A stretch of DNA of 31,017 bases from a virus. The translations under genes and the position numbers were made by a program. The notes under the pieces are model-generated. The model saw only the letters and a list, made by a program, of their open reading frames with translations. It was not told the origin of the DNA and ran no database searches. How positions within the stretch are numbered: the first letter of the stretch is position 1; every line of letters begins with the position of its first letter. The stretch spans positions 1 through 31,017 of IMG/VR virus record IMGVR_UViG_3300037487_001944; one strand, 5' to 3'. This document shows positions 1 to 31,017 of this stretch, piece by piece.

Positions 1-42
1 GCAGGCCAGAACCAATATCGGCACGGGCTCGGGTTCGGACAT
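1..42 (-). CDS. Start of a gene running off the left edge
   Basis: An ATG at 42 opens a minus-strand frame that stays open to the window edge and encodes MSEPEPVPILVLAC. It follows the glycosyltransferase-like gene by 63 bases in the same frame. The 'PILVLAC' strand resembles the first beta-strand of nucleotide-sugar-binding glycosyltransferases ('vlvlacnR'), and a second glycosyltransferase would fit its neighbour. With 14 codons visible this is a guess. No Shine-Dalgarno sequence is seen. Confidence 0.35.
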   Translation of the reverse strand, partial: MSEPEPVPILVLAC

Positions 43-105
43 GTCGTACGCGGCCAGCAGGTTTTGGGAATCTGTGCCAGATGTTCTGGGAAACCCCGGC
101 TTTGA

Positions 106-768
106 TCACGCCGCGCAGAGGATCAAAGTCCCGCACGCGCGGGCCGGATAGAGGGCGCTGGCTGGTCCGTCTAGCGCGATGATCCGGGCGGCTGCAAGTA
201 GCGTAGCCCAATCGCTCGCGTAGTCCATAACATCGGCGCGGCTGCGTTCCATGTCGTCCGCAAGTGACCCGCAGACGGGCTGCAAAACATCGAATCCGGC
301 CCGTGTCAGCCGCCGGAAAATGAGTTCCCGATGCAGGTCGCACAGCAGGAAAATCCGGCCGCTCCGTTGGCCGTGGAAGTTCCTCAGAATCTCCTCTGCA
401 AACCACGCCGGATCGGCGGCTGGATTGCGGTGGAATCTGCCCAGCACGGCCGTCCGTGGGGCTTTCCAGGCCGCCGTCCCCACCATCGCCGCCATGATCG
501 CCGCATACGCCGCGTTGGCCAGTTCCCGGTCGCCGCACGCGTCCCAGCAATGGGCCATCATGCCGCCCCATCGGGTGGCGAATTCCGGACGCTCCGGGCC
601 GGGCAGAAACTCCACTCCGGGAACTCCGTTTGGAAACATGTCGGCGGCCGTGGCGGGGCAGTGTTTGTTGACCGGCCAGCGGAATGAAATCAGGGGCGAC
701 CGGCTCAGTCCGTTGGCCATGGCAGCGACCCTGTTTCCGAGTCCAAACGGGCAATGGATCGGACTCAC
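106..768 (-). CDS. NodZ/fucosyltransferase-like glycosyltransferase
   Basis: A 220-residue protein starting with GTG; the GTG overlaps the stop of the hub gene (GTGA), so translation is probably coupled. Residues 9-13 read GLGNR, followed by a small helix and the strand 'LISFRWPVNKHCPA', the N-terminal signature of NodZ/O-fucosyltransferase-like GT-B enzymes ('GLGNRL..ia.a...a......W..n..C'). The middle has a 'F..EI...F.GQRSGRIFLLCDL' stretch like the 'iFlatD' strand. The end ('DWATLLAAARIIALDGPASALYPARACG') resembles the donor-site 'dw..ls....i.g..gS.fs..a...g' segment. The sugar and acceptor are unknown. Lying last in the tail operon, it may modify tail proteins or the host envelope (inference). 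Alternative: an unrelated phage protein with a chance GLGNR. Confidence 0.55.
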   Translation of the reverse strand: MSPIHCPFGLGNRVAAMANGLSRSPLISFRWPVNKHCPATAADMFPNGVPGVEFLPGPERPEFATRWGGMMAHCWDACGDRELANAAYAAIMAAMVGTAAWKAPRTAVLGRFHRNPAADPAWFAEEILRNFHGQRSGRIFLLCDLHRELIFRRLTRAGFDVLQPVCGSLADDMERSRADVMDYASDWATLLAAARIIALDGPASALYPARACGTLILCAA

Positions 769-2996
769 GGGAACACCAGGTTGATCGCGTGGAATTCTTC
801 CAGGTTGTCGGCAGGCGCTGCGTCACGGCCGACGTAGTTGCCCTGCCTGAAGCACATCTTATTTGGCGAGCCCACAGCGGTCCTCACACCGTGGGTGTCT
901 TCCTCATAATCTTGGATGATCAAATCCGCGTTCCGGTTGTTACGCGAGGGCCGGTGAATGATGGGTCCGCCGCTGTGATATTGCGTCTTGACCACTACCC
1001 TACCGCCCACGGTTTCAAAGTCCGCGACCTTGTAAAAATAAAGCCCCGTGTTAGCCCCCGGTTCGGGCTGGGCGTGGGCGTCGGTGCCATAGGGGTTGAC
1101 GATCTCCGCGGCGCTGGCTAGATCCAACTCGTTGGTGGTCACCTTGCACCAGATTTCCGACCCGGATGTAATGGTGAATTCGGTGGTGTCGCCTGGGGTC
1201 GTGGGGATGTAGGCGATGACCGCTCCGGGCTCCGGGTTGATGGCGCAGACCATCCCCTGTTTCACGCGGCATTTCCAGGTCGCCCCGTTGAGGTAAATCG
1301 AATGCACGTCGAACTGCTTTGGTGCGGGCGGCAGCGACCATTTGTCCAGCTCCGGTTGGTCGAGTCCGGACACGGTATCGCCGGCCGCCGATGGCGATGA
1401 TTCCGCCCCCAACTTGTTGCTCCCGCGCTCGGCAAAACTCCACCACTTGGTGGGGCGAAAACGGAGGATGCGTTGCAGCTCCAGGAAGTCCGCCGGCGCG
1501 AGGGCCGGGATGGGGCCGAAGCCGATCACCACCCGCCCGGTGGCAACGTCGAAATCCACCGAATGCACCGGTGCCCGCATGCCCGCCCAAGCGGTCGGAC
1601 CGCCGGCCAGATTGAGGGCGCGGCCGTGATAGCTGGTGGCCCCGATTTCGCGGTCCGTGAGGGTCACCGTGCCCTGATAGGTCATGGCCGCCACGATGGC
1701 CTGATAAGTGTCCGACGCGATGCCGGTTGGCACCTCCTCGGGCGGCACCCAACTGGTGATTCCCTTGTAAATTTTCGTCGTCGCGTTGGTCGCGGTGACC
1801 ACGATGGACGTGGGCAGCGATTGGATGATCTTCCGCTCCTCTTCGGTGGCATCGGCGAGGATGCTTACGGACAGGTCAATGCGCACCTTGGCCACCTTGC
1901 GGCGCATCCAATCCTCAAGCGTCCCCTTGACCAATTCGCGCGGCACTTCCGCCACGGTGGTGACCTCCAGCCGGGGGGCTTGGAGTGAGATCGGATCGGG
2001 CATCGGATCGGGTTCTTCCACCAGGGAAAGCGCCCATGATTGCACCACGAAATGGTCAATGTCCACCGCCGCCATGGCGGGGAAACGCTTCTTGATGTAT
2101 TCGTCTGCCGCCGTCCCCACTGCGGTGGGGATCGTGCGGGTTTGGACGCGTGATTTTTGGATCTGCATCTGCATCCCGGCCAGCGGGATCGTGGCGGTGA
2201 TCACCCGGGGGCCGGCGTCCGGACCATCGGTCGGAAACTTGTCGATTGCCACCTCGCGGAAAACCTCGTCATCGATCGTGGTGGCCAGCTCGTAAACCAC
2301 CCGCACGGCGTCCGGCAGCATGTCCGTGCGGTGAACCACATTTAGCGCATCCAGCTCGCTCACGTCGAAGCCGGCCACGGCCGCCGTGCCCGTTGGCACC
2401 ACATTGAAAGTGGGCGGTGCGGTGCTGTGATCCAGGAAAGGAATCCAGTCCGGATGCAGCTTGCAGCAAAGCCGGATCATCTCCTCACAACTCACGTTGG
2501 CAACCTCCGATGGAATCATCAGCTCCCCGGTCGGAAAGGCCCCGGCTTGGATGCTCACGCCGTTGGCGATCGCGTAGTCGATCACCGCTTTGATTTGCGC
2601 CCCGGCGGTGATGCGCTCCCACTCGCCTGAAATTGAGTTATACCCCAGCCCGACCACCGCGCGGGGCAGCATGACCGTGCCCGTGCCATAGCCCCACGGC
2701 TCTTGATAGACCAGCGTAAGCAAGTCCGCCCAGGCATCGGTGATCGCGAGGCTCTGGCCTTCCGACGACCCCTCTGCCGCCACCGGGTTTGAGTTCACCT
2801 TGCCCGAAAAAACCGGCACGCCATCGCGGGCCAGAATGACTGGCGCGCCGAACGCCAACAGCGGATCGGCGTCGAAGTCGCACGCCCGTTGCAGCCGCAT
2901 CTCGCTCACCCCGTAGGAGCGGAAACTACCGCCCGCCAACGTGAGTCCCAAGCCGGCGAGCGTGCTACCATTGAGAGTCCAAACAGGGTCGGGCAT
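765..2996 (-). CDS. Tail hub / tail-tip protein
   Basis: 743 residues. The N-terminal part (about 1-110) has the phage tail-hub pattern 'LLAFGAPVILARDGVPVFSGKV', in which a loaded beta-strand is followed by 'rDG..vFsG', as in gpD/gp27-type baseplate hub proteins. The next 350 residues are beta-rich and include 'LTNTP'-free, domain-like stretches without recognisable motifs. The C-terminal third (about 520-743) looks like a separate beta domain. It directly follows the tape-measure gene, where siphophages encode distal-tail and hub proteins. The hub would cap the tube and hold the fibres. A distal tail protein or host-specificity protein is an alternative. No peptidase or lysozyme motif was seen. 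Confidence 0.6.
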   Translation of the reverse strand: MPDPVWTLNGSTLAGLGLTLAGGSFRSYGVSEMRLQRACDFDADPLLAFGAPVILARDGVPVFSGKVNSNPVAAEGSSEGQSLAITDAWADLLTLVYQEPWGYGTGTVMLPRAVVGLGYNSISGEWERITAGAQIKAVIDYAIANGVSIQAGAFPTGELMIPSEVANVSCEEMIRLCCKLHPDWIPFLDHSTAPPTFNVVPTGTAAVAGFDVSELDALNVVHRTDMLPDAVRVVYELATTIDDEVFREVAIDKFPTDGPDAGPRVITATIPLAGMQMQIQKSRVQTRTIPTAVGTAADEYIKKRFPAMAAVDIDHFVVQSWALSLVEEPDPMPDPISLQAPRLEVTTVAEVPRELVKGTLEDWMRRKVAKVRIDLSVSILADATEEERKIIQSLPTSIVVTATNATTKIYKGITSWVPPEEVPTGIASDTYQAIVAAMTYQGTVTLTDREIGATSYHGRALNLAGGPTAWAGMRAPVHSVDFDVATGRVVIGFGPIPALAPADFLELQRILRFRPTKWWSFAERGSNKLGAESSPSAAGDTVSGLDQPELDKWSLPPAPKQFDVHSIYLNGATWKCRVKQGMVCAINPEPGAVIAYIPTTPGDTTEFTITSGSEIWCKVTTNELDLASAAEIVNPYGTDAHAQPEPGANTGLYFYKVADFETVGGRVVVKTQYHSGGPIIHRPSRNNRNADLIIQDYEEDTHGVRTAVGSPNKMCFRQGNYVGRDAAPADNLEEFHAINLVFP

Positions 2997-3008
2997 ACGG
3001 TTTCGCGG

Positions 3009-4436
3009 TTAGCCTCCGATCGGGCGGCTGGCTTTGGTTCGGGCGTCGATCTCGGCGATCTTTTTGGCTTGGGCGTCCAGCTCGGCCAGCATGTTTTTCA
3101 GCGCGGCCACGGTCGCCCCGCCAAGGCCGGCGGTGGCTTTGGAAAACTGTTGTTGCAGTTTCTGGATTTCGGCCGCGTTGGCACCATCCGCCAAGCTGTT
3201 TCCGATCTCGCCCAGGGCGGTGCCAATCGCCCTGCTTGGAGCGCGTCCCGATGCCTCGCCAAACTTGCCGGCGGCTGCCCTCGATGACGAGTCCAGCCCG
3301 CCCCGCGCGTCTTCGGCTTCCTGCGCCGCCAGAAACGCAACAGCCTTGGCGTGTTGCTCAGCATCCCTTCGGTTTTGCTCCTCAGCTTCGCGTTGCCGGC
3401 GGGCCTGCAGGGCGGCTTGTTCCTTGGCCACCGCGGTAGCTGCGGACTCCCCCAACACCGCTTTCTCGATCCCCCCCAGGGTCTGTGCTTCGTCGTATGC
3501 GCGGGCGGCTTCGTCGGCCGCGGCTTTAGCCGCCTTGGCCGCCTGGCGCCGCTTGGCGACTTGCTCCGGTTCCAGACCTGGTGCGTTCTCGGCGGCTGTT
3601 GCGTCTTGGTCTGCAGTTTCAGCGATCTGGGTGGCCCGCTGCATGGCTGCTTTCCGGCGTTCCAGATCCGCGTCGATTTTGAGCTTGGCTTGTGCTTCAT
3701 CCCACAGAGCCCGATCCGCGCGGACCGTCTCGGGATCTTCCCCTGCCTGCAAGCGGTCGAAATCTCTGCGATCTTTCTTGGCGGTATCGAGCTTGCCGGA
3801 TGCCGCCTCGACTTTCGCAAGCGCTTCCATTTCGATGCTCAAGTTGCGGGCGGCTTCCGTTTGTTCTTCTAGCAGTTTTTTAAACCCTGCCGCCTTCCTC
3901 CGTGCAACCATTTCATCATGATGCCGTGCATGGTTTTCCTCGGCAATCGCCAGATTTTCCGTTGACTCTCGCCGCTCGTTTTGGCCTGCCTGCAAGTCCA
4001 GATAGGCCTCCACCAACTTTTGTAGTTGCTGGGTCATCAGCGTGAACGTCGCTGCCACTGCCCCGCCGGCCGGGCCGGCCACGGCGAAGCCCATCGCCGC
4101 CGCTTGGGCCGCGCCCGCCACGGAGTTCATCCCTTCGGAAACATCATCCGTCAATTCCGCCAATTCCGGGTTGGTCTCGCGGGCCTTGTCGCCCAACTCT
4201 TTGATCTTGGTGCTGGCGATAGACATCGCCGATGCCACCTGCGAAAACACTTCGGCGCGTGCCAGTTGGATCTGGGTATCCTGTTTGCCCTCGGTGGCGG
4301 CGGCCTCGGTTTTTTTGGCGTGTTGGTCCGTGGCGTTGGTCAGGTCCTTGACCGCGTCGGTGCCTTGGCGCACCCCGGCGGCGGCCTCCGCCGCGCCAAC
4401 GGTCGCCATCTGGATTTCTATCTTGCGTTCGGCCAT
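3009..4436 (-). CDS. Tape-measure protein
   Basis: 475 residues, almost entirely helical and rich in Ala, Glu, Lys and Gln. Long coiled-coil stretches cover about 20-80 and 140-400. One hydrophobic, glycine/alanine-rich stretch lies at about 105-135 ('VAGAAQAAAMGFAVAGPAGG'), the usual membrane-like segment of tape-measure proteins. Position between the tube/fibre genes and the hub supports the call. If the common 1.5 Angstrom per residue rule holds, the tail would be about 70 nm, short for a siphovirus. The ATG has an ACCTCCC leader rather than a Shine-Dalgarno sequence. Confidence 0.7.
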   Translation of the reverse strand: MAERKIEIQMATVGAAEAAAGVRQGTDAVKDLTNATDQHAKKTEAAATEGKQDTQIQLARAEVFSQVASAMSIASTKIKELGDKARETNPELAELTDDVSEGMNSVAGAAQAAAMGFAVAGPAGGAVAATFTLMTQQLQKLVEAYLDLQAGQNERRESTENLAIAEENHARHHDEMVARRKAAGFKKLLEEQTEAARNLSIEMEALAKVEAASGKLDTAKKDRRDFDRLQAGEDPETVRADRALWDEAQAKLKIDADLERRKAAMQRATQIAETADQDATAAENAPGLEPEQVAKRRQAAKAAKAAADEAARAYDEAQTLGGIEKAVLGESAATAVAKEQAALQARRQREAEEQNRRDAEQHAKAVAFLAAQEAEDARGGLDSSSRAAAGKFGEASGRAPSRAIGTALGEIGNSLADGANAAEIQKLQQQFSKATAGLGGATVAALKNMLAELDAQAKKIAEIDARTKASRPIGG

Positions 4437-4442
4437 GGGAGG

Positions 4443-5912
4443 TTAGAGCGGGCTTTTGAAAACGCCGAATTTCCGGATGCGAATCACCGCGCCGGCGGAG
4501 AACCGGGCCAGCAGGGTGAGACTGTTTTGCGTGGTGGTGGCGGGCGCAACCAACACGGGCGAGAGCAGCAGGCCCCGGTGATTCGGGATGATTCCGTAGC
4601 TTGCAATATCGTAGGACTGGCCGGCGGTCGCCAACACCGTCCCGCCCGCGGTCATCATGTTGCAGGTTAGGGCCAGGCGGGTGCAGGTGCCGGAGACCAG
4701 CCAAAACTGGCACGCCACCCGCAGCGGCACGGCTTTGGCAATGAGCGCCGCGAAGGCCCCGCCGGAAATCGCCGGCGCGGAGTGGAACACATAGGAGGCG
4801 GCGGTGTATTCCTGCCAGGTTACGCCATCGATCGTGACCAGTTGCGCCGTCGTATGTCCGGTGTGGGTGAAGCCGTCGGCCAAATTGTTTGCCGGGGTGG
4901 TATCCTCGTCCATGTACGGGTTGGTGGTCAGCCAGCCGGCCGAGCCTTTGGCGGGGATGGGATAGGCCGGCCCCACCTCCGGGGCCAGCAACGGGGCCAG
5001 CACGGCGGCCATGGCGGCATGGCCGCCCTGGTTGGGGTGCAGATAGATGGTGCCCGCGCCGGCGTCCTCGTCGTTGTAATAGGCGGACCCGGCCACTCCG
5101 GCGGTTTTGAGCGCCGATGCCCATGGAATGACGGTGGCGTTGTGGGCGGCGGCCAGTGCCGGCAGACCGGCGTTGACGGCATCGATTTTGGTTTGGTAAG
5201 TGCCGGTTGGATCGGCCGCGGTATCGGTGCGTGGCAAAATCTCGCCGATGAAATGCCGCACGCCGGTGGCGGCCACGGTGGCCAGATAGGTGTCGAGCTT
5301 GGTCAGGACTTCGGGGTAGGTGAGCGTTGGAATGTGGTTGGTCCCGATCAGGGAGATGATTGCCCCCGGGGATGTGGCCAGGGCCGCCTGCAGGGGAGTG
5401 AGAGTCACGCCGGGATAGAGGGTCCCGCCGGTGGACAGCTCGTTTACCGAGCGATAGATCAGATCCTCGGTTTGATAGCCGGAATACCCGAAGTCCAGGC
5501 ATGGCACAGACGGGCCGGGAATGGGGTAATTGTTACGAGCCGGGAGGAAGGCGTGATCCAACCGGCTGGCCGTCCACCCGGCAAATGAGGCGGCCTGATA
5601 CCGGCTTAGACCAAAGGTCAGGCCGTCGGTAATGGAGTCTCCCAGAAACACGATGACCAGGGGCAGCGCTCGCGTTTGGGCGGATAGGTTGGTCCGGGCC
5701 TGCGCCTGTTCTGCGGCGGTTAGGGATTGCGCCGCCGTGGTCAGCGCGGTGCCGCCGGCCACTTGCAGGGAGGTATCGGTGAGCGATAGCGGGGTGGCGG
5801 AGCCATCGCCCAAACAGATCGCGCGTGGCGAGCCGGTGAGCGCTCCGCCCGCACCCGCTTGCAGGAGCCATGGGTAAGTGTCTTTCGGTCTGCGTCCGGT
5901 CAGTGAACTCAT
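4443..5912 (-). CDS. Tail fibre with SGNH/GDSL hydrolase domain
   Basis: 489 residues. The N-terminal 80 contain 'LTAAEQAQARTNLSA', a motif common in phage tail fibres. An SGNH hydrolase domain follows at about 83-300: block I 'FLGDSITDG' (Ser 93), block II 'DFGYSGYQTEDLIYR' (Gly), block III 'LIGTNH' (Asn) and block V 'LHPNQGGHAAMA' (His). The Asp normally three residues before the block V His is Ile here, so the catalytic triad may be a dyad. The C-terminal 180 residues are beta-rich and may be a carbohydrate-binding jelly roll. The enzyme probably deacetylates a surface polysaccharide during adsorption (inference). Unusually, it sits between the tube and tape-measure genes. The leader is AT-rich with a repeated TTCAAAATGA. 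Confidence 0.75.
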   Translation of the reverse strand: MSSLTGRRPKDTYPWLLQAGAGGALTGSPRAICLGDGSATPLSLTDTSLQVAGGTALTTAAQSLTAAEQAQARTNLSAQTRALPLVIVFLGDSITDGLTFGLSRYQAASFAGWTASRLDHAFLPARNNYPIPGPSVPCLDFGYSGYQTEDLIYRSVNELSTGGTLYPGVTLTPLQAALATSPGAIISLIGTNHIPTLTYPEVLTKLDTYLATVAATGVRHFIGEILPRTDTAADPTGTYQTKIDAVNAGLPALAAAHNATVIPWASALKTAGVAGSAYYNDEDAGAGTIYLHPNQGGHAAMAAVLAPLLAPEVGPAYPIPAKGSAGWLTTNPYMDEDTTPANNLADGFTHTGHTTAQLVTIDGVTWQEYTAASYVFHSAPAISGGAFAALIAKAVPLRVACQFWLVSGTCTRLALTCNMMTAGGTVLATAGQSYDIASYGIIPNHRGLLLSPVLVAPATTTQNSLTLLARFSAGAVIRIRKFGVFKSPL

Positions 5913-5939
5913 TTTGAATTTATCATTTTGAACTTAAAA

Positions 5940-6701
5940 TCACATCGAATCCCAGTTGCCGCCAACCGGCCATGGGATTTCACTTGACCAGGTGCCCGCG
6001 ATTTCCGTGGCCATCCGGCCGCCGGTTGCTGTGTAGCTCATGACCACGCTGCAGCCGATCACCTCGCGGCCGGGCGGATCGATCACGGCATCCAGCAGAT
6101 AACGGCTGTCCGGGTAGGTCCCGATGCAGACCGGCGGGCCGGTGAATCCGCCGATCTCCGTCCAGGTAGAGCAAAGATCCGGGCTGGCCACATCGTCGGG
6201 GGACGTGAACATAATGCCAAAGGTTGCCGCTTTTACCACCCAGGCCACGCCGCCCCAATAGACGCCGGTATCCGCATCCAGCGGATCCAGGTATTGCGGG
6301 CGGCCGTTGAGGGTGCCGGCCGCTTCCAGGAGCGGAAACACGACCGGATCGCCCCCATCCGTAACATCCCCGGCCACGATGATGGTGGTGGGCACGCCGG
6401 TGCCGCCGGTGCCGTCAATGATGATCACTCCGGAGCGCGGGAACGTCTCGTCATAATCGGCCGCGAAAGTCTCGGCCAGCAGGCAGGTGGCAAACGTCCG
6501 GACCGTGCCGAAGGCGATGGTGGTGGCCAGGTTTTTGCGGTCCCACGTTTGCGCGTTATCCGCCCGCACCCGCAGGGCCGTTTGTTTGGCAATGCCGCCC
6601 TCTATCCGGTAGCCGCTGGCGCTGCTATGCACGGACTCAGGCACCCCGGCCTGCCCGGCGAGGGGATAGATCATGGTGCCGTTGAGAAGCGCGATTCTCA
6701 T
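5940..6701 (-). CDS. Phage tail-module protein of unknown function
   Basis: 253 residues from ATG at 6701, which overlaps the tube gene stop by one base (TGATG); an upstream in-frame start at 6776 lies inside the tube gene and is less likely. The protein begins 'MRIALLNGTMIYPLAG' and is beta-rich and Gly/Thr-rich, with no transmembrane segment. I recognise no family. Its place just after the tube gene suits a minor tail or fibre-attachment protein. Confidence 0.6.
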   Translation of the reverse strand: MRIALLNGTMIYPLAGQAGVPESVHSSASGYRIEGGIAKQTALRVRADNAQTWDRKNLATTIAFGTVRTFATCLLAETFAADYDETFPRSGVIIIDGTGGTGVPTTIIVAGDVTDGGDPVVFPLLEAAGTLNGRPQYLDPLDADTGVYWGGVAWVVKAATFGIMFTSPDDVASPDLCSTWTEIGGFTGPPVCIGTYPDSRYLLDAVIDPPGREVIGCSVVMSYTATGGRMATEIAGTWSSEIPWPVGGNWDSM

Positions 6702-7639
6702 CACGTCGAAAGGGTGATCGCAAACAGCGCGTCCGGAGCGCCGGCGGTGAAGCCGCGGGTGCTCTGCCAGGTGCAAACGCCGATCCGCTTGGAGGCGGCT
6801 CCGTAGCGCAGCGAGGCATCCACCAATTGCGCCTTTTTGAGCACCGTCTGGCAGCCGTTGGCCGCGTCGGGCTTGATGGTCAGGTCGCTAACGACAGCGG
6901 CGGCACCGAGCGCACCGCCGCCATTGAGCGCGGTCATGATCTCGGCGGCCGTGGGTCCCACTGGCGTGGCCTTGGCCGTAACGTCCAACTTGGTAAGGCG
7001 CATATCGATCGTGCCCAGGCCATCCACCGCTTGCTCTTGGAGGGCCAGCGCGAACGACACTTCCGCACCCGTCTCGGTAGCGCACAGCGTCCATGGTGCG
7101 ACGGCCGCTTTCCAAATGAGGCGGTGCCCGAACGTCGGGATGTTGGTCACGGAAAACCCGGTGTCGCCCGGATAGGCCACGGTGGTGAACGCGAAATAGT
7201 TGGCTTCCGCGCTGCCGTCGGTGCTGTTGGCCACCAGGCCGGTGAAGGTGACCGGCCCCACCAGTGTCTTGTCCACGCCGTGGCGGATCGTCGGCATCGC
7301 GGTGACCGCCGCGTTGGGAACGGTTAGCTTGATTCCGTCGCGGCCATGAACCACCAGAGGCCGGTCCGCGGCTCCGTAGATTGACGCGCCGGTGAGTGTG
7401 GCGGCGTAGGGCCAGAGCACGGCGGCCAGGGCGGTGGTGAAACGTCCGGACGGCTCGAATGAAACCGTGACGCGCTTGTCGATGAAGCGCTCTTCAAGCT
7501 TCCCCCAGGCGGCGGTTTCCAGGCCCATGCGTTTCATGGAAAAAGTGACGGTGACGTCGCCCTTGCTCCAAAAAGTTGAGCCGTCGAAGGTGACCAGCGC
7601 GGGGCCGGTGATGATGGTGGTTCTGTTGATGCCTGCCAT
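6701..7639 (-). CDS. Major tail tube protein
   Basis: 312 residues. It opens 'MAGINRTTIITGPALVTFDGSTFWSKGDVTV', typical of tail tube subunits in which a short N-terminal arm is followed by 'GPa.v.fdG..f....dV.v'. The rest is beta-strand-rich with many Thr, Val and Ala and no catalytic motif. Position after the tail-terminator gene and before the tape measure supports the role. The length is above the common 150-250 residues, so an extra surface domain is possible. No sheath gene lies beside it, arguing for a non-contractile tail. Confidence 0.7.
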   Translation of the reverse strand: MAGINRTTIITGPALVTFDGSTFWSKGDVTVTFSMKRMGLETAAWGKLEERFIDKRVTVSFEPSGRFTTALAAVLWPYAATLTGASIYGAADRPLVVHGRDGIKLTVPNAAVTAMPTIRHGVDKTLVGPVTFTGLVANSTDGSAEANYFAFTTVAYPGDTGFSVTNIPTFGHRLIWKAAVAPWTLCATETGAEVSFALALQEQAVDGLGTIDMRLTKLDVTAKATPVGPTAAEIMTALNGGGALGAAAVVSDLTIKPDAANGCQTVLKKAQLVDASLRYGAASKRIGVCTWQSTRGFTAGAPDALFAITLST

Positions 7640-7651
7640 GGGATGGTGTGG

Positions 7652-8395
7652 TTAGTTAGGGAGAGTTTCGGTTACGGTCACCTCGGTGAGGTCGCCTGGA
7701 AGAATGTCGGCCGCGTATGCGGCGGCGCGGATCACGGTGCCGATTGGGATTGCCAACGTGTCGCATGGGATCAACGCCGTGTAGAGCGTGGCCGTCGGGT
7801 TGTCCGGGGCCGGGTAGCTGCCATCCGTGGTGTACCATATCTCCATCTGCGCAGTGGGGCAGGACAGCCCCATGCTTTGGGTCAGATCGTACCAGATGGC
7901 GGTCACTTGGCCGCACTTGGCCGGCGGATCGATCCCCACGTTGTCAACCGCCATCAACACCGAATGGGAAAGGAATCCCGGTTTGATCGGCTCCGGCATC
8001 ACCGGTTTGGGCAATGGCCGCAACGCGCAATGCCCGAGACTGCGAAGCTGCAGCGCCGCCAGCACGCGCAACGCGGCCACGCTGGACCGTATCCCGGTGC
8101 CATCCGCACCCCGATTGATCAAGGGTTGCTCGATCACGCGGATCTCAATCTCCATCGATACCGGAGGGCCGGGGACATTGATTTCGGCAGCAGAGATTTT
8201 AGGCAACAAGACCACGATGACCAGGCCTGGCTTGGAGGTGCCACCGCCGGTGAGCGTGCCCAGCTTTTGCAGGATCGTCTTGTCCATGTCCCCGGCGTCT
8301 TCGGGAATGATGTTCGCGTCCGTAAGCTCCGGGCAGTTTTTCAGGACCGCCAGCACGTCGGATTGCAGGGTTTCGAGCAGGGTGTCGCCGGTCAT
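7652..8395 (-). CDS. Tail terminator-like protein with C-terminal chitobiase-type domain
   Basis: 247 residues from ATG at 8395, one base after the stop of the gpG-like gene; an upstream extension to 8464 would overlap that gene by 68 bases and is less likely. The N-terminal 150 residues ('LLETLQSDVLAVLKNCPEL', 'VSMEIEIRVIEQPLIN') resemble gpU-type tail terminators that close the tube. The last 75 residues ('MEIWYTTDGSYPAPDNPTATLY... TVIRAAAYAADILPG') match the chitobiase/beta-hexosaminidase C-terminal fold ('iyYTtDGs.P...s..Y...i.....tT.vkA.A...g..pS'). The added domain is probably displayed on the neck and may bind carbohydrate (inference). Confidence 0.6.
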   Translation of the reverse strand: MTGDTLLETLQSDVLAVLKNCPELTDANIIPEDAGDMDKTILQKLGTLTGGGTSKPGLVIVVLLPKISAAEINVPGPPVSMEIEIRVIEQPLINRGADGTGIRSSVAALRVLAALQLRSLGHCALRPLPKPVMPEPIKPGFLSHSVLMAVDNVGIDPPAKCGQVTAIWYDLTQSMGLSCPTAQMEIWYTTDGSYPAPDNPTATLYTALIPCDTLAIPIGTVIRAAAYAADILPGDLTEVTVTETLPN

Positions 8396-8396
8396 G

Positions 8397-9005
8397 TCAG
8401 TTGGGGGTTGCCGGGTTGCCGTCGTTGCCGCCGAGGATGTATTGCTCCGCGGCGAGCGCGGCATCTTCCGCCATGGCGGCGAGGGGCAGCAGCGACTCGT
8501 CGCCGGGGATGGTGGATTGTTTGACCAGGAGGAAGTAGGGCTTGTAGGTGCGGTCCCCGTTGCGCTTAATCAGCAGCGCGGTATTGGTCTCTTTGAGAAA
8601 GATGAAATCCAAGTCGGGGATTTCGCGCGCGCGCTTGCCGTATGCCTCCGGCGCGATCGGCTTGGTCAGCCAGCTTTTGCCAGGCCCCGGCCTAACCGTA
8701 TAGGTGCCGAACGCGGCCCGCAGCCGGCCGGATCCAGGAATCCACAGACTGGCGGCGCTGGCGTTGGACGTGCCTTCGATCTTGTTGTACTCGTCTTCCA
8801 GATGCCCGGTGCGCTTGGCCCCGAGTCGGTCCGCCGTGCGATGCTCGGATGCGGCCTTTTTGAAGCCCTCGGTTTTGAGAAACTTTTCGGCGGTGCCGGC
8901 CATCTCGGCATGAATGGACGCGCGGTCCGCCATGCGATGGTCAATGCCTTCGAGCAGTTCGGTCGGCAGGCCGGTCAGATCGACTTGGATCATCGGCCGG
9001 ATCAT
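8397..9005 (-). CDS. Head-tail joining / virion morphogenesis protein (gpG/HK97 gp10-like)
   Basis: 202 residues. It starts 'MIRPMIQVDLTGLPTELLEGI', a common opening of phage proteins that complete the neck ('i.vd..gl...l..l'). The central segment 'RTGHLEDEYNKIEGTSNASAASLWIP' and the basic 'GKRAREIP' are compatible with Mu gpG or HK97 gp10 families. It overlaps the MuF-like gene by four bases and precedes the tail terminator, as in many Mu-like genomes. No enzyme motif is seen. Confidence 0.55.
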   Translation of the reverse strand: MIRPMIQVDLTGLPTELLEGIDHRMADRASIHAEMAGTAEKFLKTEGFKKAASEHRTADRLGAKRTGHLEDEYNKIEGTSNASAASLWIPGSGRLRAAFGTYTVRPGPGKSWLTKPIAPEAYGKRAREIPDLDFIFLKETNTALLIKRNGDRTYKPYFLLVKQSTIPGDESLLPLAAMAEDAALAAEQYILGGNDGNPATPN

Positions 9006-9937
9006 GGCTGGCCTCCTCTCAATTCCGCGCGGCGGGCGTCGATTGCGGCCATGCGGTCGCGCAGCCGTTGCACGGCGTCGGGGTTCATGGCCACGGACGT
9101 TCCGTCCCGGACCGCGCCCTCGCCGGCGGTGAGTCGTTGGACCAGCCCCGGATCGGCGGTGGACATGTCCACGGCCGGCGCGGATAGTGTACTAAGTACC
9201 GGGTGTTCTTCGCCAAGCCATTGTTCCAGGGTTTCCCCGTCCGGACCGGTGACTCCCAGCGACACGCACTCGGCGCGGCCGACTTCCCGCCAGCCCATCC
9301 CGCTGCCAAAAGCAAACGGCGGGTGGTCTGTGTCCAGAGCGTCGTTGAAATTCGCGGATGCACCCAGCTCGCCCCAGACGGCATCGCCCTTCAGCGCGAT
9401 CATGCGGCCCCCATACAACCGGCCGCCGGCGATGGCCCAGCGACTCGCCCAGTTGCGCTGTTCGCGGCGGGAGCCGACCCGTACCAGCTCATAAGCCGGG
9501 AAGCGATCCATGCGGGTGGTTTCCATGCCCCGGAGTTGCTGCCCGCGCCCGTTCATGAGCGCGGCCTGGGTGTCCACAATGAGGGACATCCGCCGGAAAC
9601 TGGTTAGGTCCTGCAGCGTCCCCGCAATCGCCTCGGGCACCTCGCCCGGCGGGTCATCCGGGAAGCCGCCCTCGGGCGTGTAATTCAGTGCCCGCAGCGT
9701 CTCCAGCAGTGCCACCCTGGCAGAGCCTTTATCCGTCTTCCCATCCGCAACGGCGTCGATCACTTCCTTGACCTTGGACAAAAACACCACATTGGCCGCG
9801 CGGCTAACGAAAACCGACCGCGCCCGCAAGTCCGCCGCGATCTCGCCGCGGATCTCCGCACTGCCCAACGTCGTTGGGAGCAAGTCGCGGATGGCGGCCA
9901 CGCGGGCGGCGTCGGAGATTGGATCGGTGTCTGGCAT
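9002..9937 (-). CDS. MuF-like head morphogenesis protein
   Basis: 311 residues. The region 105-235 shows the pattern of phage head-morphogenesis (MuF) proteins: a helix with 'RRMSLIVDTQAALMNGRGQQLRG' then 'FPAYELVRVGSRREQRNWASRW', 'DDPPG' and 'HPPFAFGSGMGWREVGRAECVSLG', like the 'lr.i..Te...a...g......P.y..vr.......R..h' layout. These minor head proteins usually contact the portal. Here the gene follows the major capsid and connector genes rather than the portal, a shuffled order compared with Mu. The 36 bp in front of the ATG consist wholly of AAGACAG-type repeats. Confidence 0.5.
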   Translation of the reverse strand: MPDTDPISDAARVAAIRDLLPTTLGSAEIRGEIAADLRARSVFVSRAANVVFLSKVKEVIDAVADGKTDKGSARVALLETLRALNYTPEGGFPDDPPGEVPEAIAGTLQDLTSFRRMSLIVDTQAALMNGRGQQLRGMETTRMDRFPAYELVRVGSRREQRNWASRWAIAGGRLYGGRMIALKGDAVWGELGASANFNDALDTDHPPFAFGSGMGWREVGRAECVSLGVTGPDGETLEQWLGEEHPVLSTLSAPAVDMSTADPGLVQRLTAGEGAVRDGTSVAMNPDAVQRLRDRMAAIDARRAELRGGQP

Positions 9938-9973
9938 TCTTGTCTTCTGTCTTCTGTCTCGGAGTCTTCTGTC
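9938..9973 (-). repeat. Tandem AAGACAG heptads filling the intercistronic gap
   Basis: On the minus strand the gap between the connector stop (TAA) and the MuF-like ATG reads as five AAGACAG-type units (AAGACAG, AAGACTC, CGAGACAG, AAGACAG, AAGACAA) ending GA next to ATG. There is no other leader sequence, so the repeat is also the translation-initiation region. Confidence 0.8.
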
Positions 9974-10417
9974 TTATAGCCCGGCGAGGTTCTGCCGCGT
10001 CGCCTGGCGTTCGTGGGTGGAAACGGTTTCGATGGTTGACGCGGGCGAGCCGGTATCGAGCGCACCCTCCGGTTGCTCGATGGCGACCATCCCTTCGGAC
10101 ACTCTCTCGAAAAACCGGATGGCGTCCCGCTTGGCGGACTCACGGTCTTTGCTCACTTCCAGATCGATCCGGGTGAGCATCTCGATGCGGATCAAATGCA
10201 GCGCGGACAGATGCACCCGTTCCGGCAGCGTGAGTCCGGCGGCCAGGCTGTTGGAGGGATTGTCGGCGATGTAGCCCCGGCACTGGTTCACCACCACCCG
10301 GATCGCGTCATTCATCGGGTTTTGGCCGACTCCGATCACGGCAACCTGATAGGCCGATTTTTCGGCGGCGCTCAATACCCCGAGTACGTCGTCTTCAGTC
10401 AGTTCCCGCCAGGCCAT
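9974..10417 (-). CDS. Head-tail connector, DUF1320/Mu gp36-like
   Basis: 147 residues from ATG at 10417; an upstream extension to 10519 would run through a hairpin. The protein begins 'MAWRELTEDDVLGVLSAAE' and is helical throughout, with an 'ALHLIRIEMLTRIDLEVSKDRE' helix. This layout (short N-terminal 'lt.edl...l...e', then a helical bundle) fits the DUF1320/gp6-type connectors of Mu-like phages, which lie just after the capsid gene as here. The leader contains AAAGGA about 13 bases before ATG, one of the few Shine-Dalgarno-like sequences in the window. Confidence 0.55.
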   Translation of the reverse strand: MAWRELTEDDVLGVLSAAEKSAYQVAVIGVGQNPMNDAIRVVVNQCRGYIADNPSNSLAAGLTLPERVHLSALHLIRIEMLTRIDLEVSKDRESAKRDAIRFFERVSEGMVAIEQPEGALDTGSPASTIETVSTHERQATRQNLAGL

Positions 10418-10448
10418 TTTTAATTGATCCTTTTGAATTTGAAATTGC

Positions 10449-10520
10449 CTTGGCCTCGGTGAGGCGGAGAGCGGGAGCAAACACTGAAAACTCCCACTCT
10501 CCGCCGTGGCCGAAGCCAAG
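10449..10520 (-). terminator. Large stem-loop after the major capsid gene
   Basis: Bases 10449-10477 pair with 10491-10520 in about 24 base pairs, interrupted by a small internal loop near 10460 and two mismatches, around a 13-base A-rich loop. It lies six bases beyond the capsid stop codon in the direction of transcription. No U-run follows on the minus strand, so partial attenuation or protection of the capsid mRNA 3' end seems likelier than full termination. Confidence 0.6.
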
Positions 10521-10526
10521 ACCCGG

Positions 10527-11624
10527 TCAACTCACGGTGAACTTGCGCATGCCGGCCGTGGAGGTCAGCTTGATCAGCTCGTAGTGACCCACGGCGATGA
10601 TGTGACGCTTGGCGCTCACCCGTTGGGAATAGACCTGGTATTGGCCGCCCCCCTGATCCGCGCTGCCCATGGAGACGAAGCGCTTGATGTTTGACGGATC
10701 GTCCACGTCGGCTTCGGACTCCGCCAGGAACATGAGCACCAGGTTGGCCACGATCTGGGTGCGGGCGGTGGCGCTGGCGGTGTAGCGGGCCTTGGTGACC
10801 TGCACCTCATCCACCTGCAGGAACCCGGCGAGCTGCTCGGGCGTCTGTTGGGAGCTGCCGAAGCCGCCGGCGTTGGTCTGGGCGCGATGGGACAGGATGC
10901 GCTTGCTCCAACTGGTATCCCCGTAACCGATCCGGTTGGGGCGGTTGCCGGTGAGGTCCGCGGCGGTGACCAGCTCGAGCAACACGTCCTGATCCGGGTC
11001 CTTGAGGGCCGTGGTATCCCACGTTTTGTTCGTATTGGTGGCCGTGCCGGAGATGAGGGCCACGGCCCGCTTGAGGCTGTTGCGGCGGATGCGGCGCAGG
11101 AGCTTTTGCGTGTAAACTTCCTCCCAGTTGGGCATGCCGTCCAGTTCGTCCAGATCGAGGCAGATCTGCAGGCCGCGGTTGGCGGTTTTCGCTTCCACCT
11201 TGGAGCTGATGTATTCCACGGACTTGAAGTCCGCGCCGATGGGGCGCTCATCGTCATCGGAGCTCAGGAACTCTTCGGCGTTGTCCCACGCCGAGTAGGA
11301 AAACCGGCGCGGGGTGGGCACCATCGGCGCGTAGAATTCGAGTTGCGCCTCGATGTCTTCCTTGTCCCGGTAACCCACCGCATAAGCGGTTAGCGGTTCG
11401 TTGAAGAACGCCTGATCCATCAGCGAGGCGTTGGCCTCGGTGACGCGGTCGTGGACGAACCCACCGGCGGCCGGGGCCTCGTAGCTGGCGGACTCGATCT
11501 CGCGGATGGTGTTGGCCACCACCTCGCGGCGGGTCAGGGAGTTGCAAACCACTTCCCGCTGCGGGCGGAAGATGGAACTGGCTAAGGCGAGCAGAACCAT
11601 GCTCAGGGAACGTTTCGATTTCAT
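10527..11624 (-). CDS. Major capsid protein
   Basis: 365 residues. After a short hydrophobic leader ('SMVLLALASSIF') comes a long, mostly hydrophilic body with 'DFKSVEYISSKVEAKTANRGLQICLDLDEL', reminiscent of the E-loop/P-domain ('vey......v.......d.d') of HK97-fold capsids, then 'KRAVALISGTATNTNKTWD' and 'LQVDEVQVTKARYTASAT'. It follows the protease/scaffold and decoration genes and is followed by a stem-loop, as expected for the most abundant head protein. The N-terminus shares sequence, including a 23-base exact DNA match, with the decoration gene. Cleavage of that leader by the phage protease is plausible. Confidence 0.75.
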   Translation of the reverse strand: MKSKRSLSMVLLALASSIFRPQREVVCNSLTRREVVANTIREIESASYEAPAAGGFVHDRVTEANASLMDQAFFNEPLTAYAVGYRDKEDIEAQLEFYAPMVPTPRRFSYSAWDNAEEFLSSDDDERPIGADFKSVEYISSKVEAKTANRGLQICLDLDELDGMPNWEEVYTQKLLRRIRRNSLKRAVALISGTATNTNKTWDTTALKDPDQDVLLELVTAADLTGNRPNRIGYGDTSWSKRILSHRAQTNAGGFGSSQQTPEQLAGFLQVDEVQVTKARYTASATARTQIVANLVLMFLAESEADVDDPSNIKRFVSMGSADQGGGQYQVYSQRVSAKRHIIAVGHYELIKLTSTAGMRKFTVS

Positions 11625-11639
11625 ATATGATTTCGTGAT

Positions 11640-11675
11640 CTTGTCTTCTGTCTTCTGTCTCTCAGGCTTCTGTCT
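11640..11675 (-). repeat. AAGACAG-type heptad repeats before the capsid gene
   Basis: On the minus strand the gap between decoration stop and capsid start holds AAGACAG, AAGCCTG, AGAGACAG, AAGACAG, AAGACAAG, ending 15 bases before the capsid ATG. It is nearly identical to the array before the MuF-like gene. Confidence 0.8.
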
Positions 11676-12173
11676 TCACAGCGTGGCCACGGCATTGATC
11701 ATCGGGAAGCAATGCTGCACCTCGATGATGTCGCCATCGGCGGCGGCGGCGGTGAGCGCGCGGCCCACCAAAAACGCGGTGGCCCCGTAGGTGGAACTCA
11801 CCTTGCCGGCGGCGGCTGTATAGACCGGCGCCCCGGCCGTGATCGCCGCGCTGGCCACCATCTTCATGGTACCGGGTTTGGCGCCCAGCAACTGGACGGC
11901 GGCGGCTTCGCCGATGGCGGGCTCGTCCATCACCACGCCCAGCGGCCGGGTGGCCAAGACGTTGACGATGAAATTAACGCCCGGACTGGCCCCCGGCTGC
12001 ACCAGCGCGTATCGCAGCGTGATCGCGGCTACGGAGCAGACGAGGTTGACGACGCCGTTTTCCGTGGTTCCGACGGATTGGGCCACATTGCAGACTTCCT
12101 CGCGGTTGCCGCCAAAGCGGAACATCGAGCCGATGGCGAGCAGAACCATGCTCAGGGTATGTTTCAGTTTCAT
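11676..12173 (-). CDS. Capsid decoration protein (DUF2190-like)
   Basis: 165 residues. The N-terminal 30 repeat the capsid leader (MKLKHTLSMVLLAIGS against MKSKRSLSMVLLALAS). The rest has the DUF2190 decoration layout: 'RPLGVVMDEPAIGEAAAVQLLGAKPGTMKMVASAAITAGAPVYTAAAGKVSS ... FLVGRALTAAAADGDIIEVQ', that is, loss of an initial stretch, 'G.v..g.G..V......G' and 'G.al..a...gdii.v'. Such proteins trimerise on the capsid surface. It sits directly upstream of the capsid gene in the transcript. Confidence 0.7.
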   Translation of the reverse strand: MKLKHTLSMVLLAIGSMFRFGGNREEVCNVAQSVGTTENGVVNLVCSVAAITLRYALVQPGASPGVNFIVNVLATRPLGVVMDEPAIGEAAAVQLLGAKPGTMKMVASAAITAGAPVYTAAAGKVSSTYGATAFLVGRALTAAAADGDIIEVQHCFPMINAVATL

Positions 12174-12184
12174 GCTTGGAGAAT

Positions 12185-12208
12185 TGTGGATGGTGGATGG
12201 TGGATGGC
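12185..12208 (-). repeat. CATCCAC heptads
   Basis: Three exact GTGGATG units on the plus strand (CATCCAC on the coding strand) fill most of the gap between the 66-residue gene and the decoration gene start. This is a different sequence family from the AAGACAG arrays with the same 7-base period and the same placement. Confidence 0.8.
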
Positions 12209-12409
12209 TTACTTGGTTTTCGGCTTGGCCTTGGCCAGCGCCGCATCGTGGGCGGCTTGGGCGCTCAGGACTTGGATCGCCTGGGACCGGGTGATGCCAA
12301 GCGCGACTTTCTCCGCGATGGCGTCTTCGGCAATGCCCTTGGGGGCCGGCTCCGGGGTGCGCCCGGCGATTTCGCCGGCTACCCAGTCTTCGATTGATGG
12401 TGGTTTCAT
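12209..12409 (-). CDS. Small protein of the head module
   Basis: 66 residues, 'MKPPSIEDWVAGEIAGRTPEPAPKGIAEDAIAEKVALG...'. No membrane segment. Highly charged, Ala/Lys-rich C-terminal helix ('AAHDAALAKAKPKTK'). It is flanked by tandem-repeat spacers on both sides and lies between the protease/scaffold and decoration genes. Codon use and the clean fit between spacers support a real gene. Function unknown; a head-completion or scaffold accessory is possible. Confidence 0.6.
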   Translation of the reverse strand: MKPPSIEDWVAGEIAGRTPEPAPKGIAEDAIAEKVALGITRSQAIQVLSAQAAHDAALAKAKPKTK

Positions 12410-12431
12410 CTTGCTTTTCTTCTTTTCGAAT

Positions 12432-12453
12432 TTCGTGCTTAGTGCTTAGTGCT
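12432..12453 (-). repeat. GTGCTTA / TAAGCAC heptads
   Basis: Three GTGCTTA-type units (plus strand) end at the stop codon of the protease/scaffold gene and precede the 66-residue gene. The same AAGCAC family recurs at 23768-23809 and 24649-24668. Confidence 0.8.
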
Positions 12454-13023
12454 TCACTCAGGCGTCTTCATCGCCGCGAACACTTCCTTGAGCGCGGGAT
12501 CCTTCTTGGCCTCGTTCCACGCCTCGTGGTAGCCCATCCCCTTTTTGTCCATGAGTTCATTCACCGCATTGGCGATGGTCTCGCGGCGGGCTTTCTCGTC
12601 GCTCACCTCGCCGCGGGTGCGGTCCGGATTGAGCGGCTGGGTATTGAGCTCCGGCTTGATGGCGGCAAGGGCGTTGGCCTCGGCTTCGCGGTGCTCGCCG
12701 GTCAGGCGGGGCAGCCAGGCCGGGCGGTCCGCGGCGGTGATGCGGCCGGCGGTAACGGCGGCATCCAACAGCGCGTTGGCATGCGCCTCGCGGGTGGTTT
12801 TGAGGTCCGCTTCGGCCTTGTTGGCGCGGTTCGTTTGGGTGAGCAGCGAGCAGGCAACGGCGTCCTTTTCCGCCTTGGCGGTGGCGGCGTTTTCCACGGC
12901 CGTTTGCGTGGCGGCTTGGGCGTCGGTGGCGGCCTTCATGAGGCTGTCGATCTTGGCCATGATTTCCTCATCCGTGGCGGTCACGTCGAGGCCGAGTTTT
13001 TCAGTAATCAGTTTTCTATCCAT
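12454..13023 (-). CDS. Nested scaffold protein (possible internal start)
   Basis: An in-frame ATG at 13023 gives a 189-residue protein beginning 'MDRKLITEKLGLDVTATDEEIMAKIDSLMKA', exactly the C-terminal scaffold part of the protease gene. Mu makes its scaffold Z from such an internal start in gene I. The bases in front are a CCACCACC stretch preceded by an AAGACAC repeat array, which is what precedes true starts elsewhere in this operon. No Shine-Dalgarno sequence is present, so the internal start is inferred. Confidence 0.45.
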   Translation of the reverse strand: MDRKLITEKLGLDVTATDEEIMAKIDSLMKAATDAQAATQTAVENAATAKAEKDAVACSLLTQTNRANKAEADLKTTREAHANALLDAAVTAGRITAADRPAWLPRLTGEHREAEANALAAIKPELNTQPLNPDRTRGEVSDEKARRETIANAVNELMDKKGMGYHEAWNEAKKDPALKEVFAAMKTPE

Positions 13024-13662
13024 ATCGGTGGTGGTGGTGGGTGGTTCTTCGGTTTCTTGTCTTGTGTCTTGCGTCTTGATGTCTTGCGTCTCCTGGGAGT
13101 TGGTCACCGGCTCGGATGCGGCGATCCGGGGCGTATTCGTTAGGCCGATTGAAAGGAGCCGGTCCGGGCGGAATTCGATGCGTCCGGCGGGCGCGTCCCA
13201 GCGCGGGCTCGGATAGACCCAGTAGCCCTCCTTGAGGTTTTCGCGACCCAGCGCGTTCCATTCCACTTCCGCCCACAGACCATCCGCGCGGGCTTGGAGT
13301 TGCACGATCTTGCCCAGCCTCCGGTGATCGGTGTAAAGGTCCGGGTTCTGATCGGGATGGCCGATATAAACCGGTGCCCCGCGGAACATCCGGCCCAGCC
13401 GACCGCGCACTGAATTGAAGTCCGCCACTATGGTGTTGGCTTCCGTGGCGGTGAAGATTTGCGGCCGGCCCGGCTTGCTGCCGGGGAAGGCGCCGAAGGG
13501 CGAAACCTTGAGCCAGCCGGTATCCTCGCCATCCACGGGGATGTCGGCCGCGTTGGCTTCAGCGATCTCGCGGGAGACGGCGTCATTGGCGATGGTCTCG
13601 CGCAAACGAAACGCGGAGGCGCTGAGGGCGCGGAGCAAGACGGAGAGGAGATTAGGTTTCAT
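12454..13662 (-). CDS. Mu gpI-like prohead protease fused to scaffold
   Basis: 402 residues. Residues 45-185 carry the Mu I-protein pattern: 'GWLKVSPFGAFPGS', 'IFTATEANTIVADFNS', 'APVYIGHPDQNP', 'LGKIVQLQARADGLWAEVEWN', 'GYWVYPSPRWD' and 'LLSIGLTNTPRI'. The 'Y.SP' segment (Ser 152) lies where the family keeps its conserved serine. Residues 185-212 are a repeat-encoded linker. Residues 214-402 form a coiled-coil-rich scaffold, ending near a charged C-terminus. The enzyme would mature the prohead and remove the scaffold. The start overlaps the portal stop by 11 bases. The first 20 residues resemble the capsid and decoration leaders. Confidence 0.8.
   Translation of the reverse strand: MKPNLLSVLLRALSASAFRLRETIANDAVSREIAEANAADIPVDGEDTGWLKVSPFGAFPGSKPGRPQIFTATEANTIVADFNSVRGRLGRMFRGAPVYIGHPDQNPDLYTDHRRLGKIVQLQARADGLWAEVEWNALGRENLKEGYWVYPSPRWDAPAGRIEFRPDRLLSIGLTNTPRIAASEPVTNSQETQDIKTQDTRQETEEPPTTTTDMDRKLITEKLGLDVTATDEEIMAKIDSLMKAATDAQAATQTAVENAATAKAEKDAVACSLLTQTNRANKAEADLKTTREAHANALLDAAVTAGRITAADRPAWLPRLTGEHREAEANALAAIKPELNTQPLNPDRTRGEVSDEKARRETIANAVNELMDKKGMGYHEAWNEAKKDPALKEVFAAMKTPE
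13055..13092 (-). repeat. AAGACGC/AAGACAC repeats inside a coding region
   Basis: About five AAGAC-type units lie in frame in the protease/scaffold gene and encode QETQDIKTQDTRQETEEP. They fall exactly between the protease domain and the putative scaffold start, where separate genes of this operon have intergenic arrays. Confidence 0.75.
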
Positions 13663-15205
13663 CTGCTAGTGCGGCGGTGAATTGTTGTTGGAGCGCGGCT
13701 TCCATGCCATCGGTGGCCATGAAGTCGGGCATGCGGTTGGAGATTTTTTTGAGCGCGGCACGCATCGCCGGTTCGTCGCCGGCGGTCATGGCGCTTTCCA
13801 GGGCTTGGCCCAGCGGCTTCATGTCGTCGCCGAAGGCGGCTAGCCAGGCGGGCGGAGTCGGGCTCGGATCGGCGGAGTTGGCAATCGTCTGACTCGTCGG
13901 ACCGGTCGGGCCGGTCGGACTTGGCAGAGCGGGTGCGGGGCGCAATCTATCCGCCTCGTCTTTGGCGGCCGGCAGCCCGGCGCGATCCATCAGCGCGGAC
14001 ATACTAACCGAAGCTCCTGCGGCGGCGAGCGCCAGGCCGTTCTGGATCACCGCCGCGGCGTCTTCCGCGACCGGAACGACCAGTTCCACGCGGGCGAGCG
14101 GCACGGTGTCGTAACCGAAGTGCCATTCGATGACCATGCGGCTCACGCCGGCGAGGGTTTCCGCGATGGTTTCCGCGTCATCACGCCGGAGGATGTCCGT
14201 TTCGCCGCCCTGCAGGCTCGCACCCGTGCCTTCGCCGGCGCCGGAACTCATGGATGATAGATCCGCGCCCCGATAGAGCGCGGCGAACTTGCGGTCCACG
14301 CGTTCAATCACGGCCGGCATGGGCATGCCGGATGGATTGCCGGCGGCTTGCACCAGCTTGATCGGCTCGGCGTGGGTTCCATCGTCGCCATAGACCACGG
14401 CCACCCAGTCATGGCCGAAACTTTCCACGGCGGCCCGCATGGCCTCGGCTTCTGGCGAGCCCTTCTTCCCAGTGGTGCGGCCGAGCACGCCCGGCACCGA
14501 GAACTTTTCGGAGAAAATCAGCCAGTCATTGAAGGCGCTGCGTTTGGCCAGGTAGCCGATGCAGCACGGGATCATCAGCCCGTCGCCAACCGTGACCATC
14601 CACTCGCCATCCGTTAGGATTGCCCCGCTTTGTGCGGTTGCGGTTTGCAGATAGCGCAAGCTGCCGGTGCGGTTCTCGAACAGCCACAGCGGCACGAACT
14701 CGAACGTCGCCCGCAGCGTGCCATCCGCCCGCGGTTCCCAAATGATATGATGCGCGGCATATCGATAGCTCACCGCCGTCATCATCTGCTTGACCAGCCG
14801 GCGGAAGCCGCCGCGCTCGTTGCGGTCGTAGGCGTTCACACAGCGGACGTTTTTCCAGAAATTTTCCAGCGCCTCCTTGTGGGCTGCCGCCGTGGCGTCA
14901 TTTTCGTCGGTCACCACCACCTGCATGTCCAACTGGCTAACATCTTTTTCGCGCTTGGGTTTGACCGACGCGATCACGTCATCGCGCTCCGCGATCTTTT
15001 CCCAAAGCAGTACGGCCTCGGTCAGATAGCCGTGGTCGAACTGCTCCAGCAGCCGCGACAGCATGTCGGGACTCAGTGAGCGCAGCGGATTCCACTTGTT
15101 CTGCCGCACCACGCGCAACGCCTCCGCGCTGGTCACCAGCGGACTGGTTCCAGCCGCCGGCGGGGCGGTGTTGGCAATGGCTTTTTGTCGGGTGCGGCGT
15201 GACAT
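13652..15205 (-). CDS. Portal protein (DUF935, Mu gp29-like)
   Basis: 517 residues from ATG at 15205, close to the 512 of Mu gp29; the open frame continues upstream to 15649 but that part is low-complexity and overlaps the terminase gene. It shows the DUF935 pattern: 'RQNKWNPLRSLSPDMLSRLLEQFDHGYLTEAVLLWEKIAERDDVIASVKPKREKDVSQLDMQVV', 'YRYAAHHIIWE', 'PLWLFEN', 'NDWLIFSEKFSVPGVLG' and 'SGAGEGTGASLQGGETDILRRDDAETIAETL'. The portal forms the ring through which DNA enters the head. The C-terminal linker 'PSPTGPTGPTSQT' is encoded by GTCCGAC-type repeats. Confidence 0.85.
   Translation of the reverse strand: MSRRTRQKAIANTAPPAAGTSPLVTSAEALRVVRQNKWNPLRSLSPDMLSRLLEQFDHGYLTEAVLLWEKIAERDDVIASVKPKREKDVSQLDMQVVVTDENDATAAAHKEALENFWKNVRCVNAYDRNERGGFRRLVKQMMTAVSYRYAAHHIIWEPRADGTLRATFEFVPLWLFENRTGSLRYLQTATAQSGAILTDGEWMVTVGDGLMIPCCIGYLAKRSAFNDWLIFSEKFSVPGVLGRTTGKKGSPEAEAMRAAVESFGHDWVAVVYGDDGTHAEPIKLVQAAGNPSGMPMPAVIERVDRKFAALYRGADLSSMSSGAGEGTGASLQGGETDILRRDDAETIAETLAGVSRMVIEWHFGYDTVPLARVELVVPVAEDAAAVIQNGLALAAAGASVSMSALMDRAGLPAAKDEADRLRPAPALPSPTGPTGPTSQTIANSADPSPTPPAWLAAFGDDMKPLGQALESAMTAGDEPAMRAALKKISNRMPDFMATDGMEAALQQQFTAALADET
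13887..13920 (-). repeat. GTCCGAC-type repeats inside the portal gene
   Basis: Four units of a GTCCGAC/GGTCGGAC 8-9 base repeat encode the Pro/Thr/Gly linker near the portal C-terminus. The same repeat family occurs in frame at 22952-22995. Confidence 0.65.
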
Positions 15206-15476
15206 CTGCGGTGAGGTTGCTGGCGGTTGGCGAAAACGATTTATCAATCCCCCATGTTCGCGCGGGCGGAGGCGCGGTTTTTTCCTCCGCTCGCCGGATT
15301 CCGGAGAAGTCCAGATTTTGGGGGATGTGGCGCGGCGCTGGTATGCCCCGTGGATCGCGTGGATTGGCCCTTGCCGCCCCTGGAAGCGTTTTCGGGCACC
15401 ATTGGCCCAAAACGCCCGGCGGCGGGAAATGGCGGCATTTTGCGTGGGGTGGGGTTTACCATGGTAAAGCGGGGTG
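15206..15476 (-). other. Spacer between terminase and portal with a palindrome and a weak ORF
   Basis: A 271-base gap in an otherwise overlapping operon. It holds a perfect 14-base palindrome (TTTACCATGGTAAA, 15455-15468), 8 bases beyond the terminase stop, whose centre is an ATG. That ATG (15462) opens a 72-residue minus-strand frame to 15244 rich in Pro, Arg and Gly, which I cannot recognise and doubt is coding. The palindrome could be a protein-binding or RNA site. Confidence 0.4.
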
Positions 15477-17462
15477 TCAGCCGGCGAATTTGCGGGCGCG
15501 TGGGATGGTGAAGGTTTCGGGTTCGCAGGGGGCCGTTTCCGCCGTTCCTTTGATGAGATGCTCGGCCAGGCCGGAGTATGCGTTGGCGAGCAACAGATGG
15601 TTGTCGCACTTGTCCACGTAGTCGCCTTTTTCGCCGTCCTTTTCCACACGGGCGCTGCCGGTGATCAAATGACGATCCAGGGTTTCCAGAATTGCCGGGC
15701 TGCCGGTCACCCGCCGCGGCAGCAGGATCACCGGTTCCAGATAGACCTGATCGCGGTACTGCCGATAGGTGTTTTCCTCCGGCGTGAGAAACTCCGTGAT
15801 CACCCGGTCGATGGTATCGAACCGGTTGCATTGGATAATCGGGAAAAACCGGGTCACCCCGTCGGCCGCGTCACGGCCGATCTTTTGGACGATGCCAGCG
15901 CCCTGGGCACGGGTGAATTCCACCACGGCACACCGGAGGTTTTCCCATTGGCCCTTGGTGCCATCCCAAACCAGCCCGCCGGGAAACACGATCCGCGCCG
16001 CGTCCGGATCGGGAACCACGGGCCACTTGATGGTGGAGAGACCGTTGAGGGCGTAAGCGATGTTCCGCGCCTCGCTCACCGCGGGCCTGGCATCGATGAA
16101 CAATGCGGTTAGGCCGAGCTTATGATATAGGGTGATCGCGCGGTGAACCACGGAACCAAGCGGTATTTCCTCGGCATGAATGATCCGTTTTTCAACTTCG
16201 CTGGCCACTTCGCGGGCCACGAACCAACACGAGTTGCCGGTATCCAGTCCGCCATATCCGGCGGTTCCCGGCCGCAGTGACAGGCTCGTATCGAACGGCT
16301 CGGCCGCCGCGCGGCTCCGGACGAGAATCTCCGGCGAGAGCCCCTGGGTGGTGTTCTTTGGCACCGCCAGCACCTCGCAGCAAAACGCCACCATCGTCAC
16401 CGGATCGCGCACGGCCTTCTGCCAGCGGCTCACCAGTTGGGTGAGATCGTAGGCGGCCATCGACAGTTGCGAGACCGAAAACGACCAATCGTACATCTCG
16501 ATGCGCTCGGGCCGCAGGTGCCTCACATGCGGTTGCCGGCGGTCGATCACCGCGCCCGTGTCGCGATCGGCCAGATAGAAGGTTTGTCCAGGGCGAAACG
16601 GCCACCTCTTTTTGTCGTCACCTTGGAAATCACCGGTATGGGTCAGCTTCGGGTCGGTTGGCTTGGGGGTTCCGTCCACCGCCAGGCGGCAAACTTGCGG
16701 CCACTCCGTTTCCGGCCGGATGCGTTTCCCATCGCCGACATCGAATTCGAAGATCCCCTGGCTGCCATCCTGCCATTCCTTGTTCTGGCCGGCCCCGTGC
16801 AACCGCTGCGTGCCGATGGAGATCCGAAAGCGCAAATCACTCGCGCCCATGCGGCCTTCGAGATACTTCGAATACTTGGTGAGGATGTCATCCTTTTCGT
16901 CTTCGATCGCGATGGACATCGAGAACGTGGTGGGGATCTTGTTGAGTCCCATCACCATGCCCTCGGCGGTCCGCTCGCCGTCCTTGACCATGAAGGCCCC
17001 TTTGCGGTTCACCAGCCGGCCGCGCTTGTCCTTGGCCTTGCCGAGCGTCATCAGCGGCCCGAGGAAATCAATGCGTTCGATCACATCGGGGCGGAGCTTG
17101 CCGTCAACCACGCCTTCCACCAGGTTCTCATTCGGCAGATAGAGTCCGCAGTTCATGAACCGCACTCCGGTTCCGTAGCCCATCAGATTGCATTCGATGA
17201 TCGTCTTGCCGATCTGGGCTCCGCCGCAAATCGAAAGCTTGGCATCCGGCAGCATGACTCCGGTGTAAGAACCGAGCACATGGTCGATCACCGCGATGAC
17301 TTCCAGCAATGCCTCGCGCCCTTCCAGCGAGTAGCGCACGAACTTGCCGTCCGGTTTGCGCACCGAGGCATACTCCAACAGGAATTCCCTGAAGCTCCCG
17401 ATCTTGGGGGCGCGGCTCGGCTCCACCAGCATCCGGTCCAGTCTATCGAGCGCACCACTCAT
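15477..17462 (-). CDS. Large terminase subunit
   Basis: 661 residues. Walker A is GGAQIGKT at 80-87, of the gpA type. An acidic 'SIAIEDEKDDI' at about 190-200 fits Walker B with the catalytic Glu. The nuclease half has 'GYGGLDTGNSCWF' (first acidic residue), 'LTALFIDARPAVSEA' and the final 'DKCDNHLLLANAYSGLAEHL', similar to the gpA-type 'D.rDaevy..aAl'. The motor packages DNA and cuts at headful completion. The sequence looks closer to lambda gpA-type terminases than to Mu gp28. It overlaps the DUF3486 gene by four bases. Confidence 0.85.
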   Translation of the reverse strand: MSGALDRLDRMLVEPSRAPKIGSFREFLLEYASVRKPDGKFVRYSLEGREALLEVIAVIDHVLGSYTGVMLPDAKLSICGGAQIGKTIIECNLMGYGTGVRFMNCGLYLPNENLVEGVVDGKLRPDVIERIDFLGPLMTLGKAKDKRGRLVNRKGAFMVKDGERTAEGMVMGLNKIPTTFSMSIAIEDEKDDILTKYSKYLEGRMGASDLRFRISIGTQRLHGAGQNKEWQDGSQGIFEFDVGDGKRIRPETEWPQVCRLAVDGTPKPTDPKLTHTGDFQGDDKKRWPFRPGQTFYLADRDTGAVIDRRQPHVRHLRPERIEMYDWSFSVSQLSMAAYDLTQLVSRWQKAVRDPVTMVAFCCEVLAVPKNTTQGLSPEILVRSRAAAEPFDTSLSLRPGTAGYGGLDTGNSCWFVAREVASEVEKRIIHAEEIPLGSVVHRAITLYHKLGLTALFIDARPAVSEARNIAYALNGLSTIKWPVVPDPDAARIVFPGGLVWDGTKGQWENLRCAVVEFTRAQGAGIVQKIGRDAADGVTRFFPIIQCNRFDTIDRVITEFLTPEENTYRQYRDQVYLEPVILLPRRVTGSPAILETLDRHLITGSARVEKDGEKGDYVDKCDNHLLLANAYSGLAEHLIKGTAETAPCEPETFTIPRARKFAG

Positions 17463-18022
17463 GCCTTGCGGATGACCTCCTTGATTTGGCCGAACAACTC
17501 CACCGCCTTCGCATTGCCCTTGATCTCCTCATAGAGCGCGTCGAGGCCAGCGTCGATCTTGGTGCGAGTCGCGGCCGTCAGCCGGTCCCGCGCGATCGCG
17601 TTGGCTTCCTTGCGCAATTCGATCTCGCGGTCTTTTTGGGCCGCGCGGTAGTCGTCGCCCTCCAGGCTGGCGGCCGTGGCGAACTTGGTCACATCGCGTT
17701 CGAGGATACCATCCGCCATGAACAGGCGCTGGCCGGCCTTGCGCACTTGCTCCGGGCTCAGGCTGGCATCGCGGGCGATGATTTCCTTGACCTGGTCAAT
17801 GAGCGTTTCCCGCGCCCACATCCGGCGTTGGACTTCCAACCATTGATAAAACTCCGCCAGGGCGCTCTTGCCGATGGTGATCCCGTATTGGTCCGGCAGC
17901 AGCGCGACGATCTCGATGAGCCCCAGGGCCTTTTGCGACGGGTCCGCCGGATATTTGAAATCCCACAGTTCGTCCAGCGTCTCGCGCGGCAGGTTTTTGA
18001 GCTTGGCATCGGAGCGGGCCAT
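17459..18022 (-). CDS. DUF3486 family protein (Mu gp27-like)
   Basis: 187 residues from ATG at 18022; a longer frame to 18139 overlaps the preceding gene by 113 bases and is unlikely. 'MARSDAKLKNLPRETLDELWDFKYPA...' is the usual opening of Mu gp27-type proteins ('R.s.v..LP......l...l'), and 'GITIGKSALAEFYQWLEVQRRMWARE' is an HTH-like segment found in the family. It is all helical. Proteins of this family sit beside the large terminase and may act as the small subunit (family inference). It overlaps the terminase start by four bases. Confidence 0.75.
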   Translation of the reverse strand: MARSDAKLKNLPRETLDELWDFKYPADPSQKALGLIEIVALLPDQYGITIGKSALAEFYQWLEVQRRMWARETLIDQVKEIIARDASLSPEQVRKAGQRLFMADGILERDVTKFATAASLEGDDYRAAQKDREIELRKEANAIARDRLTAATRTKIDAGLDALYEEIKGNAKAVELFGQIKEVIRKA

Positions 18023-18026
18023 GACG

Positions 18027-18278
18027 TTAGAGCGTGTTGAGGTAAGCCGTGCCCTTGGGGGTGATATACCAAAGCACTTGGTTATCCTCGTCTTTGGGGC
18101 TGCGAATGTATGCGGCGGAGTGGTGCCGATCCATGGCATCCCGCACCTCCTGCAGCCCGGCCTCGCCGCCGGTGAGGTGGCCCACGATCTCGCGGACCAT
18201 GGCCTCGGTCTTGCCGTAGCCCTCGGCCATCTTGAGGGCTTCCAACACTTTCTTGCGGATGATTTTTGGAGGGATCAT
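18027..18278 (-). CDS. Small winged-helix-like protein (Mu gp26 position)
   Basis: 83 residues, 'MIPPKIIRKKVLEALKMAEGYGKTEAMVREIVGHLTGGEAGLQEVRDAMDRHHSAAYIRSPKDEDNQVLWYITPKGTAYLNTL'. The helices followed by a 'W.ITPKG.A.L' hairpin resemble a winged helix ('w.iT..G...l'). It occupies the Mu gp26 position, overlaps the upstream gene by four bases and could bind DNA or the terminase. Role unknown. Confidence 0.65.
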   Translation of the reverse strand: MIPPKIIRKKVLEALKMAEGYGKTEAMVREIVGHLTGGEAGLQEVRDAMDRHHSAAYIRSPKDEDNQVLWYITPKGTAYLNTL

Positions 18279-18814
18279 GGGTGCGTCGGTTGGGTGGGTT
18301 GGTTGACCGGGCAGTTTTTCGCATGCGCCATGATCGCGGCCCCGAGCTTGCCGATGTGTTTGCCAACGTCGGCATTGACGCCGATGGCGGCGATTTGCTT
18401 GCCGTGCTCGTTGACGGTCTCATGGATGCGCCGGCGGCCTTCGAAGGCACCGCTGGCAACCTTCTCGATTTTATCGCTCAGCGCTTCGGACGTTTCCTTG
18501 ATGGTGCGGCGCAGGGATTCGTCCCTCACCAGGATGATGTCGCCCAGCTTGTCCACGCTGCGTTCTATGCGTTGGACCTCGGTGCGGATTTCCTGTTTGA
18601 ACTCCGCCAGTTCGGTCCGCCTCACGAACTCGTCTTCGATGCGCACCGACGGCTTGCCATCGATTGTTACGGTGCGGTTCTGGCGGCCCTTGTTATAGGT
18701 GACCAGCCCGGTGATGAGCGAGGCGATGGCCACGATGGCTCCGGTGGTGATATAGTTCATGTCGCCCGGGTTGGCGGCGGTATCCGCGGCGGCTAACAGG
18801 ATGGTTGGGATCAT
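18275..18814 (-). CDS. Membrane-anchored coiled-coil protein (DUF2730/Mu gp25-like)
   Basis: 179 residues with one N-terminal transmembrane helix ('ITTGAIVAIASLITGLVTY', about 22-40) followed by charged coiled coil (about 65-150) with 'RTELAEFKQEIRTEVQRIERSVDKLGD'. This is the DUF2730 architecture found at this place in Mu-like phages. An inner-membrane spanin is a possible alternative, because the lysis genes are next door. The leader is a CCAACCCACCC stretch without Shine-Dalgarno. Confidence 0.65.
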   Translation of the reverse strand: MIPTILLAAADTAANPGDMNYITTGAIVAIASLITGLVTYNKGRQNRTVTIDGKPSVRIEDEFVRRTELAEFKQEIRTEVQRIERSVDKLGDIILVRDESLRRTIKETSEALSDKIEKVASGAFEGRRRIHETVNEHGKQIAAIGVNADVGKHIGKLGAAIMAHAKNCPVNQPTQPTHP

Positions 18815-19026
18815 GCTGGGGGTGGGGTGAGAAATCGTTTGGCGGCCTCCATGCAGCAGAGGGCCAGCAGGTCGCGCGGGAAACCGCCCTTGGCGGTGTT
18901 GGCGCGGAACACGTTTTGCGCGTGGCGGGCCAGCGCCCGCAGCTCCGCATCCGTTTGATGTGCCAGCAAGGCCGCCGGATCGCCGGACTCGGCCGCTTCC
19001 AGGAAGTCATCGGCCGGATCGCTCAT
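18811..19026 (-). CDS. Small protein of unknown function
   Basis: 71 residues from ATG at 19026, overlapping the amidase stop (ATGA); the frame stays open upstream to 19110 inside the amidase gene. 'MSDPADDFLEAAESGDPAALLAHQTDAELRALARHAQNVFRANTAKGGFPRDLLALCCMEAAKRFLTPPPA' is acidic at the front and helical. It overlaps the following gene by four bases. I recognise no family. Confidence 0.6.
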   Translation of the reverse strand: MSDPADDFLEAAESGDPAALLAHQTDAELRALARHAQNVFRANTAKGGFPRDLLALCCMEAAKRFLTPPPA

Positions 19027-19583
19027 GAGCGGCCTCCTTTGTCCCAGGCGGCGATGCCATCCGCAATGACTTGCGCCAGCTCGTGCTGATGTGATTTGAC
19101 CCACGCCCACTCATGCGGGTTGGATCCGAAGTAAGGCTCCGCGATGACCGCCGGGCAGGGTGTGGCACGGCAGAATTCCGCACCGCAATCTTTGGGCCGC
19201 AGCCCGATCACGCCGCGGGCCTTGTGGTCCGGGCAAGCCGCGATCATGCTGCGGTTCAGCGATTGCGCCAAATACCGGCCGCCCACGCTCTCATGCCAAT
19301 GCAGCCACTCGTGGCCATGCGCTTCCGGCACGCCCCAGTTGAAATGAAGCTCGACGGCTCCGGTGGCCCGGATGGTGGCGAGCTTGCGGCCCAGCCACCG
19401 CATGGCGGCGGAGTAGTTGCCGCCCTGGTAGGAATCAATGATGTCGCACTCCACGTCATGCGCTTCCAGCTTGGCCTTGATTTGTTTGGCCAGCAAACCG
19501 TTGGCGAATCGTTCGGACACGCCGCCGATGGATACCGCGCCGCTGTCGCCCGGGCGGCTATGGCCCACGCAAATTGCGATCAT
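19023..19583 (-). CDS. N-acetylmuramoyl-L-alanine amidase endolysin
   Basis: 186 residues, Amidase_3 type. It begins 'MIAICVGHSRPGDSGAVS' (zinc ligand His 8 in 'GH'), has 'GAVELHFNW' at 76-83 (second His) and 'CPAVIAEPYFGSNPHEW' at 143-158, where Glu 149 fits the catalytic Glu. It would cut the amide bond between muramic acid and the stem peptide to lyse the host. It has no signal peptide and so depends on the holin. Tight four-base overlaps with both neighbours place it in the lysis cassette, first in the late operon as lys is in Mu. Confidence 0.8.
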   Translation of the reverse strand: MIAICVGHSRPGDSGAVSIGGVSERFANGLLAKQIKAKLEAHDVECDIIDSYQGGNYSAAMRWLGRKLATIRATGAVELHFNWGVPEAHGHEWLHWHESVGGRYLAQSLNRSMIAACPDHKARGVIGLRPKDCGAEFCRATPCPAVIAEPYFGSNPHEWAWVKSHQHELAQVIADGIAAWDKGGRS

Positions 19584-19831
19584 GGCTCGGCCCCTCCCCT
19601 TCCGCTTTTTTTAACAGAAGGAAGCAAAGGACGCAAAGATCCAGATGCCTTCGCTTCCTTCGCTTCCTTCTGTAAAAACTCCGCTCTATCCGCGTCCAAC
19701 TCGCGCTTGGCCTCGCGGATGTAATGGAGCCGATCCTCTTCGCAGCCCACCGTCAAAACCATCACATACCCCGCCGTAACCAACACGGCGACGGCGGCGG
19801 CGGCGAGCGCCCATAGCAGCATGACGATCAT
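19580..19831 (-). CDS. Single-TM lysis-cassette protein (spanin- or holin-like)
   Basis: 83 residues from ATG at 19831 (a second ATG at 19822 is possible). One transmembrane helix ('LLWALAAAAVAVLVTAGYVMVLTV', about 4-29), then a charged helix 'EEDRLHYIREAKRELDADRAEFLQKEAKEAK', the layout of inner-membrane spanins. The last third is encoded by an imperfect inverted repeat of GGAAGCGAA units, so the C-terminus may be a recent insertion. It overlaps the amidase gene by four bases. Confidence 0.6.
   Translation of the reverse strand: MIVMLLWALAAAAVAVLVTAGYVMVLTVGCEEDRLHYIREAKRELDADRAEFLQKEAKEAKASGSLRPLLPSVKKSGRGGAEP
19606..19678. repeat. Imperfect inverted repeat of GGAAGCRAA units inside the gene
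   Basis: Bases 19606-19638 (TTTAACAGAAGGAAGCAAAGG...) are nearly the reverse complement of 19648-19678, with a ten-base centre. It lies in the 3' part of the single-TM gene and would form a long stem in mRNA. The arms are built from 7-9 base GAAGGAAGC units. Confidence 0.7.
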
Positions 19832-19851
19832 AACGCGCGGATGGGTTGGGG

Positions 19852-20298
19852 TTACTTGGAGCCGTTGACCACCGGCCGCGTCTTGCGTTGATCGATGATC
19901 ACGCCGATGCCTGTCTTGGGGTCGTATCTGAACGTCGCCCCGTCGGTGATCACCTCGCCGGAAATGGCCATGGTTCCGGGCGGCGGCGCGGTGCAGCCTG
20001 GGGAGGAGAATCCAACCAACCCCCCCAGGCTGGCGAGCAGCAGCCATGTTGGCATCCGCCCGCAGGGTCCCGTATCGTCGCATTCAGTAGTCACACTGGT
20101 TTCCTCTGGTCCGGCACTCGCCGGCAGAATGGTCACCGCGCCGGAGGTGAAAAACCTCAGCAGCACGTTCACGGCCGCAAGGGCGGCCAAGTAATCAACC
20201 GGGTTGGCCCGCATCCACGCGGCCACCGGCGGGAAAATCAGAATCAGCAGGGCCACGATTTGCAGCCAAAAGGTTTTTGAAAGGAAGATGGTTTTCAT
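19852..20298 (-). CDS. Holin-like membrane protein with second hydrophobic segment
   Basis: 148 residues from ATG at 20298, first gene of the late operon. Two transmembrane helices lie in the N-terminal half ('FWLQIVALLILIFPPVAAW' at 9-27 and 'YLAALAAVNVLLRFFTSGAV' at about 34-54), as in small holins. A third hydrophobic segment ('MPTWLLLASLGGLVGFSSPGC', about 80-100) ends in a Cys and is followed by a short polar tail. It looks like a lipoprotein signal, and an internal start at that Met would give a small outer-membrane spanin. The lipobox is imperfect (SPGC). Confidence 0.6.
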   Translation of the reverse strand: MKTIFLSKTFWLQIVALLILIFPPVAAWMRANPVDYLAALAAVNVLLRFFTSGAVTILPASAGPEETSVTTECDDTGPCGRMPTWLLLASLGGLVGFSSPGCTAPPPGTMAISGEVITDGATFRYDPKTGIGVIIDQRKTRPVVNGSK

Positions 20299-20412
20299 GG
20301 TTGGGGAAATGCTGGGTGGTTCGTTGGGTGCCATCGCGGCGAGGCACGCACCATGCCACCGCCCGCCCGCACTCAATCCCATTCCCCCCATTTTCCGCGC
20401 CGGGGACTTTTT

Positions 20413-20441
20413 TTCGAAGTGCCGAAAACCCGTGCTATGAT
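20413..20441 (+). promoter_or_regulatory. Possible promoter for the HTH gene (extended -10)
   Basis: TGCTATGAT at 20433-20441 is an extended -10 box, with a weak -35 (TTCGAA, 20413-20418) 17 bases upstream. Transcription would start near 20448 and give a leader of about 150 bases containing the inverted repeat below. No comparable box is seen for the late operon in 20299-20460, in keeping with an activator-dependent late promoter. Confidence 0.4.
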
Positions 20442-20458
20442 GCCCCTGCGGGGAGACC

Positions 20459-20560
20459 CAAGACTGCAAGACGCAAGACACAAGACAAGAGGCTCCGCAC
20501 GCCGCATGCTCTTGATCTTCATCTTCTCTTGCGTCTTGTGTCTTGCCGTCTTGAGTCTTG
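20459..20560. repeat. Inverted arrays of CAAGAC heptads in the divergent region
   Basis: An array of CAAGACN units at 20459-20490 faces a near-complementary array at 20525-20560, with a 34-base loop. It lies between the late operon and the HTH gene, in the leader of the latter, and would fold into a long stem. The rest of the 296-base gap holds only the candidate promoter. Confidence 0.7.
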
Positions 20561-20594
20561 ATCCGCAACCTAACCAATCCACTTGCCGCCAACC

Positions 20595-21059
20595 ATGTCC
20601 GCCGCCCGCAAACTCCAACCGATCGACCACCCCGAACTTTTCGCCCTGCCCGACGCCATGGCCCCCATGGCCTTGCCCGCCATCTCCGTCGCATTCGTCG
20701 CCCCGGTTAGATGGGACGAAGACACCACCGTCAAGACCTCCAAGAACACCAAAAAAAAGCGCTTCGGATCATTCTCCGCCGGCCGCCGCATGCTGGACTG
20801 CGAGCCGGAGAAGCTCAGGGCCATTCTCCGCAGCGGACTCATCTACGCCTACAAGGGCACCGATGCCGCAAAGTCATGGTGGGTCATCGACTTGGCCGGG
20901 ATCTACATGTACCGCGAGAACCAGAGGCGCAAGGCCATCGGCCTGCAACCCGCGCCGGACTGGGCCGCCTACTCCGCCCACATGCAGGCGCTCAACGCCG
21001 CCAACCCCGCCGCCCAGGGGCCGCCGCCCATCGCGACGGAAACCGCTGATAAGATGTGA
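20595..21059 (+). CDS. Excisionase/MerR-type HTH regulator, candidate late activator
   Basis: 154 residues from ATG at 20595 (TTG at 20583 is possible). After a disordered N-terminus and a basic 'KTSKNTKKKRFG', residues 60-115 read 'MLDCEPEKLRAILRSGLIYAYKGTDAAKSWWVIDLAGIYMYRENQRRK', like helix-turn-helix_17/AlpA proteins ('...v.r.ir.G.I.AyK......w.I....l..y'). The gene sits alone, divergent from the late operon and ends in a strong terminator, so it could be the Mor/C-like activator or a DNA-architecture protein. The role is inferred from place and fold only. Confidence 0.6.
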   Translation: MSAARKLQPIDHPELFALPDAMAPMALPAISVAFVAPVRWDEDTTVKTSKNTKKKRFGSFSAGRRMLDCEPEKLRAILRSGLIYAYKGTDAAKSWWVIDLAGIYMYRENQRRKAIGLQPAPDWAAYSAHMQALNAANPAAQGPPPIATETADKM

Positions 21060-21095
21060 GACTCAAGACGGCAAGACACAAGACACAAGACAAGA
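21060..21095 (+). repeat. CAAGACAC heptads after the HTH gene
   Basis: Four to five CAAGAC units directly follow the stop codon and run into the terminator. They are the same family as those in front of the gene and inside the protease/scaffold gene. Confidence 0.75.
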
Positions 21096-21129
21096 AAAAG
21101 CCCCGGACCTGAGCACAGGCCGGGGCTTT
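21096..21129 (+). terminator. Bidirectional intrinsic terminator
   Basis: AAAGCCCCGG (21097-21106) pairs perfectly with CCGGGGCTTT (21120-21129). Inner CCT/AGG pairs extend the stem. An A-run on the left and a T-run on the right serve both strands. It separates the HTH gene from the minus-strand zinc-ribbon gene. Confidence 0.85.
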
Positions 21130-21148
21130 GGTTTGGGGAGGCAGCAGG

Positions 21149-21400
21149 TTAGTTAGAATTCAGAAACGCCAGCACCGCAAGCCAGGCGGCGGCGAGAATG
21201 CCGACCACCAAGAGAGCGGTGTAAGATGTCTTCGCTTTCTTGGCCGGACCGCCGGGTTGGAATTCACAGCCGCAGGACAGGCAGGTGATGATCACCTTGC
21301 CCATGCCCAGCGCGCCCTTGCCTAGTGTCCACCCCCGTGCATGGGCGTGGACTTGGGTTGATTTGCACTTCGGGCAACAGATAGGATTCTGATTTTCCAT
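21149..21400 (-). CDS. Zinc-ribbon membrane protein
   Basis: 83 residues from ATG at 21400, preceded by CCAACCCCCAACCAACC. An N-terminal zinc ribbon 'ICCPKCKSTQVHAHARG ... IITCLSCGCEF' (two CxxC pairs) is followed by a C-terminal transmembrane helix ('ALLVVGILAAAWLAVLAFL'). It may be a lysogeny-expressed moron acting at the membrane. Expressed opposite to the early operon, near the repressor. Function unknown. Confidence 0.65.
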   Translation of the reverse strand: MENQNPICCPKCKSTQVHAHARGWTLGKGALGMGKVIITCLSCGCEFQPGGPAKKAKTSYTALLVVGILAAAWLAVLAFLNSN

Positions 21401-21467
21401 GGTTGGTTGGGGGTTGGATTCGCCGGCAAAGATATACGCCGCCATTGCCGCCGTCCATTCAAAAACA

Positions 21468-21596
21468 TTACCTTGTTTGTAACCAAATCCACACGGCGCG
21501 GGCCAGCCACACCGCCAGCAGCAGCCCGGCTCCAACGATGGCTTGGGTCGCAAGGCTGGGAATCCGTGATGGGCGGTCAGATCTCCGGCGGTTCAT
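21468..21596 (-). CDS. Small single-TM protein
   Basis: 42 residues, 'MNRRRSDRPSRIPSLATQAI' then a transmembrane helix ('VGAGLLLAVWLARAVWIWL') and a short basic tail. It has a basic N-terminus and a hydrophobic end, lies between the zinc-ribbon gene and the repressor on the same strand, and was too short for ordinary gene calling. Could be a chance frame. Confidence 0.4.
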   Translation of the reverse strand: MNRRRSDRPSRIPSLATQAIVGAGLLLAVWLARAVWIWLQTR

Positions 21597-21623
21597 AAAG
21601 TTTCAGCGGCCCGTATAGCAGGA

Positions 21624-21893
21624 TCATCCCGCCTTGGTTCCCTGCTCCTTTCCCGTTCCTGGAACGGCCCGTATTGGACTGTGCTTCGGGTTTCCACCCT
21701 TACCCTTCCGGCTTGGTGCCGCCTTGTATTCCAATGGCAGCTTGTAGCCGCCTTCTTTCATCAGTTGATAGACCGCATCCCGGATAAAAGACGCTCTGTC
21801 AGAGTAGCCAAGTTTCGGGTAAGCGGCGTCGATTTCTTCCAAAAATCGTTCGTCCACCATCAAAATCACTCCTTTTTGCACACCTGATTTCAT
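21624..21893 (-). CDS. Ribbon-helix-helix repressor (candidate prophage repressor)
   Basis: 89 residues from ATG at 21893 (alternative ATG at 21860). 'GVILMVDERFLEEIDAAYPKLGYSDRASFIRDAVYQLMKEG' is a CopG/Arc-type ribbon-helix-helix domain: a beta-strand followed by two helices with 'S.RasfIRdAv...'. The tail is basic and Pro/Gly-rich. It diverges from another RHH gene across an AT-rich 83-base gap with an operator-like palindrome. By position it corresponds to the Mu c repressor, but the fold differs (Mu c uses a winged helix). Confidence 0.7.
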   Translation of the reverse strand: MKSGVQKGVILMVDERFLEEIDAAYPKLGYSDRASFIRDAVYQLMKEGGYKLPLEYKAAPSRKGKGGNPKHSPIRAVPGTGKEQGTKAG

Positions 21894-21942
21894 TGCAAGG
21901 AGTAGGCGTAGCAAACTTTTTTCGATTTTTCAAAGATTTTTA

Positions 21943-21970
21943 TTGCCGTTATATACTCAGTTTATACAAT
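21943..21970 (+). promoter_or_regulatory. Early promoter with operator, possibly leaderless
   Basis: TTGCCG (21943-21948), 16 bases, TACAAT (21965-21970). The predicted start at about 21977 is the first base of the next gene's ATG, so its mRNA may be leaderless. A 17-base near-palindrome (TATATACTCAGTTTATA, 21950-21966, seven of eight arm pairs) fills the space between the -35 and -10. A second reading (TTCAAA 21929 and TATACT 21952) would give an 11-base leader. Confidence 0.55.
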
Positions 21971-21976
21971 TCGCGC

Positions 21977-22141
21977 ATGCCCACCCCGAAACGCACCAAA
22001 AAACAAGAGCGCAAGCCGCTCCTGATTTTCTTCCCGTTAGAGATTGTCCAGGCTCTCGACCAGATCGTCGAAGCCGAGGACACCGACCGGTCGAAGTACA
22101 TCCGGAAAGCGGTTCGCAACGCGCTCCGCCGCCCGGCCTAA
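21977..22141 (+). CDS. Second ribbon-helix-helix regulator (Ner/Cro-like)
   Basis: 54 residues from ATG at 21977; an upstream frame to 21893 is unlikely as it would cover the promoter. 'KPLLIFFPLEIVQALDQIVEAEDTDRSKYIRKAVRNALRR' is a CopG-type RHH domain: a strand followed by two helices, with 'DRSkYIRkAvr..L'. The N-terminus is basic ('PTPKRTKKQER'), as in an arm that grips DNA. Placed as the first early gene, it likely plays the part of Ner, shutting off the repressor and early promoters. Confidence 0.75.
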   Translation: MPTPKRTKKQERKPLLIFFPLEIVQALDQIVEAEDTDRSKYIRKAVRNALRRPA

Positions 22142-22156
22142 CCCTTTTGGCGGATG

Positions 22157-22177
22157 GCCGGTCCCGCAAGGGCCGGC
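22157..22177 (+). terminator. Stem-loop with GCAA tetraloop after the early regulator
   Basis: GCCGG/CCGGC and CCC/GGG pair with one bulged T around a GCAA loop, 15 bases after the stop codon of the second RHH gene. No T-run follows, so it may be a pause or an antitermination target, or may only stabilise the 3' end of the mRNA. Confidence 0.45.
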
Positions 22178-22250
22178 TGGGTCTTGATAAGCCTTGCTAA
22201 GCATCCGCAAAATTTCTCCCCAACCAACACCAACCCCAATCCAACCAACC

Positions 22251-22430
22251 ATGCCAGCCACCACCGAAACCGGTCGCACCGCCAGACTCGAAAAACGCAT
22301 TGCCCGCCTACACCGCGGGTTCTTCCGCCGCAAGCTCGCCGGGCGGAATTTCGATTCGCTCCTGCTGCTCTGCCGCCGCCTCAGCGCGGACTATCTGGAG
22401 TCCATCAACTCAGACCGCCTCGCCTCCTGA
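22251..22430 (+). CDS. Small basic helical protein
   Basis: 59 residues from ATG at 22251, which follows a 30-base CCAACCAACACCAACCCC leader. 'MPATTETGRTARLEKRIARLHRGFFRRKLAGRNFDSLLLLCRRLSADYLESINSDRLAS' is basic and helical with no membrane segment. No family recognised. It is the first accessory gene of the early operon. Confidence 0.55.
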   Translation: MPATTETGRTARLEKRIARLHRGFFRRKLAGRNFDSLLLLCRRLSADYLESINSDRLAS

Positions 22431-22457
22431 TCCCACCCCAACCAACCACCCATATTC

Positions 22458-22664
22458 ATGACTCCCGTATTGCTAGACCTGCTCCGCTACCTCATCCCCA
22501 TGGTGATCGGCTTCGCCGCCGCCTGGCTCATCTCCGGCATCTTCCATGACGCCACGTTGCGCCGGATCAAAATCGAAACTTGGCGGGAGGCCGCCAAGAA
22601 ATACCACGGCCTGATCGACCGGGCCTATCGCAACCAACCAACACCCAAAGCCAAACTGCCATGA
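22458..22664 (+). CDS. Small membrane protein
   Basis: 68 residues. One transmembrane helix ('LLRYLIPMVIGFAAAWLISGIF', about 8-29), then an amphipathic 'RRIKIETWREAAKKYHGLIDRAYR'. Its stop overlaps the next start (ATGA). Early phage membrane proteins of this kind can block superinfection or perturb the host membrane. Here the function is unknown. Confidence 0.55.
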   Translation: MTPVLLDLLRYLIPMVIGFAAAWLISGIFHDATLRRIKIETWREAAKKYHGLIDRAYRNQPTPKAKLP

Positions 22665-22846
22665 CCCTCGCCGAATTCCGCGACGCCACCGCCGCCATGC
22701 CGCCGGAGACAACCCTTCTCATTCTGGATCTCTGCGGCCTGGTCTCCCCCGCCATGTTCCTGACCGAGGCGGACTGCGCCGCCGATGACCCGGTCCTGCC
22801 CCACCTCACCGAAACCTCCATCCTGTTAGCCTCCGACCCCGTATAA
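22661..22846 (+). CDS. Small acidic protein
   Basis: 61 residues from ATG at 22661 in an ATGA overlap with the preceding gene; the frame also extends upstream to 22580. 'MTLAEFRDATAAMPPETTLLILDLCGLVSPAMFLTEADCAADDPVLPHLTETSILLASDPV' is acidic, with no known motif. Coupling to the membrane-protein gene suggests a shared task. Confidence 0.55.
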   Translation: MTLAEFRDATAAMPPETTLLILDLCGLVSPAMFLTEADCAADDPVLPHLTETSILLASDPV

Positions 22847-22848
22847 CC

Positions 22849-23763
22849 ATGCCTGAAGAACTAGTCTCCTGCCCGCAATGCGGCACCACCGGATTCTCCG
22901 AGCGCGGCCTGAAAGCCCACCGCTGCAAGGGAATCAACCGCAACCCGAAGCCGTCCGACAAGTCGGACATGTCAGACCCGTCCGACGCGTCCGACCCCGC
23001 CTGGGAAGTCATGGCCCCGGCCCCGGCCGCCCTCTCACCCGCCGCCCTGGTCGCCAACATCAACGACCACCACGCCCGCGCCCAGAACGACGCCGCGCAT
23101 GCCAAAGCCTACGCCGACAGCGCCGTGCAAGCCGCCATCCTGGCCGGCCTCCAGCTCGTGGAACTCAAGACCGCCACCCCCCACGGAAAATGGGAACAAA
23201 TGTTTACCGGCGCTGCAAAACGGGTCGGAAAGTCAAATGGAACACATGTGTGCCATTTGGAATTTGACCGCATGACTGCCAGCCGCTACGTCGCCGTGGC
23301 CACCCAACTGGTCTCGAAAAAGCTCCAACCCGAGCAAAGCGCGGTGCTGATGGAACTGGCCCGCGGCGGCCCCATGACGCCCGCCGCCGCCGAGCTGCTG
23401 CGCGAGATCACGCCGGACAAGAGCCTGCGCCGGACCTACCTGGAGCTTGGCATCGTCAAGCCCACCGCCAAGGAACTCGCCGCCATGGCCGCCCCGCCGG
23501 ATGATCCCGCCGCCGCGACCCCGGAGCCCAAGGCCGCCGCCGCGTTCCGCAGCGCCAAGGACTCCGCCAGGATCGACTGGTACGGCACGCCCAAGCCCGG
23601 CCGCGTGGAACCCGGCAGCTTCATGGGCCTGGTCCTCACCGAAATCACCGACCCCGCCCGCGGCTCCGCCCGCCTGCTGACCAAAGCCGACCTCGACGGC
23701 ATGGCAGCCGACCTGACCGAGTTTTCCCGCCGCCTGCGGGAATACGCAAAAGAGAAGCGCTGA
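22849..23763 (+). CDS. DUF3102-like phage protein with N-terminal zinc finger
   Basis: 304 residues. A C2H2-like finger lies at 8-25 ('CPQCGTTGFSERGLKAHRC'). Then follows the repeat-encoded linker SDKSDMSDPSDASDP (36-50). Residues 68-120 ('VANINDHHARAQNDAAHAKAYADSAVQAAILAGLQLVELKTATPHGKWEQMF') match DUF3102 ('a..I...H......a..A...A...G..L...K....HG.W..w'). A helical region and a basic tail follow. DUF3102 proteins are common in phages and may bind DNA; the precise role is unknown. It starts two bases after the preceding gene's stop. Confidence 0.65.
   Translation: MPEELVSCPQCGTTGFSERGLKAHRCKGINRNPKPSDKSDMSDPSDASDPAWEVMAPAPAALSPAALVANINDHHARAQNDAAHAKAYADSAVQAAILAGLQLVELKTATPHGKWEQMFTGAAKRVGKSNGTHVCHLEFDRMTASRYVAVATQLVSKKLQPEQSAVLMELARGGPMTPAAAELLREITPDKSLRRTYLELGIVKPTAKELAAMAAPPDDPAAATPEPKAAAAFRSAKDSARIDWYGTPKPGRVEPGSFMGLVLTEITDPARGSARLLTKADLDGMAADLTEFSRRLREYAKEKR
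22952..22995 (+). repeat. GTCCGAC/GTCGGAC repeats inside the DUF3102-like gene
   Basis: About five 9-base units of the form TCCGACNNG encode the Ser/Asp-rich linker between finger and helical domain. The family recurs in the portal gene. The 9-base spacing keeps the reading frame. Confidence 0.7.
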
Positions 23764-23767
23764 AGAG

Positions 23768-23809
23768 AAGCACCAAGCACCAAACACTAAGCACGAAGCA
23801 CTAAACCTC
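23768..23809 (+). repeat. Six AAGCAC heptads abutting a start codon
   Basis: AAGCACC, AAGCACC, AAACACT, AAGCACG, AAGCACT, AAACCTC, then ATG at 23810. The units fill the gap after the preceding stop and are in exact 7-base register with the start codon. Confidence 0.85.
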
Positions 23810-24163
23810 ATGCCAACCACCCATCCCTCGCCCGCCGCCGGCACCAGCCAATGCGACCGCATCCTGCAACGCCTCTCCGAGACTCCTGGCGAGTGGGTGC
23901 CCATGCCGGTGCTCGTGAAGCTCTCCGGTAGCTACGTGATCCATAGTAGGATTGCCGATCTCCGCGCCCGCGGGAACCGCATCGACCACCGCAACAAGAT
24001 CATCCACCGCCAGTGCCACAGCGAGTACCGCCTGGCGGAGGATGCCGCACCGCCGGCGATGGAATACATCAACTGCGGCAGCGGCCAGGATTACGGCATT
24101 TGCACCGTCTGCGGCAAAGGCCACGGCCATGTGATTTTCGACGCATCCCAACCCCAACCCTAA
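23810..24163 (+). CDS. Winged-helix protein with C-terminal Cys/His cluster
   Basis: 117 residues. About 15-72 ('CDRILQRLSETPGEWVPMPVLVKLSGSYVIHSRIADLRARGNRIDHRNKI') is a winged-helix DNA-binding domain as in small phage HTH proteins ('ril..l....W.p...l......y...sRi.dLR..G..I'). The tail 'CGSGQDYGICTVCGKGHGH' could bind zinc. It starts right after a heptad array. Possibly a DNA-binding early protein; target unknown. Confidence 0.6.
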   Translation: MPTTHPSPAAGTSQCDRILQRLSETPGEWVPMPVLVKLSGSYVIHSRIADLRARGNRIDHRNKIIHRQCHSEYRLAEDAAPPAMEYINCGSGQDYGICTVCGKGHGHVIFDASQPQP

Positions 24164-24170
24164 TCCGACC

Positions 24171-24407
24171 ATGCTCCCGCCTGCCACCCTCAAATGGCTC
24201 CGCCAGATCGCCCCGACATTTTCCTGCGGCGAGCGGATGCGCCGCGGCTGCATCATCCGGTTGGAACTCTGGCGCGACGGCGAAAAGGCGATGGCCATCC
24301 CCGGCTATGACTCGCCGCCGCCCGACCTGCCCGGCTCCAATCATCCCGCCGGATGGGACTCGGTTTCCTTCGCCAACCTGTTCTCCTCCTTGCTCTCCAA
24401 GCCATGA
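24171..24407 (+). CDS. Unknown early protein
   Basis: 78 residues, 'MLPPATLKWLRQIAPTFSCGERMRRGCIIRLELWRDGEKAMAIPGYDSPPPDLPGSNHPAGWDSVSFANLFSSLLSKP'. No recognised domain, no membrane segment. It overlaps the sigma-like gene by four bases (ATGA). Confidence 0.5.
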   Translation: MLPPATLKWLRQIAPTFSCGERMRRGCIIRLELWRDGEKAMAIPGYDSPPPDLPGSNHPAGWDSVSFANLFSSLLSKP

Positions 24408-24661
24408 CCCACGCCCGCCGCGCCGCCGCCGCCCGCAACCGCTCCAAGCAGTGGCGGATCGATCTCGGCCTCGCCATCAGCGCCGCCACGCTGCGGCCGG
24501 GAGAATGCCGGCCGGCGGAAACCATCGCGGAATTTTGCGGATGCTCCAAACAGGCGATCGAACAGACCGAATACAAGGCTATCATCAAGGTCCGCCAAGC
24601 CCTCAAAAAGCGCTTCGGCATCGTCTCCTCTACCATTTATGATTTAGAGCTTCGTGCTTAG
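24404..24661 (+). CDS. Small sigma-70 region-4-like HTH protein, first copy
   Basis: 85 residues from ATG at 24404 in an ATGA overlap. A basic N-terminus ('RRAAAARNRSKQWR') is followed at about 40-75 by 'ETIAEFCGCSKQAIEQTEYKAIIKVRQAL', which aligns with sigma-70 region 4 ('eEia..lgvtr.rirqie.kAl.kLR..L'). No region 2 or 3 is present, so it cannot be a full sigma factor. It could contact the -35 DNA or the RNA polymerase flap as a regulator. A heptad array covers its 3' end. Confidence 0.6.
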   Translation: MTHARRAAAARNRSKQWRIDLGLAISAATLRPGECRPAETIAEFCGCSKQAIEQTEYKAIIKVRQALKKRFGIVSSTIYDLELRA

Positions 24662-24668
24662 TGCTTAA
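24649..24668 (+). repeat. GCTTAGT heptads between the two sigma-like genes
   Basis: GCTTCGT, GCTTAGT, GCTTAAC: three heptads of the AAGCAC family in inverse orientation, overlapping the stop of the upstream gene and ending five bases before the next ATG. Confidence 0.7.
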
Positions 24669-24673
24669 CCCCT

Positions 24674-24871
24674 ATGCTTGCCGACCTCACCCCCGAAGAA
24701 TTCGCCGCCCTCCGCACCGCGCTGGCGGATGCCCAACGCGCCGGCGAAGCCTCGCCGCCGGGGGCGATCTCCTATTCCGAATTGGCCGCCGCGTTTCACA
24801 CCACCCCCCAGGACATCAAGCTTTGGGAACTCTGCGCCCTGGAGAAAATGCGCGCCCTGCTGCATGTCTAA
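24674..24871 (+). CDS. Small sigma-70 region-4-like HTH protein, second copy
   Basis: 65 residues. 'ISYSELAAAFHTTPQDIKLWELCALEKMRALL' (about 32-63) has the same region-4-like pattern as its neighbour: an 'ELA..f..t...Ik..E..Al.KmR..L' helix-turn-helix, here with fewer basic residues in the recognition helix. It overlaps the transposase gene by eight bases. Together with the preceding gene it could form a pair or heterodimer, but nothing here shows this. Confidence 0.55.
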   Translation: MLADLTPEEFAALRTALADAQRAGEASPPGAISYSELAAAFHTTPQDIKLWELCALEKMRALLHV

Positions 24872-26942
24872 ACCTTTTACCGCCATGACCCTGCCCCCGC
24901 TCTATCCGCCCGAAGATGACGCCGAATTCATGGGCCACAAGCCCGAAGCCCGCGAGCGCGCCTGGTTCCTGTACGCGGCCGCCGCCAAGGCCGCCGCCGC
25001 GCCCAAGAAAACCCGCTGCGCCGTGGTCAAAGAGATCGCCACGGCCAACGGCAAGAGCTTCAACGCGGTCTATGAGCCGGTGCGGTCCTATCTGCAAAGC
25101 GGCGACTGGCGCAACCTGATCGACCGCCGCCGCGCGTCCGAGCTTTGGATCAAAAAGACCGACGCCACCAACGCCTTCCTCCCGCACGCGTTTTGCGAAC
25201 ACTGGCGGATGCTGGTGGAGAACAACCAGCGCTGCGCCAAGACCGCGCACCGCCTCCTCATGATCCAACTCGCCGCCTGGCGACGGGGCGACCTTTCCCA
25301 GGCGATTCCCGGCTTCGTGACGCCACCGCCAAACGCCCCCGGCAAGCGCCATCCCCGCCAGTGGAGTTGCCGCAACCTGCAGCGGGTGAAATCCTCCGAC
25401 ATCGAGATCGAAGCCGTCCGCCACGGCAAGACCGCCGCCATGAAGCTGCTGCCGGCCGTGCTCACCACCCGCATCGGCGGCTACCCCTTGCAGGAAGTGC
25501 AATTCGATGACCGGTGGATTGACATCGACTGTGTCTATGGCGATTCCCGCAGCCTTTCCCGCCTTTTGGAATTCTGCGTGATCGACTGGTACAGCGGCTT
25601 CCATTTCTCCCCCTGGCTGCGCCCCAGGGTGAACCTCGACGGGGTGAACAAATCCCTATCGGAACGCGACTTCCGGCTGTATGCCGTCCACTTCGCGGCG
25701 ACGGTGGGATGGAGTCCGCGCAAAACCATCTATCGCGGCGAGCGCGGCATGTGCGCCTTCCGCTGCGGGCTTGCCGACAAGCTGGCCCGCCACAGCGCCG
25801 GCGGCATCGGGATCGCCGAGCCGGGCATGAGCGGCGACCCCGCATTCGGCGGCGGTTTCCGCGAACTGGCCAAGGGCAACCCCAACGCCAAGGCCCTCAA
25901 GGAAGGCATGGGCAACCTGCTCCACAACCTGGCCGCCGGCATCATCGGCCAGACCGGCATGAACCCCGGCGACAAGCCGGCATCCTTCGCCGGCCGCGAC
26001 GCGGAAACCCGCGCCTTGCTGGATCTGCAAGGCTTTGTTTCCCGCCCGCTCAATCTGGCGCACCTGCGGTTCGAGCAAGTCGCAATGGCGTTGTTCCAAG
26101 TCTATGACATGGCCAACGCCCGCACCGATCACAGCAATGAGGGCTGGCTGGAAGAAAACCTTGTTGTCGAGGAATTCTGCGCGGACCCGCAGCGCGACCT
26201 ATGGTTCCCGGTGGCCACGCTGCCGACCGACCGCCGCATGATGTTCGACCTGGTCGCGCAGTCCACCCCCGGCCTAACACGCCCGCGCCGCATGAGCCCG
26301 GCGGAAGTCCTGACCCCCGCCTTGCCTGGCGCGTGCAAGCTCTCGCCGGCCGCCGTTGCCGATTGCATTTTCGAGGATGTGAAACGCCGGGTGACCATCA
26401 CCGGCAGCCGCGCGGAATTCCGCGATCTGGACCACTACGGCCCCGGCGTGTTCCGTTACCCCAACATTTTCCAAGGTCCGGACGGATTTCCGAAAACCCT
26501 CCCCAACGGCGAGGAGCTTTGGCTCGTAGTCCATCCCGCCATGCCGGAGACCGGGCACTACTTCGCGCCGGACGGCCGCTACCTTGGCCGCGTGGCCCGC
26601 GACCACGCCGCCACCCGCCACGATGCCGACGCGGTGAACCACGCCATCGGCAAGAAGGAAGGCCGCTACAAGGCCGCCACGCTCGGCTTGCAAATCCGCC
26701 ACGGCCTCAAGCGCGAGGCTGACATCACCGACAACACCGCCGCCCTGATGGACGCCATCCGCGACGACGTGCGGCGCGAAATGGGCATCCGCCCAACGCC
26801 CGCCCAGCGCGGCGACGACACCGGCTCGGGCGCCGATCTGGCATCCCTGCTGGGAGGCGGCGACCCGGAGCCGGACACCCCGCCCCATCCCCGCCGGCGC
26901 GACCCATCCGCCGATCTGGCGGCGCTCCTCTCCTTTCCCTAA
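24864..26942 (+). CDS. MuA-like DDE transposase
   Basis: 692 residues from ATG at 24864 (ATG at 24885 is an alternative); Mu A has 663. The N-terminal 200 residues are HTH-rich, as in the end-binding domains of MuA. The catalytic core begins with 'EVQFDDRWIDID' (Asp 216). The second acidic position lies in 'IYRGERGMCAF', where the usual Asp seems replaced by Glu 293. 'GNPNAKALKEGMGNLLHNL' gives Glu 347. Spacings (77 and 54 residues) resemble MuA (67 and 56). The C-terminus ends in twin 'ADLASLL' and 'ADLAALL' motifs that may bind the ATPase. It would cut and join phage ends and target DNA. Confidence 0.85.
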   Translation: MSKPFTAMTLPPLYPPEDDAEFMGHKPEARERAWFLYAAAAKAAAAPKKTRCAVVKEIATANGKSFNAVYEPVRSYLQSGDWRNLIDRRRASELWIKKTDATNAFLPHAFCEHWRMLVENNQRCAKTAHRLLMIQLAAWRRGDLSQAIPGFVTPPPNAPGKRHPRQWSCRNLQRVKSSDIEIEAVRHGKTAAMKLLPAVLTTRIGGYPLQEVQFDDRWIDIDCVYGDSRSLSRLLEFCVIDWYSGFHFSPWLRPRVNLDGVNKSLSERDFRLYAVHFAATVGWSPRKTIYRGERGMCAFRCGLADKLARHSAGGIGIAEPGMSGDPAFGGGFRELAKGNPNAKALKEGMGNLLHNLAAGIIGQTGMNPGDKPASFAGRDAETRALLDLQGFVSRPLNLAHLRFEQVAMALFQVYDMANARTDHSNEGWLEENLVVEEFCADPQRDLWFPVATLPTDRRMMFDLVAQSTPGLTRPRRMSPAEVLTPALPGACKLSPAAVADCIFEDVKRRVTITGSRAEFRDLDHYGPGVFRYPNIFQGPDGFPKTLPNGEELWLVVHPAMPETGHYFAPDGRYLGRVARDHAATRHDADAVNHAIGKKEGRYKAATLGLQIRHGLKREADITDNTAALMDAIRDDVRREMGIRPTPAQRGDDTGSGADLASLLGGGDPEPDTPPHPRRRDPSADLAALLSFP

Positions 26943-26969
26943 CACCAACCAAACCACCGAACCAACACC

Positions 26970-28031
26970 ATGTCGCATCCCTGGAACATCACGTCCGAAG
27001 AACTTTCGGAAGCCACCACCCACCTGCAATCCGACGAACGCGCCGACCTCGTCTGGGCCTATCACTACTCAGCCGCCAAAAGCCTCGGCTTCGCGCCCTT
27101 TGCCGCCGCCGCCGGGATTTCCGAAAGCACGCTGCGGAAAGTGGTGACCGGAGCCTACATCGATCCCCGCGATCCGGAACGCCCGTTGCCCATGCCCGCC
27201 GGCATGTCCGAATCCATCCGCGAACTGCGGTCCGCTTCCGTGGCTTCCCAACCGGGTGCCGTGAGCTTCGTGTCCACCACCACTTCCCGCAACATCGCCT
27301 CCCACTGCGACCTCGCCCGCAAGTCCGGCACGCCCGTCTTCATGATCGGGGCCAGCCAGATCGGCAAGACCACCGGCCTCGGCAAATATCGCGACTCCCA
27401 CCCGCACGATACCTGGCTCGTCACCGTGACCAGCGGCATGGGAGCCAAGGGCCTGGCCATCGCGATTTGTGAGGAGATCGGCGTTTCTCCGAACGGTTCG
27501 CTATCCGTGCTCACCCGCCGGATCGGCCGCTTCATCCCGCGCCACGGCCTGCTCATCATCGACGATTTCCATGTGCTCACCCTGGCCTCCACCCAGCGGA
27601 CGTTTCTCGCCTCCATGGAGTTTCTCCGGGCCTGTTATGACATGGCCAAATGCGGCTTGCTCCTGAGCACCACGGATCTGGACTACACCGTAATCCACAA
27701 GGAGTTTTCCAAGAGCCTCCACCAGCTCATGCGCCGCGGCGTCCATCATCCCAACCTGGGAGCCCAGCCGCAATCCGCCGACGTGCGTGAAATCCTCGAA
27801 GCCCACGGCCTGAAATGGCCCGCCAAGTCCCTGAAAGTGGACGGCGTGAAACCCTTCGACCTGCTCGCCAATCTGGCCATGGATAGCGGCCTCACCGTCA
27901 TCACCGAGCGGCTCCGCTACGCCCTCCTCTTCGCCACCCGCGACGCCGTGCCGGCCACCTGGCACCACTTCGTGCGGGCAAACTCCGCCATCGCCGACAA
28001 CTCCGCCGCGCCGGAGAACGATTGGAATTAA
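26970..28031 (+). CDS. MuB-like AAA+ target-capture ATPase
   Basis: 353 residues. An N-terminal HTH ('FAAAAGISESTLRKVVTGAY', about 41-63) is followed by Walker A GASQIGKT (127-134), Walker B LLIIDDF (194-200) and 'LLLSTTD' (sensor 1). This is the MuB/IstB-like AAA_22 layout: the ATPase delivers target DNA to the transposase and stops re-insertion into itself. The length is close to Mu B (312) plus an extra tail. It follows the transposase directly with a CCAACC-type leader. Confidence 0.85.
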   Translation: MSHPWNITSEELSEATTHLQSDERADLVWAYHYSAAKSLGFAPFAAAAGISESTLRKVVTGAYIDPRDPERPLPMPAGMSESIRELRSASVASQPGAVSFVSTTTSRNIASHCDLARKSGTPVFMIGASQIGKTTGLGKYRDSHPHDTWLVTVTSGMGAKGLAIAICEEIGVSPNGSLSVLTRRIGRFIPRHGLLIIDDFHVLTLASTQRTFLASMEFLRACYDMAKCGLLLSTTDLDYTVIHKEFSKSLHQLMRRGVHHPNLGAQPQSADVREILEAHGLKWPAKSLKVDGVKPFDLLANLAMDSGLTVITERLRYALLFATRDAVPATWHHFVRANSAIADNSAAPENDWN

Positions 28032-28067
28032 CACACTATCACCCACCACCACCAACACCACCACACC

Positions 28068-28289
28068 ATGGCCACCAAAGCAGAAACCAAGTCCATCAAA
28101 GCGGAAATCCGCGACCTCAAAAAACGCCTCACGGCCCGCCGCAAAGAGCTGATGCGCGTGATCCAAGCCGACCGCAAAACCGCCCGCGAGGCCATCCGCA
28201 ACGTCGATAAAAACACCGATCTCCTGACCCGCTGCGAGCGGGACGTTGACCAACGCATCGCCATCCTGACCGGCCGCCTCTCAGCCTAA
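28068..28289 (+). CDS. Small coiled-coil protein
   Basis: 73 residues with an almost continuous charged helix ('IKAEIRDLKKRLTARRKELMRVIQADRKTAREAIRNVDKNTDLLTRCERDVDQRIAILTGRL'). A 36-base leader made only of A, C and T precedes ATG. Gam- or kil-type accessory genes lie at this place in Mu, but I see no similarity. Function unknown. Confidence 0.55.
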   Translation: MATKAETKSIKAEIRDLKKRLTARRKELMRVIQADRKTAREAIRNVDKNTDLLTRCERDVDQRIAILTGRLSA

Positions 28290-28314
28290 CCAACCACCCA
28301 CCACCCATCCCGTC

Positions 28315-28812
28315 ATGACACCCGAACAAATCGCCGAAGACATTGCCCGAGGCGAGTTCCTCTCCATCCGCATCAAGTGCGACAAGGACGAACTCAAACA
28401 GATCGAGAATCGCCTGGCAGCCGCCGGCCTCAACGTGCCCCACATCCCGCTCAAAGAGCAAGACCGCGAGGGCAAACAAGCCATCCTGCATTGCGGCGAC
28501 CGCACGCTGCCGGTGGTCTATGAGAGCGACCTGTTGATTGCCTCATTCCCCGCCGACGGACTCGTCCATACCACGCTCTCCGAGATCGTCGCCCCGGACG
28601 TTTTCAAGGCGCTTTTCAAACAAGTCCATCAATACGAGCGTCGCCAGGACGACGGCCAGAAATTCCGCGTCGCACTACGCAAGGCCGTGGCAGACGAGCC
28701 GCTGCGCCTCGACATCCTAAAGGTTCTCAAGGCAGTGACCAAAGACGGCATCACCAAGTCAAAAACCGTCATCGCCTGGGACCGTCTCCCGCGCGTCAAT
28801 CAACCCGCCTGA
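28315..28812 (+). CDS. Early-operon protein of unknown function
   Basis: 165 residues. 'MTPEQIAEDIARGEFLSIRIKCDKDELKQIENRLAAAGLNVPHIPLKEQDREGKQAI' opens an alpha/beta protein, with a helical end ('FRVALRKAVADEPLRLDILKVLKAVTKDGITKSKTVIAWDRL'). No enzyme motif is seen. It is the last gene before a strong hairpin, and so the last clearly phage-type early gene. Confidence 0.55.
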   Translation: MTPEQIAEDIARGEFLSIRIKCDKDELKQIENRLAAAGLNVPHIPLKEQDREGKQAILHCGDRTLPVVYESDLLIASFPADGLVHTTLSEIVAPDVFKALFKQVHQYERRQDDGQKFRVALRKAVADEPLRLDILKVLKAVTKDGITKSKTVIAWDRLPRVNQPA

Positions 28813-28823
28813 CTTCGGCCCGA

Positions 28824-28868
28824 GGGGGCGGCGCGGCCAGCCACCGGACACCGTTCATCGCCGCCCCC
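28824..28868 (+). terminator. GC-rich hairpin after the early operon
   Basis: GGGGGCGGCG (28824-28833) pairs perfectly with CGCCGCCCCC (28859-28868), with a 25-base loop, 12 bases after the stop codon. No T-run follows. It could be a terminator or end-protecting stem. It is followed by a 35-base CCAACC leader for the next gene. Confidence 0.5.
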
Positions 28869-28902
28869 CAACCTTCCAATCCAACCAACCAACCAACCAA
28901 CC

Positions 28903-29214
28903 ATGCCAACCTGTACCGCCATCATTCCCCGTCCTGCCGATGCCCCGCCGATCCGAGTGCTCGAATGCAAATCCCGCCGCCTAAACTTCTGGGTTAGTGA
29001 AACGCTGGCCGCCAAAATCCTCGATCTGTCCGACACCCGCGGATGGACGATCACCGAAACCACCCGCCACCTGATGGAACGCGGATTGCAGGCCGAAGCC
29101 CACGATCCACTGAACGAAATCCAAGCACAAATCGCCACGCTCACGGCCCGTCTGGATTCTCTGGCGAACGCAGAGGCCATCCGATCCGCTGGCGAATCAA
29201 CCCCAACGAAGTAA
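28903..29214 (+). CDS. Third ribbon-helix-helix protein with coiled-coil tail
   Basis: 103 residues. 'RRLNFWVSETLAAKILDLSDTRGWTITETTRHLMERGLQAEA' (about 25-66) fits a CopG/Arc RHH fold with a strand and two helices. 'LNEIQAQIATLTARLDSLANAE' makes a coiled coil. It has a six-unit CCAACCAACC leader, a phage-type feature, but its 3' end lies inside the first attC-like site (29163-29284), so it may be a cassette gene or the gene the array attached to. Possibly a regulator. Confidence 0.6.
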   Translation: MPTCTAIIPRPADAPPIRVLECKSRRLNFWVSETLAAKILDLSDTRGWTITETTRHLMERGLQAEAHDPLNEIQAQIATLTARLDSLANAEAIRSAGESTPTK

Positions 29215-29284
29215 ACCAATGCCTGCCAAGAAAAAACTGAAAGGAGCCGCTGTGAGCGGGTCGGATGCGCCGCCTTGTTCTGGC
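29163..29284 (+). repeat. attC-like site 1 (weaker)
   Basis: Box GGCGAAC (29163-29169), arms 29173-29190 and 29255-29274 pair in 16 base pairs with a G-T and a mismatch, one extra base (C 29268) on the right arm, and right box GTTCTGGC (29277-29284). The loop is 64 bases. The right box is the complement of the left box of the next site (29538-29545), as expected where a cassette's own 5' end is complementary to its own R''. Weaker than the other two; the left box does not match its right box exactly. Confidence 0.5.
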
Positions 29285-29308
29285 TCTTCGAATTACCCCA
29301 AACCACCG

Positions 29309-29551
29309 ATGAAAAAACACCTCCAACTCGTATCAAACCGCCGCGATCCGCACAGACTCCGCAACGTCTGCGGGTGCGATGGAATCACCGCCGATTTCGT
29401 GGCAGATGTCACTTGCCGCCGGTGCCTGCAATCCGCGGCGCGACTGATCGCCAACAGGCTCGCCGAGGTCTCCCCAGTATGGCTTATGCACAAAGACAAG
29501 ACGCGGACGCTGGTCGGCGAAGAGCTAGTCCATTGTGGCCAGAACGCTTGA
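29309..29551 (+). CDS. Small zinc-ribbon protein in an integron-like cassette
   Basis: 80 residues from ATG at 29309, chosen because it is the first ATG after the cassette boundary (29278); an in-frame ATG at 29219 would start inside the attC-like site. 'CGCDGITADFVADVTCRRCLQSA' is a CxC...CxxC zinc-binding pattern. The stop lies at the left box of the next attC-like site, the usual place in cassettes. Function unknown. Confidence 0.55.
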   Translation: MKKHLQLVSNRRDPHRLRNVCGCDGITADFVADVTCRRCLQSAARLIANRLAEVSPVWLMHKDKTRTLVGEELVHCGQNA

Positions 29552-29627
29552 CCTCATGCACGCCGACCCTACAGCCCCGATTTCAGCAACGACGTTCCCG
29601 GCGTTGCATGCAGGTCATTGTTATGCC
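29538..29627 (+). repeat. attC-like site 2
   Basis: Left box GCCAGAAC (29538-29545) and right box GTTATGCC (29620-29627). Inner arms pair: 29549-29554 with 29612-29617, 29555-29559 with 29606-29610, and 29560-29565 with 29599-29604. Two right-arm bases stay unpaired (C 29611, T 29605). Spacers of 3 and 2 bases separate boxes from arms, and the loop has 33 bases. This is the R''-L''-L'-R' layout of integron attC sites. The left box is the exact complement of GTTCTGGC, the 5' end of its own cassette (29277), not of its current right box. Confidence 0.75.
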
Positions 29628-30335
29628 TCTTCGTGTGGCCGCGTGACGCTGTATCTCGGGGACTGTAGGGACATGGAAATCACCAGTGATGCGGTCATAA
29701 GTGACCCGCCGTATGGTATGGAGTGGGAAGGCAATCAGCGATTCAGCGGAGGGAAAACCCGCAGGGGCAAAGGCACGAAACACGGGATGATCGCCCATGA
29801 CGATGAGCCGTTCGACCCTGCGCGGTGGGTAGCTCTGACAATCCCGGTGGTCTTGTGGGGGGCGAATCACTTCTGGCATCGGCTGCAGCCCGGCGCGGCG
29901 CTCATCTGGCAAAAGCGGAACGATCACGCCCTCGGGACATTCTTGAGCGACGCGGAGGTGGCGTATCTGAATCGCGGATGCGGAGTCTATGCCTACACGA
30001 AAACCTTCGCTGGCTCCAGTCGCGCCGTGGATGGTGGAGTCGATCCATACGAGGGGAGTCTCCACCCGAACCAGAAACCCGTTTCGCTCATGGCGTGGTG
30101 CATGGACAAAGCCAAGGTGCCAGCCGGTGCCGTGGTGCTCGATCCCTACATGGGAAGCGGGACAACTGGAATCGCCTGCATCCGCACCGGACGCCGCTTC
30201 GTGGGAATCGAGAAAGATCCCGCGCACTACGCCACGGCGCTCGCACGAATCACCAACGAACTCGCCCAGGGGGATCTATTCCTTGGGCATAACGCTTCGG
30301 GTGATGCGCGGCGTCCCGACGCTCCGCTTGCCTGA
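29556..30335 (+). CDS. Site-specific DNA methyltransferase (beta-class, N6-A or N4-C)
   Basis: 259 residues from ATG at 29556; GTG at 29643, just after the cassette boundary, is an alternative start (230 residues). Motif IV 'ISDPPYGMEW' (DPPY at 50-53) comes before motif I 'VVLDPYMGSGTTGIACIRTG' (196-205 in part) and 'FVGIEKDP', the beta-class order. Also 'HPNQKPVSLMAWCM'. The recognition sequence is unknown and no restriction gene is visible, so it looks like an orphan methylase that could protect the element. It lies between two attC-like sites, with its stop inside the second. Confidence 0.8.
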   Translation: MHADPTAPISATTFPALHAGHCYASSCGRVTLYLGDCRDMEITSDAVISDPPYGMEWEGNQRFSGGKTRRGKGTKHGMIAHDDEPFDPARWVALTIPVVLWGANHFWHRLQPGAALIWQKRNDHALGTFLSDAEVAYLNRGCGVYAYTKTFAGSSRAVDGGVDPYEGSLHPNQKPVSLMAWCMDKAKVPAGAVVLDPYMGSGTTGIACIRTGRRFVGIEKDPAHYATALARITNELAQGDLFLGHNASGDARRPDAPLA

Positions 30336-30373
30336 CCACCTTCCCGCCGTCGCATCCACCCGATTGTTATGCC
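30286..30373 (+). repeat. attC-like site 3
   Basis: Boxes GGCATAAC (30286-30293) and GTTATGCC (30366-30373) are perfect complements. Inner arms: 30297-30303 with 30357-30363, 30304-30308 with 30351-30355, and 30309-30313 with 30345-30349, all paired. Unpaired right-arm bases are C 30356 and T 30350, in the same order and spacing as in site 2. Spacers are 3 and 2 bases; the loop is 31 bases. Confidence 0.8.
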
Positions 30374-30407
30374 TCTTTGAATCCCCGACAATACCAAGAC
30401 CACCATT

Positions 30408-30881
30408 ATGATAACGCAAGAATCCGCCGCTGCCATCTGGACCGCATACCGTGAAATCGCCACTGCCGAAAAGCTGTTGGCCGACATGGAATCGGAAATG
30501 AAATGGGAACATGACAAGACCGCGCCCGTGCTGAAAGACGCATTCGGGCGTAAACGAAACCTCCAACTCGGGATTCCGAGCGGAGAGAATAGCCACCGGC
30601 TGTTTGACGTGCCGCCGAAACTGGCAGGCTCGGTGATCCGTGCCCACATTGCGCAGAAGCGGGCAGAGCTTGCCGAAGCCAATGAACAGGCAAGAATTGA
30701 CCTCATGGGCGATGGAAGCGCCGCACAGCGGATTGAGTCCCCTGAAACAAACGTGAAAGAAGCAACTGCCGCTGCCGAAGAATGGTGCGAAGTCCGTGAC
30801 GCGGAAAGCCGTAACCGCGCGATCTATTGCTATACAGCCGGATACATCGCGGCACTTTCTCGGCATAACAAGTTGTTATAG
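30408..30881 (+). CDS. Helical cassette protein of unknown function
   Basis: 157 residues, mainly charged helix ('AYREIATAEKLLADMESEMKWEHDKTAPVLKDAFGRKRNLQLGIP', 'IRAHIAQKRAELAEANEQARIDLMG'). It starts 35 bases after the preceding attC-like box and its stop lies just past a GGCATAAC half-site, as is typical for cassette genes. Base composition is less GC-rich than the phage genes. No domain recognised. Confidence 0.65.
   Translation: MITQESAAAIWTAYREIATAEKLLADMESEMKWEHDKTAPVLKDAFGRKRNLQLGIPSGENSHRLFDVPPKLAGSVIRAHIAQKRAELAEANEQARIDLMGDGSAAQRIESPETNVKEATAAAEEWCEVRDAESRNRAIYCYTAGYIAALSRHNKLL
30862..30880 (+). repeat. Left half of a fourth attC-like site
   Basis: GGCATAAC (30862-30869) equals the left box of site 3 and is the complement of this cassette's 5' end (GTTATGCC, 30366). 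The following bases repeat TTGTTATA, so a short local hairpin is also possible. No matching right box occurs before the window ends, so the site is incomplete here. Confidence 0.45.
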
Positions 30882-30886
30882 GAACC

Positions 30887-31017
30887 ATGGCAAGATTCAA
30901 CCGGCAACGTAGCGAGCGGAAACGCCTCAGAATGAGTGCGTTAGGAAAGATTTCACAACGACGGCAGCGGGAACGGCGCGAGGTGGAAATCACCCAAGAA
31001 TTCCTGGCCAATCTGGC
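30887..31017 (+). CDS. Basic protein, running off the right edge
   Basis: ATG at 30887 opens a frame to the window end (43 codons): 'MARFNRQRSERKRLRMSALGKISQRRQRERREVEITQEFLANL', highly basic. It starts six bases after the preceding stop. Could be the next cassette gene. Function unknown. Confidence 0.4.
   Translation, partial: MARFNRQRSERKRLRMSALGKISQRRQRERREVEITQEFLANL

Follow-up and report, generated by a model that had tools for sequence, protein, structure and literature searches.

What is a chain of folded, attC-like sites doing at the end of the early genes of a Mu-like phage, and which way do the cassettes between these sites face? The question is raised by a 31,017-base IMG/VR virus record, a linear contig that we analyzed over its full length and refer to as the window. 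A sequence-only reading of this DNA had noticed three sites with attC layout (29163-30372) and had interpreted them as an integron-type cassette array beside a Mu-like prophage. The late genes of the window are on the minus strand, with PHROG matches to major head protein, head maturation protease, portal, large terminase subunit and endolysin, and the plus strand carries the early block, which runs from a MuA-like and a MuB-like gene through three small genes into the cassette array (Table 1). The presence of MuA, MuB and virion genes identifies the phage as Mu-like. None of the three small genes (28068-29214) has a confident Pfam or PHROG assignment, and the third terminates within S1, the attC site at the distal end of the array.

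The answer favored by the sequence comparisons, which we hold with high confidence, is that the early operon of a Mu-like phage has an integron cassette array and its attI built into it. The gene order places the array inside the early region, after MuA and MuB, and not beside the phage. Two observations, the shared attC family and a Luteolibacter prophage of similar layout, point to Verrucomicrobiota as the probable host.

Table 1. Early genes, attC sites, cassettes and attI-like site of the window (positions in the 31,017-base record).
Feature	Position	Strand	Evidence or remark
MuA-like DDE transposase, first large early gene	24678-26942	+	phrog_310 transposase, E 4e-4
MuB-like AAA ATPase	26970-28031	+	phrog_296 DNA transposition protein, E 2e-26; AAA_22
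Three small early genes	28068-28289, 28315-28812, 28903-29214	+	ORF list
attC S1, distal array end	29162-29284	-	covariance model 33.9 bits, E 5.8e-6
Cassette 1	29277-29545	-	R' GTTCTGGC / R'' GCCAGAAC, 7/7 box match
Small Cys-rich ORF of cassette 1, 80 aa	29309-29551	+	coding score; alternative start 29219
attC S2	29538-29627	-	covariance model 71.3 bits, E 2.7e-14
Cassette 2, DNA methyltransferase cargo	29620-30293	-	R' GTTATGCC / R'' GGCATAAC, 7/7 box match
N6/N4 DNA methyltransferase, GTG start	29643-30335	+	PF01555, E 2e-16; phrog_67, E 5e-38
attC S3	30286-30373	-	covariance model 65.6 bits, E 5.1e-13
Cassette 3	30366-30869	-	R' GTTATGCC / R'' GGCATAAC, match read from sequence
157-aa helical protein gene of cassette 3	30408-30881	+	ORF
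attI-like site	30862-30886	-	minus strand GGTTCCTATAAC-AACTT-GTTATGCC; 97% identity over 38 nt with v565
Small basic protein gene after attI, cut by contig end	30887-31017	+	resembles v565 gene

The evidence that the folded sites are attC comes from several kinds of analysis. A scan of the whole window for the pattern AAC-hairpin-GTT, blind to position and made with a home-made, conservative scanner, returned S1 (29163-29283), S2 (29539-29626) and S3 (30287-30372) as its top three matches, and S2 and S3 outscored all shuffled versions (40/40). A chained-array detector, which demands 7/7 R'/R'' complementarity between neighboring sites, found exactly one three-site chain in the window (S1-S2-S3) and no chain in 60 window shuffles. 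An attC covariance model, constructed from 16 sites that all come from contigs other than the window and containing nine base pairs, each with compensatory changes, also ranked these three sites first (E 3e-14 to 6e-6); in the rest of the window the next match scores 14.7 bits and none has an E better than 0.1. The training set includes close kin of S2 and S3, so that the model scores of these two sites reflect shared descent in part, and not structure alone. Folded as single-stranded DNA, S2 (z -3.6) and S3 (z -4.9) are more stable than their shuffles, but S1 is not (z -0.4). Thus, by their R''/R' boxes, paired arms and two extrahelical bases, S2 and S3 are strong attC sites and S1 a weaker one, and the proposal of an integron-type array is upheld by both the chain and the model.

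Relatives of all three sites occur in other arrays. Over 117 nt, S1 shares 82% identity with an array site of an unrelated phage (v067, 5084-5200), S2 has 96-98% identical copies in the viral contigs L006 and v307, and S3 is 88% identical to a site of v565 and has an arm core that recurs in two sites (a and d) of the Luteolibacter prophage. The genes that adjoin these copies differ, with the exception of L006, where a related methyltransferase is found. A search of IMG/VR with the 16-base core of S2 gave mostly chance matches without a hairpin. Two further occurrences of these site types were observed. A short contig from a Nitrosomonadaceae MAG (L065, 900-1690) contains an attC of the S2 type together with a region related to the window methyltransferase region; either the cassette occurs outside recognized phage contigs too, or the bin is contaminated. 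In a phage contig with a DnaB-like helicase gene (L190, 5020-6013), an S3-type attC adjoins a PAPS-reductase-like gene.

The exact box agreements of the cassettes (Table 1) had been noted before and are real, the second pair occurring twice. The argument built on them is correct but symmetric, and says nothing on orientation or on which cassette an attC belongs to. In all three window sites, read along the plus strand, it is the right arm that contains the extrahelical bases, and the covariance model matches the minus strand only; the bottom strand of each attC is thus the plus strand, and the cassette to which an attC belongs is its right-hand neighbor and not its left-hand one. The strand reading was calibrated on a Vibrio phage integron, whose attC, followed in the direction of the gene, has its pair of extrahelical bases in the left arm, and on hosts, for which we fetched 40 IntI neighborhoods of Verrucomicrobiota chromosomes, 15 of them with scorable arrays. 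In the host arrays, wherever the signal is unambiguous, the side of intI is matched by the arm that has the extra bases. Assignment of each attC to the left-hand cassette was rejected after this calibration. Because all three cassette genes of the window are on the plus strand and the attC sites on the minus strand, the cassettes are reversed (for cassette 3, by its own ORF and site strand).

At its other end the array runs into a sequence that the sequence-only reading had overlooked, as it had the inversion of all cassettes. The box that closes cassette 3 (GGCATAAC, 30862-30869) is part of an attI-like site, the minus strand of which reads GGTTCCTATAACAACTT-GTTATGCC. The array of v565 ends with the same sequence, again followed by a gene for a similar small basic protein, and in the phage contigs L003 and L004 a related sequence (TTGGTTCCTATAATTAACT followed by GTT) stands directly before an integron integrase gene. 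Because the v565 array ends in the same way and the L003/L004 relative abuts intI, the window site is likely to be an attI. No intI was found in the 31,017 bases of the window, and the contig stops 131 bases past attI; taken alone, the window is thus a CALIN with an attI.

The integrase is found in relatives of the phage, which answers one of the refuting conditions set by the sequence-only reading, the lack of an integrase in the host or related strains. A pattern scan of genome contigs located the same attC family in Luteolibacter marinus NBU1238, on a 57.9-kb contig. This contig represents a Mu-like prophage and is collinear with the window, having its late genes on the minus strand and MuA/MuB on the plus strand. 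Its MuA shares 26% identity over 574 aa with the window transposase, and its MuB 25%. The order of genes is MuA, MuB, Mu Gam, four attC with four cassettes, an attI-like site, IntI and further genes, and the boxes of all four cassettes agree (GTTAGCGA/TCGCTAAC, GTTCGCC/GGCGAAC, GTTCTGCC/GGCAGAAC and GTTCATCC/GGATGAAC). The IntI scores 254 bits against the NCBIfam integron integrase model (cut-off 265) and retains the catalytic residues R, K, H, R, H and Y together with the IntI-specific segment. In the genome collections no other Mu-like prophage of the window's kind was found to carry IntI. A related prophage (G269, MuB 48% identical) has an ortholog of the post-intI gene and a Gam-like gene upstream, with neither attC nor IntI between them, and 20 other MuB neighborhoods in Verrucomicrobiota genomes contain no IntI and no attC array. 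Two more IntI homologues of Luteolibacter (C66, C157) have no array of the window's attC family. The first of these (L079, Luteolibacter G013:C66) scores 305 bits, above the family cut-off, and is adjoined at ~4290-4660 by ~42-base tandem repeats (AACAAGGTTAAGTCCGTCGC...) and by no recognizable attC array.

Viral contigs provide many more examples. An alignment search of IMG/VR for IntI gave 401 contigs, and 20 of the best 80 have arrays with scorable cassettes. Besides the Luteolibacter prophage, no fewer than 15 independent viral loci of IMG/VR have the core layout of attC array, attI and IntI, all collinear; phage identity was examined for some of the IMG/VR contigs. Some are Mu-like: L252 has MuA, MuB, Gam, array, IntI and further genes, and L229 has MuB, Gam, methyltransferase, array and IntI, then a portal gene. 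The window MuB is 32-33% identical to those of the IntI-bearing contigs L252 and L192, and a search of IMG/VR with the window MuB as sole query found no relatives. L201 and its relatives belong to a different type of temperate phage, which has genes for a ParB-like protein, SSB and a phage integrase downstream; in this group the attI is conserved (TGTCGTnGAATTTAA-GTT) and the first cassette differs. The IntI proteins of L201, L244, L265 and L213 score 450-479 bits (cut-off 265). One 65-kb phage contig (L012 and L081-L083, IMGVR 3300037307_000719) has a cassette array at each end, which is how a circular genome broken within a variable array during assembly would look. The claim that the array sits beside a prophage fails on these comparisons: L252, L229 and the Luteolibacter prophage all have array and IntI within phage genes, and the window attI is followed by a gene resembling the one that follows the same attI in v565.

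To quantify orientation we chose the gene of each cassette by codon score, which replaced a longest-ORF rule, and then compared its strand with that of the attC. In the first six phage contigs 18 of 19 cassettes are reversed, and in the IntI-bearing viral contigs, after removal of near-duplicates, 24 of 27. The viral total is 42 reversed to 4 canonical, versus 3 to 52 in chromosomal Verrucomicrobiota arrays (Fisher p ~4e-20, duplicates removed). Counted per independent locus, the ratio of reversed to canonical is 22:1 for viruses and 1:14 for hosts, the host exception (L189) being ambiguous in strand. The covariance model independently yields the same strands. The one exception among the 19 cassettes of the first six contigs, v565 2539-3357, proved to be a wrong call, since its C5 methyltransferase sits on the other strand. 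The reversed viral cassettes run toward attI, in line with the phage operon. A minority of viral loci (Rctr41k, L211 and L241) have intI first and canonical cassettes after it; in both viral arrangements cassettes and intI are collinear. In Rctr41k (L271, KX853513, 4680-10101) the IntI is annotated as XerD and is followed downstream by six chained attC, with canonical cassettes collinear with intI; this virus stands outside the list of phages with integron integrase given by Qi et al. (PMC9892861). Among the known phage CALINs, TJE1 gives mixed strand calls and P12002L has 0 chained sites, so neither is orientation-scorable.

Arrays in close relatives differ in content. L003 and L004 are 99.96% identical from attI outward through IntI (2.7 kb) and 100% identical in the other flank (1.2 kb), and between these flanks blocks have been gained, lost and reordered, with the methyltransferase cassette moved. 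The same kind of cassette difference between near-identical flanks separates L199 from L201. Two phage pairs with near-identical flanks and different cassettes indicate that the turnover is recent. Unrelated phages, for their part, share attC types that adjoin different genes. The suggestion that such phages could swap cargo is supported by both observations, and the natural rearrangements in sibling phages agree with IntI-mediated attC/attI recombination.

The early region of Mu-like phages carries accessory genes such as those for DNA modification and antirestriction functions. The window shares modification genes with this early cargo, and differs in that they are separate cassettes bounded by attC. 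Its methyltransferase has no restriction enzyme gene beside it in the window, and a 54% identical homologue is a cassette in the L003/L004 arrays; for this solitary enzyme we infer that protection from host restriction is the likeliest use. Five other phage contigs (L013-L017) encode proteins that share 60-68% identity with residues 1-99 of the cassette-3 protein (30408-30704), and in L013, L015 and L016 the flanks of these homologues show no obvious attC-like boxes. Domain matches across the phage arrays include N6/N4 and C5 DNA methyltransferases, a phosphoesterase, and PAPS-reductase-like and DHH-like proteins, and an HNH-like protein is named from its sequence alone. The methyltransferase cassette of L006 is flanked on both sides by a near-identical ~130-base element (ATGAGGCGGCTCTTCATCGG..., 1-130 and 805-930), the right-hand copy taking the place of the cassette's attC; both cassette ends match window cassette DNA, and the protein is only 44% identical.

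Could the array instead be a fragment of a host chromosomal integron, caught by chance and carried as passive cargo? Captures of this kind are known for Vibrio and Shewanella phages (PMC9892861), the cassettes of the phage integrons of Shewanella M16-3 and Rctr41k are canonical when re-scored, and IntI is common in Verrucomicrobiota (108 of 388 genomes). We consider this origin unlikely, because cassettes are inverted in the window and in 21 other viral loci, unlike in hosts, because the same attC types and attI occur in unrelated phages, and because the position of the IntI gene with respect to the array is the same in many such phages. It is much less probable still that the array is host DNA past the right end of the prophage, joined to it in the contig. 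The window does stop soon after the array, and Mu-like insertion is near-random; yet in L252, L229 and the Luteolibacter prophage there are genes, phage-like where identified, beyond the array and IntI, the post-attI gene is common to the window and phage v565, and the one-strand run of genes from the early block is unbroken.

Two further readings concern the sites themselves. Both attC and terminators fold, and the intergenic spacing would suit either, so the hairpins might be terminators or regulatory palindromes between early genes. The exact box concordance of each cassette, the extrahelical bases at attC spacing, the covariance-model support, the near-identical sites beside different genes and the shuffled arrays in relatives leave this idea next to no credibility, and for S2 and S3 the results count directly against it. 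The inversion, for its part, might be an artefact of the extrahelical-base strand reading or of wrong ORF calls, given the modest codon scores in short cassettes, the wrong viral call described above and a few ambiguous strands. We think this most improbable: applied to hosts, this pipeline returns canonical cassettes for 14 of 15 loci, on the strand expected from the intI side, the covariance model agrees on strands, the directions of the methyltransferase ORFs are confirmed by homology, and the viral attI/IntI position fits the strand call.

The favored reading, an integron array built into the phage early operon, suggests the following mechanism. IntI would be encoded by the phage genome and, for the phage of the window, perhaps be supplied in trans. 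Judging from its family and from the natural rearrangements, it would recombine the folded plus strand of each attC with attI. The gene order suggests that transcription from a phage early promoter would enter the far end of the array and run toward attI, and under such read-through selection would favor cassettes in which gene and attC have opposite directions. The cargo, a solitary methyltransferase and two small proteins, would then act early in infection, most likely against host restriction. Read-through that favors inverted cassettes would explain the orientation bias, and it predicts a phage-specific cassette pool. More generally, we judge it probable from these comparisons that several unrelated types of tailed phage run an integron of their own in a phage operon, with IntI, attI and inverted-gene cassettes read by phage transcription, and that these cassettes form a shared pool, set apart from the bacterial pool by gene orientation and reshuffled between close relatives, in which DNA methyltransferases are prominent.

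It is instructive to compare these arrays with known systems. Phage CALINs and a few host-captured phage integrons are already known: among 10,705 phage genomes, Qi et al. 2023 (PMC9892861) found three complete integrons, one In0 and 17 CALINs, with methyltransferases among the phage cassettes, and proved recombination at phage attC. Like the window, those phages carry attC arrays, some with DNA methyltransferase cassettes. The same study interprets the complete integrons as captures or mosaics of host integrons, and in the sections considered here it reports no inverted cassettes, no early-operon integron and no shuffled sibling arrays. With sedentary chromosomal integrons (Verrucomicrobiota L150-L189; Vibrio) the phage arrays share IntI, an attI 5' of intI, attC hairpins with two extrahelical bases, and R'/R'' concordance; in the Verrucomicrobiota chromosomal arrays, however, the genes point away from attI (52/55), and in the phage arrays toward it. 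The reverse integrons of Treponema, in which intI is collinear with canonical cassettes (PMC3607928), resemble the phage arrays in this collinearity, but there it is intI that is inverted and transcribed toward attI, whereas in the phage arrays intI keeps its normal position and it is the cassette genes that are turned around. Rctr41k, L211 and L241 resemble the Treponema arrangement. We found no inverted cassette pools and no phage-operon integrons in the literature searched, which comprised open-access papers, so that the novelty is provisional; with this proviso, phage-operon integrons with an inverted cassette pool appear to be new.

Integrons are commonly seen as bacterial platforms that phages acquire now and then. 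The arrays described here suggest that phages run integrons as a plug-in of their own for early genes, with the orientation rule flipped for phage transcription. This would provide a mechanism for the rapid swap of modification and other early genes among unrelated phages, and a natural test of what sets cassette orientation. Cassette surveys that presume canonical orientation may have misread viral cassettes.
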